Origin: Desulfoglaeba alkanexedens ALDC
GTDB lineage: Bacteria; Desulfobacterota; Syntrophobacteria; Syntrophobacterales; DSM-9756
Direction: 5' to 3'
DNA length: 64,000 nucleotides
NCBI RefSeq assembly: GCF_005377625.1
Contig: NZ_CP040098.1
Location: 1,116,001 to 1,180,000 of the forward strand
Shown: piece after piece, positions 1-64,000 of the stretch
Layout: each line of letters opens with the position of its first letter
Position numbering within the stretch: the stretch's first letter is position 1
The notes under the pieces: generated by a model
What the model saw: only the letters and a program-made list of their open reading frames with translations
Databases searched by the model: none
What the model was told of the DNA's origin: nothing
Program-made: the position numbers and the translations under genes

Positions 1-215
1 GTCTTCAATTGGTGAACATAAGCCTGGAGCTTGGGAACAAGGGGGAAGGCTTGCGCCGATCCATGGGGAAGGATTTCAGTGAGTGGCTGGTCGTCCTTGC
101 GGCGGCCGCAGAAAGCACGTACCGGCGTCTGAACGTCCGCCGGGATGAAATCGACAAAAGCCTGCATGAGTTGCGAAAGAAGCAGAGGGCGCTCAAGGCT
201 TACCGCTTCTCGTGA
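1..215 (+). CDS. C-terminal end of an unidentified protein (5' partial)
   Basis: An open frame enters from the left edge and stops at 215. The last 45 or so residues are charged and helical-looking, with an Arg/Lys-rich end (HELRKKQRALKAYRFS). This is reminiscent of the tail of small coiled-coil chaperones such as FlgN or FliT, but that is only a resemblance. The frame also passes through a copy of the 24-bp palindromic repeat around positions 24-40, so either the repeat lies inside the gene or translation begins after it, for example at the ATG at 62. The product is not recognised. Confidence 0.35.
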   Translation, partial: LQLVNISLELGNKGEGLRRSMGKDFSEWLVVLAAAAESTYRRLNVRRDEIDKSLHELRKKQRALKAYRFS

Positions 216-249
216 GGCCTCTGCGCCGATGAGACCGGGTTGAATTTTC

Positions 250-277
250 TTGCATCTCTTCCCCTGCGGGCTATAAT
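250..277 (+). promoter_or_regulatory. Sigma-70 type promoter for rpmE
   Basis: A TTGCAT box at 250-255 and a perfect TATAAT at 272-277 are separated by 16 bp, about 35 bp before the rpmE start. This is one of the best -10 boxes in the window. Confidence 0.65.
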
Positions 278-313
278 GGTTACTTCGAAAAAAGACGCAG
301 AATTGGAGGATCC

Positions 314-547
314 ATGAAGAAAGACATTCATCCGGCATACTACGAAACGGTCATTCGCTGTGCTTGCGGGAACGAAATCCGTACGGGGTCCACCCGCCAG
401 GACATCCGCGTGGAAATCTGTTCCAAGTGCCATCCGTTTTTCACCGGAAAGCAGAAGCTGGTGGACAGCGGAGGCCGCATCGAGCGCTTCCTGAAGAAGT
501 ACGAGAAGTACCAGAATCAGCAAAGCCAGGCCCAGGAAAAACCATAA
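314..547 (+). CDS. rpmE: 50S ribosomal protein L31
   Basis: This 77-residue protein belongs to the large ribosomal subunit, where L31 helps bridge the two subunits. It starts MKKDIHP, which is the standard L31 beginning, and carries four cysteines at 16, 18, 36 and 39 (CAC and CSKC). That is the zinc-binding form of L31; zinc-free paralogues lack these residues. The ATG is preceded by GGAGG (305-309). The gene has its own promoter and a strong terminator, so it is probably monocistronic. The last ten residues are Gln/Lys-rich and make it slightly longer than usual. Confidence 0.97.
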
Positions 548-573
548 CTCTTGGACCGCCGCTTTGACGACAC

Positions 574-599
574 CCGGGGTTTCGACCCCGGTTTTTTTT
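574..599 (+). terminator. Rho-independent terminator of rpmE
   Basis: A 7-bp GC stem (CCGGGGT / ACCCCGG) closes a TTCG tetraloop and is followed by eight T residues. It is a textbook intrinsic terminator 27 bp after the rpmE stop. Confidence 0.93.
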
Positions 600-1030
600 G
601 CCGGTCGACCGGAGAGAAGCAGCCGCTCCTACAACGACCTTCATCGCGGCCAAGGCCGCCCTTACAGGCACAAGGAACATCAGGACCCCATTTTCATGAG
701 CTTGTTTTGCTTCTTGTTCCCAAGCTCCAGCTTGGGAACACAACTGTGCAGAAGCTCCAGCTTCGGTGAGCCTGTTCCCAAGCCAGAGCTTGGGAACGAG
801 GAGAAAGACCACTTCGAGATCCTGGCGAGCTCCCTAGAAAGACAGCGCGTTTCAGCTGTAGCAGGAGGGAAGCTGGAGCTTCCCGGGCAGGGCGTTCCCA
901 AGCTGGAGCTTGGGAACGAGGGGAAACGGAGCTGATGCGCTTGCTGCTTCAAGGCCATCTGGATCTACCTCAGAGGGTCACCCTGGATGTTGTTCTAAAA
1001 GATCTGCACCCATTCAGAATATTTGAGTTG
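600..1030 (+). repeat. Intergenic repeat cluster before prfA
   Basis: Three copies of the 24-bp palindrome family (GTTCCCAAGCTC joined to its inverse) lie at 716-739, 774-797 and 894-917. They are interleaved with the diverged end of the MITE-like element (about 618-707, containing CTCATGAAAA-type end sequence). A stretch at 940-1015 (GATGCGCTTGCTGCTTCAAG and following) recurs inverted at 12,600-12,675. No gene is seen. Frames open here are made of repeat sequence. Confidence 0.8.
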
Positions 1031-1050
1031 CAGGTGCACCGAGAAACACC

Positions 1051-2115
1051 ATGTATGAACGATTGGCGACGGTAGAGCAGCGCTTCGAGGAACTGGAAGA
1101 TCTTCTGGCCAAGCCCGATGTCTTCGCCGACCCGCAGCAGTACCAGCGGCTGGCTAAGGAACATGCGGAGCTTTCGCCCATCGTGGAAGCCTATCGACGC
1201 CGCCGGAAGCTCGAACACGAATTGGAAGAAAATCAAGAACTCGCCCGCCACGAACCTGACCCTGAGATGAGGGCTCTTGCTCGGGAAGAAGTGACGCGGA
1301 TACGAGAAGCCATCGCGGCCACGGAGCGGGATCTCCGGGTCATGCTTCTTCCCAAAGATCCCAACGACGAAAAGAACGTGATTCTGGAAATCCGGGCGGG
1401 CACCGGAGGTGACGAAGCCGCGCTTTTCGCCGCGGACCTTTTCCGGATGTATTCGCGCTATGCCGAAGAACGCGGCTGGCGGGTGGAGGTGCTCGACAGC
1501 CACCCCACGGGAATCGGCGGGTTCAAGGAGATCGTGGCCGCCGTCAACGGGAGGGGAGCCTTCAGCCGGCTGAAGTTCGAGCGCGGAGTGCACCGTGTGC
1601 AGCGCATCCCGGCGACGGAAAGTCAGGGGCGCATTCACACCTCCGCCGTGACCGTGGCCGTCCTTCCCGAAGCCGAAGACGTGGACGTTCAGATCGATCC
1701 CAGCGACCTCAGGATCGACGTGTACCGGTCTTCGGGCCCAGGGGGGCAGAGCGTCAACACCACCGATTCGGCGGTCCGTATCACGCACCTGCCCACGGGG
1801 CTGGTGGTCATCTGCCAGGACGAAAAATCTCAACACAAGAACAAGGCGAAAGCCCTGAAGGTTCTCCGGGCGCGGCTTCTCGACATCATGCAAAGCGAAC
1901 AGGATGCGAAGATCGCCCAAGACCGAAAGAACCAGGTAGGCTCGGGCGACCGCAGCGAGCGGATCCGCACCTATAACTTCCCGCAAAACCGCGTCACCGA
2001 TCACCGGATCAACCTGACCCTCTACAAGCTGGAAAGCGTTCTGGGCGGGAATCTGGATGAACTGATCGACCCTCTCATCGCCTGCTCCCAGGCTGAAGCG
2101 CTGAAAGACGGCTGA
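1051..2115 (+). CDS. prfA: Peptide chain release factor 1
   Basis: RF1 recognises UAA and UAG stop codons and triggers peptide release at the ribosome. At 354 residues it has the usual length. The codon-recognition tripeptide Pro187-Ala188-Thr189 is the RF1 form (RF2 has SPF). The catalytic GGQ is at 231-233, in the GPGGQSVNT context. The N-terminal third is the charged helical domain typical of the family. prmC follows 30 bp later, which is a conserved pairing because PrmC methylates the GGQ glutamine. Confidence 0.97.
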
Positions 2116-2145
2116 GAGGTCGAAGGCCGGGAGCTGTTCGTTCTC

Positions 2146-3015
2146 ATGTCCGAAACGTGGACCGTCTTGAAGGTCCTCCAGTGGACCACCGAATACTTTT
2201 TCCAAAAGGGGCTGGACCAGCCTCGTTCCGACGCTGAAGTGCTCTTGGCCCACGCCTTGAACCTCGAACGCATCCAACTGTACCTGCGCCACGATCAGCC
2301 TCTGTCTGAATCCGAGCTGGCCCGTTACCGGGAGATGATCCGCCGGCGGGCGTCGCGCGAGCCGACGCAGTATATCACGGGCAAACAAGAATTCTGGTCG
2401 CTGGAGTTCGAAGTGGGCCCTTCGGTCCTTGTGCCTCGTCCCGAAACGGAAGTGCTCGTGGAGAGGGTCCTGGAGGCGGGGACGGCGGATGGAGCGCGAG
2501 TGCTGGACGTGGGGACAGGTTCCGGCGCCATCGCCGTGGCGTTGGCCCGCGAGCGGCCGGCCTGGACGATCGTGGCGACCGACGTTTCCCTGAAGGCCCT
2601 GCTGACGGCTCGGAAGAACATCGAACGGCACGGGGTCTCGGACAGGGTGTTCCTGGTTGCAGGCAGACTGCTCGGGTTCATGGCACCCGAACGTGCCGGG
2701 TTCGACCTCATCGTGAGCAATCCTCCCTATGTGGCTTCAAAGGACCTGCCGAAACTCCCGCCGGAGGTTCGCGACCACGAGCCTCTCACGGCTTTGGAGG
2801 GTGGCGGCGCCGAAGGGGCGGGCACACTCTTTGCCATTCTGGAGCAGGCGCCACGTTATTTGAAACCCGGGGGGCATGTCTTTGTCGAGTTCGGTTCAGA
2901 TCAAAAGGACGTCCTGGTTCGGTGGATGGAAGCTGCCGGCGGTTATGAGGCCTTCGAGGTTTTCGAGGATTACGCCGGCCTGCCGCGGATTCTTCACGCT
3001 CGAAGCAAAAGGTAG
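2146..3015 (+). CDS. prmC: Release factor glutamine N5-methyltransferase
   Basis: PrmC transfers a methyl group from S-adenosylmethionine to the glutamine of the GGQ loop in RF1 and RF2. The 289-residue protein has an N-terminal helical domain, then a Rossmann-type methyltransferase fold with the AdoMet motif [14 protein letters not shown]. The catalytic NPPY motif is at 192-195. It sits directly after prfA and is probably cotranscribed with it. Confidence 0.96.
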
Positions 3016-3083
3016 AACTTTGCTGCGGCGCGGCCCGCCGCCGCCCGGGCACTTCACGCAAGCCGAATGAAGAAAGGATCACT

Positions 3084-4340
3084 GTGGATAAATTGGTGAT
3101 CGAGGGAGGTCGTCCCCTGGAAGGCGAAGTGGTTATCAGCGGTGCCAAGAATTCGGCACTTCCCCTCATGGCGGCAAGCCTCCTCGCCCCCGGGCGCCAC
3201 CGCTATCAAAACGTCCCCGAACTGCGGGACATCCGAACCATGGAACGACTGTTGGCTCACATGGGCGCCGACTCGGGGCGGGAAAACGATGGAATGCTTG
3301 TCATCGACACTTCCCGCGTGCACCTTCCCGAGGCCCCTTACGAGCTGGTAAAAACCATGCGGGCGTCCGTTCTGGTACTGGGACCGCTGGTCGCTCGATT
3401 CGGGCGGGCGCGGGTGTCGCTTCCCGGGGGCTGCGCCATCGGGGCTCGGCCCATCAACCTGCACATCAAAGGCTTGGAACGCCTGGGAGCGGTCGTCGAA
3501 CTCGACCAGGGCTACGTAACCGCTTCCGCCGAAAAGCTGCGCGGGACGACTGTCACCTTCGACGTGGTGACGGTGACGGGGACCGAAAACCTGATGATGG
3601 CCGCCTCGCTGGCCGAGGGACGGACGATCCTCGAAAACGCGGCGCGGGAACCCGAAGTGGCCGACCTGGCGGCGTATCTCACCAGCATGGGAGCCCGCAT
3701 CCAAGGCGTGGGAACTCCGGAAATCGTGATCGACGGCGTTTCCGAACTGCGCCCTGGAACCCATACGGTGATCCCTGATCGCATCGAAACGGGCACCTAC
3801 GCGCTCGCCGCCGCCATCACCGGCGGCCGGCTGAAGATCCGCCGCTGCCGGCCGGATCATTTGGAAACCGTACTCCGAAAGCTGGAAGCTGCGGGAGTGA
3901 CGGTTCAGAAGGCCGGCGACACGCTGGAGGTGGAAGCGGCAAACGGGATCAAAAGTGTGGATGTCAAGACCTGGCCCTATCCCGGATTTCCCACCGACAT
4001 GCAGGCCCAATTCATGGCCCTCATGACCCTGGGGCGCGGAACCAGTGTCATCACCGAGCAGATTTTCGAAAACCGTTTCATGCATGTGAGCGAATTGCGC
4101 CGGCTGGGCGCCGACATTGGTTTGGACGGGCGGAGCGCCGTGGTCCGAGGGGTACCGCGACTTTCGGCGGCGCCTGTTATGGCCACCGATCTGCGGGCCT
4201 CCGCTTCACTGGTCCTGGCAGGGCTGGCGGCGACCGGCGCGACCCATGTGAGTCGAATCTACCACCTGGATCGAGGTTACGAAAGGCTGGACCAGAAACT
4301 CCGGCAGGTGGGCGCGAAAATCCGGCGCGAGAAAGAATAG
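3084..4340 (+). CDS. murA: UDP-N-acetylglucosamine 1-carboxyvinyltransferase
   Basis: MurA joins enolpyruvate from PEP to UDP-GlcNAc, the first committed step of peptidoglycan synthesis in the cytoplasm. The protein has 418 residues, matching the family. It begins with the substrate-binding [13 protein letters not shown] segment, and the active-site loop [11 protein letters not shown] carries the catalytic, fosfomycin-sensitive Cys117. The start chosen is GTG at 3084, preceded by GAAAGGATC. It lies 68 bp after prmC and 18 bp before comEC. Confidence 0.97.
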
Positions 4341-4358
4341 CTGCGGGGACAACCGGCC

Positions 4359-6854
4359 ATGAAAGAAGCGGTCCGGCAATTGACGGCACGGCTTCTTGCG
4401 CTTCTCGCGGTGTTGTTTGCGGTGGGCATGGCAATGGATCGGTTCATGCCGCGGGAGGTATCCCCTCCGGCAGCCCTCGCCTCCGGAATCACGGCACTCG
4501 GCCTCGCGGCAGCGTTGGGCCTGGCGAAAAGACAGCACGCCTTCCGGTGGACCCTCTGCCTGGTGGCGCTGCTGGCGGGATTGGCCAACGCCCGCGTTCA
4601 CGCCCCAGCGCTTCCCGCACCTCAAAGCCTCCAGCCTTACCTCCATCGCTCCGACACACTTTTCGAAGCCACCATCGACGGCCCGCCGGACTTCCAGCCC
4701 GAAAGGATCAAGATTCCGCTCCGCCTTCACCGCGCCATCCTGGACGGCGTCGGCCATCCGGTGGACGGGCGGGTCAACCTCACGGTGAAGGCACCCCGGG
4801 AGCAATGGCTCAACGGCGAACGACTCCTGGCCCGAATGACCCTCAAACCGTTGCACAGTTTCCAGAACCCCGGCGGCTACGATTACGTTCTCGCCCAGGC
4901 TCGGAAGGGGATTTTCGCCCGGGCGTATCTTCCCAACGACCGACGCATGCTGCGAATCATCCCGATGGACACTGGGCTGATCGAAGGCGTCGGCACGGAA
5001 CTCGCGCGCCGGATCGATCGCTTCCGCCAAGAGGCACGCCGGTGGCTGCGGGAACGCCTGGACGCCCACACCCATGCACTCTACGAAGCCTTACTTTTGG
5101 GTTACCGGCATGAAATCGACCCGGCGAGCAACGAGCTCCTTCAGCGGGCCGGAGTGATGCATCTTCTGGCTATTTCCGGGCTTCACCTCGGCCTGGTGGG
5201 GTTCGCCGCCCACTGGACGACTCGATGGGGCCTCCGCCTATTGGCACCGGCATGGCTTCAATTCTACCCTGACCGGCACCTGGCCCTCCTGGCCGCCCTC
5301 CCGGCCGTCCTCTTTTACGCGCTGGTGAGCGGCCTCGCTCTGCCCACATGGCGAGCGCTCATCATGGCGGTCTTTGCGGCCGCGGCGACGCTCACCTACC
5401 GGAAGGCCGACGGCTTCAGCCTGTTGGGAGCGGCGGCTGTTCTTGTCCTGCTCCTTTTCCCGGAAAGCCTCTGGGAGGCTTCCTTCCAGCTATCCTTCGG
5501 AGCGGTGGCGGGAATCCTATGGATCCACCCCAAGCTCCACCGCGTTCCATCCAAACATGAAACAAATTCCTGGAAAAGGTGGATCCAAGGGCTTCTACGG
5601 CCCTTCGTCGAGGCTTTCAAGCTTTCGATTGCGGCGACTGTCTTTATTTTCCCGCTCCTCGCCTACCATTTCCACGGAATTTCGCCGGCTGGATTCATCG
5701 CCAACGCACTGCTCGTACCGCTGGTGGGAACCGTGGTGTTGCCCCTGGGTCTTCTGAGCGTCGCCTTGTTTCCGGTTCTTGAAACTCCCGCCTCTTGGGT
5801 CCTGGCGGCTGGAGCGGTGAGCCTCGACGCCGTCTGGAGCGTGATTTCCTTTCTGGGCCGGTTGTCCTGGAGCTACCTCTGGGTGGGAAACGTTCCCCTG
5901 GTGGTGATCGCAGGGTTTTACGCTTTGCTTGGTATCTTCCTCGCACCGCTGAATCGCCGGCACAAAGCAACGGCCGCGGCGTGCATCGCTTTCGCCCTTC
6001 TGATCTTCGGACTGCTGGACTCTCTTTCCGCAAATAACCGATTCCGGGGCAGACTGGTGGTCACCGCCGTCGACGTCGGCCAAGGGAGCTCCACGCTCGT
6101 TCAGTTCCCCCTCGGCACCACGCTGCTCGTTGACGGCGGCGGCTTTTTCGACGATTCCTTCGACGTGGGCCGCCATGTGCTGGCACCGTTTCTCTGGCAC
6201 CAAGGAATCCGAAAAATCGACGTCGTGGCCCTCTCCCACGATCATCCCGATCATCGAAACGGGCTCCGATTCATTCTGTCCCACTTCAAGGTGGGCCGCT
6301 ACTGGGAAGGCCCTCTTCCCGACACGGGCGAAGATCCGCGCGCGCTTTCGCCTCTGGCAAGACGCCGGGGCGTTTTCGAGGAAAAGTTGACCGCCGAAGT
6401 TCCGGACCGCGAGATCGACGGCTGCCGCGTACGCATTCTTCATCCTTCGACCGAATACCTCAACCACCGCTGGGACGGCAGGGATCTCAACCGCGTTTCC
6501 CTCGTGATCGCCGTGGATTTCGGGCAGACTTCGGTGCTGATCCCGGGGGATATCGATGCTTCCGTCGAGGCGCTGTTGCCTCAGCCGCCGGATTCCGTGA
6601 AAAAGACTCTTCTCCTTGCGCCCCACCACGGAAGCGCTTCGTCAAGCAGCGAAAACCTTCTCGATCGCCAACGAGTGACCGAGGCGATCGTTTCCTGCGG
6701 CTTCGACAACCGTTTCGGGTTTCCCGCTCCCGCCGTTATGGAAAGATTCCGGAACCGCGGGATCGCCGTCCACCGGACGGACCAGGAAGGAGCCATACGG
6801 GCGGTTTCCGACGGTACGGTATGGGTCATTGAGGCGATGATCGGCGAAGACTGA
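4359..6854 (+). CDS. comEC: ComEC/Rec2-family DNA-uptake channel
   Basis: ComEC proteins form the inner-membrane channel for single-stranded DNA during natural transformation. This 831-residue protein has N-terminal membrane segments, a soluble domain at about 100-210, a central multi-spanning Competence domain beginning near the LLLGYRHEID and LAISGLHLGLVG motifs, and a C-terminal metallo-beta-lactamase domain. The metal motif HDHPDH is complete at 627-632, and DVGQGSS opens the domain. All domains are present, so the gene looks functional, although no other competence gene is in the window. Confidence 0.93.
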   Translation: MKEAVRQLTARLLALLAVLFAVGMAMDRFMPREVSPPAALASGITALGLAAALGLAKRQHAFRWTLCLVALLAGLANARVHAPALPAPQSLQPYLHRSDTLFEATIDGPPDFQPERIKIPLRLHRAILDGVGHPVDGRVNLTVKAPREQWLNGERLLARMTLKPLHSFQNPGGYDYVLAQARKGIFARAYLPNDRRMLRIIPMDTGLIEGVGTELARRIDRFRQEARRWLRERLDAHTHALYEALLLGYRHEIDPASNELLQRAGVMHLLAISGLHLGLVGFAAHWTTRWGLRLLAPAWLQFYPDRHLALLAALPAVLFYALVSGLALPTWRALIMAVFAAAATLTYRKADGFSLLGAAAVLVLLLFPESLWEASFQLSFGAVAGILWIHPKLHRVPSKHETNSWKRWIQGLLRPFVEAFKLSIAATVFIFPLLAYHFHGISPAGFIANALLVPLVGTVVLPLGLLSVALFPVLETPASWVLAAGAVSLDAVWSVISFLGRLSWSYLWVGNVPLVVIAGFYALLGIFLAPLNRRHKATAAACIAFALLIFGLLDSLSANNRFRGRLVVTAVDVGQGSSTLVQFPLGTTLLVDGGGFFDDSFDVGRHVLAPFLWHQGIRKIDVVALSHDHPDHRNGLRFILSHFKVGRYWEGPLPDTGEDPRALSPLARRRGVFEEKLTAEVPDREIDGCRVRILHPSTEYLNHRWDGRDLNRVSLVIAVDFGQTSVLIPGDIDASVEALLPQPPDSVKKTLLLAPHHGSASSSSENLLDRQRVTEAIVSCGFDNRFGFPAPAVMERFRNRGIAVHRTDQEGAIRAVSDGTVWVIEAMIGED

Positions 6855-6927
6855 CTTTCGTCGGATGATATCATCGGTGGGCGCGAAAGGAACACCTTCA
6901 CAGCTGTTGGGGCGGCAGGCCATGGAC

Positions 6928-6962
6928 AAAAAAAGGCAGGACCGGAAACCGGCCCTGCCTTT
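6928..6962 (-). terminator. Rho-independent terminator of the cold-shock gene
   Basis: Read on the minus strand, a 13-pair stem with one A-C mismatch (AAAGGCAGG...CCTGCCTTT) and an AAA/TTT loop runs into seven T residues. It begins about 20 bp after the csp stop codon. Confidence 0.88.
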
Positions 6963-6983
6963 GGGATCACAAGCCTTCAGGCG

Positions 6984-7184
6984 TTAGATGCGGCGAACGT
7001 TTGCCGCTTGGACGCCCTTGGGGGACTGCTCGACGTCGAGCGTTACCCGATCCATCTCGGCCAAGCTCTTGTAGCCTTCACCCGAGATGGCGCTGAAATG
7101 GACAAACACGTCGCCGTGCGATTCCGTTTCGATAAAGCCGTAACCCTTCTTGTCATTGAACCATTTTACTCGACCTTCTACCAT
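6984..7184 (-). CDS. Cold-shock domain protein (CspA family)
   Basis: A 66-residue single OB-fold protein that binds single-stranded RNA and DNA and acts as an RNA chaperone. RNP1 is KGYGFIE (13-19) and RNP2 is VFVHF (26-30). The ATG at 7184 is chosen because it gives the standard family N-terminus ([10 protein letters not shown]) and has AAGGAGAAGG just upstream; the frame stays open further upstream, but that part does not resemble the family. It has its own terminator. The family often has a long regulatory 5' leader, and the 140 bp upstream have no other gene. Confidence 0.96.
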
Positions 7185-7655
7185 AGTGAACCTTCTCCTT
7201 TGATTGTTGCGTACTGCTTGTCGGGTGTTACTTTGGAACTTTACATGAGAAACCGCTTCACCAGGTAGCAAGATCGATTTCTTGGCGAATCCAAAAGTAC
7301 CGTCCCAACTCGCCGCACTCAAGTTTAAGTGTGCTTCCTTGTATCAGGCATCGTGAAAGAAGGCAAGAGAAAAAGTTACTGAAAAACGATCCGACCGAAA
7401 AAAAAATCGGGTGCAGATCTTTTGCTTCTTGTTCCCAAGCCAGAGCATGGGAACGAGGGGATATTTGATGCCAAACTCTAATTCCCCTCCCCTTGTGGGA
7501 GGGGAATAAGGGGAGGGGTGAGAGGGGGATTTTTTGACCTTCGTTAGCCTTTCTGCTTAAGGTCTCCACTTTAGAACGCCACCAAAAATCTTCGAGTTGT
7601 CCTGGGAAGCGCCGCACCTTCACTTCCAAGCGACCCTTCAAGATAGCGTGCCTAC
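7185..7655. repeat. Gene-free stretch with palindromic and G-rich repeats
   Basis: The part next to the cold-shock gene (7185-7330) is probably its leader and promoter region. Beyond it lie one copy of the 24-bp palindrome family (7431-7454) and one copy of the G/C-skewed repeat (CCCCTCCCCTTGTGGGAGG and its imperfect inverse, about 7487-7530). No coding region is supported. Confidence 0.7.
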
Positions 7656-7660
7656 AAATG

Positions 7661-7690
7661 CATATCCCGCTTATGAAAAAGCGGGATATG
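7661..7690 (-). terminator. Perfect 12-bp hairpin downstream of the Hdr-like gene
   Basis: CATATCCCGCTT and its exact inverse enclose a 6-nt loop about 100 bp past the stop codon of the minus-strand gene. No T run follows on the minus strand, so it is either a factor-dependent or RNA-stabilising 3' hairpin, or a repeat. Terminator is the likeliest role by position. Confidence 0.45.
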
Positions 7691-7791
7691 GTATCCGTTG
7701 TCAAAACTGACGGCCTCGTAACGAGGGCTTCTTCCGTCCAAACGGCTGAATCCGGCCGGCCCAACCAGAACGCACCGCCCCTGGTTCCTGG

Positions 7792-9105
7792 CTACTTCGC
7801 TGTTTCAGGATGGAAAACGTTCACATCCTTCAGGTCGTCCCGGAGATATTCCCTCTCATTGGGGCCGAGAATCCCCAGGGACAGCGCGATAAGCGTCCAG
7901 AGATGCACCACGCCGTAATGTCCCCCGTAATGATCGCTCAATTCATGGATCTGCGAATGGCAGTTGTGGCATGCCGCAATACAATAGTCCGCCCCGGTGG
8001 CCTTGATCTGCTTATCTTTAATGCGCCCGTAAGCCAGCCGTTGTTCTTTGTAGCCCGCCTGCAAGGAGCCTCCCCCGCCGCCGCAGCAATAATTATTGGA
8101 CCGGTTGGGATACATGTCGATGAAATTCTCTTCACCGACCACAGCCTTCACCACGTACCTCAAATCCTCCGCGATAGGATCCCCGAAGGCTTTGCGCACG
8201 ATCTGGCACGGATCCTGGACGGTAAACTTGAGTTTCAGGTCCTTGTTCCAGTCGCTGTTTACCTTCAGTTTCCCTTCACGTATCCACTTTGCGTAATATT
8301 CGTAGATATTTTTAACAACAAAATTATGAGGAATGTTGAATTTTTTCAGTCCTGCCAGGACCGAGTAGGTTACGTGGCCTCATTCCGTGTTGAGAAAGAT
8401 CTTGCACCCCAGTTCGTCCGCCTGTTTCGCTGCGGTGGTCGTCACATGCTTCCAGGCGTCGTCGTCAGCAAGGAACATGCAGTAATTTTCCCCGCCCCAT
8501 CCTTTGGAGCCGTAGGTCCAGTCCGCCCCGACGAGATGCAGAATTTTCCACAGCGGAACCATCTCGTCCGGTTCGGTCACGGGTTCACGGGAGTTCTGGT
8601 TCAAAAAGAATTCAGCCCCCTTCTTATCGATCGGGGCCTCCATATCGGCGAATTCGGGCTGCGCCTCCCGGTACTCTTCGAGAACGTCTTCGACAACGAA
8701 TTTAAAGTCATCAGGACTTGCACCCATAGCCGAACAGCTCTCATTACGCAGGGCCATGTCACAGGAACGCTTGATCCCGTCCGGCCTGGCTTCCCTCGGC
8801 CAGGTTCTCCTTGCCTGGTAAACCATCCCGGGAATATCCACGTTCATAGGGCAGGCATATTGACATCGCATGCACATCGTGCACATCCACACCCAGGGTG
8901 TGGTTGTCACCTCTTCGTCCATCCCCAACACGATCATTCTTACGAATTTCCGGGGATCCATGCCCTCAAGCCCGGTGGCGGGGCAGCCACTGGCGCATGC
9001 TCCGCAGGTAAGGCAAAGATTAAGATTTCCCTGCGGCAAAAGTCCTTTAACCTTTTCCCGAAATTCGCCTTTGAGTTTGCTCGGATTGATAGCCTCTTCC
9101 GCCAT
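7792..9105 (-). CDS. HdrD-like iron-sulfur oxidoreductase, probable selenoprotein (UGA = Sec242)
   Basis: Read as one frame with a single internal TGA (8380-8382) translated as selenocysteine, the product has 437 residues. Residues 31-41 and 75-85 are two [4Fe-4S] ligand sets (CLTCGACASGC, CTMCMRCQYAC), as in HdrC. The C-terminal half is a CCG domain of the HdrB/HdrD type: C300, then 39 residues, C340-C341 (NYCCGGGGG), then C379HNC382, which fits the ligand spacing of a non-cubane cluster. The Sec falls in TE-U-GHVTYS, where DsrK/HmeD-type relatives have ECGH. Such proteins pass electrons to thiol-disulfide or menaquinone-linked partners. GGAGGAG precedes the ATG. The gene stands alone, with no HdrA or flavin partner next to it. 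The alternative, a nonsense mutation splitting an old gene, is unlikely because the downstream half keeps every ligand. Confidence 0.85.
8347..8363 (-). promoter_or_regulatory. SECIS-like hairpin downstream of the in-frame UGA
   Basis: On the minus strand, 16 nt after the UGA, CGGTCCT pairs with AGGACTG (one G-U) around a GGC loop. A 7-bp stem with a very small loop beginning with G, and 23 nt between UGA and loop, fits the loose bacterial SECIS consensus recognised by SelB. Confidence 0.7.
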
Positions 9106-9464
9106 AGATTTCTCCTCCGTAGATTTCAGCGTAAAAAAACGGTTCGCACCCCGCCTACGATAAGAAACCGGTGGGGATCGCTATGGGGATCGGCATCGGT
9201 ATTGACGTTAACCCCGCCGCTTTTTCGACCTCGATACCGATCCCGACGCCGACAGGGCTATAAAACAACTCTAAACCCGGGGGTTCATTCGGCCCCTGGT
9301 TCGGTCTTAGACCTTTGACCTGCTGATCCTCGGGATCATTTCGATCCCTGACCCTGCACCCTGGATTCTATTAAACGTTTGCTTTGTTTAGCTTCATTTT
9401 ACACCAAAGTCAACGCCCAAACACAGCCGCGAACGAAACGGCTCACACCGCCTGCGGATCACTC
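9106..9464. other. Gene-free interval between the Hdr-like gene and proS
   Basis: It contains a long imperfect inverted repeat: 9189-9202 (ATCGGCATCGGTAT) against 9234-9247, with 12 of 14 positions complementary and a 31-nt loop, about 85-145 bp upstream of the Hdr-like start. This could be a regulatory site or a decayed repeat. No gene or recognisable riboswitch is seen. Confidence 0.4.
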
Positions 9465-11216
9465 CTATTCCGGCATGAAGGGAAGGCCGTCCATTTCGGG
9501 CATCAGGTCCGCTTGGATCTTCTCCAGAAGAGCCGGCAGTTCTTCCCTGCTACAGAAGAGCACTTCACCGGAGCGCCGCACCTTCACTTCCAACCGCCCC
9601 TGCTTCAGTCCGCGCTGACTCACCACCACCCGGATTGGAATGCCCAGCAGATCGGCGTCTTTGAGTTTCACTCCAGGCGATTCATCCCGATCGTCGTAGA
9701 GCACTTCCCACCGGCTGGTAAGTTCCCGGTACAGTTCTTCGGCCGCCTGATCCACATCGGTCTTTTTCCCGAGGGTCGTGATCACGATCTGGAAAGGCGC
9801 GATGGTGAGCGGCCAGATGATGCCCGCTTCATCGTGCCATTGTTCGACGGCGGAAGCCATGAGCCGTTCCACTCCGATGCCGTAACATCCCATGATCACG
9901 GGGCGGTTTTCGCCGTCAGCATCCAGGTAGGTCACGTCCATGGCATCGGGTGCGGTGTATTTGGTACCCAGCTTGAACGTGTGCCCCAGTTCGATGCCTT
10001 TTCGGATGGTCAGTTTTCCCCGACCGCAGGCGGTGCAGGTATCGCCGTCGCGAACCTCGGCGATGTCCACCTTCTCCGGGGCATGGAAGTCCCGGCCGCA
10101 AAGCACGTTCTTGAGGTGCACGTCCACCTGGTTGCCGCCGGCGACATAAAGGGTTCCGTCGTCCACGGAACTGTCGACCACCACGCGCACCGTTCCCGGC
10201 TCGAGCCCCACGGGGGACAGGAAACCCCCGTGGAGTCTCTTTTCGGCGAGGGCTTCTTCCGGCGCCAAATCCAGTCGCACCGCCTTCAGGTGGTTGGCTA
10301 ACTTGGTCGGTGAAATATTGAAATCGCCTCGCACCACGGCCAGGACCAATTCTCCGTCCGCATCGTAGGCCACCGTCTTGAGGAAGTGTTCCTCGGAAAT
10401 TTTGAAAAAATCCATGAGCTGCGCGATGGTCTTGATTCCCGGGGTCGGGACTTTCTCCATCGGAGGCGGTGTGCCGGGCGGGTCCTGGCGTCGTGGTTTG
10501 AGGCCCGTCGCTTTCTCCATATTGGCGCGGTAATCGCACTGGCTGCACACCACGAACCGGTCTTCGCCGCTGGGGGATTCCAGCATGAACTCGTGGGAAC
10601 CGGTCCCCCCCATGATCCCCGGGTCCGCTTCGATGGGTACGGCCGTAACGCCGCAACGGGCGAAGATTCTGAGATACGCGTTGTAAATCCTGGGATAGTA
10701 GGCGTCCAGATCCTCGAAGTCGGGATGGAAACTGTAGCCGTCCTTCATGAAGAATTCGCGTACCCGAAGCAGGCCGGCCCTGGGCCGCGCTTCGTCTCGG
10801 ATCTTGGTCTGGATTTGGTAGAGCATCACCGGGAGATCGCGATAGGAACGTAGGAATTTCTTGGCGATGTCGGTGATGATTTCCTCGTGGGTCATGGCCA
10901 GCACGAATTCCCGGTCCCGCCGATCGCGGATGCGCCAGAGTTCCTGGCCGATATGGTAGTAGCGCTTGGTGGCCTTCCACAGTTCGGCCGGGTTCAAAAC
11001 CGGAAGAGTCACCTCGATTCCGTCGATGGCGTTCAATTCGGCTCGCAGAATGTTTTTGATCTTTTCGGCCACTCTATGCCCCAGGGGGAGCAGGGAGTAG
11101 ACGCCGGCCGCCGCAGGGTAAATGAAGCAACCCCGCAGCAGCAGGATGTGCGAAGGGGTTTCGGCTTCCTTGGGCACTTCATAGAGCGTATGGACAAAAT
11201 ATCTCGAATAGCGCAT
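9465..11216 (-). CDS. proS: Prolyl-tRNA synthetase
   Basis: ProS charges tRNA-Pro with proline. The 583-residue protein is the bacterial class II form: the N-terminal catalytic part begins [15 protein letters not shown], then class II motif 2 ([20 protein letters not shown]), the editing insertion domain in the middle, motif 3 near [12 protein letters not shown], and the C-terminal anticodon-binding domain. The start at 11,216 is supported by GGGAGGT seven bases upstream; the open frame extends 64 codons further but that part does not belong to the family. Confidence 0.96.
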
Positions 11217-11513
11217 CCACCGCACCTCCCGTGTTGAGTTCCCGCTCAACGTATTTTCATGTTCTGGGACAGGATTCCGGATTGGACCGTTTCCGATGGT
11301 TTTTTTTAGAAGGCCGGAATCTAGCACGCAGCCTTCTTCCCTCACAACCTCAAAACGCAACCGAAAAAGGACTTGGCGGACGGAGACCGCAGCTGTTATG
11401 AGATTCACTGCTGCAAGGTGACGATAAGCACGAACCGGAAACCAGGGAGGATGGGTGCCGAGCGCCGGACCCTTTGGAAACTCTAGAGGCCTTTCACCCC
11501 ATAGGAACGAACC
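11217..11513. other. Divergent intergenic region proS / YkgJ-family gene
   Basis: This 297-bp stretch separates two divergent genes and should hold both promoters. No clear -10/-35 pair or repeat could be picked out by eye. Confidence 0.4.
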
Positions 11514-12452
11514 ATGAACCGAAGACCGACCGGTCCCGGCACGTCGGATTCCTCCGAAGCCCCCCGTTCACCGGCGACCTGGGATCTCGAGACCTTTCGC
11601 AAAAACCTGGAAGAACACATCGAAATGTTGCGGGAAGACGAGGAAACCACCGTCCCGCCCGAGCGCCTCATGCTGCAGCTTGAACATGACTCCGAATTCC
11701 TGGAAATCGTCAGGAACTGGGAGCGGCTGGAAGAAGCTCGACGCACCGACGCGTGGAAACGCGCGTTGGCGATCGCCGATAAGCATGCTCGGGAAGTAGT
11801 CCCCGTCTGCCTCCGTTGCGGCGAATGCTGCCGCCAGGGAAGCCCCACCCTCCACCTGGAAGACTTGGAACTGCTGAAGGCCGGAAAAATTCCCTGGGAC
11901 GCCCTGGTTACCCTGCGCCGGGGCGAACCGGTCCATTCGCCTTTCCAGGAAAGGCTTTTCTTTCTGCTCGACGAACGCATCAAAATCCGAGAAAAGCCGG
12001 GATCTCATACGTGCCTGTTTCTGGAAGACGGCGGATCGGACTGCACCATTTACGACGACCGCCCGCTCCAATGCCGGGCCCAGGCCTGCTGGGATCCGAC
12101 ACAAGCCAGAGAACTGGCCGAACAGCCCTACCTCAGGCGGGCCGACCTGTTCGCGGATGTGGAACTCCTTTATGAACTCATCGCCGAGCACGACCGCCGC
12201 TGTGCCTTCGACAGGCTCAGGGACGCCTTTGAACGCCTGGATCAAACCAAGGGTGAATCAGCCGGAGAAGTTCTGGAACTCATCGCCTATGAAGAACATT
12301 TCCGGGGGTTTCTTCAAAAAAAGCTGAATATTCCTCAAGAAACCATGCCGCTCGTTTTCGGCCGGAGCTTTGCCGAACTTACGGCCCTCTTCGGCTTTCG
12401 CGTGGAGACCCGGCCGGACGGCACAAGGGTGCTTATTGCCGAATCCGCCTGA
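11514..12452 (+). CDS. YkgJ-family cysteine cluster protein
   Basis: The 312-residue protein has the YkgJ/CxxCxxCC signature: [20 protein letters not shown] followed by a downstream CLFLEDG...[12 protein letters not shown] segment. The cysteines are thought to bind zinc or an iron-sulfur cluster; the biochemical role of the family is unsettled. An acidic helical N-terminal region of about 95 residues precedes the cluster. It has no functional neighbours: proS diverges upstream and a repeat island follows. Confidence 0.8.
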
Positions 12453-12499
12453 TCGACCCACCATGATTCCTGCAGTGTGGAGCATGGGAACACAGGGGC

Positions 12500-13740
12500 C
12501 CCCCATCACCCCATAAGCGCTGAGTTGTTTTTGCCCGGTATCGACCGGAAAAAATGAACATCGAACATTGAACGTCCAACATCGAATGGTGAATGGGTGC
12601 GGATCTTTTAGAACGACATCCAGGGTGACCCTCTGAGGTAGATCCAGATGGCCTTGAAGCAGCAAGCGCATCAGCTCCGTTTCCCCTTGTTCCCAAGCTC
12701 CAGCTTGGGAACAAGGTGGATGGTGGAGATTGGGAACAAGGTCAAAAAATCCCCCTCTCCCTTGATGGGAGAGGGTTGGGGTGAGGGTGAGAAAATTAAC
12801 GTATGTCAATCAGTTACATTCCCCTCCCCTTAATCCCCTCCCACAAGGGGAGGGGAAATAGAATTCCCCTCGTTCCCAAGCTCTGGCTTGGGTACGGCGT
12901 CATGGGAACCGAAGCTGGAGCTTCTGCACACTTGTGTTCCCAAGCTGGAGCTTGGGAACAAGAAGCAAAAGATCTGCACCCAATGGTGAATGGGAAATGA
13001 ACATCGAACATTGAACGTCCAACATCGAATGGTGAATGGGAAATGAACATCGAACATTGAACGCCCAACATCGAATGGTGAATGGGAAATGAACATCGAA
13101 CATTGAACGCCCAACATCGAATGGTGAATGGGAAATGAACATCGAACATTGAACGTCCAACATCGAATGGTGAATGGGAAATGAACATCGAACATTTCCA
13201 TCGTTCCCAAGCTCCAGCTTGGGAACGCCCTGCGAGGGAAGCTCCAGCTTCCCTCCTGCTACAGCTGAAACGCGCTGTCTTTCTAGGGATCTCGCCAGGA
13301 TCTCGAAGTGGTCTTTCCCTTCGTTCTCAAGCTCTGGCTTGGAAACGGCCTCACCGAAGCTGGAGCTTCTGCACAGTTGTGTTCCCAATCTGGAGCTTGG
13401 GAACAAGAAACAACCCGGTTTTTCATTCGATGTTGAACGTTCAATGTTCGATGTTCGACGTTCATCTTTAAAAACAACCCAATGGCATAAATGCAACCCG
13501 GTTTCCCTTCGTTCCCAAGCTCTGGCTTGGAAACGGCCTCACCGAAGCTGGAGCTTCTGCACGGTTGTGTTCCCAATCTGGAGCTTGGGAACAAGAAACA
13601 ACCCGGTTTTTCATTCGATGTTGAACGTTCAATGTTCGATGTTCGACGTTCATCTTTAAAAACAACGCAATGGCATAAATGCAACCCGGTTTCCCCTCGT
13701 TCCTAATCTGGATCTTGGGAACGAGGAAAAGGCTCACCTC
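12500..13740. repeat. Repeat island: heptad arrays, palindromes, G-rich repeats
   Basis: It begins at about 12,506 with the same left end as the proA-nadD element (ATAAGCGCTGAGTTGTTTTT). Heptad-type sequence follows at 12,556-12,600; palindromes at 12,689-12,712, 12,872-12,895, 12,936-12,959 and 13,203-13,226, with diverged ones near 13,321, 13,381, 13,511, 13,571 and 13,699; and G-rich repeats near 12,750 and 12,826. The core is a tandem array of a 46-bp unit with four full copies (starts 12,999, 13,045, 13,091, 13,137) and a truncated fifth at 13,183. A segment with the opposite heptad orientation (13,316-13,500) is duplicated almost exactly at 13,506-13,690. Open frames on both strands are repeat-derived and not genes. 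Confidence 0.9.
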
Positions 13741-13960
13741 CGCCCCGAAAGTCAGCGCTTTCCTCAGGCGAACCTCGTGTGTTAAGGTTCCAATCATCTC
13801 CAGGGCCGACAGGACGCGCGACCATACCCGTCAGTGGCTTTCGAAACGTGCCCCCAGCGGCAATGGACCGAAAAAACGGCCCCGGCAAGGGCCTGACCCC
13901 GCGCTTTTCCAAACTTGGTTTTGATGGCCATCCAGGAACCCATAATGAGGAGGTGTCGTT

Positions 13961-14686
13961 ATGACCCACGAACGCTCCACCGGATCCTTTCCACGCCGCA
14001 CGTTCCTGCAGGGAGCCGTGGCCGGGGCCGCCGTTCTGGCCGCACAGGGCGTCTTCCGCCCCGCCTTCGCCGTAGCCGCGACCGGCGAAGAAGCCGTGTT
14101 CAAGCTTCCTTCGCTCCCCTACCCGGAAGACGCGCTGGAACCTTTCGTCTCCGCCCGCACCCTTTCTTTTCATTACGGCAAACATCATCAAGGCTACGTG
14201 AACAATCTGAACAATCTGGTGAAGGGCAAAGCCTTTGAGCGGATGTCCTTGGAAGAGGTCATCGTGAAGACGGCCGGCGATTCAGGCCAAGCCTCCGTTT
14301 TCAATAACGCCGCTCAAGTGTGGAACCATACCTTTTACTGGAACTCCATGCAAAAGGATGGCGGCGGGCCGCCTCAGGGACCGGTCGCCGCAAAGATCAG
14401 CGAGGCTTTCGGCAGCTACGAAAACTTCAGGAAGGAATTCGCGAAAGCGGCGGCCACCGTCTTCGGAAGCGGATGGGCCTGGCTCGTGTTGGAAAACGGC
14501 AAATTGAAGATCACCCAAACCTCCAATGCCGACACGCCGGCGGCCCATGGCCAAAAGGCGGTCCTCACCATTGACGTGTGGGAACACGCCTACTACCTGG
14601 ATTACCAGAACCAGCGCGTCGACTACATCCAGACCTTCCTGGATCATCTGCTGAACTGGGACTTCGTGGCTCAAAACCTGGAGTAA
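13961..14686 (+). CDS. sodB: Superoxide dismutase (Fe/Mn) with Tat signal
   Basis: The enzyme converts superoxide to hydrogen peroxide and oxygen. The 241-residue precursor starts with a twin-arginine signal: R12-R13 in PRRTFLQG, then a hydrophobic stretch and an Ala-rich cleavage region near residue 40. The mature part is a full Fe/Mn SOD: SFHYGKHHQGYVNNLN (first metal His at 71), WNHTFYW (second His), DVWEHAYYLDYQN (Asp and last His). FGSGWAWL and the FNNAAQ segment look like the iron type. Export suggests protection of the cell envelope or periplasmic metal proteins. GAGGAGGTG precedes the ATG, and the next gene starts at the base after its stop. Confidence 0.93.
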   Translation: MTHERSTGSFPRRTFLQGAVAGAAVLAAQGVFRPAFAVAATGEEAVFKLPSLPYPEDALEPFVSARTLSFHYGKHHQGYVNNLNNLVKGKAFERMSLEEVIVKTAGDSGQASVFNNAAQVWNHTFYWNSMQKDGGGPPQGPVAAKISEAFGSYENFRKEFAKAAATVFGSGWAWLVLENGKLKITQTSNADTPAAHGQKAVLTIDVWEHAYYLDYQNQRVDYIQTFLDHLLNWDFVAQNLE

Positions 14687-15412
14687 ATGCGACTCGCCGT
14701 CCTGTCCGACATCCATGGAAACCTGGAAGCGTTCCAGGAAGTGTTGAAAGACCTCGATGCCCTGCGTCCGGATCGGGTGGTCTGCCTGGGAGATGCCGTG
14801 GGCTACGGTCCGGACCCGGACGCTGTGCTGGAGATCATTGTCCGCAGACGAATCCCGTGTGTCATGGGAAACCACGAACTGGGCCTGATCGATCCGCGCA
14901 CGCTGAGCTGGTTCAACGCGTCCGCACGACGTTCCCTTGAAATCACGCGCACCTTGCTCCCGCCGGAAAGGTTCGATGAAATCCGTTCCTGGAAGCGCGC
15001 GCTCCGGCAGGACGGTGCGCTATTCGTCCACGGCTGTCCCCCCGACAACGTGCACCGTTATCTCATCGAGTTTACCAAAGATGAGCTCCCGAACCTCTTC
15101 GATCAGTTCGAAGAGGACATCTGCTTCGTGGGTCACACCCACCTGCTGGAACTGGTTTCGTGGAACGGAAAGGCGCTTCGCGTGACTCCACTGGCGCTCG
15201 GCGAAACCCGCCTGGAAGAAGGATACCGGCACATAGTGAACGTGGGCAGCGTGGGTCAGCCGAGAGACGGCACCAATTCCGCCAAGTATGTGATTTGGGA
15301 CAGGGAACGACAAGCGCTGGAAGTGCGCGGCGTGCCCTACGACATCCGAACTACGGCGGAAAAAATCCTGCGGATCGGCCTTCCTTCCATCAACGCCGTG
15401 CGGTTGTGGTAG
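14687..15412 (+). CDS. Metallophosphoesterase (YfcE/MJ0936-like)
   Basis: The 241-residue protein opens with the calcineurin-type motif set MRLAVLSDIHGNLEAF, then GDAVGYGPDPD, MGNHE and GHTH. It therefore binds two metal ions and hydrolyses phosphate esters or diesters; the natural substrate cannot be told from sequence. Its ATG touches the stop of the superoxide dismutase gene, so the two are translationally coupled and possibly linked in stress response. Confidence 0.87.
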   Translation: MRLAVLSDIHGNLEAFQEVLKDLDALRPDRVVCLGDAVGYGPDPDAVLEIIVRRRIPCVMGNHELGLIDPRTLSWFNASARRSLEITRTLLPPERFDEIRSWKRALRQDGALFVHGCPPDNVHRYLIEFTKDELPNLFDQFEEDICFVGHTHLLELVSWNGKALRVTPLALGETRLEEGYRHIVNVGSVGQPRDGTNSAKYVIWDRERQALEVRGVPYDIRTTAEKILRIGLPSINAVRLW

Positions 15413-15554
15413 TCAGACAAACCTCTTGCCGGTGGGTTGCCTTTTTTATAGCTTTGAGTTCTTCCGTTCTCCAAGACCAGCGTCAAATCGCCGAGACGGC
15501 GGGGGTCGTTACGGAAGGCATTTGTGGAACGGCATCGACTGATTGAGGTTTTTC

Positions 15555-16736
15555 ATGGAAAGCGGGCTTGCGCCGAAAACGCCGGCATTGGATACACGTG
15601 AGGAGGACCAGAGGCTTACCTGGTTCAGCCGGGCGCGGCGGCTTGTGATCAAGATTGGAAGCGCTGTGCTCACGGGCCCCAGGGGCTTGAACCGCGTGGT
15701 GCTTCACCGTCTTTCGGACCAGATCGCCGAACTTCGTGAGAAAGGCCGCGAAGTGGTGATCGTCTCTTCCGGGGCCGTAGCTTCCGGCGTCCGCAAGGTG
15801 GGCCTATCTGAGCGGCCTCGTACGATCCCCCAGAAACAGGCGACGGCCGCCGTCGGGCAGACGGTCCTCATGCAGGCATGGGAAGATGCCTTCGATAAGT
15901 TCGATTTCCTTACGGCTCAAGTGCTTCTGACCAGCGAGGATCTGGTTCAGCGTCACCGTTACCTGAACGCCCGGAACACGCTGCAGACCCTCCTGAACTG
16001 GGGGATCATCCCGGTGATCAATGAAAACGACACGGTAGTGGTGGAAGAGATCAAGTTCGGGGACAACGATCAGCTGTCGGCCCTCATCGCCGGACTCATC
16101 GGGGCGGACCTGGTGATCAACCTCACCGACACGGCGGGACTCTTCGACTGCGACCCGCGCTCCCATGCGGACGCCCACCTGATTCGGGTCGTCCACGGCG
16201 TGGACAGCCGGCTTCTAGCGTGCGCCACGCCCGAGCCGGGTTCCGTGGGGACGGGCGGCATGCTGAGCAAGCTGAACGCGGCCAAGAAGTGCCTGGCATC
16301 CGGTATTCCCATGGTGATCGCACCGGGGAAGGAACGCGACGTGCTCCTGAGGCTGTTCGAAGGGGAAAGCCTGGGAACCCTTTTCGTCCCGCAAAAGCGG
16401 GTATACTCAGGAAAAAAGCTGTGGCTGGCGAACCTTTCGAAGCCCTTGGGCGAACTGATACTCGACGAGGGTGCGGCAAAGGCGCTGACCAACGCGGGAA
16501 AATCGCTTCTTCCCATCGGAATCCGCGAAGTTCGAGGACATTTCGGCGTGGGGGCTCCGGTCCGGTGTGTCGATGAAGCCGGGCAACTGATCGGCATCGG
16601 GCTCACCAATTACAAGTCCAGCGAGATCGAAAAAATCAAGGGCCGCCACAGCGAGGAAATCGAGGCGCTCATCGGTTACAGACATTCGGACGAGGTGATC
16701 CACCGGGACAACTTTGTCCTGGCGGACGAAGCGTGA
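15555..16736 (+). CDS. proB: Glutamate 5-kinase
   Basis: ProB phosphorylates glutamate to gamma-glutamyl phosphate, the first step of proline synthesis. The amino-acid kinase domain runs from about residue 20 ([11 protein letters not shown]) through SSGAVASG and the NENDTV loop to about 270, followed by a C-terminal PUA domain. It has 393 residues when started at ATG 15,555, which has GAGG six bases upstream; a TTG four codons earlier is possible. proA follows 16 bp later. Confidence 0.96.
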
Positions 16737-16752
16737 AGGAGGACGCGAAACG

Positions 16753-18009
16753 ATGAACCATCGGGACAAGGTGCGGACCATGGGGAAACGGGCCAAGGAA
16801 GCGGCCCACGAGATGGCCAAGGCCGGGGACGCCGTCAAGAGGGATTTCCTGGAAGGGACGGCGAAACGGCTGGAATCCGAGCGGCGCCGCATCGCGGAAG
16901 CCAACGACCGGGACATCGAGTCCGGCCGTGAAAAGGGGCTCCCAGACCCGAAACTGGACCGGCTCCGGCTTTCCGACAAGGTTCTGAATGAAATGATGGA
17001 GGGCCTTCGGGAAGTCGCTTTGCTTCCCGACCCCGTGGGCCGAGTGACTTCCATGTGGACGCGGCCGAACGGATTGAGGGTCGGGCGGATGCGGATACCG
17101 TTGGGGGTGGTGGGCATCATCTACGAGTCGCGACCCAATGTGACGGTGGACGCCGCGGCGCTCTGCATCAAGGCGGGAAACGCCGTGATCCTTCGAGGCG
17201 GCTCGGAAGCGTTCCATTCCAACCAGTGCCTGGCAGCGATTCTCCGAGAATCGCTCCGCGCCGCCGGACTTCCGGAAGCGGCGATCCAGGTCATGGAAAC
17301 CACGGAACGGGAAGCGGTCCTGGAAATGCTCCAGCTGGAAGACTGCATCGACGTAATGATCCCGAGGGGCGGCGAGGAACTGATCCGGTTCGTAGCGGCC
17401 AACGCTCGAATGCCCGTCCTCAAGCACTACAAGGGCGTGTGCCACATCTACGTGGATGAAGACGCCGATCCCGACATGGCGGAGGCGCTCTGTATCAACG
17501 CCAAGGTCCAGCGTCCCGCCGTCTGCAACGCCATGGAAACGCTTTTGGTGCACCAAAGGATCGCACCGGAGTTTCTGCCACGGATGGCCGAAGCCTTTCG
17601 GCGCCGCGGAGTGGAACTTCGCGGCTGCCCCGAAACCTGTCGCATCGTTCCCGAATGTCGGCGGGCCGAAGAAGAAGACTGGAGCGCCGAATACCTGGAC
17701 CTTATCCTGGCGGTTCGAGTCGTTCCGGACATGGATGCGGCCATCGCTCACATCGCTCGGTATGGATCCAACCATACGGAAGCCATCGTGACCCGAAACT
17801 ACGAGCGGGCCCACCGATTCGTGCAGGAGGTTCAGTCTTCGCTGGTCATGGTGAATGCGTCCACGCGTTTCAACGACGGGTATCAGCTGGGTCTGGGCGC
17901 CGAGATCGGCATATCCACTTCGCGGCTTCACGCTTTCGGTCCCATGGGCGTCGAGGAACTCACCACTACCAAGTTCGTCGCTTTCGGCAACGGCCAGGTG
18001 CGGGTGTGA
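16753..18009 (+). CDS. proA: Gamma-glutamyl phosphate reductase
   Basis: ProA reduces the ProB product with NADPH to glutamate semialdehyde, which cyclises on the way to proline. The 418-residue protein has the aldehyde-dehydrogenase fold, with the catalytic cysteine in [16 protein letters not shown] and a C-terminal [20 protein letters not shown] segment. AAGGAGG lies about ten bases before the ATG. The stop codon lies inside the 13-bp direct repeat that flanks the downstream insertion, so the end of proA remains intact. Confidence 0.97.
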
Positions 18010-18014
18010 GGACC
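18002..18014 (+). repeat. Left copy of a 13-bp direct repeat flanking the heptad element
   Basis: GGGTGTGAGGACC here is repeated exactly at 18,863-18,875. The copies bracket the insertion between proA and nadD like a target-site duplication. The left copy contains the proA stop codon. Confidence 0.85.
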
Positions 18015-18055
18015 ATAAGCGCTAAGTTGTTTTGGCCGGTATCGACTGGAAAAAT

Positions 18056-18476
18056 GAACATTGAACATTGAACATTGAACGTCCAACATCGAATGCTGAA
18101 TGAGAAATGAACATCGAACGTCCAACGTCGAATGGTGAATGAGAAATGAACATCGAACATCGAACGTCCAACGTCGAATGGTGAATGAGAAATGAACATC
18201 GAACATCGAACGTCCAACATCGAATGCTGAATGAGAAATGAACATCGAACATCGAACGTCCAACATCGAATGCTGAATGAGAAATGAACATCGAACATCG
18301 AACATCCAACATCGAATGGTGAATGGGAAATGAACATCGAACATCGAACGTCCAACATCGAATGGTGAATGGGAAATGAACATCGAACATCGAACGTCCA
18401 ACATCGAATGGTGAATGGGAAATGAACATCGAACATCGAACATTGAACGTCCAACGTCGAATGCTGAATGGGAAAA
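18056..18476 (+). repeat. Tandem array, 46-bp unit built from heptads
   Basis: Nine units start at 18,056, 18,109, 18,148, 18,194, 18,240, 18,286, 18,332, 18,378 and 18,424. Their lengths are 53, 39, six times 46, and 53, which differ by exactly 7. Each is a run of xAAC/TxxG-type heptads such as GAACATC, CAACATC and GAATGGT plus a closing AAAT. Confidence 0.93.
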
Positions 18477-18625
18477 AAGGAACTTAGGGAGACCCAGAGA
18501 TGGTTAAAACTTATTCAGTGTGTACCACTAATCAAAAAACCCAAACTACCCGTCGTTCCCAAGCTGGAGCTTGGGAACGAGAAGCAAACAACCCAACGGC
18601 ATAAATGCAACCCGGTTTTTTTCAT

Positions 18626-18797
<172 letters not shown>

Positions 18798-18862
18798 CTT
18801 TAAAAACAACCCAATGGCATAAATGCAACCCGTGAATGCTTACAAAATAACTTAGCGCTTAT

Positions 18863-18875
18863 GGGTGTGAGGACC
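18863..18875 (+). repeat. Right copy of the 13-bp direct repeat
   Basis: GGGTGTGAGGACC, identical to 18,002-18,014. It ends one base before the nadD ATG and supplies the GTGAGG that probably acts as the nadD ribosome-binding site. Confidence 0.85.
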
Positions 18876-18876
18876 G

Positions 18877-19563
18877 ATGGAACTCGAGCGATTCCGCCGG
18901 CTGGGCGTCTTGGGGGGAACCTTCAACCCGATCCACCTGGGACACCTCAGGGGTGCGGAAGAAGCCCTGGAGTTGCTGCAATTGGATCTCTGCCTTTTTG
19001 TCCCGGCCTGGATTCCTCCTCACAAGACAGATGAAACGGTCACCTCTTTCAAGCACCGACTACGCATGTTGGAACTGGCCGTGGAGGGCCATCCCCGCTT
19101 TCGGGTATCCGACCTGGAGGAGCGCCTCGGGGGGAAGTCCTACACCGTGAGGACCCTGGAGGCCATCCGAAGGGAAGTTCCAGCGCGGGCAAGGCTGTTT
19201 TTCCTGGTGGGTTCCGACGCTTTTTTTGACATTCACACCTGGTGGCACTACCGGGAGATCTTTCGCCTCGCGTCGGTGGGCGTGCTCCGCCGGCCGGGAC
19301 ACGACGAAGGCCGCGTCGAAGAGTATCTGCGGCGCCACATCGACACCGCTTGCCTTTGGAACGACGATTTCCGGCGTTTTCAAACTTCGATGTGCCAGCC
19401 CATCCACTTTCTGCAAACCACGCACTTGGATATCGCCTCGTCGGACATCCGACGAAGGCTCCGAAACGGAAACTCCATAAGATATCTGGTCCCCAGGGAG
19501 GTCCTGGATTATATTCAAAGAGAAAACATTTACGGGATTCCCGGGGAGGCAACCCGTGACTGA
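18877..19563 (+). CDS. nadD: Nicotinate-nucleotide adenylyltransferase
   Basis: NadD adenylates nicotinate mononucleotide to deamido-NAD in the NAD pathway. The 228-residue protein has the nucleotidyl-transferase signature GGTFNPIHLGHL near the start and ISSSDIR-like IASSDIRRRL near the end. The start is fixed by the direct repeat supplying GTGAGG upstream. It forms a block with rsfS and the M48 protease, separated from proBA by the repeat element. Confidence 0.95.
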   Translation: MELERFRRLGVLGGTFNPIHLGHLRGAEEALELLQLDLCLFVPAWIPPHKTDETVTSFKHRLRMLELAVEGHPRFRVSDLEERLGGKSYTVRTLEAIRREVPARARLFFLVGSDAFFDIHTWWHYREIFRLASVGVLRRPGHDEGRVEEYLRRHIDTACLWNDDFRRFQTSMCQPIHFLQTTHLDIASSDIRRRLRNGNSIRYLVPREVLDYIQRENIYGIPGEATRD

Positions 19564-19583
19564 GGGCGGCGGGGGGTAGGTAC

Positions 19584-19997
19584 GTGAAGAAAGGTGCCGT
19601 GAAGGAATTGCAACTGAGTGCACTTCAGAAGGCAGTCTTGTGCGCACGGGAAGCGGAAGAGCGCAAGGCGTTGAACATAGTGCTGCTGGATGTTTCGCAG
19701 CTCACTTCGTTTGCCGATTATTTCGTGATCTGCAGCGGGAAGTCGAGCCGCCAAGTACAGGGAATCGCTGATCATCTGGAAGGGTGTCTCCGGGAAGCCG
19801 GCATCCGGCCGTTGGGCATGGAAGGCCTCAAGGAGGGCCAGTGGGTTCTCCTGGATTACGGAGAAGTCATCGTCCACATCTTCTATGACCCGGTCCGAGG
19901 GTTCTATGACCTGGAAAGCCTGTGGGCGGATGCCAGAACGGTGCACCTGGAAGGACAGGACATGCCGCAGCTTGACCGGGATGTCGTGAAACAGTGA
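19584..19997 (+). CDS. rsfS: Ribosomal silencing factor
   Basis: RsfS binds L14 on the large subunit and blocks subunit joining when nutrients are scarce. At 137 residues it has the family core: NIVLLDVSQLTSFADYFVICSGKSSRQVQGIAD and a C-terminal EGLKEGQWVLLDYGEVIVHIF. GTG at 19,584 is used, shortly after GGGGGTAGG. nadD-rsfS order is widely conserved. Confidence 0.95.
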   Translation: MKKGAVKELQLSALQKAVLCAREAEERKALNIVLLDVSQLTSFADYFVICSGKSSRQVQGIADHLEGCLREAGIRPLGMEGLKEGQWVLLDYGEVIVHIFYDPVRGFYDLESLWADARTVHLEGQDMPQLDRDVVKQ

Positions 19998-20005
19998 GGT
20001 CCACC

Positions 20006-21511
20006 ATGCCAGCGTGGAGTGACGTTCGAAGGGCTCTGGTCGTTTTTTTGGCCTTCGCCGTGCTGTGGACGGGATCCGTCGTTCCGGCCCAGGGGCTGAG
20101 TCTGAGCGAGGAAAAGATCCTCGGCCGAAAGCTTTTGAACGCCATCCGCCAATACCATCGGCTGATCGACGACGGCGAGATCGTGAGCTATGTCCGGTCC
20201 GTGGGCCGTCGTATCACGGATCAGCTGCAGCCCAGCCACTACGACTACCATTTCTACGTGCTGGACGAATCCACGCCCAACGCCTTCGCCATTCCAGGCG
20301 GCTATGTTTTCGTCTTTCGGGGTCTGATAGAGATGATGGAATCGGAAGGGGAGCTGGCGGCGATTCTCTCCCACGAATTGGCGCACGTCCAGGCCCGCCA
20401 CATCCACGAGCGATTAGAGAGGGGTAAAGTACTGAGCATTGCGACCTTGGCGGGTGCGGTCGCCGCAGCCTTCCTCGGCGCCCACAGCAATGCCGCCAGC
20501 GCCTTGGCAACGGGCGTCATGGCGGGGTCCACGAGCCTGGAACTGAAATACACTCGGGAGAATGAAGAAGAAGCGGATCGGCTGGGGTTCAGGTACCTAT
20601 GCGCCGCAGGCTATCCACCGCAGGCCATGGTGTCGGTGATGGAAAAACTGGGGCGCGAGGGCTGGCGAGGCGATTCGCGCATTCCTTCGTACCTGCAGAC
20701 GCACCCGGCGGTGAACGAGCGCGTCGATTACTTGAAGCAGATGGCCGAACGGATGGTCGAGACGTCGCCGCCGCGCCCGACGCGGGATCCCAATGGGGAT
20801 TTTGTGCTGGTGCAGGCGGCCCTCATCAGCGCTTATGGGGATCCACAGGTGGCTGGTGATCAGTTAGCCGCCTGGCGGATGAAAGCCGGAACCGAACGCC
20901 GGGCGGCTTCCCATTACGGAATGGGGCGCTTGCACCTTCGCACGGGCCGCCTTGAACCCGCTCTAGCCGAGCTGCGGCAAGCCGCCGCGTTGAAGCCCCA
21001 AAGCCCCCTGGTGCTAAGCAGTTTGGGTGAAGCCTACTACAGAACGGGAAGGCTCACGGAGGCCGAAAATGCCCTTCTGGGAGCCCTCGCGCTGGATCCG
21101 GAATCAGCCATCGCCCATTTCCGGCTGGCACTCGTCCTGGAAGAACAGGGAAAAATCGAACAGGCACTGGACCATCTCAGACAGGCCGACACGCTGGCGC
21201 CCCTTTACCCGGAAATCGACTACCACCTGGGAGTCCTCTTCGGGCGGATCGACCAGCTGGGAGCGGCCCACTTTCACCTGGGCCGGTATTACATGGCTCG
21301 GAGCGACCGGCGTCTGGCCTCGTTCCACTACGAAAAGGCAAAGGAACTTCTGCCCGCGGGCGACGAACGCCTCGAAGACATCGAAGAAATTCTGGAAACC
21401 CTGAAAGGCAGAAAGAAGTCCCCTCAGGCCGCCTTCTTCGAAGAACGTTCAGCACCTTTCTTCGGAAACACCCGCTCGCTTGGGCCGCCGGTGCGATTCC
21501 AACGAAGGTGA
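20006..21511 (+). CDS. M48 zinc metalloprotease with TPR repeats (BepA-like)
   Basis: It has an N-terminal signal peptide, a M48 peptidase domain with HELAH (zinc ligands H123, H127) and the downstream glutamate in ENEEEADRLG, followed from about residue 280 by tetratricopeptide repeats. BepA/YfgC proteins of this build work in the periplasm on outer-membrane protein assembly and degrade misfolded LptD or BAM substrates. ATG at 20,006 is preferred because GAGG lies six bases upstream; an overlapping GTG at 19,994 also exists. It has 501 residues, close to BepA. Confidence 0.9.
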   Translation: MPAWSDVRRALVVFLAFAVLWTGSVVPAQGLSLSEEKILGRKLLNAIRQYHRLIDDGEIVSYVRSVGRRITDQLQPSHYDYHFYVLDESTPNAFAIPGGYVFVFRGLIEMMESEGELAAILSHELAHVQARHIHERLERGKVLSIATLAGAVAAAFLGAHSNAASALATGVMAGSTSLELKYTRENEEEADRLGFRYLCAAGYPPQAMVSVMEKLGREGWRGDSRIPSYLQTHPAVNERVDYLKQMAERMVETSPPRPTRDPNGDFVLVQAALISAYGDPQVAGDQLAAWRMKAGTERRAASHYGMGRLHLRTGRLEPALAELRQAAALKPQSPLVLSSLGEAYYRTGRLTEAENALLGALALDPESAIAHFRLALVLEEQGKIEQALDHLRQADTLAPLYPEIDYHLGVLFGRIDQLGAAHFHLGRYYMARSDRRLASFHYEKAKELLPAGDERLEDIEEILETLKGRKKSPQAAFFEERSAPFFGNTRSLGPPVRFQRR

Positions 21512-21611
21512 CACACGGAAACCCGCCGTTCGCCCGGGCCGGCCTCTCGGTGCCCTGAATCGTCCAGGGTTCCCCCTCGAAGGATACCGGACCCCGCCCT
21601 CGGTTTGCCCC

Positions 21612-21641
21612 TTGACGAATTTCCGAAAAGGGTGCTACAGA
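21612..21641 (+). promoter_or_regulatory. Probable promoter of serA
   Basis: TTGACG at 21,612-21,617 and an extended -10 (TGCTACAGA, ending 21,641) are 18 bp apart, about 90 bp upstream of serA. Confidence 0.5.
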
Positions 21642-21729
21642 ACCCGCTTACGCGGATAAGCGAGTGACCCGTAACACAATACAATAACTTGAAAACAGGA
21701 TGAGCGGGATCGGTTGCCGGGAGGTGGAG

Positions 21730-23310
21730 ATGAAAATATTGGTGAGTGACAATCTGGCGGAAGCGGGGGTGGAAAAGCTTCAAAGCATACCCGACTTCGA
21801 GGTGGAAGTGAACACAAGCCTCACCCACGAAGAATTGCGCCAGGTCATCAAGGAATACGACGCGCTGGTGATCCGAAGCGCGACAAAAGTCACCGCCGAC
21901 ATCATCGAGGCGGCCGAACGGCTCAAGGTGATCGCCCGGGCCGGCATCGGGCTCGACAATGTGGATATCGCCGCGGCCACCAAGCACGGGATTGTGGTGA
22001 TGAACACACCCGAGGGCAACGTGATCACCACCGCCGAGCACACCATTGCGATGCTTCTCGCGCTGAGCCGAAACATCCCGCAGGCGACCTACTCCCTCAA
22101 GTCTGGAAAGTGGGAAAAGAAGCGTTTCCGCGGAAAAGAGGTTTTCAACAAGACCCTCGGCATCATCGGCATCGGACGGATCGGCCGAGTGGTGGCGGAC
22201 CGGGCCAAGGGCCTCAAGATGAACGTCATCGCCTACGATCCCTACATCGGTTCCGACTACGTGAACAAGCTGGGTGTGGAGGCGGTCACTTTCGACGAAC
22301 TGCTCCAACGCGCCGATTATATCTCCGTGCACACGCCCATCACCCAGGAGACACGGAACCTACTGAACGCGGAAGCCTTCGCCCGGATGAAGCGGGGCGT
22401 TTTCGTCATCAACTGTGCCCGCGGCGGCATCGTGAACGAACAGGACCTCTACGACGCCATTCAATCGGGGATCGTCGCCGGCGCGGCTCTGGACGTCTTC
22501 ACCCAGGAACCGCCGAAAGACAACCCCTTGCTGACCCTCGAAAAGGTGATCGGAACCCCGCACCTGGGTGCTTCCACGGACGAGGCTCAGGAAAACGTCG
22601 CCGTGGCCGTGGCCGACCAGGTGATCGATTACCTGCTGAACGGGACCATTCGAAACGCCGTAAACGCTCCGACCATCGACGGAGAAGTCCTCGCGAACCT
22701 CAGGCCGTATCTCACCCTGGCCGAACGCCTTGGCAGCCTGGTGCAGCAGCTCACCCGGGGACCCATGAGCCAGATCACCATCGAGTACGTGGGGGAAGTG
22801 TGCAACCTGGACACACGGCCTCTTACCATCTCTGTTCTGAAGGGACTGCTCAGCCCGATCCTGGGAGACCAAGTGAACTTCGTCAACGCTCCGGTGCTGG
22901 CCAGAGAACGAGACATCAAGGTCACCGAAACCATGCGGGGGGAAGCTGAAGACTTCACCAATCTCATCAGCGTTCAGCTGAAGACCCAGGAGGAAGAAAA
23001 CCTGGTGGCCGGGACCATCTTCGGAAAGAGGGATCCCCGGTTGGTCCGCATCAACGATTTCAGGTTGGAAGCCGCCATCGAGGGCCACCTGGTGCTCATT
23101 TACAATATCGACACGCCGGGAACCATCGGGGCCATCGGAACGTGCCTGGGACGCCATAGCATCAACATTTCCATGATGGATGTGGGACAGGTGCTGGAAC
23201 GCGGCCAGAACATCATATTGCTTCGAACGGACACGCCCGTTCCTCCCCCGGTGGTCCAGGAACTCCTGGCCATGGAAAATGTCAACGTGGTTCAAGTCCT
23301 GGAACTGTAG
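21730..23310 (+). CDS. serA: D-3-phosphoglycerate dehydrogenase
   Basis: SerA oxidises 3-phosphoglycerate with NAD, the first step of serine synthesis. At 526 residues it is the long form: substrate and NAD domains (GIIGIGRIGRVVADRAKG; catalytic Arg in NCARGG, Glu in FTQEPP, His in TPHLGAST), then an intervening domain and a C-terminal ACT domain from about 450 that usually gives serine feedback. ATG 21,730 is chosen for its GGGAGGTGGAG ribosome-binding site. Confidence 0.97.
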   Translation: MKILVSDNLAEAGVEKLQSIPDFEVEVNTSLTHEELRQVIKEYDALVIRSATKVTADIIEAAERLKVIARAGIGLDNVDIAAATKHGIVVMNTPEGNVITTAEHTIAMLLALSRNIPQATYSLKSGKWEKKRFRGKEVFNKTLGIIGIGRIGRVVADRAKGLKMNVIAYDPYIGSDYVNKLGVEAVTFDELLQRADYISVHTPITQETRNLLNAEAFARMKRGVFVINCARGGIVNEQDLYDAIQSGIVAGAALDVFTQEPPKDNPLLTLEKVIGTPHLGASTDEAQENVAVAVADQVIDYLLNGTIRNAVNAPTIDGEVLANLRPYLTLAERLGSLVQQLTRGPMSQITIEYVGEVCNLDTRPLTISVLKGLLSPILGDQVNFVNAPVLARERDIKVTETMRGEAEDFTNLISVQLKTQEEENLVAGTIFGKRDPRLVRINDFRLEAAIEGHLVLIYNIDTPGTIGAIGTCLGRHSINISMMDVGQVLERGQNIILLRTDTPVPPPVVQELLAMENVNVVQVLEL

Positions 23311-23328
23311 CTTTCGGGGAGGGTGGTC

Positions 23329-23769
23329 GTGGAGGAAAAAGAAGACAAAGGCTTTGTTGTAAGAGATCGGCGCCGGATAGTGATCGAGGATACGCCGCCG
23401 GAAGAGGAGACGCAAAGGACCGAAACGCAAGGGGGCACACCGCCGCGGGAAGATAGACGGCCTGAACCCGGGGTGAGCTCGGAAGCCCGGTCCGAGGCAA
23501 CGGCGGCCGAGTCCAAGCCCTTTCCGGAGGTCACGTTTTCCACCTTCGTGTTCTCGCTGAGCTCTTCAGCGCTGGTTCACTTGGGGGAAGTACCCGACCC
23601 TTCCACCAACCGGCTGGAGCAGGATCTGGCCCTGGCGAAGCAGATCATCGACACGCTTGGGATGCTTGAAGAAAAGACCAGGGGCAACCTGGAGCCCGAT
23701 GAAGACCGGCTGCTCAAGAACGTGCTCTACGATCTGCGCCTGCGATATGTTCAGAAGCGCAAGGGCTGA
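23329..23769 (+). CDS. DUF1844 protein
   Basis: The C-terminal 80 residues match DUF1844 (FSTFVFSLSSSALVHLGEVPDP, then a helical LAKQIIDTLGMLEEKTRGNL segment). The N-terminal half is charged and Pro/Glu/Thr-rich and looks disordered. GTG at 23,329 is six bases after GGGAGG. The function of the family is unknown. It lies between serA and ispE with short gaps, so it is probably in the same transcript. Confidence 0.85.
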   Translation: MEEKEDKGFVVRDRRRIVIEDTPPEEETQRTETQGGTPPREDRRPEPGVSSEARSEATAAESKPFPEVTFSTFVFSLSSSALVHLGEVPDPSTNRLEQDLALAKQIIDTLGMLEEKTRGNLEPDEDRLLKNVLYDLRLRYVQKRKG

Positions 23770-23786
23770 CAGGGTGGAATGTCGCC

Positions 23787-24656
23787 TTGAAGGTCTCCAC
23801 GGCCGCGCCGGCCAAAATCAATCTGTGGCTCGACGTACTCGGGAAGCGCCCCGACGGTTACCATGAAATCTCCACGCTCATGCTGCCGCTGAAGGACGTC
23901 TGTGACCGGGTGGATGTGGAACTCAAAGAAGCCGGGTTCACCGTGCGGTGCGACCACCCAAAGGTACCGGCGGACGACGAAAATATCGCGCTGAAGGCGG
24001 CGCGCGCCTATTTCGAAGTCGCGGGCTGGACCGGAGGCGCTTATGTCCGGATCGCCAAGAACATTCCGGTGGCGGCGGGGTTGGGAGGCGGAAGTTCCGA
24101 CGCAGGGGCGGTCCTCCGCCTCCTGAACCGCCTTTCCACGCGTCCTCTTCCCGAACCGGAACTCAGGGGACTGGCCGCCCGGCTGGGCGCAGACGTCCCC
24201 TTTTTTATCACACCCCGCCCCGCCTTGGCGACTGGAATCGGCGAGAAACTGCAGCCGGTCGAAGGGCTCCCGGAATACCCGGTGCTGCTTGTGAAACCGC
24301 CCGTATCCGTTTCCACCGCTTGGGTTTACGGGAGAATAAAGTTGACAAGGGGTACCCGTCGCATTAGAATCCCTACGCTGTCGGCTCGCCCCTGGGACCT
24401 TACCGCCGTTATGGAAAACGACCTGGAGCCCGTCGCTCTGGAAGCGTTTCCCGTAGTGGGGCACATCATGGGCTGGCTGTTGGGGCGTGCGGGAGTCAGG
24501 GGCGTCCGGATGAGCGGGAGCGGGCCGACGGTGTTTGCCATCTTTAGAAGTTTCGAGGACGCGGAAAAGGCAGGGTTCGAGGCCCGGAACGCTTGGCCGG
24601 AGTGCTGGGTGCGGGTGAGTCGGACATGCGCAGCGTCCGATTTTCTTTCTGGCTAG
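23787..24656 (+). CDS. ispE: 4-diphosphocytidyl-2-C-methyl-D-erythritol kinase
   Basis: IspE is the GHMP kinase of the non-mevalonate isoprenoid pathway. The 289-residue protein has APAKINLWLDVLGKRPDGYHEI at its start, the ATP-binding PVAAGLGGGSSDAGAVL loop, and MSGSGPTVFAIF near the end. The start is TTG at 23,787. A promoter for downstream genes lies inside its coding sequence (24,342-24,370). Confidence 0.95.
   Translation: MKVSTAAPAKINLWLDVLGKRPDGYHEISTLMLPLKDVCDRVDVELKEAGFTVRCDHPKVPADDENIALKAARAYFEVAGWTGGAYVRIAKNIPVAAGLGGGSSDAGAVLRLLNRLSTRPLPEPELRGLAARLGADVPFFITPRPALATGIGEKLQPVEGLPEYPVLLVKPPVSVSTAWVYGRIKLTRGTRRIRIPTLSARPWDLTAVMENDLEPVALEAFPVVGHIMGWLLGRAGVRGVRMSGSGPTVFAIFRSFEDAEKAGFEARNAWPECWVRVSRTCAASDFLSG
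24342..24370 (+). promoter_or_regulatory. Strong sigma-70 promoter inside ispE
   Basis: A perfect TTGACA (24,342-24,347), 17-bp spacer and TAGAAT (24,365-24,370). Transcription from here would run through the ispE 3' end into tRNA-Gln and prs. Confidence 0.75.
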
Positions 24657-24670
24657 GGTTGCGAGATTCT

Positions 24671-24745
24671 TGGGGTGTCGCCAAGCGGTAAGGCACGGGT
24701 CTTTGGAACCCGCACTCGGAGGTTCGAATCCTCCCACCCCAGCCA
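24671..24745 (+). tRNA. tRNA-Gln (anticodon UUG)
   Basis: The 75-nt gene folds into a cloverleaf: acceptor TGGGGTG pairs with CACCCCA, the anticodon stem GGGTC/GACCC-type arms frame CTTTGGA (anticodon TTG), and GGTTCGAATCC forms the T arm. Discriminator G and an encoded CCA end at 24,745. The U1-A72 pair is typical of tRNA-Gln. It sits between ispE and prs. Confidence 0.96.
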
Positions 24746-24814
24746 GCCATACGGTTCGGCGCGACGATCGATTCACGGCCGTTGGCTACGAACCAGGGGC
24801 AGCCGGGATGCGGT

Positions 24815-25750
24815 ATGCGGGACCGACTCAAGGTGTTCAGCGGGCGCTCCAATCCAGGATTGGCAAAGGGAATCTGCGAGATCCTTGGGATTGAGCTGGG
24901 CGCGGCCCTGGTGGATTGCTTTTCGGACGGCGAAATCCGGGTCGAGATCCATGAAAATGTGAGGGGCAGAGACGTTTTCGTCGTCCAATCGACCTGTTAT
25001 CCGGTCAATCTGCACCTTGTGGAAACACTGCTCATGGTGGACGCCCTGAAGAGGGCGTCGGCACGGCGCATCAACGTGGTGATGCCCTATTACGGCTACG
25101 GGCGCCGGGATCAGAAGGACAAACCCCGGGTGTCCATAACGGCCAAGATGGTGGCCAACCTGATGAGCACGGCAGGAGCGGACCGTTTGATTTCTTTCGA
25201 TCTGCACGCTGGACAGATTCAGGGGTTCTTCAAAATCCCGGTGGACGATGTGCCGAGTCTGCCGGTTCTGGCCGAAGATTTCAAGGCCCGCATGCACGGC
25301 GACGAAGTGGTGGTGGCACCCGACGCGGAGGGGGTGCGGCGGGTGCGTGCCTTCGCCGAACGGCTGGACCTCCCGCTGGCCATCATTCACCGGACGGATC
25401 CCGACGAGGGACGGTCCAGCACGGTGGTCGGAAGTGTGAAGCATCGCAGGGTGGTGATCCTGGACGACATGGTGGACACGGGCAGAACGGTCTGCGAGGC
25501 GGCTTGGACGGCCCGGCGCGAAGGGGCGACAACCATCGAGTCCTACTGTGTCCACCCGGTGCTGTCCGCAGGGTCCGTGGAAATGGTGGACCGGTCGCCG
25601 CTGGACACGGTAACGGTTACCGACACCATTCCGACCGTTCAGAAGACGAAGGAGAGCGCTAAGTTTCGCGTGGTGAGCGTTGCGCCGATACTGGCTGAGG
25701 TGATCAAGCGCGTGCACGATGAGGTTTCCATCAGCTGTCTTTTCCTTTGA
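24815..25750 (+). CDS. prs: Ribose-phosphate pyrophosphokinase
   Basis: Prs makes PRPP from ribose 5-phosphate and ATP for nucleotide, His and Trp synthesis. The 311-residue protein includes FSGRSNPGLAKGI, the flexible-loop region YYGYGRRDQKDKPR, and the PRPP-binding VILDDMVDTGRT motif. ATG 24,815 gives the normal length; an upstream TTG at 24,782 in the same frame is possible. Likely transcribed with tRNA-Gln from the promoter inside ispE. Confidence 0.95.
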   Translation: MRDRLKVFSGRSNPGLAKGICEILGIELGAALVDCFSDGEIRVEIHENVRGRDVFVVQSTCYPVNLHLVETLLMVDALKRASARRINVVMPYYGYGRRDQKDKPRVSITAKMVANLMSTAGADRLISFDLHAGQIQGFFKIPVDDVPSLPVLAEDFKARMHGDEVVVAPDAEGVRRVRAFAERLDLPLAIIHRTDPDEGRSSTVVGSVKHRRVVILDDMVDTGRTVCEAAWTARREGATTIESYCVHPVLSAGSVEMVDRSPLDTVTVTDTIPTVQKTKESAKFRVVSVAPILAEVIKRVHDEVSISCLFL

Positions 25751-25810
25751 CCGGACGCGTTCCCCGGATGCACGCCGGGGGATTTTCGTCGATAGCGGAG
25801 GCTTTGAAGC

Positions 25811-26446
25811 ATGAACGTGGAGTTGACGGCGGTAGTGAGAACGGAGACGGGAAAGGGACCTGCGCGCAGATTGCGGGCTTCCGGCCAGGTGCCCGCCGTC
25901 TGTTACGGGCAGAAGCTGGATGCCCTGCCCATGGCCGTACCGGCCAACTTGTTGGAAAGGTATCTGCGGGAAGCGGGTCAGGAAACACACCTCATCAGCC
26001 TGGTAGTGGAAGACGGCGAAAAGACCCTCCGTAAAAAGGTGATGTTTAAAGAACTCCAGCGCCATCCCGTGAAGCGGCAGATCCTTCACGTGGATTTTCA
26101 CGAAGTGGCGCTGGACCAAATGGTGGACGTGGACATTCCGGTGGAGCTCACGGGCGTTCCCGAAGGCGTCAAGATGGGCGGGATCATGACGCAGATGCGC
26201 CGGAGCATCGCCGTTCAGTGTCTGCCTTCGGAGATCCCGGACAAAATCAGCCTGGACGTGAGTTCCTTGCAAATCGGCGATTCCATACACGTGGCCGACC
26301 TGGTTGGCCGATACTCTTTTCGAATCGTGGACGAAGAGCGGTTTACGATCGTGACCGTGACGCCGCCGGAAACGGGCGCCGTTTCGGCAGGAGGGGAAGG
26401 TGAAGGACAAACAGAACAGCAAAGAGAGGAGGTGACAGCATCGTAG
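25811..26446 (+). CDS. rplY: 50S ribosomal protein L25 (Ctc form)
   Basis: L25 binds 5S rRNA. This 211-residue protein is the long CTC form with an N-terminal L25 domain (VVRTETGKGPARRLRASGQVPAVCYG) and a C-terminal TL5-type beta domain, ending in an acidic Gln/Glu tail. prs-rplY-pth is a common bacterial gene order. Confidence 0.95.
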   Translation: MNVELTAVVRTETGKGPARRLRASGQVPAVCYGQKLDALPMAVPANLLERYLREAGQETHLISLVVEDGEKTLRKKVMFKELQRHPVKRQILHVDFHEVALDQMVDVDIPVELTGVPEGVKMGGIMTQMRRSIAVQCLPSEIPDKISLDVSSLQIGDSIHVADLVGRYSFRIVDEERFTIVTVTPPETGAVSAGGEGEGQTEQQREEVTAS

Positions 26447-26486
26447 GCGTCGGGTTGGAAGATCCTCCGACTCCGCCGAGTGGTTC

Positions 26487-27113
26487 ATGAGCCGCATCGC
26501 CTCCGAAAGGGATCAGGTCTGTGTCGTGATCGGACTGGGAAATCCGGGCCGGGAATACGAGCGGACACGGCACAACGCGGGCTTTTGGGTAGTGGACGAA
26601 CTGGCTTCCCGGTTCAACGTCCCCATGCACCAGCGCAAAGTTCCGGCCTTGTGGGGATGGGGTTGGGTACGCGGGCGGAAGGCGCTGCTTGTGAAACCAA
26701 CCACGTTCATGAACCGCAGCGGGGAAGCCGCCGCAACGATCGCCCGCTATCACGGTATCGGCGCGGAACAGATCTTGGTGGTCCACGATGATCTGGACCT
26801 TCCCCCGGGCCGGATCAAGGTAGCCCGAGGTGGAGGCGCCGGGGGACACAGGGGCGTCCAGTCGCTGATCCAGCATTTGGGGTGTAACGATTTCCATCGG
26901 TTGAAGCTGGGCATCGGAAGACCCCGCTTCGGGGAAACCGTGGAGGAATTTGTGTTGCGCCCGCCTTATGAGGATGAAGTCGAGGTTTTAAGGGAAGCGC
27001 TGTTCAGAGCGGCGGACGCGGCGGAGGTGATCCTGGAGGATGGGGTGGAGGCGGCCATGAACCGGTTCAACCGGCGGGTGGAGCCCGGAGGCACCGAGGA
27101 TCTTCGAACGTAG
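26487..27113 (+). CDS. pth: Peptidyl-tRNA hydrolase
   Basis: Pth frees tRNA from prematurely released peptidyl-tRNA. The 208 residues contain the GLGNPGREYERTRHNAGFW signature with the catalytic His, KPTTFMNRSGEA, and DDLDLPPGRIKVARGGGAGGHRG. It follows rplY by 40 bp. Confidence 0.96.
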   Translation: MSRIASERDQVCVVIGLGNPGREYERTRHNAGFWVVDELASRFNVPMHQRKVPALWGWGWVRGRKALLVKPTTFMNRSGEAAATIARYHGIGAEQILVVHDDLDLPPGRIKVARGGGAGGHRGVQSLIQHLGCNDFHRLKLGIGRPRFGETVEEFVLRPPYEDEVEVLREALFRAADAAEVILEDGVEAAMNRFNRRVEPGGTEDLRT

Positions 27114-27169
27114 CATTTTTTTTGCCATCTCAAGTTAATTTTTGCACAAAGTGAAGGAGGATGGGAGCG

Positions 27170-29173
27170 ATGCTGGAATACGTAAACTACGCACCGTACT
27201 TTGGTCTGGGCGGGTTTGTTGTCGCTTTCTTGATCTATGGCTGGATCAAGAAGCAACCCAACGGCAATGAGCGCATGCAGGAACTGGAAGAAATGATCCA
27301 TGTGGGCGCCATGGCCTTTCTCAAGACGGAATACTCGGTTCTCCTCATCTTCATCGTCGTGGTGTTCGGCCTCTTGTTCGTAGGGGTGAATCCCCAAACC
27401 GCTTACTGCTTCCTGGGCGGCGCGGCTTGTTCGATCCTGGCCGGCTATACCGGCATGACCGCCGCCACCCGCGCCAACTCCAGGACATCCTGGGCGGCCA
27501 ATCAGTTCGGGCAGGCCAAGGCGCTGACGGTTTCTTACTTCGGCGGCGCGGTCATGGGTCTTTCCGTCGCCAGCCTGGGGCTTCTCGGCGTGGGCATAGC
27601 CTATTACATCTTCGGCGGTGATCCGCTCACCGCCAACTACATCAACGGCTTCGCCATGGGCGCCAGCTCCATCGCGCTCTTCGCACGCATGGGCGGCGGT
27701 ATCTACACCAAGGCGGCCGACGTGGGGGCGGACCTGGTGGGCAAGGTCGAAGCGGGCATTCCGGAAGACGATCCCCGCAATCCCGGCGTTATCGCTGACA
27801 ACGTAGGCGACAACGTGGGCGACATCGCCGGCATGGGTGCGGACATTTTCGAATCGTACGTAGGGGCGGTCATCGCGACGGTGGCCATCGCCGCGACCAT
27901 GCCAGAGGACCTTCTGGCCGGTGCCGACCGGATGGCCTACATGGCCATGCCGCTTCTCACGGTCATGGGGGGCCTCATCGCCTCTTTCTTCGGCGTGTTC
28001 AGCCTCAAGGCCATGGCCGCCATGAAGCCGCAGGCGGCGCTGCGCTATACCACCTTTGTGGCAGCCATCGTCTTCATCGGGATCACCTACTACCTGACCA
28101 AACAGCTCGGCCTTCCCATCGGTGTGTTGTGGGCAGTGGTTTCCGGCCTCCTCGTCGGGATCGTGATCGGGCTTTTGGCCGAGTACTATACCTCCATGAG
28201 CCCGGTGCGGAAGATCGCCGCCCAGTCTGAAACCGGACCGGCGACGGTCATCATCGCCGGCCTGGCCGTGGGCATGGAAAGCGTGGCCCTTCCGGTGCTC
28301 GGCATCTGCGCAGCCACCTATATCGCCTACCTCGCGGCGGGCATTTACGGCATCGGCATTTCGGCCGTGGGCATGTTGGCTACCGTCGGCGCCACCATGA
28401 CCGTTGACGCCTACGGCCCCATCGCCGACAACGCGGGCGGCATTTCGGAAATGGCGGAACTGGGACCGGAGACCCGCGCCATCACCGACAGCCTGGACGC
28501 ACTCGGCAACACCACCGCCGCCATCGGCAAAGGCTTCGCTATCGGCGCCGCGGCTCTCACCGCCGTGGCCCTGTTCCAGGCCTACACCCAGGCGGCCGGC
28601 CTTGACATGATCAACATCACCAACCCGTACGTGATCATCGGGGCCTTCATCGGCGGCATCGTTCCTTTCCTGGTGGCCGCTCTCACCATGACCGCCGTGG
28701 GCGACGCCGCTTTTGACATGGTGGAAGAAATCCGCCGCCAGTTCCGTGAAATTCCGGGATTGATGGAGGGAACCGGCAAGCCCGACCCGGCCCGCTGCGT
28801 GGCCATCGCCACCAAAGGTGCCATCCGGAAGATGATGCTCCCCGGCGTCGTGGGTGTGGCGGTCCCCGTACTGGTCGGTTTCCTGATTGGAAAGAACGCT
28901 TTGGGCGGCATGCTTCTCGGTGCCACCGTCACCGGCGTGATGTTGGCGCTGTTTATGGCCAACAGCGGCGGTGCCTGGGATAACGCTAAGAAGTATATCG
29001 AGGCGGGCCACTTCGGCGGCAAGGGTTCCAACAACCACAAGGCGGCCGTCGTGGGCGACACCGTGGGCGATCCGTTCAAGGACACCTCCGGTCCGACCAT
29101 GAACATCTTGATCAAGCTCATGTCCGTTATCTCGCTGGTTATCGCTCCGGTTCTTACCGTGATCGCAAGGTAA
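27170..29173 (+). CDS. hppA: Membrane-bound pyrophosphatase, K+-dependent type
   Basis: This integral-membrane enzyme hydrolyses pyrophosphate and pumps H+ or Na+ outward, saving energy in anaerobes that make PPi by acyl-CoA activation. It has about 16 membrane spans in 667 residues. PPi-site motifs are [32 protein letters not shown] and [14 protein letters not shown]. The potassium determinant reads N447-T-T-A450-A-I-G453; Ala and Gly here mark the K+-dependent branch, where K+-independent pumps have Lys and Thr. Glu228 in IFESY fits Na+-pumping as well as some H+-pumping members. ATG 27,170 has GGAGG at a better distance than the ATG at 27,161. Confidence 0.94.
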
Positions 29174-29184
29174 GAACGTACCTG

Positions 29185-29214
29185 AAGGCCGGCCCCCGCG
29201 CAGGGGCCGGCCTT
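29185..29214 (+). terminator. Terminator after hppA
   Basis: A 12-bp perfect stem (AAGGCCGGCCCC and its inverse) with a 6-nt loop begins 12 bp after the hppA stop and is followed by TGTT; the T tail is weak. Confidence 0.75.
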
Positions 29215-29671
29215 TGTTCCCGATCTTCAGGTCCTCCAGGGGCCGTTTCCCCCATCGCCCATGGCCGCAGCCCACCCCCAGCTCCCTCCGTTTCGGACTT
29301 TGCAGATAGTCGCTGTGGTGCTAATATTCAAAAAATTAATTAGTTAGTTGGCTTTGCCTGGAGGCCGGTTGTTCGTGCCACCGAAGCCGGTCAGGCAAGC
29401 GCCGACCGGCGCGGCGACAACAGCTCGACCACCGAGGATGCACCGAATACCACTTGCCGCTTGACCGCAAGGCTCACTTCAGACGCTTCCACTCCGCGCG
29501 TTCTGCGCGGGGCAAGTCGTATTCGCTACGGGCCTTTTCGGGTGCCGGAGCTGTCTCGATCTTCATCGATGAAATCACCATCATCGCCGGCCGGCGGGAG
29601 GGCGACCGCGAGGGCCCCGCGTCGGAGCGCGCGACAGTGAAGGGCATCGTGTCACGAGGCAGGAGGTCGTG
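29215..29671. other. Gene-free interval upstream of carD
   Basis: No convincing gene. A candidate promoter lies at 29,300-29,327 (TTGCAG, 16 bp, TAATAT preceded by TGC), leaving a leader of about 340 nt before carD. A short open frame at 29,454-29,672 is Arg-rich and is not supported as a gene. Confidence 0.5.
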
Positions 29672-30151
29672 ATGTTCAAAGTTGGTGACTTGGCGGTTTA
29701 TCCCGCCCACGGGGTAGGGCGCATCGAATCCATCGAATCGAAGAAGATCGGCGGAAATCGCCAGGATTTTTATATCGTGCGCATTTTCGAAAACGACATG
29801 AAGATCATGATTCCCGTGCAGAATGCTGATACCGTGGGGCTTCGGCCCCTGATCGCCCCCGGAGACATTTCGGATGTTTACGAAATCCTGAAGAGTCGCG
29901 AGATTTCGGTCAACAGCGGGACATGGAACCGCCGATATCGCGAATACATGGAAAAAATCAAAACGGGCTCCATCTATGAACTTGCGGAAGTCCTCCGCGA
30001 CCTGACCGTCCTCAAGGAAGACAAGGAACTGTCCTTCGGCGAGCGAAAGATGCTCGAAACCGCGCGTAATCTTTTGATCAAGGAACTGTCCGTCACGCGC
30101 GGTGTTGAAGAAGAGCAGATTTCCGAGGAAATCGACGACATTCTGCAGTAA
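29672..30151 (+). CDS. CarD/CdnL-family transcription regulator
   Basis: CarD-family proteins bind RNA polymerase beta and stabilise open complexes at promoters such as those of rRNA. The 159 residues comprise an N-terminal Tudor-like RNAP-interaction domain (VGDLAVYPAHGVGRIESIESKK) and a C-terminal helical DNA-binding domain (LAEVLRDLTVLKEDKELSFGERKMLETAR). AGGAGG lies five bases before ATG 29,672. CarD is typical of deltaproteobacteria, actinobacteria and firmicutes. yacL follows. Confidence 0.93.
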   Translation: MFKVGDLAVYPAHGVGRIESIESKKIGGNRQDFYIVRIFENDMKIMIPVQNADTVGLRPLIAPGDISDVYEILKSREISVNSGTWNRRYREYMEKIKTGSIYELAEVLRDLTVLKEDKELSFGERKMLETARNLLIKELSVTRGVEEEQISEEIDDILQ

Positions 30152-30277
30152 CATCGTTCGGTGCCCGCACCTTTTTTGCCGGCCGCCGAGAACGGCTCCC
30201 GTGCCGACCGCCGGGAAAGCGATCCATGACGCCACGGCGTCGTCGCCCGGGGACCGCAAGGAAAGGAGGTGAATCGT

Positions 30278-31303
30278 TTGGCTTGGGCCGGACTCATCGT
30301 CAAGATTCTTCTCATTGTCATCTGCAGCCTCGGCGGCTACCTCATCGCCGAGCAGTTGGAGGCACTTTCATTCTACCCTTGGGCCCCTTGGGGCGGAGTC
30401 CTGGTGGGCTTTTCTTTTGCCTTGGTCGCCCTTTTTCTGGTCAAGCTTATACGACGCATTCATATCAAGATTCTTTTCGGCGGAACCATCGGGCTCTTGG
30501 TGGGGCTTTCCATTGCGAAACTGATCAGCTTCGGCTTCACCGGGGTGGAAAACACCACCATCCGGGTGGCGACCTACGTGGTTTTGAGCTGCATCTTCGG
30601 GTACGTGGGCATGGTGCTCGGCAGTGTCAAGATCGAGGAACTGGGCTGGCCGTCCTGGCCGTGGCTCGGGAGGATTTCAGCGCGCACCTCGTCGGCCAAG
30701 ATCCTGGATACCAGCGTCATCATCGACGGGCGCATCGCCGACATCGTGGAAGCCGGTTTTCTGGAAGGCACTCTGGTGGTGCCCGAATTCGTCCTGCAGG
30801 AACTGCAGCGCATTGCGGACAGCAACGATGCTACGCGGCGGGTGAGAGGCCGGCGCGGACTGGACATCCTCAAACGCATCCAGGAGGAAGGCCTGGCTCC
30901 GGTTCGTATCGAGCGGCAGGATTTCGAGAACCTGAGCGAAGTGGACGCGAAGATCGTGGCCTTGGCCCTGCGCATGAACGCCCATATCGTGACCAACGAT
31001 TTCAACCTGGCCAAGGTGGCCGAAGTTCAGGGGATCCGGGTCCTGAACATCAATCAGCTCGCCAACGCCCTGAGGCCGGTGGTCCTTCCCGGTGAAGTGC
31101 TCCGCCTGCAGATTCTTAAAGAAGGAAAAGAGCAAGGTCAGGGCATCGCCTACCTGGAAGACGGCACCATGGTGGTCGTGGAGAACGCGAGTCGACTCCT
31201 GGGACAGGAAGTGGAGGTTTCCGTCACGAGCATTCTCCAGACGACGGCGGGGCGCATGATTTTCACGACCCTCAAGGGCTCCGAATCCGGAAGGCGGCAC
31301 TGA
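30278..31303 (+). CDS. PIN-TRAM membrane protein (YacL family)
   Basis: Four N-terminal membrane segments (residues about 5-115) are followed by a PIN nuclease-like domain (ILDTSVIIDGRIADI; acidic residues in SEVDAKIVALAL and TNDFNLAKVA) and a C-terminal TRAM RNA-binding domain. The family is therefore suspected of acting on RNA at the membrane, but its substrate is unknown. TTG at 30,278 is preferred, because GGAGG lies eight bases ahead; the GTG at 30,269 overlaps that site. carD-yacL adjacency is known in several phyla. Confidence 0.88.
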   Translation: MAWAGLIVKILLIVICSLGGYLIAEQLEALSFYPWAPWGGVLVGFSFALVALFLVKLIRRIHIKILFGGTIGLLVGLSIAKLISFGFTGVENTTIRVATYVVLSCIFGYVGMVLGSVKIEELGWPSWPWLGRISARTSSAKILDTSVIIDGRIADIVEAGFLEGTLVVPEFVLQELQRIADSNDATRRVRGRRGLDILKRIQEEGLAPVRIERQDFENLSEVDAKIVALALRMNAHIVTNDFNLAKVAEVQGIRVLNINQLANALRPVVLPGEVLRLQILKEGKEQGQGIAYLEDGTMVVVENASRLLGQEVEVSVTSILQTTAGRMIFTTLKGSESGRRH

Positions 31304-31319
31304 CCGGGAGCGCTGAGAC

Positions 31320-32342
31320 GTGTTCGGACAACGGATGGAACTGCGGTCTGAACCGGACTGGGTGGTGCGGGTCCCGTCGGGCCAGGCAGGCCAGCGCCTG
31401 GATCAGTTTCTCGCCTCCAGGAGTCCGGACCATTCTCGAAGCCGCTTCAAGACCCTGATCCTGGAAGGTCGAGTCCGGGTAGCGGGCGGACCGGCGAAAC
31501 CCCGCTACGGGGTGAAGGAAGGGGACCTCATCGAAGTTTGGTTCCCCGAGCCTGAACCCGACAACCGGCCGGTTCCCGAATCGCTGCCGCTCCAGATTCT
31601 CCATGAAGACGCGCACATCCTGGTGGTGAACAAGGCACCGGGCATGGTGGTCCATCCGGGCGCCGGCCACCGGGAAGGTACCCTGGTTCACGGCCTGCTG
31701 GCCCACTGCCCGGAGCTCGCGCAGCAAGGCTCTCCACTTCGCCCGGGGATCGTGCACCGGCTGGATCAGTATACCTCCGGCGCCCTGGTGATCGCCAAGA
31801 CGAACGCCTCCTACCTGCAGTTGGTCCGCCACTTCAAGGAGCACCAGGTGGAAAAGGAATACCTCGCCCTGACCTACGGCAGATTCCGCGAAGGCTCCGG
31901 AGAGATTCGCACGCTCGTGGGACGCCATCCCAGGGATCGAAAGCGGATGGCCGTGATCGAACGAGGACGCGGGAGAGACGCCGTCACGCGATGGACGGTG
32001 GAGCGGAGCTGGCAGGATGAGTTGACGCTGCTTCGGGTGGTGATCCAAACTGGAAGGACCCACCAGATCCGGGTGCACCTCAGCCACCTGCAGCATCCGG
32101 TGGTGGGAGACGCCGTCTACGGCGGGGGAAAACGGCGGGCCAGGGCGGTTCAATCTCAGACGCTCCGGGAAGTTGTGCTAAAGATCCAACGCCAGATGCT
32201 GCACGCATGGCGCCTGGCATTCACTCACCCCGTGACCCGCATCCCTTTGGCATTTACGGCCCCCCTGCCACCGGATTTCGCGGACGTGCTGGCGCAGCTG
32301 GACGGCCTCGAACCGCCGCCCGACGAAATTCGGCCCCGCTAA
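31320..32342 (+). CDS. RluA/RluD-family pseudouridine synthase
   Basis: The 340-residue enzyme has an N-terminal S4 RNA-binding domain (LDQFLASRS...KPRYGVKEGDLIEV) and a catalytic domain with the HRLD aspartate in GIVHRLDQYTSG. Family members usually read HRLDKxTSG; here Lys is replaced by Gln. Further motifs are GRTHQIRVHLSHLQHPVVGD. It isomerises uridines in 23S rRNA, and RluD is the closest guess. GTG 31,320 or ATG 31,335 may be the start. Its stop at 32,342 abuts the end of a MITE-like element. Confidence 0.9.
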   Translation: MFGQRMELRSEPDWVVRVPSGQAGQRLDQFLASRSPDHSRSRFKTLILEGRVRVAGGPAKPRYGVKEGDLIEVWFPEPEPDNRPVPESLPLQILHEDAHILVVNKAPGMVVHPGAGHREGTLVHGLLAHCPELAQQGSPLRPGIVHRLDQYTSGALVIAKTNASYLQLVRHFKEHQVEKEYLALTYGRFREGSGEIRTLVGRHPRDRKRMAVIERGRGRDAVTRWTVERSWQDELTLLRVVIQTGRTHQIRVHLSHLQHPVVGDAVYGGGKRRARAVQSQTLREVVLKIQRQMLHAWRLAFTHPVTRIPLAFTAPLPPDFADVLAQLDGLEPPPDEIRPR

Positions 32343-32783
32343 GAGGTTGTCTGAGAATGCCCTTCACCCTTCCGGGGATTGGGTATCCGTTTTTCGCGTA
32401 GGGGCGGTTTCCCCTCGTTCCCAAGCTCCAGCTTGGGAACAAGGTGGAATTCTATTTCCCCTCCCCTTGTGGGAGGGGATTAAGGGGAGGGGGGAGAGGG
32501 GGGATTTTACCCCTTGTTCCCAGGCTCCGGCTTAGGAACGAGGGGATCAGTCACGGCCTCATGGGAATCGAAGCTGGAGCTTCTGCACACCTGTGTTCCC
32601 AAGCTCCAGCTTGGGAACAAGGTGGAAGGAGCGACTCATGTCCTGTAGGGGCGCAGCGGCCCTGCGCCCCTACTTGCCGGCGATCCCGATCGCAGCGAGG
32701 GCGCCGCTCCCACAATGGGTCGCCCTCCCAGGAACGCCGGAGCTCCGCACGGCCCGAACCAGAAGGCCCCGTCCATCCCCCGT
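32343..32783. repeat. MITE-like element interrupted by palindromic and G-rich repeats
   Basis: The left end GAGGTTGTCTGAGAA begins right after the pseudouridine synthase stop. After ...GGGGCGGTT (32,409) come a palindrome (32,418-32,441), the G-rich repeat (about 32,457-32,493), a diverged palindrome (32,516-32,539) and another (32,595-32,618). The element then resumes at about 32,626 with AAGGAGCGACTCATG and CTGTAGGGGCGCAGC. The intact copy at 46,121 has no such interruption, so this looks nested. No gene is seen before recJ ends at 32,784. Confidence 0.75.
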
Positions 32784-34448
32784 TCAAGGGCCTGGAGACT
32801 GGAGCACCGCCTTGACGTCCAAGGCGACCCGCTGCCGGAAGGCGTCCCAATCGACCTGGAAGACCACGTCGCCGCGTATCGTCCTGCCCGCCGGCAACGA
32901 GGCCGCCCCGTTCCACCAGACCGCGGGAACCGAATCTCCCACCAACAGGTTCAGGTGTTCGCCGTTCTTTCCAAAGATCCGCTGAACCTGGACGTCTACG
33001 CCCTTGCTGACAAAGACCGGCGCCGGGTTCCCCACACCGTGGGGTTCCAGCTCCTGGATCGCTTCGTAAAGTTCCGTCGTGACGAGCTCCGGATCCAGCG
33101 GCAGATCGATCCGACCGCGCGGCACGAAAACCTCGGGATCCGCCGATTGCGCCACGGCTTCAAAACGGTCGGCGAACGCCTCGATCCGGTCGACGGCCAC
33201 GGTCAGGCCCGCCGCCATCTTGTGGCCTCCCCAGCGGGCAAGGAGGTCACCGCAGAGACCCAGGGCCTCGTGCACATCGAAGCCGGAAACGCTTCTCACC
33301 GAACCCCGGGCGGTCCCCTCGCGGCTGTCTATGGAAAGCACCACCACGGGGCCGTAATGCAGTTCTTGCTGAATTCTGGAGGCGACAATGCCCACAAGTC
33401 CCGGCGGCCAGCGGGAATCTCCCACGACCAGTGTGCGGGTTTCCGGCGGCCGCCCGTTGAGCCGCCGCCGAACCTCCTCGAGGATTCGGACTTCCTCCTG
33501 CTGGCGCCGCAGGTTGAGCAGGTTCAGATCCCGGGACAGGCCCGCCGCCCGCCCCCGGTCGTTTTCCACCAGCAGGCGGTAGGCCGTCAGAGGGTCCGCT
33601 ACGCGCCCGGCGGCGTTCAGCCGCGGAGCCAGGTAGAAACCCACATGGCCCGCCGTGAGCTTTCGGCCCACCAGGCCGGAGACTCCTCGGATTTGCTCGA
33701 TCGGAAGGGATACCCCCCGGTTGATGGCCCGAAGCCCTTCGGCGGCGATGATTCGGTTGCCTTCGATCAGCGGAACCATGTCCGCGATGGTTCCCACGGC
33801 GGAAAGCGCCAGATAGCGCCCGTTGAGGACCGGCCTCGGCCACCGGTCTTCCAAGGCCTTCCTGAGCCGAGTAAGAAAAAGAAGCACCAGCCCGGAAGCA
33901 CAAAATTCCTTGAAGGCGGAAGGGCAACCGGCGTGCTTGGGGTTCACCAGAACGGTCGCCGGAGCCGTCCCGTCGGCTGTCACCTCGTGATGATCCAGGA
34001 CGATCACATCCATTCCGCGCGCACGGGCCGCCGCCACCGTCTCCACATCCAGTGATCCGCAGTCCATGGCCACCAGGAGCCGGGCCCCGGGATGGCCGGT
34101 GACCGCCCGAAGCGGCACCCCGTACCCATTTTCCCGCGTGGGAATCACCACCGCGAAATGATCGTAGCCGATATCCTTGAGAAAAAGGCTCATCTGGGCC
34201 GTGGCGGTGACCCCGTCGCAGTCGTAGTCTCCCGCCAACACCAGATGATGTCCGTTCGAAAGGTGGCGGGCCATGATCCGAGCCGCTTCGTCCAGACCGC
34301 GGATACGCAGGTAACGTTCCAGGTCCGGCAGTTCAAGGCCGAGAAACGACTCGGGGGTCAGCCCGCGGTTTCGGAGAAGAAGCGCGATAACCTCCTCCAC
34401 CGTGGAAGGAACCTCTTCGCATTGCACCGTCCACTGACGCCGAATCAT
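32784..34448 (-). CDS. recJ: Single-stranded-DNA-specific exonuclease RecJ
   Basis: RecJ degrades single-stranded DNA 5' to 3' in recombination and mismatch repair. The 554-residue protein has the DHH phosphoesterase motifs: GDYDCDGVTATAQM, the conserved Asp in VAMDCGS, VIVLDHHEVT, then the DHHA1 region with GGHKMAAGLTV. The length is at the lower end for the family but all motifs are present. It reads against its neighbours and its 3' end lies beside repeat sequence. Confidence 0.94.
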   Translation of the reverse strand: MIRRQWTVQCEEVPSTVEEVIALLLRNRGLTPESFLGLELPDLERYLRIRGLDEAARIMARHLSNGHHLVLAGDYDCDGVTATAQMSLFLKDIGYDHFAVVIPTRENGYGVPLRAVTGHPGARLLVAMDCGSLDVETVAAARARGMDVIVLDHHEVTADGTAPATVLVNPKHAGCPSAFKEFCASGLVLLFLTRLRKALEDRWPRPVLNGRYLALSAVGTIADMVPLIEGNRIIAAEGLRAINRGVSLPIEQIRGVSGLVGRKLTAGHVGFYLAPRLNAAGRVADPLTAYRLLVENDRGRAAGLSRDLNLLNLRRQQEEVRILEEVRRRLNGRPPETRTLVVGDSRWPPGLVGIVASRIQQELHYGPVVVLSIDSREGTARGSVRSVSGFDVHEALGLCGDLLARWGGHKMAAGLTVAVDRIEAFADRFEAVAQSADPEVFVPRGRIDLPLDPELVTTELYEAIQELEPHGVGNPAPVFVSKGVDVQVQRIFGKNGEHLNLLVGDSVPAVWWNGAASLPAGRTIRGDVVFQVDWDAFRQRVALDVKAVLQSPGP

Positions 34449-34665
34449 GTTCTCCGTTCCGCGGCGATGGCATGAGCCGCTTTCTTCTCAACTTCTATTC
34501 AAACGGTACCGACAATGGATCATCCTACCTCGAGGGCCGCCGCGGTTCACGACTTCCGGAGCGGCGATTTCAGCCGATGGTAATGGAAAGGCATTGACAA
34601 GTGAAGCCCCGAAAGCTTTTTTAGGCGGTGTCTCCAAATCCGGCCACCGAGAAAGGGAAGACTCC

Positions 34666-34893
34666 ATGAGCAAAGAAAACCAGCTGATTCATTCGTTCCC
34701 CAAAAACACCCTGGAAGAAATCCGTGTTTCGGTCAACGTCTTCCGCGGGCGCCAGTACATCGACATCCGCACCTTCTACAAGGGCGACGACGGAGAATAT
34801 CACCCTTCCAAGAAGGGGGTGACGCTTTCACCCGAACTCCTCCCCGATCTCGAGGAAGCAGTTCGCAAGCTGGCAGAAACCTTCCAAGAGTGA
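34666..34893 (+). CDS. PC4/p15-type single-stranded-DNA-binding protein
   Basis: The 75-residue protein matches the transcriptional coactivator PC4 domain: IRVSVNVFRGRQYIDIRTFYKGDDGEYHPSKKGVTLSPELLPDLEEAVRKL. Bacterial members bind single-stranded DNA as dimers; their role in transcription or repair is little studied. ATG 34,666 follows AGGGAAG, and a TTGACA at 34,594-34,599 may be part of its promoter. Confidence 0.88.
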   Translation: MSKENQLIHSFPKNTLEEIRVSVNVFRGRQYIDIRTFYKGDDGEYHPSKKGVTLSPELLPDLEEAVRKLAETFQE

Positions 34894-35008
34894 TCCCGGC
34901 GGTTTATAAAGAGGCATCCCGCCGGACGGTCGAACCGCTGCCGGTCCAACACGGACAGGCTCTTCGGATCGGGGACCCCTGTGCCACGGACGCTAGGAAC
35001 GCCTTGTC

Positions 35009-35542
35009 GTGACCAGAACCTCCAAGTCGCAGTTCGTCTGGTGCAAGAAGGAGAACTGCTTTGTCCCTTGGCTGCGCTGCCTTCTCTGCCGGACTCCCTG
35101 CCGTGCGTTTTCCGAGGACGTTCCCCGTGAGGCGGTGGAAGCTCTCCTTCAGGAAGGAAAAATCAAGGAGCACTACGTCATGAAATCGAAAAACCCCCCG
35201 AAAGAATCCGCTCCCGAATCTTCAACCCGCCTTTTCATCCTGGAAGACGGAAAGCTCAGAACCTTCGATCCCTCGGAATACGCTCGATCCGCCCTCTACG
35301 AAGCCGAAGACGTGTACGCCGTAGAGCGCCGGTTCGTCCGCCCTGAGGAGAAAAGCGACGTGCTTTACGAAGGGAAAAGACCGGCCAAGAAGACGGTGCC
35401 GCTGCTTCGGCTGAAGGACAGCGAGGAGGCTCGGCTCGGCGACTGGCAGGATCTTGAGGCCAGGCCGGAGCAACTGGCGGATGTGGAAGAAGTAATCGCC
35501 GCAGTCCCGGTCAAGCAGGTGTTCGTGCTCAGGAAAAAATAG
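35009..35542 (+). CDS. Unknown protein with Cys-rich N-terminus
   Basis: A 177-residue protein not recognised as a member of a named family. Residues 12-31 hold five cysteines (VWCKKENCFVPWLRCLLCR and TPCR), a likely zinc site. The middle and C-terminal parts are charged and contain a beta-rich segment repeated loosely (RLFILEDGKLRTFDPSEYA; KQVFVLRKK). The start is GTG at 35,009, with AGGAA upstream. It lies between the PC4-like gene and a FetA-type ATPase, with gaps of 115 and 73 bp. Codon usage looks like that of its neighbours, so it is probably a real, lineage-specific gene. Confidence 0.65.
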   Translation: MTRTSKSQFVWCKKENCFVPWLRCLLCRTPCRAFSEDVPREAVEALLQEGKIKEHYVMKSKNPPKESAPESSTRLFILEDGKLRTFDPSEYARSALYEAEDVYAVERRFVRPEEKSDVLYEGKRPAKKTVPLLRLKDSEEARLGDWQDLEARPEQLADVEEVIAAVPVKQVFVLRKK

Positions 35543-35615
35543 CCACGCCGGCAAAGGCCGCCCGTTCCAAGGGCCGCAAGGTCTTCAACTCCTGAAGCGT
35601 TCCGGATTCCCTCCG

Positions 35616-36374
35616 ATGACGACCGCTCCCGAACCGCAACCCCCCCCGAACGACCTCAAAGGTCCTCAGGAAAGCACTGCGGCCGGTTTCCTGGAATGCC
35701 GCGGCGTCGTGTTCTCCTATCCTGGAAACCGGCCGATCCTCCGGGGGATCGACCTGGTCGTCGAAGCCGGATCCCTGGTCGAAATCCGCGGACCTTCCGG
35801 AGCCGGCAAATCCACGCTGCTTCGACTGTTGAACCGCCTTCAGATTCCCGACCGAGGTTCCATCCGGTTCAAGGGCCTGCCCCTTGAAGCCTACCCACCC
35901 CCGGACCTTCGCCGCGCCATCGGCTACCTTCAGCAAACCCCCGTAGTGACGGAAGGCTCCGTACGCGAAAACCTCCTGTTGCCCTTCACCTTCAAGGCCA
36001 ACCTTTGCATCCGGCCGCCGGCCGAAGCAGTTCTGAACGCCGGACTCCGGGATTTCCTCCTGGAAGGCATCCCCCTGGACCGTCCGGCCAGCGCCCTTTC
36101 CATCGGCCAGAAACAGCGTCTGTGCCTCCTCCGGACCATGCTCCTCGAACCCGAAGTGCTCCTCCTCGACGAGCCCGCCAGCGCCCTGGATGCAGAGAGC
36201 CGAAGCGCCGTCCAGGCGGTCATCGAAAAGCTCAGCCGAAGCCGACCCCTCACCATGCTTCTGGTGAGCCACCAGCCCTTTCCCATCGTTCATCCCAACC
36301 GCAACGTACTGGCGCTGAAAGACGGAAAGCTTGTCCCTTGTGCCGATGCGGATCCTTGCACTGCGAAGGAGTGA
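35616..36374 (+). CDS. ABC transporter ATP-binding protein (FetA/YbbL-like)
   Basis: Walker A is GPSGAGKSTLLRLLNRL, the signature is LSIGQKQRLCLLR, and Walker B is VLLLDEPASALDAE, followed by the His switch region LVSHQP. With 252 residues it is a lone ATPase subunit. The permease follows six bases later, and the pair matches FetAB, proposed to export iron or act in peroxide resistance. The substrate is not proven by sequence. Confidence 0.88.
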   Translation: MTTAPEPQPPPNDLKGPQESTAAGFLECRGVVFSYPGNRPILRGIDLVVEAGSLVEIRGPSGAGKSTLLRLLNRLQIPDRGSIRFKGLPLEAYPPPDLRRAIGYLQQTPVVTEGSVRENLLLPFTFKANLCIRPPAEAVLNAGLRDFLLEGIPLDRPASALSIGQKQRLCLLRTMLLEPEVLLLDEPASALDAESRSAVQAVIEKLSRSRPLTMLLVSHQPFPIVHPNRNVLALKDGKLVPCADADPCTAKE

Positions 36375-36380
36375 CCCCTC

Positions 36381-37154
36381 ATGGATGCCGTCGACATCGG
36401 CTTCGGCCGCCTGCTCGTCTCCCTGCTCTTCGTCCTAGGCGCGGGCGTCGCCTCGGTACTGTATCGGTTGCGCCTGGAACGGGACCTCCTGGTGGGGACG
36501 ATCCGGACGTTTCTCCAGCTGTTCCTCATGGGCTACGCCTTGGCCCTCATCTTCAACCTTCGCCGACCCCTCTGGGTGCTGCTCCTTTTCGCCGCCATGA
36601 TCGCCTTCGCGGCTTGGACCATCCGAGGACGGGTGAAAGAAAGGGCGGTCCCGTTTTTCCGGCCGACGCTGGCGGCCATGATGGCCAGCTACTTGGTCGT
36701 GACCATCGTGGTGACGCGTGTCGTGGTAGGCGTTGACCCCTGGTGGCATCCCCGGTATTTCATCCCGCTCGGCGGTATGGTCATCGGAAACTCCATGAAC
36801 GCCATCGCCCTCACCCTGGAACGCCTGTTCTCGGACCTCCGCTCCCGGCGCGACGAAGTGGAAATGATGCTCGCACTCGGAGCCGACCACCGGGAAGCCA
36901 GTGCAGGCATCTTCCGAAATGCGCTGAAAGCAGGGATGATCCCGTCCATCAACGCCATGATGGGCGTGGGCGTGGTCTTCATCCCCGGCATGATGACAGG
37001 GCAGATCCTCGCCGGAGCCGACCCGCTAGGGGCCATCCGCTACCAGATCGTGGTGATGCTCATGCTGGTGGGATCCACCGCCCTCGGATCGCTCTTCGTG
37101 GCGCACCTCGTCCGGAAACGCTGCTTCGGCGAAGCGCAAAACCTGCTCCTCTGA
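36381..37154 (+). CDS. ABC transporter permease (FetB/YbbM-like)
   Basis: The 257-residue membrane protein has about seven hydrophobic segments and the FetB-family stretch GNSMNAIALTLERLFSDL plus ALGADHREA and MMGVGVVFIPGMMTGQILAGADP. It works with the ATPase just upstream. Confidence 0.9.
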   Translation: MDAVDIGFGRLLVSLLFVLGAGVASVLYRLRLERDLLVGTIRTFLQLFLMGYALALIFNLRRPLWVLLLFAAMIAFAAWTIRGRVKERAVPFFRPTLAAMMASYLVVTIVVTRVVVGVDPWWHPRYFIPLGGMVIGNSMNAIALTLERLFSDLRSRRDEVEMMLALGADHREASAGIFRNALKAGMIPSINAMMGVGVVFIPGMMTGQILAGADPLGAIRYQIVVMLMLVGSTALGSLFVAHLVRKRCFGEAQNLLL

Positions 37155-37244
37155 CCCGAGGCGCCTTCCCGCAAAAACGAAAGGCGAGAACCCCTTCCCG
37201 GACCGCTTCCCTCTCACGCTCGGGAGACGACCCGATCTCCGCCT

Positions 37245-38054
37245 TTATCGACCGGCCTTTGCGCGCAGGTACCGGCGGGGCACCGGCGTCACCTGCGGAA
37301 ACCCTCCCAGAGGATTGACGCTCACCACAACAACGCAGCCGTAGGTTTCTTCAAGCGACGCGAAGGTGAAGATTTCCCCGGGCGGTCCGGAAGCCACAGC
37401 CCTTCCGGCCTTGAGGAGAAGGGCTCGCTCACCGTACATGGCCGCCAGGTTCAAGTCGTGGGAGACCATGGCGATGGTGAGGTTTTGATCGCTTCTCAGG
37501 TCTTCCAAAATATCCATGAAATTCACCTGGTGCGAAAGGTCCAAAGCGGCCGTCGGTTCATCCAAAAGCAGGATCCGCGGTTCCTGGCACAGCGCCTGCG
37601 CCAGGAAGACCCTCTGACGTTCTCCTCCGCTCAACCGATCCACAGTCCGCGTTTCCAAATGGCCCACTCGGGTGCGTTCCATGGCTTCGCGGGCTTTTTC
37701 CATGTCCGATTTTCCTTCCAGACCGAAAAGCCCCAGGTGAGGCGACCGGCCCATGAGCACCACTTCCGCCACGGTAAAAGGGAAGTCCAGGGGTACGAAC
37801 TGAGGCACATGGGCGACCAGTCGGGCCAGTTCGCGCTTTCCGAAGGATGCCACGTCCCGGCCGAACAAGCGCACCGTACCGGACAACGGCCGAAGCAGCC
37901 CGGCGACGGCCTTGAGCAACGTGCTTTTTCCCGAACCGTTGGGACCGCAGACAACGAAAAACTCCCCCGCTTCCACATGGAACGTCAGTTCGTGGAGGAC
38001 CGTCTCCTTCCCGTAGCCGACGGTGAGGGATTCCACGGTCACTGCGGCTTTCAT
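37245..38054 (-). CDS. btuD: Cobalamin/iron-chelate ABC transporter ATPase
   Basis: Walker A GPNGSGKSTLLKAV, Q-loop region HVPQFVPLDFPFTV, signature LSGGERQRVFLAQAL, Walker B ILLLDEPTAALDL, and a C-terminal extension as in FecE/BtuD proteins. The 269-residue protein overlaps btuC by 4 bases. Placement under a cobalamin riboswitch, in the same operon as a TonB receptor, supports vitamin B12 as substrate. Confidence 0.9.
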   Translation of the reverse strand: MKAAVTVESLTVGYGKETVLHELTFHVEAGEFFVVCGPNGSGKSTLLKAVAGLLRPLSGTVRLFGRDVASFGKRELARLVAHVPQFVPLDFPFTVAEVVLMGRSPHLGLFGLEGKSDMEKAREAMERTRVGHLETRTVDRLSGGERQRVFLAQALCQEPRILLLDEPTAALDLSHQVNFMDILEDLRSDQNLTIAMVSHDLNLAAMYGERALLLKAGRAVASGPPGEIFTFASLEETYGCVVVVSVNPLGGFPQVTPVPRRYLRAKAGR

Positions 38055-39061
38055 CGGATCGTCCTTCTGAGAAGCATGATGAAAAGGGGCGCACCGATGA
38101 GCGCCGTCACCACGCCCACCGGCATTTCCCCTTGTTCGGGAATCCAGCGGGCCAAGGCGTCACAGGCAACCAGGTAGGCCCCTCCTCCCAGCGCACACGC
38201 CGGAACCAGCACTCGGTGATCCGATCCCAGAACAAGGCGAAGAAGATGCGGCACGGTCAGCCCCACGAACCCCAGAAGACCGCTCCGGCACACGGCGGCA
38301 CTCACCATGACCGCCGTGACCCCAAGAAGCCACGCGCTCACCCGCCGGACGTCCACCCCCAGGCCTTCCGCCGCCTCGGTTCCCATGAGCAAGAGGTTCA
38401 TGGGGCGGCTCAGGGCGAAGACGGCCAGAAGACAGGGCGCAAGGATGATCGCGAGCCTCCCTGCGTGGGCGAGATCCCCGCGGGCGAGGTCCCCCATGAG
38501 CCAGAAAAGGATGTCATGGAGCCTGGAATCCTGTGTTTTCGAAACAAAAAAGAGGATGGCGGCCGAGCAGAAGGCATTCACCATGACCCCGGAAAGAAGG
38601 AGTGCGTCGCGGCGGAGGATCCCTTTTCCGGAAACCATACTCAGAACAACAAGCAGAGCTCCCATGCTTCCCAGGAAGGCCGCCGCGCTCACGCCCGGAA
38701 ACTGGGACAACCCGGCCAGAATCCCGAGGATGGCGCCGACGGCCGCCCCCCCGGAAATCCCCAGCACGTAGGGATCGGCCAGAGGGTTCCGAAGGAGCGC
38801 CTGGAAGACCAGCCCGCCCACCGCCAGTGCACTCCCCACTTGCCCGGCGAGGAGCACCCGCGGCCATCGCAATTCCCAGATAATGGTCTGGAGGGTGGCG
38901 TTCGGCGAGCTCATCCCCGCGACGGATCGAAGCACGACCCGAAAATCGGTGCCTGTGGAACCCACCGACAGCCCAAGAAGAGCGGCACCCAAAAACCCTG
39001 CCGAAAGCACAAGGATTACACCGAAAATCCGTTTCGCCACATGGCCTCGGAACGCTTCCAT
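38051..39061 (-). CDS. btuC: Cobalamin ABC transporter permease (FecCD family)
   Basis: The 336-residue protein has about ten membrane segments and the family motifs LRWPRVLLAGQVGSALAVGG, NPLADPYVLGISGGAAVGA, GFVGLTVPHLLRLVLGSDHR and GEMPVGVVTALIGAPLFI. It overlaps btuD. Upstream, 266 bp of repeat sequence separate it from btuF. Confidence 0.92.
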   Translation of the reverse strand: MEAFRGHVAKRIFGVILVLSAGFLGAALLGLSVGSTGTDFRVVLRSVAGMSSPNATLQTIIWELRWPRVLLAGQVGSALAVGGLVFQALLRNPLADPYVLGISGGAAVGAILGILAGLSQFPGVSAAAFLGSMGALLVVLSMVSGKGILRRDALLLSGVMVNAFCSAAILFFVSKTQDSRLHDILFWLMGDLARGDLAHAGRLAIILAPCLLAVFALSRPMNLLLMGTEAAEGLGVDVRRVSAWLLGVTAVMVSAAVCRSGLLGFVGLTVPHLLRLVLGSDHRVLVPACALGGGAYLVACDALARWIPEQGEMPVGVVTALIGAPLFIMLLRRTIR

Positions 39062-39340
39062 CCCTTCCTGTCTCTGTTAAGGTCTTGGTAGCGTAGAAAA
39101 TAATAGACCTAATATTTGATGCCAAATTCTATTTCCCCTCCCCTTGTGGGAGGGGATTAAGGGGAGGGGAATGTAACTGATTGACATACATTAATTTTCT
39201 CACCCTCACCCCAACCCTCTCCCATCAAGGGAGAGGGGGATTTTTCCCCTCGTTCCCAAGTTCCAGCTTGGGAACAAGAAGCAAAAGATCTGCACCCATT
39301 CTATTCCCCTCCCCTTGTGGGAGGGGATTAAGGGGAGGGG
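39062..39340. repeat. Repeats inserted inside the btu operon
   Basis: Between btuF and btuC lie two G-rich repeats (about 39,133-39,168 and 39,304-39,340), a related CACCCTCACCCCAACCC type repeat (about 39,202-39,238) and a palindrome (39,253-39,276). The last repeat overlaps the btuF 3' end and supplies its final codons and stop. Confidence 0.85.
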
Positions 39341-40266
39341 GAAAGGGGAAACTCTGGATGGAGAATGTCCGCCAGCCGCTCCAGCCCTTCCACCAGCCGC
39401 GGTGAAGGCCGGTCGAAGAGATCCGAATCCACGAGTACGATGCGGTCCGCGGCCACGGCGGGGATCCCCTTCCAGCGTCTCCAGAGGGCTTCGATATCCT
39501 GGAACCTACACCCCCGGGACATGGTCGAAACGACGATCACGTCAGGCCGAAGATCCATCACCTCTTCCACGCTGAGCCTCGGGTAGCTGGTGGGGCCTTC
39601 CGTGACGTTCAGACCTCCGGCGAGGGTCACCAGTTCGTGGGCGAAGGTCTGGGATCCCACGGACACGATGGGCGAAAGGCCGATCTGAAAGAAGACGCGG
39701 GGACGTTCCTCCACCGCCGAAACCCTTTCCACCACGGCTTCGATCCGCCGCCTCATGGAAGCCACCACTTCTTCCGCCTGCGCCTCGGCGTGGAAGAGCC
39801 GCCCCAGCGCCAGAAGCGTTTCCATAACCTCTTCCAGGCTCTTGGGATTAACCGCATAGACCGGAATCCCTAAAGCCTCCAGGCGCAAAACGGCTTCCTT
39901 CGGGTTGCCGTCCTTTACGGCCAGGCAAAGATCCGGCTTCAGAGCCACGATCTTTTCCAGATCTGGATGAATATAAGAACCCACCTTGGGAAGGGCTTCG
40001 GCCGCCGGCGGATAGTCGCTGAACCGGCTCACTCCCTTGAGGCGCCATTGCTGGCCGATGGCATAGACCATTTCGGTCAACCCCGGCGCCAGCGTCACGA
40101 TGCGGCGGGGATCGTCGGGAACCTGGACGCGCCGGCCCACCAGGTCCACGATCTCTTGCCCCTGGGCCGAAGCCGCCGTGATGCAACACCCGCAAAGCAG
40201 CCACAACCATAACCGGCCGATGGCTCCGCCGCGGCCTTTTCCTTGAAACAGCCGATCGCTTTCCAT
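39328..40266 (-). CDS. btuF: Periplasmic cobalamin-binding protein
   Basis: The 312-residue precursor has a basic start, a hydrophobic signal segment with a Cys pair (LWLWLLCGCCITAASAQG), and a periplasmic-binding fold beginning RRVQVPDDPRRIVTLAPGLTEMVYAIG. BtuF-like proteins deliver corrinoids to BtuCD. ATG 40,266 is preferred; a GTG at 40,281 overlapping the btuB stop is an alternative. The C-terminus (EFPLSPSP) is encoded by an inserted repeat, so the original end has been replaced. Confidence 0.88.
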   Translation of the reverse strand: MESDRLFQGKGRGGAIGRLWLWLLCGCCITAASAQGQEIVDLVGRRVQVPDDPRRIVTLAPGLTEMVYAIGQQWRLKGVSRFSDYPPAAEALPKVGSYIHPDLEKIVALKPDLCLAVKDGNPKEAVLRLEALGIPVYAVNPKSLEEVMETLLALGRLFHAEAQAEEVVASMRRRIEAVVERVSAVEERPRVFFQIGLSPIVSVGSQTFAHELVTLAGGLNVTEGPTSYPRLSVEEVMDLRPDVIVVSTMSRGCRFQDIEALWRRWKGIPAVAADRIVLVDSDLFDRPSPRLVEGLERLADILHPEFPLSPSP

Positions 40267-40277
40267 CGCCACACTCT

Positions 40278-42275
40278 TCACCGTTTGAAGGACAGGCCCA
40301 GCATGAAGGAAGCCCCGGGAGTGGAAAACCCGAATACATCCTCATAATCCTCATCGAGGATGTTCGACCCCTTGACGAATACCTCCAAATCCTCGGGAGT
40401 AAAACCCCACGGAACCCGGCAGGACACCACGGTGTCGAGGAGGAAGTAATCGCTGAGCTGCACTCTTTCGGGCGATGCCCAGTCCCGGTAGTCCACGTCA
40501 TCCCGGGAACCCACGTACAGACCCTTCACGAACGTTCTGAACCGCTTCCACCGCCAATCGAGCCAACCGGAGACCGTGGTCTCCGGGCGCCGAAGGAGCT
40601 CTTCGTCTTCTGTGAAGGCCACCGAATCAAGACCGCCGTCGTCGATCACTTCGGTATCGAGAAAGGTGATGTTAAGTCCGAGCGCGAGGGCGTCCCTGGG
40701 CCGAAACTCCGCTTGGCCTTCAATCCCACGGCTTCGCGCATCCTGAACGTTGAAGAAGTTGGGAAGCCTTTCGGGGGGCGCCGGAAAAGGGCTGGGAACG
40801 TAAGCGATGAGGTCTTCGTAGCGCGTATCGAAGTAGGTGAGGTGTACGCTGAGCCGGTCTTTCAACCAGGATTGATCGACCCCTACTTCCCAGGACGTCG
40901 CCGTTTCCGGCTCCAGGTCCGGGTTGCCGAGCGTCCACGGATCGTCTGCAAAGTTCTCATAGAAGGTCGGTTCCTTGATTCCCCTTCCCGCCGCAAATCG
41001 AAGCCGCGTTCCGGTCTCATGGAGATCCAAAGCCACGGACCCCCGAGGACTCACTTCACCGCCGAATTCCGTGTTGTCTTCAAACCGGACCCCGCCGGTC
41101 AGGTGCAGGCGCCCCCAGAAAGAAACGTGTTCCTGCACGTAGCCTGCCGTATTGGAGCGGTCCGCTCTAAGACGGGTGACTGCGTAATCCCGGGTTTCCT
41201 GATCATAGTCTTCCCCCTCGTATTCCGCACCGAAGGTGGTGACCGTCCGGAAAGCCTCCGACGTCTCCCAGGACACATTCGCATGGTAGTCGAAGGTCGT
41301 GCGCGATTCCGTGCTCTTGGAAGCAGTATCCACAAAATCCACTCCCAAGTCCAACGGATCGCGTATCTTGCGTTGGTTGCGATGGTAACCCACGGAAAAG
41401 ACGTTTTCCCACCAGGATGCGGCCATCACCTTCGATGACACCCCCACCACCGTATCCAGTTCGCGCTCATTCTGGTGCGGGTCCAGCGGCGAAAACTTGT
41501 CGCCCGCACTTTCCGTCGGATATTCGTAACGGCTGTCCACAAGTCTTCCTGTAAGGGTCACGTCCCAAGCGCTTGTAGGATAGAAGTCGAAGCGCGTACT
41601 CAACGTGTTATTTTCGAAGGCATTGTTGACCTCCAGGATGCCTTCGTCATCGATCCGGCCGTAGGCGGCCGAAAACCCCATATCGTCTTTGCCGCCGGAG
41701 ACGCGCAGGCGCTGGGTCCCCAGGTAATTCCCTTCATCGGATCGGATGCCGTGGCTGGTCGAGACTTCCAAGGCCGCAGGGCCGACTCCGGGCTGGGTGA
41801 AAATTTGGACCACGCCTCCCAAAGCATCGGATCCATAAAGGGCGCTTTGCGGCCCCCGGACCACCTCCACCCTTTCGATGTTGTCTGTGGAGAGCGTCTC
41901 CCAATAGAAATCGCCTCCTCCAAGATTCACCTGCACACCGTCGATCAGAACCAGCGTGTGATTCGATTCGCCCCCACGGGGAAACAACACGGTCTGCGAG
42001 CCCAGAGACCCGGTGCGCATCAATGTGAAACCCGCCACTTCCTGGAGCACTTCCGCCACGTCGGCCGCCTGCCGTGCCTGGATCTCTTCCTTCGTGATCA
42101 CCTCATGAGAAACTCCGACCTCACGCGCCGGCGTCTCCGTCCGTGTGGCGGTCACCACCACCTCATCGAGAACTACCGGCTCTCCTGGCATCTCACCGTT
42201 TCCACCGCCCGTTGCGGTACCCATGAAAAGAAGCCACAGAACCAACCCGAAAAAACCCTCCGCGAACCGTCTCAT
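40278..42275 (-). CDS. btuB: TonB-dependent cobalamin receptor
   Basis: The 665-residue outer-membrane protein has a signal peptide, a TonB-box-like segment (VVLDEVVVTATR), a plug domain (residues about 40-160; VRGPQSALYGSDALGGVVQIFT) and a 22-strand barrel ending in Phe-Lys-Arg (MLGLSFKR). The ATG at 42,275 has AGAGGAT upstream. It is the first gene after the riboswitch and terminator, so its transcription should fall when cobalamin is plentiful. Confidence 0.94.
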   Translation of the reverse strand: MRRFAEGFFGLVLWLLFMGTATGGGNGEMPGEPVVLDEVVVTATRTETPAREVGVSHEVITKEEIQARQAADVAEVLQEVAGFTLMRTGSLGSQTVLFPRGGESNHTLVLIDGVQVNLGGGDFYWETLSTDNIERVEVVRGPQSALYGSDALGGVVQIFTQPGVGPAALEVSTSHGIRSDEGNYLGTQRLRVSGGKDDMGFSAAYGRIDDEGILEVNNAFENNTLSTRFDFYPTSAWDVTLTGRLVDSRYEYPTESAGDKFSPLDPHQNERELDTVVGVSSKVMAASWWENVFSVGYHRNQRKIRDPLDLGVDFVDTASKSTESRTTFDYHANVSWETSEAFRTVTTFGAEYEGEDYDQETRDYAVTRLRADRSNTAGYVQEHVSFWGRLHLTGGVRFEDNTEFGGEVSPRGSVALDLHETGTRLRFAAGRGIKEPTFYENFADDPWTLGNPDLEPETATSWEVGVDQSWLKDRLSVHLTYFDTRYEDLIAYVPSPFPAPPERLPNFFNVQDARSRGIEGQAEFRPRDALALGLNITFLDTEVIDDGGLDSVAFTEDEELLRRPETTVSGWLDWRWKRFRTFVKGLYVGSRDDVDYRDWASPERVQLSDYFLLDTVVSCRVPWGFTPEDLEVFVKGSNILDEDYEDVFGFSTPGASFMLGLSFKR

Positions 42276-42380
42276 GCCGGATCCTCTCTGGTTGGACCGA
42301 AGCAAGAAGCTGTTTTTTTTCGCTTCTCCCCAAAAAAAGGAAGATCGTGCACGGGGGCCCACTTTCGCACACGCCGCCAC

Positions 42381-42411
42381 AAAAAAACCCGGGTTCCCAA
42401 AGAACCCGGGT
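42381..42411 (-). terminator. Intrinsic terminator between the riboswitch and btuB
   Basis: On the minus strand ACCCGGGTTC and its exact inverse form a 10-bp stem with a 5-nt loop followed by seven T residues, 105 bp before the btuB ATG. It is likely the expression platform of the riboswitch. Confidence 0.88.
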
Positions 42412-42480
42412 TGCCCGTTTCACCCAACGGTTTTCGCCCAGCCGCCGGTCCTCACCGCGAAGACGCGGCCGGCAGTTTGT

Positions 42481-42726
42481 TGCAGGCAGGTTTTCTGACT
42501 CTCGGATTCTCCTACCGGCTGCGCCTTCCCACCGGGCGCCCAACCTCCAACCCCCTCGAACTTCGAAACGCACCGTGGTATTCCAAAGGGTGCGCTCCGC
42601 CGAGTGAGCTCTTAAGCGGTCAAGCGCCCGCCAGTGGCCTTCCTGCAGCCTTCGTCCCCGATCACAGCGGCGGGCCCGTTCCCGATTTGCACGGGATTCC
42701 CTCTTGAACCTTTCGGCACCTGCAAC
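42481..42726 (-). promoter_or_regulatory. Cobalamin riboswitch
   Basis: Reading the minus strand in order: GGTGCC (42,715-42,720), AAGAGGGAATCCCGTG, GGGAACGGGCCCGCCGCTGT, GCCACTG, a GGGAAGGC segment, and the B12 box AGTCAGAAAACCTGCC next to 42,481. These are the conserved core elements of the AdoCbl/cobalamin aptamer in the correct order. It lies about 200 bp upstream of btuB. Confidence 0.95.
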
Positions 42727-42732
42727 GATTGG

Positions 42733-42762
42733 TTCCTACCAAGATGCTCTATCGGTTGTCAA
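42733..42762 (-). promoter_or_regulatory. Probable promoter of the btu operon
   Basis: On the minus strand TTGACA (42,757-42,762), an 18-bp spacer and TAGGAA preceded by TGG (an extended -10) end just before the aptamer. Confidence 0.5.
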
Positions 42763-42797
42763 GGCTTGTGCCTACCGTCATCGGTTTCGATTCGAGG

Positions 42798-42821
42798 TAA
42801 CATCTCAATAATGAGATGTTA
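42798..42821. promoter_or_regulatory. 10-bp palindrome with 4-nt loop, possible operator
   Basis: TAACATCTCA and its inverse surround AATA between the btu promoter and the His-rich protein gene. A direct repeat of GTTTCGATTC flanks it at about 42,784 and 42,823. It could be an operator for either gene. Confidence 0.4.
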
Positions 42822-42904
42822 TGTTTCGATTCCACGTAAACGTTTTGCGACGATCCGTCATCTAATGAATTAAAAAGTGAACCTTTGGCTACAGGAGGCG
42901 GATC

Positions 42905-43264
42905 ATGAAGGTGAAGACGTTTCTCAGTGTTGTGTTGGCGACGTTCCTACTCGCCATTACAGCGGATTCAGCTTTGGCCGACAGAAACCGTGTGATCGTG
43001 AACCATTATCATTATGGAGCAAAAACCTGGGGAAAGGGCCATCCGGGCTACGGGCCGCCGCATTTCGTGCGCGGCGACGCCTGTGGGCGAGGGCGGGTCG
43101 TAGTGGAACACCGGCATTATTACTCCGATGCGCCCTGCAGGCGTCACGTGCACTACCATGATCATTGTGACCACTGCTACCGGCGATCCGGAGGCTACTT
43201 CCTCGGAAGCGCTTTTTCCGACCCGGGCTGGTCGCTGATATTCAAGACCGGCGGCCGCTGGTAG
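42905..43264 (+). CDS. Secreted His-rich protein of unknown function
   Basis: The 119-residue protein has a clear signal peptide (MKVKTFLSVVLATFLLAI, cleavage after the ADSALA region). The mature part is rich in His, Tyr and Arg: NHYHYG, VEHRHYYSD, RRHVHYHDHCDHCYRR, with four cysteines. It probably binds metals in the periplasm. ACAGGAGG precedes the ATG. The end (FLGSAFSDPGWSLIFKTG) is hydrophobic. Gene order (B12 uptake on one side, a sigma unit on the other) gives no clear role. Not assigned to a family. Confidence 0.75.
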   Translation: MKVKTFLSVVLATFLLAITADSALADRNRVIVNHYHYGAKTWGKGHPGYGPPHFVRGDACGRGRVVVEHRHYYSDAPCRRHVHYHDHCDHCYRRSGGYFLGSAFSDPGWSLIFKTGGRW

Positions 43265-43332
43265 CGCCGACTCATGCGGTCACATGATCCCCAGGAGACG
43301 CGGCCTCTGGGCTTGCACAAAAAGGCGGTGTT

Positions 43333-44007
43333 GTGAGGGACGGCAAAGACTGCCCGGCCTGGCAGGGCGATTCGAATCCATCCTCAACGGTCGGTCCCGG
43401 CGGGTCGCTTCCCGGGTTTCCGGACGAAAAGGAACTGGTCCGGCGGGCCCGGGACGGTGACTTGAAGGCCATCGAGGAACTGGTATTCCTCCACCAGGCG
43501 ACGGTCTTCGCCACCGCCTATCGCCTGTGCGATTTCGACCGGGAGGAAGCCATGGACGCCGCCCAGGACGCCTTCGTCCAGGTGTTCCGTAAGATCGGGC
43601 AGTTTGAAGGCCGTTCATCGTTTGCCACCTGGCTTCATCGAATCGTGGTGAACACCTGCCTCCTCCAAAGGCGGCGCAAGGCGCGGCGTTCGCGGTTTTT
43701 CTTTTCCTGGTGGCCCTTCGGGCGGGATGAGGAAGGCGACGGCGCCTGCGAACGGGACTGGCCGGTTCCGGAAGACGGGAGCAATCCGGCTGACGACCTC
43801 TTGAACCGGGAACTTAAACGGGACGTCGTGTCCGCCTTGAAGGGCCTTTCACAAAGGCAGCGAACCGTTTTTCAACTCAAGGTTTTCGAAGAAATGACCA
43901 TTCCTGAAATCGCCGCGGCGACAGGCATGGCGGAGGGCACGGTCAAGAGTCACCTGTTCCGGGCGATGCGGACCCTCCGCCATCAGCTTGCAGGCTGGGA
44001 CAATTGA
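43333..44007 (+). CDS. ECF-type RNA polymerase sigma factor (RpoE-like)
   Basis: The 224-residue protein has region 2 (LVFLHQATVFATAYRLC...AQDAFVQVFRKIGQFEGRSSFATWLHRIVVNTC) and region 4 (LSQRQRTVFQLKVFEEMTIPEIAAATGMAEGTVKSHLFRAMRTLR). The first 35 residues are a disordered extension. GTG 43,333 is used, after AGGCGG. It is followed by its probable anti-sigma factor, which implies control by protein sequestration and an envelope signal. Confidence 0.93.
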   Translation: MRDGKDCPAWQGDSNPSSTVGPGGSLPGFPDEKELVRRARDGDLKAIEELVFLHQATVFATAYRLCDFDREEAMDAAQDAFVQVFRKIGQFEGRSSFATWLHRIVVNTCLLQRRRKARRSRFFFSWWPFGRDEEGDGACERDWPVPEDGSNPADDLLNRELKRDVVSALKGLSQRQRTVFQLKVFEEMTIPEIAAATGMAEGTVKSHLFRAMRTLRHQLAGWDN

Positions 44008-44027
44008 GAGTGAACGGGAGGGTTCCC

Positions 44028-44612
44028 ATGGGAGCTTGCAAAGACCACGAACAGAGACTGATCCTGGATGTTTTCGGCGAACTGAATTCCGAGGAACGTC
44101 GGAATTGGGAGGCCCACCTCCAGAGTTGCCCGGGCTGCTTCCGGGAACGGGAACGGCTGGCCCGCATCTTGACTGAAATCCGATCGGCGGGAACACCGCC
44201 TGAACTCACTCCGGCGGAATCCGCGCAGATGGCGGCCTCGGTGAAACAGCGACTTCAAGATGAGCGGCGGGCGGCGACTTTCAAACGGCAAGGCTATTGG
44301 ACCCGGGCCATCTTTCGGCCGGCGTTTGCAGCAGCGGGTCTGATCCTTGTGCTGAGCGGGTTTTTGGGCTACACGATGAAGGATCGTTTTGCCGACCTGT
44401 CACGGTGGTCGAAAGTAGCCCAGGAATCGCTTCCGGAAAACCAGGACCGTGAAATCGTTGAAAATCTGGAACTGCTGAAAGAGATGGAAACCATTCAAAA
44501 GCTGGTCAATATCGTGGACAAGGCCGGCAACGGGGGAGGTTCAGAACCGCGGGAATCCGAATTCCATTTCCAGGGTATGCGACGGCACGATGGAGGGAGC
44601 GGCCATGCTTGA
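44028..44612 (+). CDS. Zinc-finger anti-sigma factor
   Basis: The 194-residue protein has an N-terminal anti-sigma zinc finger with HLQSCPGC as part of the His-Cys-Cys site, one membrane span (AFAAAGLILVLSGFLGYTM) and a periplasmic helical tail. ATG 44,028 follows GGGAGG by six bases. Such proteins bind ECF sigma factors at the membrane and release them on an outside signal. Confidence 0.87.
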   Translation: MGACKDHEQRLILDVFGELNSEERRNWEAHLQSCPGCFRERERLARILTEIRSAGTPPELTPAESAQMAASVKQRLQDERRAATFKRQGYWTRAIFRPAFAAAGLILVLSGFLGYTMKDRFADLSRWSKVAQESLPENQDREIVENLELLKEMETIQKLVNIVDKAGNGGGSEPRESEFHFQGMRRHDGGSGHA

Positions 44613-45099
44613 GTGCCTTGATCCGACAAACGCGAGCAGGACAGTCGCTACGGGGATCCTGTTCACGTTGCTTTTCGCGCTGTTCGGTGCAGCGTCAGCC
44701 GGCGCTTCGATGAGGGACCTGGCAGGAAGGCATCAGGCCCTTGCATCGTCACACGCGCACGGAACTCGGCATGTCGATTGGGAGAAAACGTATGCCGGCC
44801 GAAACCGCGGGAACGATCCCCGGACGAACGGCAACCCTTCGGCTGAGGAAAAGCAGAACCTTCAGAAACGTTATAAAGAATGGCAGTCTCTCCCTCCGGA
44901 AAAAAAAGAACTTCTTCGCCGACGGATGGACCAGTATCGGAGCATGCCTCCCGACGAGCGGAAACTCTACGAGGAACGCCATCGCCAGTGGCGCCAACTG
45001 CCGCCGGAAGAACGACGCCGAATCGAAAACAACCTAAAGCGCTGGGAAGAACTCACTCCCGCGGAACGCGACGCCATCCGCAAGCGTTTCGGCAAGTAG
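44605..45099 (+). CDS. DUF3106 periplasmic helical-repeat protein
   Basis: The 164-residue protein has an N-terminal signal or anchor segment (GILFTLLFALFGAASAGA) and a C-terminal half of imperfect repeats of about 20 residues (W-x-LPPEKKELL, MPPDERKLY, LPPEERRRIE, LTPAERDAI). These charged helices look like sensor or chaperone proteins of envelope stress systems. It overlaps the anti-sigma gene by 8 bases, so it is likely part of the same signalling unit. Confidence 0.82.
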   Translation: MLECLDPTNASRTVATGILFTLLFALFGAASAGASMRDLAGRHQALASSHAHGTRHVDWEKTYAGRNRGNDPRTNGNPSAEEKQNLQKRYKEWQSLPPEKKELLRRRMDQYRSMPPDERKLYEERHRQWRQLPPEERRRIENNLKRWEELTPAERDAIRKRFGK

Positions 45100-45212
45100 C
45101 CGGATCGTGTTCGCAAGGGACGCTTCTCCGGCGTATCGTTTGCCCACCCGTTCCGCCGAGCCATCAGCGGATGGGCGCTGATCTCATGGAATCCCTTTGA
45201 GATCCTTCCCTC

Positions 45213-45983
45213 TCAGATCCATCCTCGAAGGCGATAGTAGACCAGTCCCAGGTACTCGTGAAGCGCGAGCGCACTCCCACGCAAGCCGGCCATGGTGGGA
45301 AGCCAGTCCCAGGGGCTTGGGGGAGCGCTTCCGGTCATGATGTCGCAGGGGATCGGCGTTACGTCCAGGCCGAGGCGCTCATAGAGGGCCATGGTTCTGG
45401 GCAGATGAAACGCAGACGTGACTACGCACACGTTCGAAACCCGCAGACCATCCAGCAGCGATCGAACGAAGAGGACATTTTCACGGGTGTTTCGGCTCTG
45501 ATCTTCCGTAACGAGGCGATCAGGGCGGATACCGGCCGTTTTCAGGTACTCGGCCAGTACGTGAGATTCCGGTGGAACCGTTTTGTCTCGCCCCTGGCCT
45601 CCCGCCAGGATGACCACCGCTCCTTCAAAACGTTTCGCCAGGGCCGCTCCGGCATGCATTCGCCGAAGCGACCACCCTTTGAGAGAGGGAAGGCCGTTTG
45701 CCGACGGATCCCGCGCTCCCAACCCTCCGCCGTGAATCACGATCGCGTCGCAGTGCAGTTTGTCCCCGTCGGGATACGGATAGGCATTTTCGAGAGGCTG
45801 CAGGAGGAGGTCTTTCACGGGCGAAACGGAAAGCAGGTAGAGCCCCAGGGTGGCGACGCCGAGCAGCAGGCCGGAAGCCTTCCGCCGATCGAGGTGAAGG
45901 AGCACCCCGGCCGCCAGCAGGAGAAGGATGAACAGCCCCGGCGGCAGGATCAGGTGGCTCAACAGCTGCGATAGCAGGTACAT
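45213..45983 (-). CDS. YdcF/ElyC-family membrane protein (DUF218)
   Basis: Two N-terminal membrane segments are followed by a DUF218 domain (AIVIHGGGLGARD, GGQGRDKTVPPESHVLAEYL, EDQSRNTRENVLFV, VVTSAFHLPRTMALYERLGL). ElyC/SanA/YdcF proteins have been linked to peptidoglycan and envelope polysaccharide control. It has 256 residues, the normal length. The substrate is unknown. Confidence 0.88.
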   Translation of the reverse strand: MYLLSQLLSHLILPPGLFILLLLAAGVLLHLDRRKASGLLLGVATLGLYLLSVSPVKDLLLQPLENAYPYPDGDKLHCDAIVIHGGGLGARDPSANGLPSLKGWSLRRMHAGAALAKRFEGAVVILAGGQGRDKTVPPESHVLAEYLKTAGIRPDRLVTEDQSRNTRENVLFVRSLLDGLRVSNVCVVTSAFHLPRTMALYERLGLDVTPIPCDIMTGSAPPSPWDWLPTMAGLRGSALALHEYLGLVYYRLRGWI

Positions 45984-46120
45984 CGGGCTTCGATCTCCGC
46001 TGCGTGCTCTTGTTCACGGGTCATCCTCGAAGCTCGCACCGCCTGACGTTCTTCCATGGAGTCGGCGGCGGCTCTGGACGCCCCGTCACGTCATAGCCTT
46101 GCATTGCAGGCAATCCCTAC

Positions 46121-46339
46121 GAGGCTGTCTGAGAACACCCTTCACCCTTCTGAGGATTGAGTGACCGTTTTTTCGCGTAGGGGCGGTTCGCGAACGGCAC
46201 TTAAGGAGCGATTCATGCCCTGTAGGGGCGCAGCCGCGCTGCGCCCCTACTTGCCGGCTATCGCGGCCAAGGCCGCTCCTACAGGAACAAGGAACCTCAT
46301 CAGGGCCCGACTTTCATGAGCTTGTTTTTGGGCAGGCCC
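46121..46339 (+). mobile_element. MITE-like composite repeat, intact copy 1
   Basis: It begins GAGGCTGTCTGAGAA and ends TTTTTGGGCAGGCCC; the ends are related imperfect inverted repeats. The interior has CTGTAGGGGCGCAGC and TCGCGGCCAAGGCCGC palindromes resembling REP sequences. At 219 bp it has no coding capacity. The same element lies inverted at 58,869-59,073. Confidence 0.7.
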
Positions 46340-46365
46340 TGCCGGCTGCTCAAGGAAACACCGCA

Positions 46366-46848
46366 TCATGCCGTCGTCCGCCCGGGCATCATGTGCTCAG
46401 GCATCCGCACGGCGACCACCTCCCCGCGGGCGCACTCCTCGCCCCCGGCACGGACCGTCACGGCAACGACCACCTTTCGCTCCTTGACCTCCCGGATCCG
46501 CCCCCGGACTTCCAGCGGGACTCCGAGAGGAGTCGGGCGCAGGAAGTCCACGCGAAGCGATGCCGTCACGAAGCGAAAACCCGGATCGGTTCCCATTTCC
46601 CGCCCGGCCGCCCGGTAGGCGGCGGCTGAAGCCGATCCCGTCCCGTGGCAGTCGATGACCGAGGCGATGAGCCCGCCGTAAACAACGCCGGGGATGGCCA
46701 TATGGTAGGGCCGAGGATGAAACACCGCAACCGTTTCATCCCCGTCCCAGTAGCTCTTCAGCTGAAGTCCGTGTTCGTTCAACCGGCCGCAGCCGTAGCA
46801 ATGGCTCAGTTCATCAGGATAGTAGTCCTGGAAAGCCTTTTCCGCCAT
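46366..46848 (-). CDS. PaaI/hotdog-fold thioesterase
   Basis: The 160-residue protein has a hotdog fold with HMAIPGVVYGGLIASVIDCHG in the position of the PaaI-family catalytic segment and VTASLRVDFLRPTPLGVPLEVRGRIREV. An N-terminal CYGCG pair is common to one subgroup. It probably hydrolyses an acyl-CoA. ATG 46,848 lies ten bases after AGGAGG. Confidence 0.82.
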   Translation of the reverse strand: MAEKAFQDYYPDELSHCYGCGRLNEHGLQLKSYWDGDETVAVFHPRPYHMAIPGVVYGGLIASVIDCHGTGSASAAAYRAAGREMGTDPGFRFVTASLRVDFLRPTPLGVPLEVRGRIREVKERKVVVAVTVRAGGEECARGEVVAVRMPEHMMPGRTTA

Positions 46849-47153
46849 GATCACCCGTCCTCCTTCCTCCCATCGATATGGAACTTCATCGACTCGCTGA
46901 AATGCAAAAAGCAAAGCCCCGCCGAGCCCACCCCTCACATTGTAGATAATTTTAATACAACCACATCACCGACCGACCTGATTCGCAGTAATCAAAAGGT
47001 GAGTGATTGTAGCGTGCGGACAGCCCGCAGCAGTGGGCGCGGCGTACCAGCTTTCTGTGCTGTTTGGTTTTCGCCAAAATACGGTGGGACAGGTGAAAGC
47101 CCGCTCTGCGGCCGACCCTGGCGGCGCCCGCCGCGGCGCCTTCGGGTACCCTT
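46849..47153. other. Gene-free interval
   Basis: The 305 bp between the thioesterase and the small TM2-like gene contain an AT-rich patch at 46,940-47,010. No gene, repeat or terminator was recognised. Confidence 0.4.
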
Positions 47154-47366
47154 TTACCCTCGGACACTTTCAAGCTCTTCGGCCTTCCGATATGCCGTGA
47201 CCGCCGCGATGATGTGGCAGATCCATCCGAGCGTCCCGCCGCTCCCGATCCACAAGCCGGGCGTCACGATGAGCCAGAAGACTCCCCGGAGAAAGTGACC
47301 GTTGTAGAACTGCCCAAGCCCCGGGAGAACGAGGCTCAATACCGCTGCATTGCCTTTCCTGGTCAT
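47154..47366 (-). CDS. Small TM2-like membrane protein
   Basis: The 70-residue protein has a Lys/Arg start and two hydrophobic spans, with VLPGLGQFYNGHFLRGVFW resembling the TM2 domain signature (GxGxFYxGxxxxG). AAGGATGG precedes the ATG. It lies in a zone of decayed genes but its own frame is intact. The function is unknown. Confidence 0.6.
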   Translation of the reverse strand: MTRKGNAAVLSLVLPGLGQFYNGHFLRGVFWLIVTPGLWIGSGGTLGWICHIIAAVTAYRKAEELESVRG

Positions 47367-47748
47367 GGTCCATCCTTTTCCATCTGTCCTCCGTGTTTCT
47401 TGGGAGCGGGCGGCCGCGGCCGATGTTCCAGCCCCTTCCGTTTCCACAGGGCCAGGGTGCGTTCGCCGAGGACGATTTTCCACGCACGGAAGGGCTTGAT
47501 ACCCACCGTCGCGCCGCCCGTCCGGCTCTTCTCCTAGCCGCAGCAGCGGAGGTCCTGGCGTTCGCAGCCGTGAAAATCTTTCTGCAGAATCCAGTCAGGC
47601 CACATGGACCGGAGGATCGACTCCCAGTGAGCGAACGGGGAGACCTTCTGACACACCACGGCACGGCAGCGAACCCCCCTCAGTGCTTCCACCCAGGTCG
47701 ATGGCAGCGAAGATGAAAACAAGGATGACGCCGACGGGCCCGCCGCCC

Positions 47749-47850
47749 CACCTTCTTGCCTTTCAGGTCCGCTGTGAGATTGATGTTGGAATCTTTTCGG
47801 GCGATGACCTGGACATGCTCGGGGAAAAGCGTGCACACACCGACAAGATT
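47749..47850 (-). pseudogene. Fragment resembling a TAXI-family TRAP solute receptor
   Basis: About 34 codons read LFPEHVQVIARKDSNI and TADLKGKKV, close to the pre-motif of TAXI-type periplasmic receptors. The similarity ends abruptly on both sides and no start or remainder was found. A Cys/His-rich open segment (minus strand, 47,534-47,680) that follows does not belong to that family. It is interpreted as gene debris. Confidence 0.35.
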
Positions 47851-48006
47851 TTGCTCCTGCCAAAAACTAGTACAGCGCAACGTACCAAAGGGTTCGAATT
47901 TCCGCAACTTTTTTGGGAAGCATTGGCTTTCGAGGCTGCGGAAACTATCATAGGACAAGCGAAAGAAGGCTCCGCTTGTATATGACAGCCGTCACTGGAG
48001 GAACCG

Positions 48007-48373
48007 ATCCGAAAGAACGTCGCGCAGAAAATCATAGAATCTCACATGGTAGAGGGCCGCCCGGTTCAGGGCCAGGAAATCCGCATCCGGATCGATCGCA
48101 CGCTGCTTCAGGACACCGCCGGCGCCCCGGCCATGCTCGAATTTGAAGCCTTGGGGATCGATCGAGTGCGGGCCGAACAGTGCGCGCAGTACGTCGATGA
48201 CAACCTGCTGCAAACCGACAGCAAGAACGTAGACGACCACCGTTACCCGCAGTCGGCGTGCGCCAAGTTCGGCATCTATTTCAACCCTCCCGGGAACGGG
48301 ATCAGCCATCAGGCGCACATGGGACGGTTCGGAGTCCCCGGAAAAACGCTTCTCGAAACGGGAAAACGCCAAG
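48007..48373 (+). pseudogene. Truncated aconitate hydratase (N-terminal fragment)
   Basis: About 120 codons match the start of aconitase: KIIESHMVEGRPVQGQEI, ALGIDRVRAEQCAQYVDDN, DDHRYPQSACAKFGIYF, PGNGISHQAHMGRFGVPGK. A complete enzyme has over 600 residues and the [4Fe-4S] cysteines lie beyond the break. The expected start codon after GGAGGAACCG reads ATC. The frame then runs into the citrate synthase ribosome-binding site. An intact aconitase may exist elsewhere. Confidence 0.8.
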
Positions 48374-48382
48374 GAGGTTTCG

Positions 48383-49588
48383 ATGGAACAACCGGTGCGA
48401 ATCAAGAACATGGGGCTTCGCGGACTGGCGGTGGCTGACACGAAAATCAGCTTCATCGACGGCGAGAAGGGCATCCTGATCTACCGCGGTTTTCGCATTG
48501 AAGACCTGGCGAAGAGCTCCAACTTCATGGAAACCGCCTTTTTGCTCCTCATGGGCCGTCTGCCGGACAAATCGGAGGCCGAGGCTTTCCAAAGGCAGGT
48601 TGTTCAGGCTCGGCGGGTCCCCGCTTTCGTCCTGGAAACCTTGAGGCTTCTCCCCTCCAACGCGCACCCCATGGACGTGCTCCAGGCGACGGTGCCTCTT
48701 TTGGCTATGGCCGACCCGGACCTCCGCGATGAAACCCGCGACGGAAACGTCCGGAAGGCGGTTCGGCTCATCGCCCGCCTTCCCGTCGTAATCGCCGCCT
48801 GGGATCGCATCCGAAAGGGCAAGGACATCTTCGACCCAAACCCGTCTCTTGGTCATGCCGCCAATTTCCTCTGGATGCTCCACGGTGAAAATCCGAGCGC
48901 ATCCATGGCCAGGGCCCTGGATGTCTGCCTGGTGCTGCACGCCGACCATACGTTCAACGCGTCCACATTCGCATGCCGTGAAGTGGTTTCAACCCGCGCG
49001 CACATGTACGCCGGGGTGGCCGCCGGCGTGGGGGCGCTGTCGGGAGAGCTGCACGGAGGCGCCAACGCCCGGGTCATGGAGATGTTGAAATCGTTGGAAA
49101 ACGTGGACGACGTTGCGGGCTGGGTGCGGGGACGACTGGATCGGAAAGAACGGATCATGGGTATGGGACACGCCGTCTACAAGACCACCGACCCCCGGGC
49201 CAATATTTTGAAAGAAATCTCGGCGCGACTCGGCGAAGAAACCGGTCAACCCCAGTGGTGGCGCATCTCGAAAACCATCGAGGAAGTAGCCCTGGAGGAA
49301 CTGGAAAAACGAGGCAAGAAGGACATCAAGCCCAACGTGGATTTTTACAGCGCTTCGGTCTACCATGTGATGGGAATTCCGGCGGATCTCATGACGGCCA
49401 TCTTCGCGCTGTCGCGCATCGCCGGGTGGTGCGCCCACATCATTGAAGAAAAATTCGCCGAGGCTCAGGAAAAACCCATGCTGTACCGGCCCACGGCCGA
49501 ATACGTCGGCGATTACTGCGGCCTCGTCGGCTGCACCTACGTACCGCCCGAAGAACGGGAACAGGCGGCGGGAGTCCCTTCCGCCTGA
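48383..49588 (+). CDS. Citrate synthase / 2-methylcitrate synthase family
   Basis: The 401-residue enzyme condenses acetyl-CoA (or propionyl-CoA) with oxaloacetate. Catalytic residues are seen in LHADHTFN, SGELHGGANARV and GMGHAVYK (His) and PNVDFYSA (Asp). AAGGAGG precedes the ATG. Which acyl-CoA is preferred cannot be told by eye. It directly follows the aconitase fragment, suggesting an earlier adjacent acn-gltA arrangement. Confidence 0.93.
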   Translation: MEQPVRIKNMGLRGLAVADTKISFIDGEKGILIYRGFRIEDLAKSSNFMETAFLLLMGRLPDKSEAEAFQRQVVQARRVPAFVLETLRLLPSNAHPMDVLQATVPLLAMADPDLRDETRDGNVRKAVRLIARLPVVIAAWDRIRKGKDIFDPNPSLGHAANFLWMLHGENPSASMARALDVCLVLHADHTFNASTFACREVVSTRAHMYAGVAAGVGALSGELHGGANARVMEMLKSLENVDDVAGWVRGRLDRKERIMGMGHAVYKTTDPRANILKEISARLGEETGQPQWWRISKTIEEVALEELEKRGKKDIKPNVDFYSASVYHVMGIPADLMTAIFALSRIAGWCAHIIEEKFAEAQEKPMLYRPTAEYVGDYCGLVGCTYVPPEEREQAAGVPSA

Positions 49589-49903
49589 AAGAAGACATCC
49601 GGGCCCGGGCCGAATCCTCTTTCTGTTGATGTTCCAGACGGTGTATCTCCAGTTATTGAGATGTTACGAAGTTGGAGCTTCTGCACAGTTGTGTTCCCAA
49701 GCTGGAGCTTGGGAACAAGGTGGAATTTCCCGAGACTTTTAACATCTTACAATCCTGGAGATGGTTTGCATCGCGGGCAAGGCCGCTCTTACAGGAACAA
49801 GGAACCTCAGTGCCCGACGAGCATGGGCTTGTTTTTGGACAAGCTCTAAACTTCAACCCAAAAAACATCTTGCCATGAACCCCTCATGTCACAGGAGCCC
49901 TCG
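49589..49903. repeat. Palindromic repeat and partial MITE-like end
   Basis: A palindrome lies at 49,693-49,716. The right part of the MITE-like element is at about 49,769-49,846, ending ...TTTTTGGACAAGCTC and followed by TAAA. The rest (49,589-49,660) shows nothing recognisable. Confidence 0.75.
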
Positions 49904-50602
49904 ATGAAAAGAAAATCACGCTTTCACGGACTGTGGATCATCGCGATGGCCGTCGTTGGGATCCTTCACCTGAGTGAAGCCCGCGGCGACATTTCAAAAC
50001 CCGAAGAGCTGGTCGAACGGGCCCAGATCACCCTCGAAAGTTTCGTCACCAACCCGAACTGCACCTGGCTTCGCGACCACCTGAAGGAAGCGCGGGCCGT
50101 GCTCATCGTCCCGCAGATTCTGAAGGGCGCCTTCATCGTCGGCGGTGCCGGAGGAAGCGGCGTTGTATCCGTCCGCGATGAACGTACGGGCACATGGAGT
50201 CCTCCGGCCTTTTACACGCTGGGGTCCGCCAGTATCGGGCTGCAAATCGGGGCTCACGCCTCGGAAGTGATCCTCATGGTGATGACCCCGTCGGGAATCG
50301 ACGCCCTGTACTCTTCCACGTTCAAGCTGGGAGGCGATGCGACGGTGGCCGTTGGTCCCGTCGGGCTGGGGGTGGAAGGAGCGACCCCGCACAATCTGAG
50401 CGCGGATTTTCTTTCCTTTTCCCGATCCAGGGGAGCCTTCGCCGGCCTGTCGCTGGACGGCACCGTGATCGCAGCCCGAGACGACTGGAACGAGCAGTAT
50501 TACGGAAAGCCCGTCAAGCCGGTGGACATCCTGCTTCTCAGGAAGGTGAACAACCCCCATGCCGACAAGTTGCTCAGCACACTGGCGCGACTCGCTCGAT
50601 AG
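49904..50602 (+). CDS. YSC84-like lipid-binding protein
   Basis: The 232-residue protein has a signal peptide (LWIIAMAVVGILHLSEARG) and the YSC84 domain: ARAVLIVPQILKGAFIVGGAGGSGVVSVRD, then YTLGSASIGLQIGAHASEVILMVM. Bacterial members are periplasmic or membrane-associated and thought to bind lipids; their exact role is not known. CAGGAG precedes ATG 49,904. Confidence 0.87.
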   Translation: MKRKSRFHGLWIIAMAVVGILHLSEARGDISKPEELVERAQITLESFVTNPNCTWLRDHLKEARAVLIVPQILKGAFIVGGAGGSGVVSVRDERTGTWSPPAFYTLGSASIGLQIGAHASEVILMVMTPSGIDALYSSTFKLGGDATVAVGPVGLGVEGATPHNLSADFLSFSRSRGAFAGLSLDGTVIAARDDWNEQYYGKPVKPVDILLLRKVNNPHADKLLSTLARLAR

Positions 50603-50687
50603 AGGCCGGAGCCGATCGGGGATGCCTTGGTGAGATGCGGAGCGGTCTCATTGCGGCGCGACCACGTTCTTTTGAAAACGGACATCC

Positions 50688-51797
50688 ATGCAGCTTGTTC
50701 GCGAATGGTTTCAGCGGCACTTGAGCAATCCCCAGGTCGTGATCCTGGTCCTCCTGCTGAGCTCCGGCTTCCTGGGAGTCTACCTCCTCGGCGGCATGCT
50801 CACCCCGGTGCTGGCGAGCGTCGTCATCGCGTACCTTTTAGAAGGGCTGGTAGGGATCCTGCAGCGCCGCAGGGTCCCACGCCTTGTTGCGGTGGTCCTG
50901 GTGTTCTTGCTCTTCATCTTATCATGCCTCTTCGCTCTGTTTTTGCTTCTTCCTCTGGTATTCGACCAACTCCAGCAGCTGTTCGTTCAGCTGCCGTCGA
51001 TCATCCTCTGGGTTCAGGGACAGCTCCTTCATCTTCCCGAGCGTTTCCCCGAATTCATCTCGGAGCAGCAGGTTACGGACCTCACGAACCTCATCCGTTC
51101 GGAGATCGGTCAGCTGGGACAGAAGGTCCTGTCCTATTCGGCGGCGTCGGTCATGGGGATCATCTCAATGCTGGTCTATCTGTTCCTGGTGCCTCTCATG
51201 GTCTTTTTTTTCCTGAAGGACAAGGAGCGCATTCTTCGCTGGTTCGGCCGCTTTCTTCCCAGGGACCGGCAGCTGGCGTCTCAGGTCTGGCGGGAAGTGG
51301 ACCGCCAGATCGGCAATTATGTGCGTGGGAAAGTCTGGGAGATCCTGATCCTCTGGTCGGTGAGCACCCTGGCCTTCACGCTGCTCGGCCTGGAATTCGC
51401 CCTGCTTCTCGGCCTTTTCGTCGGCCTGTCCGTTCTCATCCCCTACATCGGCGCGACGGCCATGATGGTCCCGGTGGCCCTCATCGCCTATTTTCAATGG
51501 GGTTGGAGTTCCCAGTTCGCCTGGGCGGTGACCGCCTACACCGTGATCCAGATCCTGGACGGTAACGTCTTGGCCACACTTTTGTTTTCCGAGGTGACCA
51601 ACCTGCATCCCGTAGCCATCATCGTGGCCATCCTGGTGTTCGGCGGCTTGTGGGGATTCTGGGGCGTTTTCTTCGCGATTCCGCTAGCCACGCTCGTTCA
51701 GGCGGTGATCACGGCCTGGCCGAAGGACGCTGATGAAGAAACCATAGGGGACGAGAAACGGATTGAAACGGTGGAAGCCACGGCCGCCCGGGAGTAG
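50688..51797 (+). CDS. AI-2E family transporter (PerM/YdiK-like)
   Basis: The 369-residue membrane protein has about seven spans with a large soluble loop (residues about 90-165) and the family motifs VYLFLVPLMVFFFLKDKERIL, DRQIGNYVRGKVWEILIL and DGNVLATLLFSEVTNLHP. Substrates vary in this family (signals, ions), so the name says little about the substrate here. Confidence 0.87.
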   Translation: MQLVREWFQRHLSNPQVVILVLLLSSGFLGVYLLGGMLTPVLASVVIAYLLEGLVGILQRRRVPRLVAVVLVFLLFILSCLFALFLLLPLVFDQLQQLFVQLPSIILWVQGQLLHLPERFPEFISEQQVTDLTNLIRSEIGQLGQKVLSYSAASVMGIISMLVYLFLVPLMVFFFLKDKERILRWFGRFLPRDRQLASQVWREVDRQIGNYVRGKVWEILILWSVSTLAFTLLGLEFALLLGLFVGLSVLIPYIGATAMMVPVALIAYFQWGWSSQFAWAVTAYTVIQILDGNVLATLLFSEVTNLHPVAIIVAILVFGGLWGFWGVFFAIPLATLVQAVITAWPKDADEETIGDEKRIETVEATAARE

Positions 51798-51856
51798 GCC
51801 GGTCGTTCGGGCCCGCAAGCGGCTTCTTCCCGAAACCCGTCAAGGAGGATCGATCC

Positions 51857-53350
51857 ATGCCCATTGAACGGATCCGCTACCTGCCGCTTCGGGGAAAGAT
51901 CACCGATGCGGTGAGTGCGGCTCAGTGCATCCAGGATGGCACCAATCTTTTCATCTCAGGCTTCACCGCCGGCTATCCCAAGCTGATCCCTCAGGAACTG
52001 GCCCGGCGGGCCAGGGCTGGTGAACGATTCAAGATCAATCTTTTCGCGGGGGCGTCCACGGAAGACACCGTGGACGGTATCCTGGCGGAAGCCGGCGTAC
52101 TGGCATGGCGACGTCCCTACATGAGCGACCGGATCATGCGCGAAAAGATCAACCGAGGGGACATTTATTTCAAGGACGACCATCTGTCTAGTCTTTCCGA
52201 ACAAGTTCGGGCCGGGAACTTGGGAACCGCGGATGTGGCCGTGGTGGAAGCAGTGTGCATCACCGAAAAGGGCCACCTGATTCCCACCATGTCGGTCGGA
52301 AACACCCCGACCTACGTCCGGGAAGGGCGGCGCATCATTATAGAGATTTCCGACCTACCGATCGAACTCCAGGGGCTCCACGACATCTTCATCCCGGAAG
52401 ACCCCCCGTATCGGATGCCCATTCCCATCTACCGGGCGGCGGACCGGATCGGAAAGCCGTTCATCGAACTGGACCCGAATCGGGTCGAGGCCATTCTCTT
52501 CAGCCGGGAACAGGATCGCTATCCCATCTTTCATGAACCGGACGAGGTTTCCCGTCGGATTGCGGAACAGATCCTGGATTTCGTCCGCCATGAAATCCGC
52601 AAAGACCGCCTTTCACCAACGCTCCCCTGGCAGTCGGGCGTAGGCGATGTGGCCAACGCCGTGCTCGCCGGTTTCCTGGAAGACGATTTTTTCCAGGAAA
52701 TCGAAATCTACTCGGAAGTCCTGCAGGACAGCGTTCTCGACCTCATCGATATCGGCAAGGTGCGGGCGGCGTCGGGTTCGTCGCTCACTCTTTCCGACAA
52801 GGCGCGCCGCCGGTTTTTCAACGAAATCTACCGCTACCGGGAAAAGATCGTCCTGCGCCCGGTGGAAATTTCCAACTCTCCGGAGGTGATCCGGCGCCTG
52901 GGCGTGCTCGCCATCAACACCGCCATCGAAGTGGACATCTACGGCCAGGTGAATTCCACCCACGTCATGGGCACCCACCTCATGAACGGCATCGGCGGTT
53001 CCGGAGACTTCTTGCGCAACGGGGCCGTTTCTTTTATCGTCACCCCGAGCACCGCCAAGGAAGGACGCATTTCGGCCATCGTTCCCATGGTGACGCACGT
53101 GGATCATTCGGAACATTCGGTCGATGTCGTGGTGACCGAAAACGGCCTGGTGGATACTCGTTCACTGACTCCGCGCCAGACGGCCGAACAGATCATTCGG
53201 CGATGCGCTCACCCGGACTACCGCGACATGCTCTGGGACTATTTTCAACGAGCACTGAAAGAACGCGGCGGCCACGAACCGCACGTTCTGGAAGACGCCT
53301 TTTTCATGCACCGGCGCTTCATGGAAACGGGGGACATGAGGCCTCGATGA
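51857..53350 (+). CDS. Acetyl-CoA hydrolase/transferase family CoA-transferase
   Basis: The 497-residue protein is a class I CoA-transferase of the succinyl-CoA:acetate / propionyl-CoA type: LFISGFTAGYPKLIPQELARRA at the start, GAGGxG-like loops, SGVGDVANAVLAGF, and the catalytic glutamate in EIYSEVLQDSVLDL that forms the CoA thioester. TTGIGGSGDF-like NGIGGSGDFLRNG follows. AAGGAGG precedes the ATG. In a syntrophic or sulfate-reducing anaerobe it would exchange CoA between acetate, propionate and succinate. Confidence 0.9.
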   Translation: MPIERIRYLPLRGKITDAVSAAQCIQDGTNLFISGFTAGYPKLIPQELARRARAGERFKINLFAGASTEDTVDGILAEAGVLAWRRPYMSDRIMREKINRGDIYFKDDHLSSLSEQVRAGNLGTADVAVVEAVCITEKGHLIPTMSVGNTPTYVREGRRIIIEISDLPIELQGLHDIFIPEDPPYRMPIPIYRAADRIGKPFIELDPNRVEAILFSREQDRYPIFHEPDEVSRRIAEQILDFVRHEIRKDRLSPTLPWQSGVGDVANAVLAGFLEDDFFQEIEIYSEVLQDSVLDLIDIGKVRAASGSSLTLSDKARRRFFNEIYRYREKIVLRPVEISNSPEVIRRLGVLAINTAIEVDIYGQVNSTHVMGTHLMNGIGGSGDFLRNGAVSFIVTPSTAKEGRISAIVPMVTHVDHSEHSVDVVVTENGLVDTRSLTPRQTAEQIIRRCAHPDYRDMLWDYFQRALKERGGHEPHVLEDAFFMHRRFMETGDMRPR

Positions 53351-53499
53351 GAAAAGGACATCTATGAAGACCCTCGACAACCTGCAGCCCCGGAATCGGT
53401 TCCAGACCCGCCCCCGGCGGGATATCCAGGCCGCCTGGAACGATGCCGTCGGCGAATGAGACGGCCGGATTCGATCCGGTCCCGTCAGCGAGGTGAACC

Positions 53500-54789
53500 G
53501 TGAACTGCCACGATCTCGACTTCAACATCTCCAGGCTCGGCCGATGCCGCATTCCCTCCCCTCTTTCCGGCGTGAGGTTCGTCCGTAACGACGAACGCGT
53601 GCTCTATCCTTCGGACGCGAGTGCCATCGAAGCCTGCGTCGCCGAGGGAAAACCGCTTCCGGCCTTCGAAGCGGCCGGCCCAAGGGAACAGATCTACTTC
53701 GACCCTTCGAAGCTCAAGTGCGGAATCGTGACCTGCGGCGGACTCTGCCCCGGCCTGAACGACGTGATTCGGGCCATCGTTCTGAGCCTCTTTCATCACT
53801 ACGGCGTCGCCACGGTGTTCGGATTCCGCTACGGATATGAAGGACTCACCCACCGCCACGGCCATCGCCCGCTGGAACTGACGCCGCGCGCCGTGGCCGA
53901 CCTCCACCAGAAGGGGGGGACCCTGCTGGGGTCTTCCCGGGGGCCGCAGGATGTCTCCGAAATGGTGGACACGCTGGAACGAATGAACGTGGGAATTCTT
54001 TTCGCCATCGGGGGTGACGGAACGCTTCGGGGCGCCCAGGCCGTCACCGAGGAAATCGGCCGCCGGAACCTCAAGATCGCCGTGATCGGAATCCCGAAAA
54101 CCATCGATAACGATATTTCCAACGTCCAGAATTCCTTTGGATTCGAAACGGCCGTTTCGGAAGCCAGAACAGCCGTCTATTCGGCCAACGCGGAAGCCGA
54201 AGGGGCGCGAAACGGCATCGGCCTGGTGAAACTCATGGGCCGGGAATCGGGATTCATCGCCGCCTACGCCTCGCTGGCTCACAGCGAAGTGAATTTCTGC
54301 CTGGTACCAGAGGTGCCCTTCACCCTGGACGGGCTGCTCGCGGCCCTCAAGAGACGCATCGAAAGCCGGGGTCACGCCGTGATCGTGGTGGCTGAAGGCG
54401 CAGGGCAAGACCTGGTGGAACGGCCCAGGGAAACGGACGCCTCCGGAAACGTCCGCCTGGGAGACATCGGGATCTTTCTCCGGGACATGATCCCCGCTCG
54501 CCTCAAAAACCTGGGAATGGACGTGACGTTGAAATACATCGATCCAAGTTACACTATACGGAGCATGCCCGCCAACGCCCACGATTCCGTTTTCTGCCTG
54601 CTCCTGGGACACCACGCCGTCCATGCCGGGATGACCGGGCGCACCAACATGCTGGTCGGGTTCTGGAAAAACGAATTCACCCACGTGCCCATCCCTCTGG
54701 CCGCCTTTGAGCGAAAACGGATCGATCCGGAAGGCAGGCTTTGGAGCAATGTGCTCGCTTCCACCGGGCAACCGAAAGAAATGATGTGA
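53500..54789 (+). CDS. pfkA: 6-phosphofructokinase (ATP-type)
   Basis: The 429-residue enzyme phosphorylates fructose 6-phosphate. CGIVTCGGLCPGLNDVIRA, GGDGTLRGAQ and GIPKTIDND are the donor- and substrate-binding motifs. Gly after GGD favours ATP over PPi, as in the plant and trypanosome ATP-PFK group, although PKTIDND occurs in both. GTG 53,500 lies after GAGGTGAACC. It overlaps the debranching enzyme gene by 4 bases. Confidence 0.92.
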   Translation: MNCHDLDFNISRLGRCRIPSPLSGVRFVRNDERVLYPSDASAIEACVAEGKPLPAFEAAGPREQIYFDPSKLKCGIVTCGGLCPGLNDVIRAIVLSLFHHYGVATVFGFRYGYEGLTHRHGHRPLELTPRAVADLHQKGGTLLGSSRGPQDVSEMVDTLERMNVGILFAIGGDGTLRGAQAVTEEIGRRNLKIAVIGIPKTIDNDISNVQNSFGFETAVSEARTAVYSANAEAEGARNGIGLVKLMGRESGFIAAYASLAHSEVNFCLVPEVPFTLDGLLAALKRRIESRGHAVIVVAEGAGQDLVERPRETDASGNVRLGDIGIFLRDMIPARLKNLGMDVTLKYIDPSYTIRSMPANAHDSVFCLLLGHHAVHAGMTGRTNMLVGFWKNEFTHVPIPLAAFERKRIDPEGRLWSNVLASTGQPKEMM

Positions 54790-56906
54790 AGGAAACGGGA
54801 ATCACCCACGGATTGCCGGCGAAATCTCACAAGATCCGCCGCGGTTACCGGTATCCCCCGGGATCCAGCCGGATGGCCAGGGGAGTGAATTTCTCGGTCT
54901 TCAGCCGCTATGCCACGAGCATGGAACTGCGGTTGTACGAAAGCGCGCGGAGCCTGGAACCGTTCCAGGTGATCCGTTTGGACCCCAACGTCCATCGGAC
55001 TTTCTTTTTCTGGCACGTGTTCGTTCAGGACCTTCCGCCGGGGGTCCATTATACGTGGCGAGCCGACGGCCCCGGCGATACGGCGGTTTCCGGACATCGA
55101 TTCGACAAGCGGGTGGAACTGCTCGACCCATGGACCAAAACCGTAACCTGTGACTTTTGGGACCGCCGCCGCACATCGCGGATGCCCGGCCAAGGTCTCT
55201 CGTCCATGCGGGCCGCCGTGGTGGATGGCGCCTACGACTGGGAACGCGACCGCCCGCTCAACCACCCGCTGGAGAAATGCATCATCTATGAACTGCACGT
55301 GGGCGGCTTCACCCGGCACCCCTCGGCCGGTGTCCGGCACCCGGGGACTTTTCTTGGGGTCATCGAAAAGATCCCTCACCTCAAGGACCTCGGGATCACC
55401 GACGTGGAACTCATGCCTTGCATGGCCTTCGATGAACAGGACGTCCCCGAGCCGGCGGCCGCCCTGGGACTCCGCAACTTCTGGGGCTACAGCACCCACA
55501 GCTTCTTCAGTCCGCATCCCGGTTACGGCACATCTCCCCGTCCCGGCTCCCACCTCCAGGAATTCAGAGACATGGTGAAGGCGCTCCACCGGGCGGGAAT
55601 CGGAGTCATCCTGGATGTGGCCATCAACCACACGGCGGAAGGGGGAGCGGAGGGGCCGATCATCAACTTCAAGGGGTTCGCCAACGAGATCTTCTACCAC
55701 CTGGATCCCGCGGACAAGAGCCGCTATGTGGACTACACCGGCTGCGGCAACACGGTGAACTGCAATCACCCCCTGGTTTCGCGTTTCATCCTACATTGCC
55801 TGGAATACTGGGTGAGGGAAATGCACGTGGACGGGTTCCGGTTCGACCTCGCGAGCGTTCTCGCCCGAGGGGAAGACGGCCGGCCCATGCCTCACGCCCC
55901 GGTGCTGTGGAGCATTGAGTTTTCCGAAGCGCTCGCCGATGCAAAAATCATCGCCGAAGCCTGGGACGCCGCAGGGCTTTACCAGGTCGGGGCCTTTCCA
56001 GGGTTTCGCTGGAGCGAATGGAACGGGAGGTACCGGGACGTGGTCCGCCGGTTCGTTCGCGGAGACAAGGGGCTGGTTGGGGAAATGGCCACCCGCCTTG
56101 CCGGAAGCAGTGATTTCTACGAACCCCAGGGGCGGCTTCCCACCAACGGGGTCAACTTCGTGACCTGCCATGACGGGTTCACGCTGTGGGACCTGGTGAG
56201 CTATGAGCGAAAGCACAACGAGGCCAACGGGGAGGACAACCGGGACGGAACGGACGAAAACTTCAGCTGGAACTGCGGCGTGGAAGGCGAAACACGGGAT
56301 CCGCGCATCCTCTCCCTGCGCAAACGCCAGGTCAGGAACTTCATGGCCATCCTGTTCCTGAGCCAGGGAGTCCCCATGATCCTTGCAGGCGATGAAATGC
56401 TCCGCACCCAGAACGGAAACAACAACGCCTACTGCCAGGACAATCCCCTGGGTTGGGTCGACTGGACGCTCAACGAAACAAACCAGGGGATGCTGCGCTT
56501 CGTCCGACAGATGATTTCGCTTCGCAAGCGGCACCCCAGCTTGATGCGAAAGCGCTTCCTTACCGGAAAGAAGGTTCCAGGGCGGCCTCTTCCGGACGTC
56601 GCCTGGCACGGCAGGCGACTGGGTGAACCTCTCTGGGACGATCCAGAAGCTCAGGTATTGGCCTTCACGTTGGCCGGCGTCGGCCGGGGGGAAGAGGACC
56701 TGCACGTGATCCTCAACCCGGCTCAAAGCATACTGAACGCCCCCCTGCCGAATCTGTCCGGAAGGCGGTGGCATCGGGCGGTGGACACCTCCATGGATTC
56801 ACCCCAGGATATCCTCGAACCCCAGGATCAGCCCGCCGTAAAAGGGAGCTTTTATCTGGTTCGCCCGCACAGCGTCGTCGTGTTCGAAAGTCGGCGGAGG
56901 CTTTGA
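54786..56906 (+). CDS. glgX: Glycogen debranching enzyme (isoamylase type, GH13)
   Basis: The 706-residue protein has an N-terminal CBM48 domain (VNFSVFSRYATSMELRLYE), then a GH13 barrel: DVAINHTAEGG, DGFRFDLAS (nucleophile Asp), IIAEAWD (acid/base Glu), VTCHDG. It cleaves alpha-1,6 branches of glycogen. GTG 54,786 overlaps the pfk stop, showing translational coupling; a weaker ATG exists at 54,873. Confidence 0.92.
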   Translation: MKETGITHGLPAKSHKIRRGYRYPPGSSRMARGVNFSVFSRYATSMELRLYESARSLEPFQVIRLDPNVHRTFFFWHVFVQDLPPGVHYTWRADGPGDTAVSGHRFDKRVELLDPWTKTVTCDFWDRRRTSRMPGQGLSSMRAAVVDGAYDWERDRPLNHPLEKCIIYELHVGGFTRHPSAGVRHPGTFLGVIEKIPHLKDLGITDVELMPCMAFDEQDVPEPAAALGLRNFWGYSTHSFFSPHPGYGTSPRPGSHLQEFRDMVKALHRAGIGVILDVAINHTAEGGAEGPIINFKGFANEIFYHLDPADKSRYVDYTGCGNTVNCNHPLVSRFILHCLEYWVREMHVDGFRFDLASVLARGEDGRPMPHAPVLWSIEFSEALADAKIIAEAWDAAGLYQVGAFPGFRWSEWNGRYRDVVRRFVRGDKGLVGEMATRLAGSSDFYEPQGRLPTNGVNFVTCHDGFTLWDLVSYERKHNEANGEDNRDGTDENFSWNCGVEGETRDPRILSLRKRQVRNFMAILFLSQGVPMILAGDEMLRTQNGNNNAYCQDNPLGWVDWTLNETNQGMLRFVRQMISLRKRHPSLMRKRFLTGKKVPGRPLPDVAWHGRRLGEPLWDDPEAQVLAFTLAGVGRGEEDLHVILNPAQSILNAPLPNLSGRRWHRAVDTSMDSPQDILEPQDQPAVKGSFYLVRPHSVVVFESRRRL

Positions 56907-56951
56907 AACCTGGAGCACCGACAACATTCTCAGTGTTTTGGGAGGCAGACG

Positions 56952-58610
56952 ATGTCGCAGCTCACCCAATCGCCGCGTTGGAAGGCCTTGAGAGAACATC
57001 GCCGGGAAATGGCGGGAGTCCGAATGAGGGATCTTTTTGCCGCGGACCCTCAGCGCTTTCAGCGGTTCTCTCTGCGCCTCGGAGACCTTCTCGTCGATTT
57101 TTCAAAAAACCTCATCACGGAAAAGACTCTCGGTCTGTTGCTGGAACTGGCCCATCAGCAGCGGCTTTCGGAACAGATCCAGGCCATGTTCCGCGGCGAT
57201 CGGATCAACACGACGGAAGGACGCCCGGTGCTTCACGTAGCGCTTCGAAACCGTTCTCAGCGCCCCATCCTGGTGGACGGCGAAGACGTGATGCCGGAAA
57301 TAAACGCGGTACTGGACCGCATGCGGACCTTCACCGAGCAGGTTCGGTCCGGCCGATGGAAAGGACATTTCGACGACGAGATAACCGACGTGGTGAACAT
57401 CGGCATCGGAGGGTCCGACCTGGGGCCCCGGATGGTCACCACCGCCCTTGCCCACTATCACCAACCCCCCATGCGCTTCCACTTCGTTTCCAACGTGGAC
57501 GGCACGCATCTTTCGGAGACGTTGAAGCCGCTCCGACCGGAAACGACCCTTTTCATTGTGGCGTCCAAGACGTTCACCACGCAGGAAACCATGACCAATG
57601 CGGCGTCGGCCAAGGCGTGGCTGCTGTCCCGGCTCGGCGATGAGAAGGCCGTGGCGAAACATTTTGTTGCGGTTTCCACTAATCGGAAAGCCGTTTCGGC
57701 CTTCGGCATCGATCCGGAAAACATGTTCGGCTTTTGGGATTGGGTCGGCGGGCGTTATTCGCTCTGGTCCGCCATCGGGCTGCCCATCGCCCTGGCCGTC
57801 GGCATGGACCGTTTCGAAGAACTGCTGGCCGGGGCCCACAAGGTGGACGAACATTTCCGAACCGCCCCTTTTGAGACGAACATCCCGGTGATCCTGGGAC
57901 TCCTGGGGATCTGGTACAATAATTTCTTCGGCGCCGAAACCCACGCCGTCCTTCCCTACGACCAATACCTGCGGCTCCTGCCGTCCCACCTGCAACAGCT
58001 CGACATGGAAAGCAACGGGAAGAGCGTCACCCGGGAGGGTGAACGCGTGGACTATGCCACCGGGCCCATCATCTGGGGAGAACCCGGAACCAACGGCCAG
58101 CACGCGTTCTTCCAGCTCCTCCATCAGGGCACCCGGCTCGTTCCCTGCGACTTCCTGGCTCCGGCACAGCCCCTGAACCCCCTCGGCCGCCACCACAGCA
58201 TCCTCGTGGCCAACTTCCTGGCTCAAACCGAAGCCCTCATGAAAGGAAAATCCGAACAGGAAGCCCGGCGCGAACTGGAACATGCCGGAGTCGCGGGCCC
58301 TATGCTGGGGATACTCGCGAAGGCCAGGACCTTCGACGGAAATCGGCCCAGCAATTCCATCGTGTACAAAAGACTCACCCCCGAAACACTGGGAATGATC
58401 CTCGCCGTCTACGAGCACAAGGTCTTCACCCAGGGGGCGGTCTGGAATATCAATTCCTTTGACCAGATGGGAGTGGAACTGGGAAAGCAGCTGGCCAGGG
58501 CCATCGAACCCGAGCTGGAAGGCCGGGGCGCCGTAGCGTCCCACGACGCCTCCACCAGCGGGCTCATAAGGCATTTCAGGCGGCTGGGGCTGGGATCGGA
58601 GAAATCCTGA
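56952..58610 (+). CDS. pgi: Glucose-6-phosphate isomerase
   Basis: The 552-residue protein interconverts glucose 6-phosphate and fructose 6-phosphate. It shows [56 protein letters not shown] and a C-terminal [30 protein letters not shown]-like GGGAGG precedes the ATG. It follows the debranching enzyme by 45 bp. Confidence 0.97.
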
Positions 58611-58868
58611 GCTTCGAGATCCCGAGCCCGGTTTGGAAATGCACACGGTGAATTTCCCGGAACACGTCTCCTTCCCGATCTTTCGGCACCATCGCCGATC
58701 GGCTTTTCCGGCAGCGAAGGCTCGGGTTCCTCCACGCTCAGATCAAAGACCGCTTCTTGAGCCTCGGTCGCCGTCCGCCCGGTCCTCGCCCGTTCGCGGC
58801 AGCGGGCAGCGCCCTGTGAGGCAACGGAGCACGGTGGCCCGTGCCCCTCCTTGCTGCACAAGGCTAAA
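58611..58868. other. Gene-free interval after pgi
   Basis: This 258-bp stretch has several GC-rich near-palindromes but no recognisable gene, RNA gene or terminator with a T run. Confidence 0.4.
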
Positions 58869-59073
58869 GAGCTTGTCCAAAAACAAGCTCATGAAAGTCG
58901 GGCCCTGAAGTTCCTTGTTCCTGTAGGAGCGGCCTTGGCCGCGATCGGGGTCGCCGGCAAGCCGGCTCCTACAGGGTATGAGTCGCTCCTTAGCTGCCGT
59001 TCGCGAACCGCCCTACGGCGAAAAAACGGACACCCAATCCTCAGAAGCGTGACGGGTATTCTCAGACAGCCTC
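58869..59073 (-). mobile_element. MITE-like composite repeat, intact copy 2
   Basis: Reverse of the 46,121 copy. It starts GAGCTTGTCCAAAAA, ends TTCTCAGACAGCCTC, and contains TAGGAGCGGCCTTGGCC and a GCCGGCAAGCCGGCTCC hairpin. TAAA occurs just outside both ends, as a 4-bp duplication would. The 205-bp unit sits between convergent genes pgi and the cytochrome. Confidence 0.75.
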
Positions 59074-59106
59074 TAAAGAGGATCGGTCGTCTTAAAAAAG
59101 GGCGGA

Positions 59107-60510
59107 CTACAGCGCCCGCATGAAAGCCACCAGCGCTTTCTTTTCTTCCGCAGTGAGCTTCAGCTCTTGAACCAGGTTGAAGAATTCAACCGTGTCTTCG
59201 AGAGTGAGGAGTCGCCCGTCGTGCAGGTAAGGCGGCGAATCCTTGATGCCCCGAAGAGGAAAGGTCTTGATGGGACCGTCGGCGGCCGCCATGCGCCCGT
59301 TGACCATCTGAGGCTTGAAGAAGCGTTCCGTGCGGAGATTGTGCATCAGGTTGTCCGTATAATAGGGAGCCGGATGACAGACGGCGCAATTGGCCTTGCC
59401 GAAAAAGATTTCTTCTCCCCGCATTTCCTCCGGGGTGGCCTTCCCGGGATCCAGCCGGCCGTAAATGTTCAGTTTCGGCGCCGGTGGAAAATCCAGCAGC
59501 GCTTGGAACTCGGCCATGAAATGCACTTGGCTCCCACGTTCCAACACATTCACGCCCTTCTTGGTGGCGATCACCGGGTCCCCGTCGAAATAAGCGGCCC
59601 GCTGCTCGAATTCCGTAAAGTCTTCCACCGACTTGAGCGCCCGCTGCGAACCGAACAGCCGCTGAACATTCACACCTCGCAGCGTCGGCGTGTCGATCCG
59701 GTGCCTGAATTCCTGAGGACGGATGTCGCCCACGAGATGGGTCGCCGCATTGGTGTGACCGTTCACGTGGCAGTCGAAACAAGTAACTCCACGGCTGGGG
59801 AGTTCGCTCCGGCGGTCCTCGGTCTGGTTGAACTGCTGCTGCGGGAAGGGTGTCACGAGAAGCCGCAGCCCTTCGAGTTGCTTAGGGTTCAAAATGCCGT
59901 TGAACAGCTCATAGTAGTTCATTAGAGTAACAACCTTTCCCTGGGAGACGTCTCCCAGGTCGGGGCGGGTCGTGAGGTAGATGGGCGGAGGAAACTCGGG
60001 CAGCAGGTGCTCGGGCAGATCGTAATCCAGGTCGAAACGGGTAAGGTCCCGTCCTTCCTGTTTCTTGATTTCGTCGATGTGAAATTGGGGAAAAACCTGG
60101 CCGCCTTCCACGTGGTTGGGATGAGGAAGCGGCAGAAAACCTTTGGGCCACAGCCCCTTTTTGAAAATCTCTTCGGGGGACATGGCGCCCAGCCTGTCCC
60201 AGGTCATGCCCTCGGGAAGCTTGGCCCTGACGCCTTCCTGAACGACTTTCCCGCCGCTCATGGTGACTCCCTGGGCCGGCCGGTCACCCAGATCATAGCG
60301 CTCATTGAGTAAATCCATCTGGCGCTTCATGACCGCGGCCTTTTCGCCTTTCATGCGGGTCATGGTCTCTTCGAAGGGTTCCTTGATAACCACCGGCAAA
60401 TAACTGCTCGGAACCATGTCGGCCGCTCCCGCCGCAAAAGGAACCAGCAGGACGCACAATAAAAGGGCCCACCATAACCGACGGCTGCTGGAAAAACACT
60501 GGCTTTGCAT
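59107..60510 (-). CDS. Di-haem cytochrome c peroxidase-like protein
   Basis: The 467-residue precursor has a signal peptide (WWALLLCVLLVPFAAGAA) and two CxxCH haem sites (CFDCH and CAVCH), with PLRGIKDSPPYLHDGRLLTLEDTVEFFN, the CcpA/MauG-family region. It is periplasmic. Compared with standard di-haem peroxidases it has an extra N-terminal part of about 130 residues before the first haem. Hydrogen peroxide reduction is likely but other redox roles are possible. GGAGATG precedes the ATG. Confidence 0.85.
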   Translation of the reverse strand: MQSQCFSSSRRLWWALLLCVLLVPFAAGAADMVPSSYLPVVIKEPFEETMTRMKGEKAAVMKRQMDLLNERYDLGDRPAQGVTMSGGKVVQEGVRAKLPEGMTWDRLGAMSPEEIFKKGLWPKGFLPLPHPNHVEGGQVFPQFHIDEIKKQEGRDLTRFDLDYDLPEHLLPEFPPPIYLTTRPDLGDVSQGKVVTLMNYYELFNGILNPKQLEGLRLLVTPFPQQQFNQTEDRRSELPSRGVTCFDCHVNGHTNAATHLVGDIRPQEFRHRIDTPTLRGVNVQRLFGSQRALKSVEDFTEFEQRAAYFDGDPVIATKKGVNVLERGSQVHFMAEFQALLDFPPAPKLNIYGRLDPGKATPEEMRGEEIFFGKANCAVCHPAPYYTDNLMHNLRTERFFKPQMVNGRMAAADGPIKTFPLRGIKDSPPYLHDGRLLTLEDTVEFFNLVQELKLTAEEKKALVAFMRAL

Positions 60511-61183
60511 AGGATCATCTCCATGCTTACGGGTGTTCGATAAGATCAACGCCTCCAGGTTTCGGGTGATGCACGATCGCTTTTCACCTCCCTTCACCGC
60601 CTGGGCCGACGCCCGGCGTGTTTCAAGGCGCGTCCATACCGACCCCTGGGATCCGCCGATTCGCTCTCCGCGGAACCTTGCGGGGTGCGATCGGTTGAAC
60701 GCGGGAGAGTTTGCGAAGGCCCGCCGCAGGCACATATGCTCCATGCGGCCGCCTTCCAGGTTAATGTGAAAGAACCGTGCTTTCGCCTCGTCGCTGGGAG
60801 CGGCCTCCGCCGTGCCCTGGATCGCCGGCGTATCGGCTCCTACATGCGAGCCGCATTCATGGCGGGTGTTTTTATCCCTCGTGGTGGTGGTGGTGGTAGT
60901 GGCGCATTGAGCGCCGTGGCCATGTTCTGCCGCGTCTTGAGATAAACCGGAACAGCTCCCTGTCCTGATGCCATTTCAGAACACTTCCTCAGCCCGGTGT
61001 CAACCCCCGAGATACTCTGCGCATGCTCTTGGACGCCCCTTTCCGTCGGAGCTTCAGGGTTTCCGGCAGCCCTTCGGAACGCTAGCCAAAAACAATTGCG
61101 ACTTGACAACCCGGCGCTCGACGGGCCATGTTCCACGGACAATCCCCCAAGGGCATACATGGTTGACGGAAAACCCGGACGAT
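60511..61183. other. Divergent intergenic region cytochrome / mla operon
   Basis: It should contain both promoters. Candidates are TTGACA at 61,103-61,108 (plus) with a weak -10, and TTGACA on the minus strand near 61,009. A short stretch of repeated CAC codons lies on the minus strand near 60,885-60,905. No supported gene is seen in the 673 bp. Confidence 0.4.
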
Positions 61184-62320
61184 ATGAAAAGCGAACACCC
61201 CGCCTCACTGACCATCACAGCCTCCTCTCCGGGGGTCCTTTGCCTCCGTCTCTCGGGTGAATGGCGTATGGGCTATCCACTACCGTCGGCCGAAGCCATT
61301 CGAAAACACCTTGATCCCGGCTCGCACATCCAACGAATCGAGTTCGACGCAACCGAACTGGCGGGTTGGGATTCGGGACTGTTGAGTTTTCTCGCGAAGG
61401 TCGAGCGATGCTGCACCGAAAGCGGGGCGGCGATGGCGGCCGGCGGGCTTCCCGAAGGAGTCCGGCGGCTTCTCGCCCTGGCGTCGGCGACGCCGCGTAA
61501 GGAAACGCGGAACCGGACCGACCATCCCGACATTCTGACTCGAATCGGCAGGTCCGTTCTCGTGTCGTTTCGAGCTTCCGAGGAGTTCTTCGCTTTCCTG
61601 GGTGAAGTCACTCTCGCTTTCGGAAGACTGGCGACCGGAAGGGCCCGATGGCGTTTTTCCGACCTGGCCCTGTTCGTTCAGAGAAGCGGGCCGCAGGCGC
61701 TTCCCATCGTCTCGCTCATCAGTCTCCTGGTAGGGTTGATCCTCGCTTTCGTCGGCGCGGTGCAGCTCAAACTGTTCGGAGCTCAGATCTACATCGCGGA
61801 CCTCGTGGGGTTGGGCATGGTCAGGGAAATGGGAGCCATGATGACGGGGGTGATCATGGCAGGGCGGACCGGGGCCGCCTATGCCGCCCAACTGGGCACC
61901 ATGCAGGTCAACGAAGAAATCGACGCCCTGAAGACCCTGAGCATTTCCCCTATGGATTTCTTGGTGATTCCACGGGTCATCGCCATCACCCTCATGATGC
62001 CGTTCCTTTGCGTTTACTCGGATTTCATTGGGATGCTCGGAGGCATGGCGGTCGGGATCGGCATGTTCGACATCACCTACGCCCAGTACGTGAGCCAGAC
62101 CCGGGCCGCGGTGACCTTGACCGATCTGTGGATCGGCATTTTCAAGAGCAGCGTCTTCGGGGTGTTGGTCGCTCTTTCAGGATGCCTCCGCGGGATACAA
62201 TGCGGCCGGAGCGCGGACGCGGTAGGCACCGCCGCCACGTCCGCCGTCGTGACCGCCATCGTGTGGATCGTGGTGGCGGACGCACTTATCACGGTGATTA
62301 CCAGCGTAATCGGGATCTGA
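61184..62320 (+). CDS. mlaE: STAS-MlaE fusion: lipid ABC transporter permease
   Basis: The 378-residue protein starts with a STAS-like domain (about 1-110) and continues into a MlaE permease with five membrane segments: IVSLISLLVGLILAFVGAVQL, VREMGAMMTGVIMAGRTGAAYAAQLGTMQVNEEIDAL, LVIPRVIAITLMMPFL. Mla systems move phospholipids between membranes. STAS fusions to MlaE are known in some bacteria, where MlaB is otherwise separate. ATG 61,184 is the best start, though its ribosome-binding site is weak. Confidence 0.9.
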   Translation: MKSEHPASLTITASSPGVLCLRLSGEWRMGYPLPSAEAIRKHLDPGSHIQRIEFDATELAGWDSGLLSFLAKVERCCTESGAAMAAGGLPEGVRRLLALASATPRKETRNRTDHPDILTRIGRSVLVSFRASEEFFAFLGEVTLAFGRLATGRARWRFSDLALFVQRSGPQALPIVSLISLLVGLILAFVGAVQLKLFGAQIYIADLVGLGMVREMGAMMTGVIMAGRTGAAYAAQLGTMQVNEEIDALKTLSISPMDFLVIPRVIAITLMMPFLCVYSDFIGMLGGMAVGIGMFDITYAQYVSQTRAAVTLTDLWIGIFKSSVFGVLVALSGCLRGIQCGRSADAVGTAATSAVVTAIVWIVVADALITVITSVIGI

Positions 62321-62340
62321 CCAAGAAGGGACAAGGGACG

Positions 62341-63201
62341 GTGGCTGAACCGAACATTCATATCTCGGTGGAAGACCTGGACATGGCGTATGGAAGTTTC
62401 GTCATCCAGCGGAATCTCGATTTCAGGATCCGGCGGGGCGAGATTTTCGTTATCATGGGTGACAGCGGATGCGGCAAAAGTACGCTCCTTCGCCACCTGG
62501 TGGGATTGATCAAACCCACAAAGGGCCGGATTCTCTACGACGGCATGGATTTCTGGGGCTCGGAGCCCGCAGACCGCAACCGGATCATGAAAAGGATCGG
62601 GGTGCTCTACCAGAGCGGCGCCTTGTGGAGTTCCATGACCCTTGCGGAAAACGTGGCCTTGCCGCTCCAGGAACATTCCACGCTCAGCGCCGCCGAGATC
62701 CAGGACATGGTTTCGCTGAAACTGGCCCTGGTGGGGCTTTCGGGTTTCGAGGAATTCTACCCGTCGGAAATCAGCGGCGGCATGCGGAAACGGGCGGGCC
62801 TCGCCCGCGCCATGGCGCTGGACCCGGAAATTCTCATGTTCGATGAACCGTCGGCCGGCCTCGACCCCATCAACGCCTATCGACTGGACGAGTTGATCCT
62901 GGAAATCCGAGACAGCCTGGGTACCACGGTGGTGGTGGTGACCCATGAACTGGAAAGTATCTTCACCATCGCCGACAACGCCGTTTTTCTGGACGGTGAA
63001 CTGCGAACCATGGTCGCCCAAGGACACCCTCGAAAACTTCTTGAAACCTGTGACATCCCCAAGGTAAGAGAGTTTCTCACGCGCGGGCGGGCCGACGGGT
63101 CCCACGCCTCTTCCAGACCGACATTCGAACCCCCCGGCGGGCGCAACACCAACGCACCCTCCGCGTCCGCAGGCACCTTGAGCGACCGAGTGCCGTCATG
63201 A
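62341..63201 (+). CDS. mlaF: Lipid ABC transporter ATPase
   Basis: The 286-residue ATPase has Walker A GDSGCGKSTLLRHLVG, signature ISGGMRKRAGLARA, Walker B EILMFDEPSAGLDP and the His switch VVTHEL. The C-terminal 40 residues are disordered. It starts GTG 62,341 after AAGGGACG, 20 bp from the permease, and overlaps mlaD by 4 bases. Confidence 0.93.
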   Translation: MAEPNIHISVEDLDMAYGSFVIQRNLDFRIRRGEIFVIMGDSGCGKSTLLRHLVGLIKPTKGRILYDGMDFWGSEPADRNRIMKRIGVLYQSGALWSSMTLAENVALPLQEHSTLSAAEIQDMVSLKLALVGLSGFEEFYPSEISGGMRKRAGLARAMALDPEILMFDEPSAGLDPINAYRLDELILEIRDSLGTTVVVVTHELESIFTIADNAVFLDGELRTMVAQGHPRKLLETCDIPKVREFLTRGRADGSHASSRPTFEPPGGRNTNAPSASAGTLSDRVPS

Positions 63202-64000
63202 GCCAGAAGGCCGATCCCAAAATCATTGGAGTATTTGTTGCCGGCGCCGTCGCCCTCGCCGTAGCGGCCCTTCTCATTTTCGGCTCGAGGCAGATCTTTG
63301 GAACGAAGGAAACCTTCGTGGTCTTCTTCGAAGAATCCGTGAGAGGACTCGGGGTTGGAGCGCCCGTAGCTTTTCGCGGCGTTCAGATCGGCCAGGTATC
63401 CCAGATCCTCCTGCACATTGATCCTCAGGCCGAAAAGGTCCGGATCCCGGTGCTCATCGAGATCGACCCGCAGCAGATCGGCGTCGGTGACCGGGCGCTT
63501 CGGATCGAAGACGAGCTGCTCAACCAGTGGATCGAGCAGGGTCTCAGGGCCCAGCTGGCCATCCAGAGCCTGGTGACCGGCCAACTCATGGTCGAACTGG
63601 ACTTCCACCCGGGCACGCCGATCAAGCTTGTCGGAGCGATCGCGGAACACCGGGAAATTCCCACCGTACCCACCGACCTGGAAAAATTCTTCAAACGCTT
63701 CGAGGAAGCGCCCATCGAACGGATCCTCGCCAACCTGGAAAGTACGCTGGCGGCCCTGCAGGAGGTCATGAGCTCGCCTGAACTCAGAGGGGCACTGAAA
63801 GGGCTGAACGAAACACTCAGCGAATCCAGGCAACTCGTTCAAACCCTCAACCAAAAAGCGGAACCGGCGGCGAAAAACCTGGAAGAAACCCTCGCCCAAA
63901 TCACGGAGTTCGTGCGTAAATTGGACGCCCGAAGCGCTTCACTGAACCGGGAACTCGAAGCCTTTCTGACCGAATCCCGAGGGCTTGTAAAAGACGTGGA
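63198..64000 (+). CDS. mlaD: MlaD-family (MCE) lipid-transport protein, 3' partial
   Basis: At least 267 residues: one N-terminal membrane anchor (IIGVFVAGAVALAVAALLIF), an MCE domain (about 38-120; VGAPVAFRGVQIGQVSQILL) and a long coiled-coil region rich in Leu/Glu. It runs off the window. It tethers the complex in the periplasm and bridges lipids. Confidence 0.93.
   Translation, partial: MSQKADPKIIGVFVAGAVALAVAALLIFGSRQIFGTKETFVVFFEESVRGLGVGAPVAFRGVQIGQVSQILLHIDPQAEKVRIPVLIEIDPQQIGVGDRALRIEDELLNQWIEQGLRAQLAIQSLVTGQLMVELDFHPGTPIKLVGAIAEHREIPTVPTDLEKFFKRFEEAPIERILANLESTLAALQEVMSSPELRGALKGLNETLSESRQLVQTLNQKAEPAAKNLEETLAQITEFVRKLDARSASLNRELEAFLTESRGLVKDV

Follow-up and report, generated by a model that had tools for sequence, protein, structure and literature searches.

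The tandem array at 18055-18475 of the window (the whole 64-kb stretch of DNA that was analysed) very probably represents the left arm, enlarged by amplification, of an 850-bp MITE-like transposable element that is decayed and non-autonomous, and forms part of a wider pattern of heptad arms around PF05635 genes. Rather than standing alone as a satellite, the array forms the left arm of an insertion located at 18014-18863 between proA and nadD (Table 1). The terminal inverted repeats of the insertion comprise 20 bp (CATAAGCGCTAAGTTRTTTT), 19 of which match between the two ends. In several relatives from the same family nadD begins within a few bases of the proA stop codon and the whole insert is absent, which identifies the 850-bp stretch as an insertion. 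Terminal inverted repeats, a target duplication of fixed length and the presence of several copies, without an own transposase, are traits of MITEs and other non-autonomous transposable elements, and all of them are observed here. A minisatellite born in place through slippage during replication, independently of any transposable element, would account for the clean tandem build with its two unit levels. Such an origin is, however, extremely improbable in view of the terminal repeats, the 11-bp target duplication, the mirror array and the gene scrap, as well as about 20 more copies with the same ends and the relatives devoid of the entire insert; the element boundaries rule out a free-standing satellite.

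Table 1. Features of the insertion between proA and nadD and of a second copy in the window
Feature	Position	Strand	Basis or remark
proA, upstream neighbour	16714..18009	+	
Target-site duplication, left copy GGTGTGAGGAC, 11 bp	18003..18013	.	overlaps proA stop codon; flank identity 11/11
Left terminal inverted repeat CATAAGCGCTAAGTTGTTTT	18014..18033	+	sequence
Left arm, 53-39-46x6-53 bp, amplified 46-bp IVP leader (heptads + GAAA)	18055..18475	+	TRF, unit parse
PF05635 (IVP) gene scrap	18479..18550	+	same stretch inside intact gene of copy 986564-987444
Palindromic module CGTTCCCAAGCTGGAGCTTGGGAACG	18554..18579	.	common to other copies
Right arm, inverted heptad array (TTCGATG), mirrors left arm	18625..18795	-	TRF; pairs with left arm in fold
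Right terminal inverted repeat AAAATAACTTAGCGCTTATG	18844..18863	-	
Target-site duplication, right copy GGTGTGAGGAC	18864..18874	.	flank comparison
nadD, downstream neighbour	18877..19563	+	immediately after proA in several family relatives
Second, decayed copy: left terminal repeat CATAAGCGCTGAGTTGTTTT	12512..12531	+	
Second copy: 46-bp leader array	12982..13196	+	TRF; four full 46-bp units from 12998 and part units

Unit-by-unit parsing of the array (best span 18055-18475) yielded lengths of 53, 39, six times 46 and 53 bp, in agreement with the original prediction, the start and end of which lie one base late: the first unit measures 53 bp if begun at 18055 and 52 bp if begun at 18056. Each unit consists of 7, 5, 6 or 7 heptads followed by GAAA, so that length always changes by complete heptads. 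That the same 46-bp unit also builds the array near 12,999 was confirmed (TRF span 12982-13196). Overall, TRF detected tandem repeats in the 64-kb window solely at these two arrays and in their immediate surroundings, including the mirror-image heptad array (18625-18795), which is absent from the original prediction. A search for RNA families gave no match at the array; elsewhere in the window, a cobalamin riboswitch was observed at 42468-42738 on the minus strand. Since repeats are hard to assemble and the exact copy number derives solely from the assembly, copy number and unit lengths might represent an assembly artefact. This is very unlikely, as the ordered units differ by distinct point variants and many copies of other lengths were assembled in the same single contig.

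The nature of the unit becomes apparent from other copies of the element. The copy at 986,564-987,444 harbours an intact gene of 121 amino acids between its heptad arms, assigned on the basis of profiles to the four-helix-bundle family PF05635/TIGR02436 (23S rRNA intervening-sequence protein, IVP or S23p) with 54.7 bits (cut-off 33.8) and 89.7 bits (cut-off 24), respectively. Among gene copies of three genomes dN/dS amounts to about 0.2 (NG86; 0.046/0.257, 0.064/0.316 and 0.053/0.260), indicating that the IVP protein has been under selection. In foreign elements TGAACATCGAACATCGAACGTCCAACATCGAATGTTGAATGGGAAA, corresponding to the 46-bp unit, occurs singly and immediately 5' of the gene start AGATGAAGAAACAG; at L043, L121, L128 and L153 the single leader before ATGAAGAAACAG shows zero mismatch to the consensus. 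The 46-bp unit is a pre-formed leader (six heptads plus GAAA) that directly precedes the start codon of the IVP gene. Its single occurrence before the gene elsewhere explains both repeat levels by copying of the whole leader and by gain or loss of single heptads. The copies in the own genome separate the two levels: they have either a single leader of 14-32 heptads or a solitary leader of the plain 46-bp form. The latter was found in one copy, the window copy has nine leaders, and the left arms of other copies contain 6 to 32 heptads within one leader. The two levels are thus two growth modes of one pre-formed leader. Growth by 46-bp blocks and by single 7-bp steps had been predicted and stands, while the identity of the unit as the leader of an IVP gene in a transposable element had been missed. 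Slippage is plausible as the mutational step for the array, and unequal recombination fits the 46-bp level equally well. In the copy at 2979206-2980020 (L026) it is the right arm itself that is amplified, in about six larger units of ~80 bp; macro-unit copying occurs on the right arm, too.

About 20 copies of the element are present in the own genome, one of which carries an intact gene. Searching the genome (one contig, 3.37 Mb) with the terminal-repeat pattern, also given as CATAAGCGCTAAGTT, at up to 3 mismatches returned 34 matches, and the reversed control pattern none. Among 36 complete elements (12 from the own genome and 24 from foreign genomes), flank identity reaches a sharp maximum of 0.737 at precisely 11 bp (permuted mean 0.328, maximum 0.419); 21 of the 36 share at least 80% flank identity over 11 bp and 10 are exact. 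Element lengths range from 139 to 1197 bp, and only the PF05635 gene or its remains were recognised inside. For the second copy in the window (left end 12,512) a right end was not found by the terminal-repeat pattern. The palindromic module CGTTCCCAAGCTSSAGCTTGGGAACG (18554-18579) was found repeatedly inside and outside element copies and perhaps constitutes a separate small repeat family inserting into the elements. Additionally, the same flank together with the same element end was observed near both contig ends (25738 and 3365205; L009 and L028), which may overlap.

The ancestral element would have comprised, in this order, a terminal repeat, the 46-bp leader (six heptads followed by GAAA), the PF05635 gene, inverted heptads and a second terminal repeat. 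In the window copy an internal deletion would have taken out most of the IVP gene, and the leader would have been duplicated in tandem as a 46-bp block, with single heptads added or lost alongside; growth of the array may have proceeded via slippage or unequal recombination. Mobilisation was presumably effected in trans by a DDE transposase, possibly IS4-like, as judged from the length of the target duplication only. A transposase with these ends was found neither among the 16 PF01609 matches of the own genome nor inside 119 foreign stretches bearing the element ends. Recurrent ORFs inside foreign terminal repeats were considered as partner and discarded; those inspected resemble ordinary neighbour genes (isochorismate-synthase-like and argininosuccinate-synthase-like, as named by eye). 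Elements with terminal repeats and target duplications are also found (nearly) without heptads (L084, L041 and L089), L084 having both ends, 10 of 11 duplication bases and no heptads. Heptads are accordingly dispensable for movement, which seems to require the ends.

Other genomes contain at least 119 stretches with exact element ends; most of these belong to Desulfobacterota, others to Schekmanbacteria, Nitrospinia, Brocadiaceae, SAR324, Glassbacteria and archaeal bins, which may be contaminated. Among 97 genomes drawn as relatives, ends with at most 1 mismatch occur in four, i.e. the own genome and three of the same class; no further genome from its family or order has them. This scarcity among close relatives suggests horizontal spread of the element.

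Heptad arms are not restricted to elements with these ends. Three of seven other PF05635 genes of the own genome, all lacking the ends, are flanked by heptad arrays upstream and downstream, the heptad being different in each case; at one own-genome gene (L182) the two arms differ from each other. Among PF05635 genes of Desulfobacterota (n = 77; the top entries of lists ranked by score, not a random sample, with the flanks playing no part in selection), arrays of period 7, called at 18 of 21 self-matches, were present upstream in 19/73 and downstream in 30/77, compared to 6 or fewer for any other period from 4 to 12. In far flanks at a distance of 670-1000 bp, which are mostly coding sequence, period 7 was found in 5/72 and 5/75 (Fisher p 0.003 upstream and 2e-6 downstream). 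The heptad sequence varies from gene to gene, yet both arms of one gene match. For 30 genes with both arms at a looser cut (16 of 21), the downstream arm agreed with the reverse complement of its own upstream arm in 17.1 of 21 positions on average, as opposed to 10.7 for other pairs and 11.2 in direct orientation; the observed value was reached in none of 20,000 permutations.

PF05635 genes of other phyla show similar matched arms of period 7. These were found on plasmids of Nostoc edaphicum, Pseudanabaena galeata, Geminocystis, Anabaena sp. 90, Calothrix and Nostoc ATCC 53789, and in weaker form on those of Stanieria, Riemerella and Azospirillum. Within 50 kb of the Anabaena sp. 90 plasmid, the sole two strong heptad arrays flank the PF05635 gene. 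Picosynechococcus, Leptolyngbya and Gemmatirosa (L294, L304, L299 set) have period 8 instead of 7, the repeats of Gemmatirosa (L299) apparently in direct orientation. About half of the PF05635 genes are without clear heptad arms at the thresholds applied. Several plasmid genes of this family are located between neighbours resembling one operon; some were observed between cas6/cas4 or cmr2/cmr3 in CRISPR operons of cyanobacterial plasmids (L298 983-1351, L296 989-1348, L294 983-1339). The original prediction mentions heptanucleotide repeats of cyanobacteria; the relatives and carriers of the element itself are Desulfobacterota, not cyanobacteria, though cyanobacterial PF05635 genes bear like arms. 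These statistics support the claim that PF05635 genes are often bracketed by inverted heptad arms that match each other, in Desulfobacterota and Cyanobacteriota as well as in other phyla. More tentatively, and with some doubt prevailing, such genes could constitute a phylum-spanning class of small mobile cassettes for which period 7 and arm match, not any fixed sequence, are the defining traits. Remains of these cassettes would be a main source of the heptanucleotide repeats that lack an explanation in cyanobacteria, xanthomonads and elsewhere among bacteria.

With respect to the role of the arms, their pairing as RNA surpassed every one of 20 dinucleotide-shuffled controls in 74 of 115 genes, compared to 9 of 104 far flanks. 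In 55/115 genes the two own arms paired better with each other than with 20 randomly chosen partners; far-flank energies from that run are not comparable due to differing base composition, hence the shuffle control. The window element is predicted to fold into one hairpin (-356.6 versus -222.4 +/- 9.7 kcal/mol, z -13.9). Together with the insert of Coxiella that is cut by RNase III, the pairing statistics and the window fold favour a long hairpin formed by the arms, the gene occupying its loop in the manner of 23S rRNA intervening sequences; such pairing is the most likely role of the arms, with a probability approaching an even chance. Alternatively, the heptads could serve as binding sites (iterons) of the IVP or a host protein, one protein reading both arms and pairing being a by-product. 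Purifying selection on the gene between the arms would agree with such sites, as would the own heptad sequence of every gene, matched on both sides; binding sites would, however, be expected to change jointly with the protein, and the heptad sequence shifts freely while the protein family is conserved. This function is rated as rather unlikely. Inverted tandem arrays are prone to copying of one arm onto the other, and likeness of the arms might therefore be purely mutational and functionless, arising from template switching or conversion between inverted arrays. Decayed copies without gene, which still show matched arms, would conform to this origin; the preference for period 7 among 4-12 is hard to explain by mutation alone, and this period returns with unrelated sequences in many phyla, so that a purely mutational likeness is rather unlikely as well.

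Mobile insertion cassettes and IS4-family MITEs (MIC231) have inverted ends, target duplications of ~10-12 bp and a passenger gene, and lack a transposase. The window element resembles MIC231-type cassettes in ends, duplication and passenger gene; in the present case, no IS4 transposase bearing such ends came to light. A precedent for a minisatellite inside a MITE is BrickBuilt of Porphyromonas gingivalis, which has inverted-repeat ends and 19 intergenic genome copies (PMC4596501), and with which the window element shares the nesting of a tandem repeat between inverted ends. In contrast to BrickBuilt, which has a 23-bp unit and for which the abstract describes no gene (PMC4596501), the present element possesses heptads, mirrored arms, an 11-bp duplication and, in full-length form, a PF05635 gene. 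Likewise known are heptamers before the gene of the 23S rRNA intervening sequence (IVS) of Coxiella burnetii: this IVS carries the S23p gene, is excised by RNase III and has been called a selfish element, and two or three tandem heptamers (GACAGAT), varying in number between strains, are located just upstream of the gene (PMC4990558). Both systems share the PF05635 family and heptamers before the gene. An IVS is, however, defined by its location in a 23S rRNA helix, from which it is excised by RNase III in Coxiella, whereas the window element sits between the protein genes proA and nadD and has transposon-type ends. Apart from the Coxiella heptamers, no paper that makes a general connection between PF05635 genes and matched inverted heptads was found in the mainly open-access literature searched.

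Heptameric repeats of Xanthomonas and Nostoc, described with a G-rich focus, often form nearby convergent inverted pairs, 70-75 of which were reported for Xanthomonas (PMC4692102); the STRR repeats of cyanobacteria are heptamer arrays that were likewise compared. The text of the Xanthomonas and Nostoc paper mentions neither S23 nor four-helix (PMC4692102). Next to a definite origin of the nested 46/7 repeat, the present results connect a widespread, functionally uncharacterised gene family with a repeat class said to be short of detailed literature (PMC4692102). If the arm-match rule is general, it points to a constraint on a very common small cassette that does not depend on sequence (pairing or self-recognition), and it makes the origin of heptad repeats in bacteria directly testable. 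Arms flanking PF05635 genes may be where many such puzzling 7-bp repeats come from.

Follow-up and report, generated by a model that had tools for sequence, protein, structure and literature searches.

A short mobile element of Desulfoglaeba alkanexedens ALDC with a 3-bp TAA/TTA target duplication and GTAG-tagged REP hairpins inside

MITEs, REPs and REPs embedded in larger palindromic repeats have all been published before. In the accessible part of one such account, a GTAG REP is defined as a hairpin beside a GTAG motif, often arranged in dimers, and REPs are reported inside larger palindromes, namely the GTAG-tagged GTAG-15 of Anabaena variabilis and the CGTC-tagged CGTC-1 of H. neapolitanus (PMC3733652). 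The IS1031 group of IS5-family insertion sequences is described, in the portion of the source at hand, as preferring TNA and making an exclusive 3-bp repeat (PMC12016507). The element described here, element A, can be compared with all of these. Like the MITEs of the IS1031 group it has GAG-type ends, a 3-bp TAA/TTA duplication (within TNA), a non-coding sequence of about 200 bp and tens of copies; unlike them, it has no intact parent IS that we could find in the genome, its ends are imperfect (10/15) and nearest to those of IS1182-type elements, and its middle consists of REP hairpins. With RAYT REPtrons it shares REP hairpins with outward GTAG motifs, yet no tyrosine transposase was found within A, and A has a target duplication. 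As in GTAG-15 and CGTC-1, REP dimers lie within a larger repeated sequence; those hosts are described, in the part of the source that covers them, as palindromes, whereas A is bounded by transposon ends and a target duplication (PMC3733652). Element A thus adds a new family to a known kind of repeat, and the publications found in our literature search, as far as their text was accessible, name neither this element nor any Desulfoglaeba MITE.

The window, i.e., the whole stretch of 64 kb that was analysed, corresponds to bases 1,116,001-1,180,000 of the single chromosome of 3,365,583 bases (PMC7180275). The copy under study is a complete element of 205 bp on the minus strand (58,869-59,073), located between the 3' ends of two convergent genes, a phosphoglucose isomerase gene (56,952-58,610; PF00342) and an open reading frame without a Pfam match (59,107-60,744). 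Its left terminal inverted repeat, GAGGCTGTCTGAGAA, lies at 59,059-59,073 (minus strand) and its right one, reading inward as GAGCTTGTCCAAAAA, at 58,869-58,883 (plus strand). These imperfect repeats agree at 10/15 positions, a level reached by 0.07% of shuffled right ends, and the right end sits within the palindrome GAGCTTGT-TTTTGG-ACAAGCTC. A second complete copy of 219 bp is found on the plus strand at 46,121-46,339; the two are mutually inverted and match at 87% over 109 nt and at 93-98% over shorter arms. The initial annotation had described both copies, their GAGG/CxTGTC...AA ends and REP-like hairpins within them, all of which are borne out by the sequence. The partial copy that it placed from 49,769 is a right arm alone (49,770-49,846, plus strand) and is indeed followed by TAAA.

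Two further pieces of A are present in the window, both on the plus strand. One (32,343-32,704) has a left end preceded by TAA and no recognised right end; its left arm is broken at about 32,410-32,625 by a cluster of GTTCCCAAGC palindromes, after which the interior of A continues. The other (635-708) is a right arm shortened by about 11 end bases and followed by GTTCCCAAGC palindromes. Palindromes of the GTTCCCAAGCTCCAGCTTGGGAAC type, a second abundant repeat of the genome, occupy 19 places in the window between 706 and 49,724, and tandem arrays with a 46-bp unit and a 14-bp TTCGATGTTCAACG-type unit stand beside GTTCCCAAGC palindromes at 12,552-13,287 and 17,988-18,813. Over the window, Rfam reported only a cobalamin riboswitch (42,468-42,738, minus strand; RF00174, 85 bits) and a tRNA, with no family at A.

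In the chromosome, element A has some 50-60 left ends and about as many right ends, with 0-2 matches for reversed-pattern controls. The left-end motif (20 positions, at most three mismatches) gave 59 matches against 2 in its control, five of the 59 belonging to the element B discussed below; the right-end motif gave 47 against none, and blastn with the 205-bp copy returned at least 66 matches (from the best 40 of the 207 candidates scored). Profile searches over part of the genome recovered 60 left and 71 right arms. Pairing arms up to 3 kb apart gave 31 pairs, with 29 left and 41 right arms remaining single; scanned inward for another end flanked by the same bases, these 70 arms yielded two weak matches. 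Copies measured in 19 left/right pairs span 205-540 bp, so that A is a short, putatively non-coding element with terminal inverted repeats, and aligned copies diverge by roughly 10-30%. A search for empty sites across a fraction of the genome gave no spanning match.

Outside this genome the ends of A are rare. Among the 39 genomes of the order searched with the right-end pattern, 60 matches fell in the genome of strain ALDC itself and at most two in any other, the same as in controls; the left-end pattern had no match in a genome contig collection (from which this genome is possibly absent), and a plasmid collection held no match to A. The interior is more widely shared: 4 of 39 other genomes match A, all four among the seven of the same family, and these matches cover mostly the REP core (query about 104-156) and not the ends. 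On contigs C21, C33 and C48 of one related genome (G004), short matches to the REP arms are spaced roughly 40-60 bases apart, suggesting tandem REP arrays.

The REP hairpins themselves form the middle of the element. In the 205-bp copy, a first GTAG-tagged hairpin (58,996-59,016, minus strand) is accompanied by a REP dimer with its GTAG motifs facing outward (58,920-58,974, minus strand), the part that recurs without A ends in the related genomes; in the 219-bp copy the hairpins occupy 46,219-46,285 (plus strand), one of them being a different hairpin (CTGTAGGGGCGCAGC...). The interior of A conforms to the published description of GTAG REPs. The predicted fold of the element is stable (-85.5 kcal/mol, z -2.8). 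Six aligned copies show clearly distinct versions of the first hairpin, long copies (up to 540 bp) bear additional hairpin motifs, and GTAGG/CCTAC motifs are missing from 2 of 19 copies (L061, L065). The middle of A may be regarded as a slot occupied by GTAG-tagged REP hairpins, a kind of repeat that is attributed to RAYT tyrosine transposases. Their presence and variation are directly visible; as to the route, REPs would have entered the MITE and there multiplied or been exchanged.

The flanks of A carry a clear target duplication. Of the 31 pairs, 24 have both arms within seven bases of the ends and a right arm used once only, and in 16 of these 24 complete copies the 3 bp before the left end equal the 3 bp after the right end (6.6 expected; 16 never reached in 20,000 shuffles of the right flanks). 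Agreement at 1, 2 or 4 bp does not exceed chance (P 0.87, 0.98 and 0.13, respectively). TAA is paired with TAA nine times and TTA with TTA five times, with one mixed case (Fisher P 0.002); one copy each has TAT twice and AAA twice, eight of the 24 copies lack an exact 3-bp match, and CTAG is found on neither side of any. When all arms reaching the ends are considered, TAA/TTA flanks occur at 30/56 left and 39/67 right arms versus a window background of 0.6%. The target duplication of A is 3 bp, TAA or TTA, and the paired TAA+TAA and TTA+TTA duplications point to staggered-cut insertion.

This result corrects the initial annotation, which had proposed a TAAA duplication. TAAA does flank the 205-bp copy on both sides (58,865-58,868 and 59,074-59,077), appearing as TTTA on the strand of the element. 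Still, it is the only 4-bp match among the 24 complete copies, which rules out TAAA as the family-wide duplication, and its fourth base would have arisen by chance or slippage on top of the 3-bp duplication. At 46,121 the flanks are CTAC and TGCC (TAC and TGC at 3 bp), so this copy has no duplication. The same annotation's view of a MITE-like, non-autonomous element with related ends holds with respect to copy number, end similarity and the existence of a target duplication, the latter being TAA/TTA instead of TAAA.

We propose that A is an old MITE moved by an IS5-family cut-and-paste transposase, most likely of the IS1031 type (DUF4096 + DDE_Tnp_1), with a probability of about two in three. 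Such a DDE transposase would have recognised the GAG...TGTC...AA ends of A and inserted the element at TAA/TTA with the observed 3-bp duplication, which fits the TNA rule of the IS1031 group. Support comes from other bacteria. Among 29 DUF4096 IS5-family loci examined in related genomes, those with matched ends include duplications of TTA (L137, L140) and TAA (L138), with end identities to A of 8-12/15. The same order also harbours DUF4096 loci of the CTAG type (L136, and L153, L154, L156 and L157 of genome G015), so that the transposase family does not fix the target. A scan of the contig collection with TWAGAGCYTGTCCRAAAAC returned 97 stretches, of which 80 were examined; they cluster in few genomes, with 17 in one Planctomycetota MAG, 8 in one Desulfobacteraceae MAG and 6 in one Chloroflexi MAG. 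TAA/TTA followed by the end GAGCYTGTCCRAAAAC recurs across several phyla (L213-L292). At 13/81 sites a second end bore the same 3-bp flank, one of these being a 158-bp MITE whose ends are perfect (L254); only 2/80 loci had an IS5-type transposase in the inner 2.2 kb (L235 and L292). L235, on a Rhodobacteraceae contig, is a complete IS of 933 bp with the ends GAGCCTGTCCGAAAA and GAGTCTGTCCGACAA, TAA on both sides and a DUF4096 + DDE_Tnp_1 gene that matches the NCBIfam IS5-family model; its first end is identical to that of A at 12-13/15 positions and its second at 11-12/15. Since the search pattern already held TWA and the end motif, only the second end, the second flank and the gene are independent evidence. 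Viral contigs with TWA or CTAG ends gave 9, 0 and 2 matches, with neither a second end nor a transposase recognised.

The initial annotation had expected the transposase elsewhere in the genome, where it was not found. Searches of the ALDC genome for DDE transposase genes yielded 16 places with PF01609, one fragment with PF13751 and one sub-threshold remnant with PF13340, none with a convincing pair of A-like ends. NF033580 gave sub-threshold matches only, the best being the same remnant, a broken IS5-type one near chromosome positions 2,813,355-2,813,986 without matching ends. No intact autonomous partner with A-like ends is thus available among these genes, the nearest candidates being this remnant and a fragment of the IS1182 family, one end of which is similar. 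The genome-wide comparison with IS ends that had been suggested succeeded in part: both ends of A stand far above controls, and other bacteria have similar-ended ISs that make this kind of duplication, but none was found intact in this genome. The divergence of the aligned copies (some 10-30%) and the failure to find an intact source IS indicate that A has probably ceased to transpose in strain ALDC.

A less probable alternative is that the enzyme which moved A was an IS1182-type transposase whose target had become relaxed or had changed from CTAG to TAA/TTA, in which case A and element B would be sister families. Element B is recognised by a shared sequence, GAGGCTGTCCGAGAACACAG, at five chromosomal places (243,310, 587,044, 1,962,007, 2,070,600 and 2,238,423), two of which are complete copies (173 bp) that contain GTTCCCAAGC palindromes and are flanked by CTAG at either end. 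As an IS1182-type MITE, B resembles A in its GAGGCTGTC.GAGAA ends and internal hairpin repeats, and differs in its 4-bp CTAG duplication, its length and its other hairpins. Its ends are similar to those of IS1182-type ISs of related genomes, and in the ALDC genome a similar end accompanies a fragment of an IS1182 transposase. The left end of A is identical at 14/15 positions to that of B and to an IS1182-associated end in genome G003, versus 12/15 for L235 and 11/15 for L137, while its right end matches an IS1182-type end in genome G005 at 13/15. In addition, the sole IS1182 remnant of the ALDC genome has the end GAGTTTGTCCGAGAA and a TTAG flank, and at 642,249 the end GAGCTTGTCCGAGAA with a CTAG flank is joined to an inner sequence resembling that of A (ATACCCTTCACCCTTTGG), which may connect A with B. 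However, IS1182-type ends were seen at 10/20 PF13751 loci (L118, L119, L125, L126, L127, L129, L130, L131, L132 and L134), each flanked by CTAG on the readable side, as are both complete copies of B on either side, whereas the flanks of A agree at 3 bp and just once at 4 bp. Moreover, an IS1182-like open reading frame was present in the inner 2.2 kb of none of the 80 loci from the scan for TWA-flanked ends.

The duplication thus favours an IS1031-type and the end sequence an IS1182-type enzyme. We have given the duplication more weight because it reports the spacing of the cuts made by the enzyme. As the left end of A is nearest to IS1182-type ends that are themselves flanked by CTAG, the IS1031-type parentage of A is likely but not certain.

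It is very improbable that A is a RAYT-type element (TIRtron or REPtron), moved as a whole unit by a REP-handling tyrosine transposase. GTAG-tagged REPs are present within A, and a gene for a REP-associated tyrosine transposase (NF047646, E 3.6e-59; locus L199, from about chromosome position 193,800) is situated some 0.5 kb away from a left end of A at 194,766, which follows TTA. To our knowledge, target duplications are not expected from HUH transposition of the IS200/IS605 type, and the 3-bp duplication of A therefore disfavours this explanation. In the stretch examined around that gene, no right end of A is recognised past it, and the surrounding repeats, judged by eye, are of another type (GGTGCGTTGCGCCCGC...). 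Least probable of all is a static intergenic repeat (a structured RNA or terminator-like sequence) spread by recombination and not transposition, an idea to which the many half copies (29 left, 41 right) and the strong predicted fold lend themselves but against which stand the paired TAA+TAA and TTA+TTA duplications and the lack of an Rfam family in the window besides the cobalamin riboswitch and the tRNA.

In summary, our analysis corrects the duplication of A to 3 bp and indicates the likely type of its transposase. Apart from the nesting of REPs and the duplication, this is ordinary mobile-element archaeology of one chromosome. Tentatively, two unrelated cut-and-paste MITE families, A with TAA/TTA and B with CTAG, may each have acquired a different REP or palindrome family, and REPs might in that event travel as passengers of DDE transposons and not only via their own tyrosine transposase. 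With its REP hairpins clearly nested in a transposon whose target duplication can still be read, element A is a useful case for asking whether REPs are able to spread as passengers.
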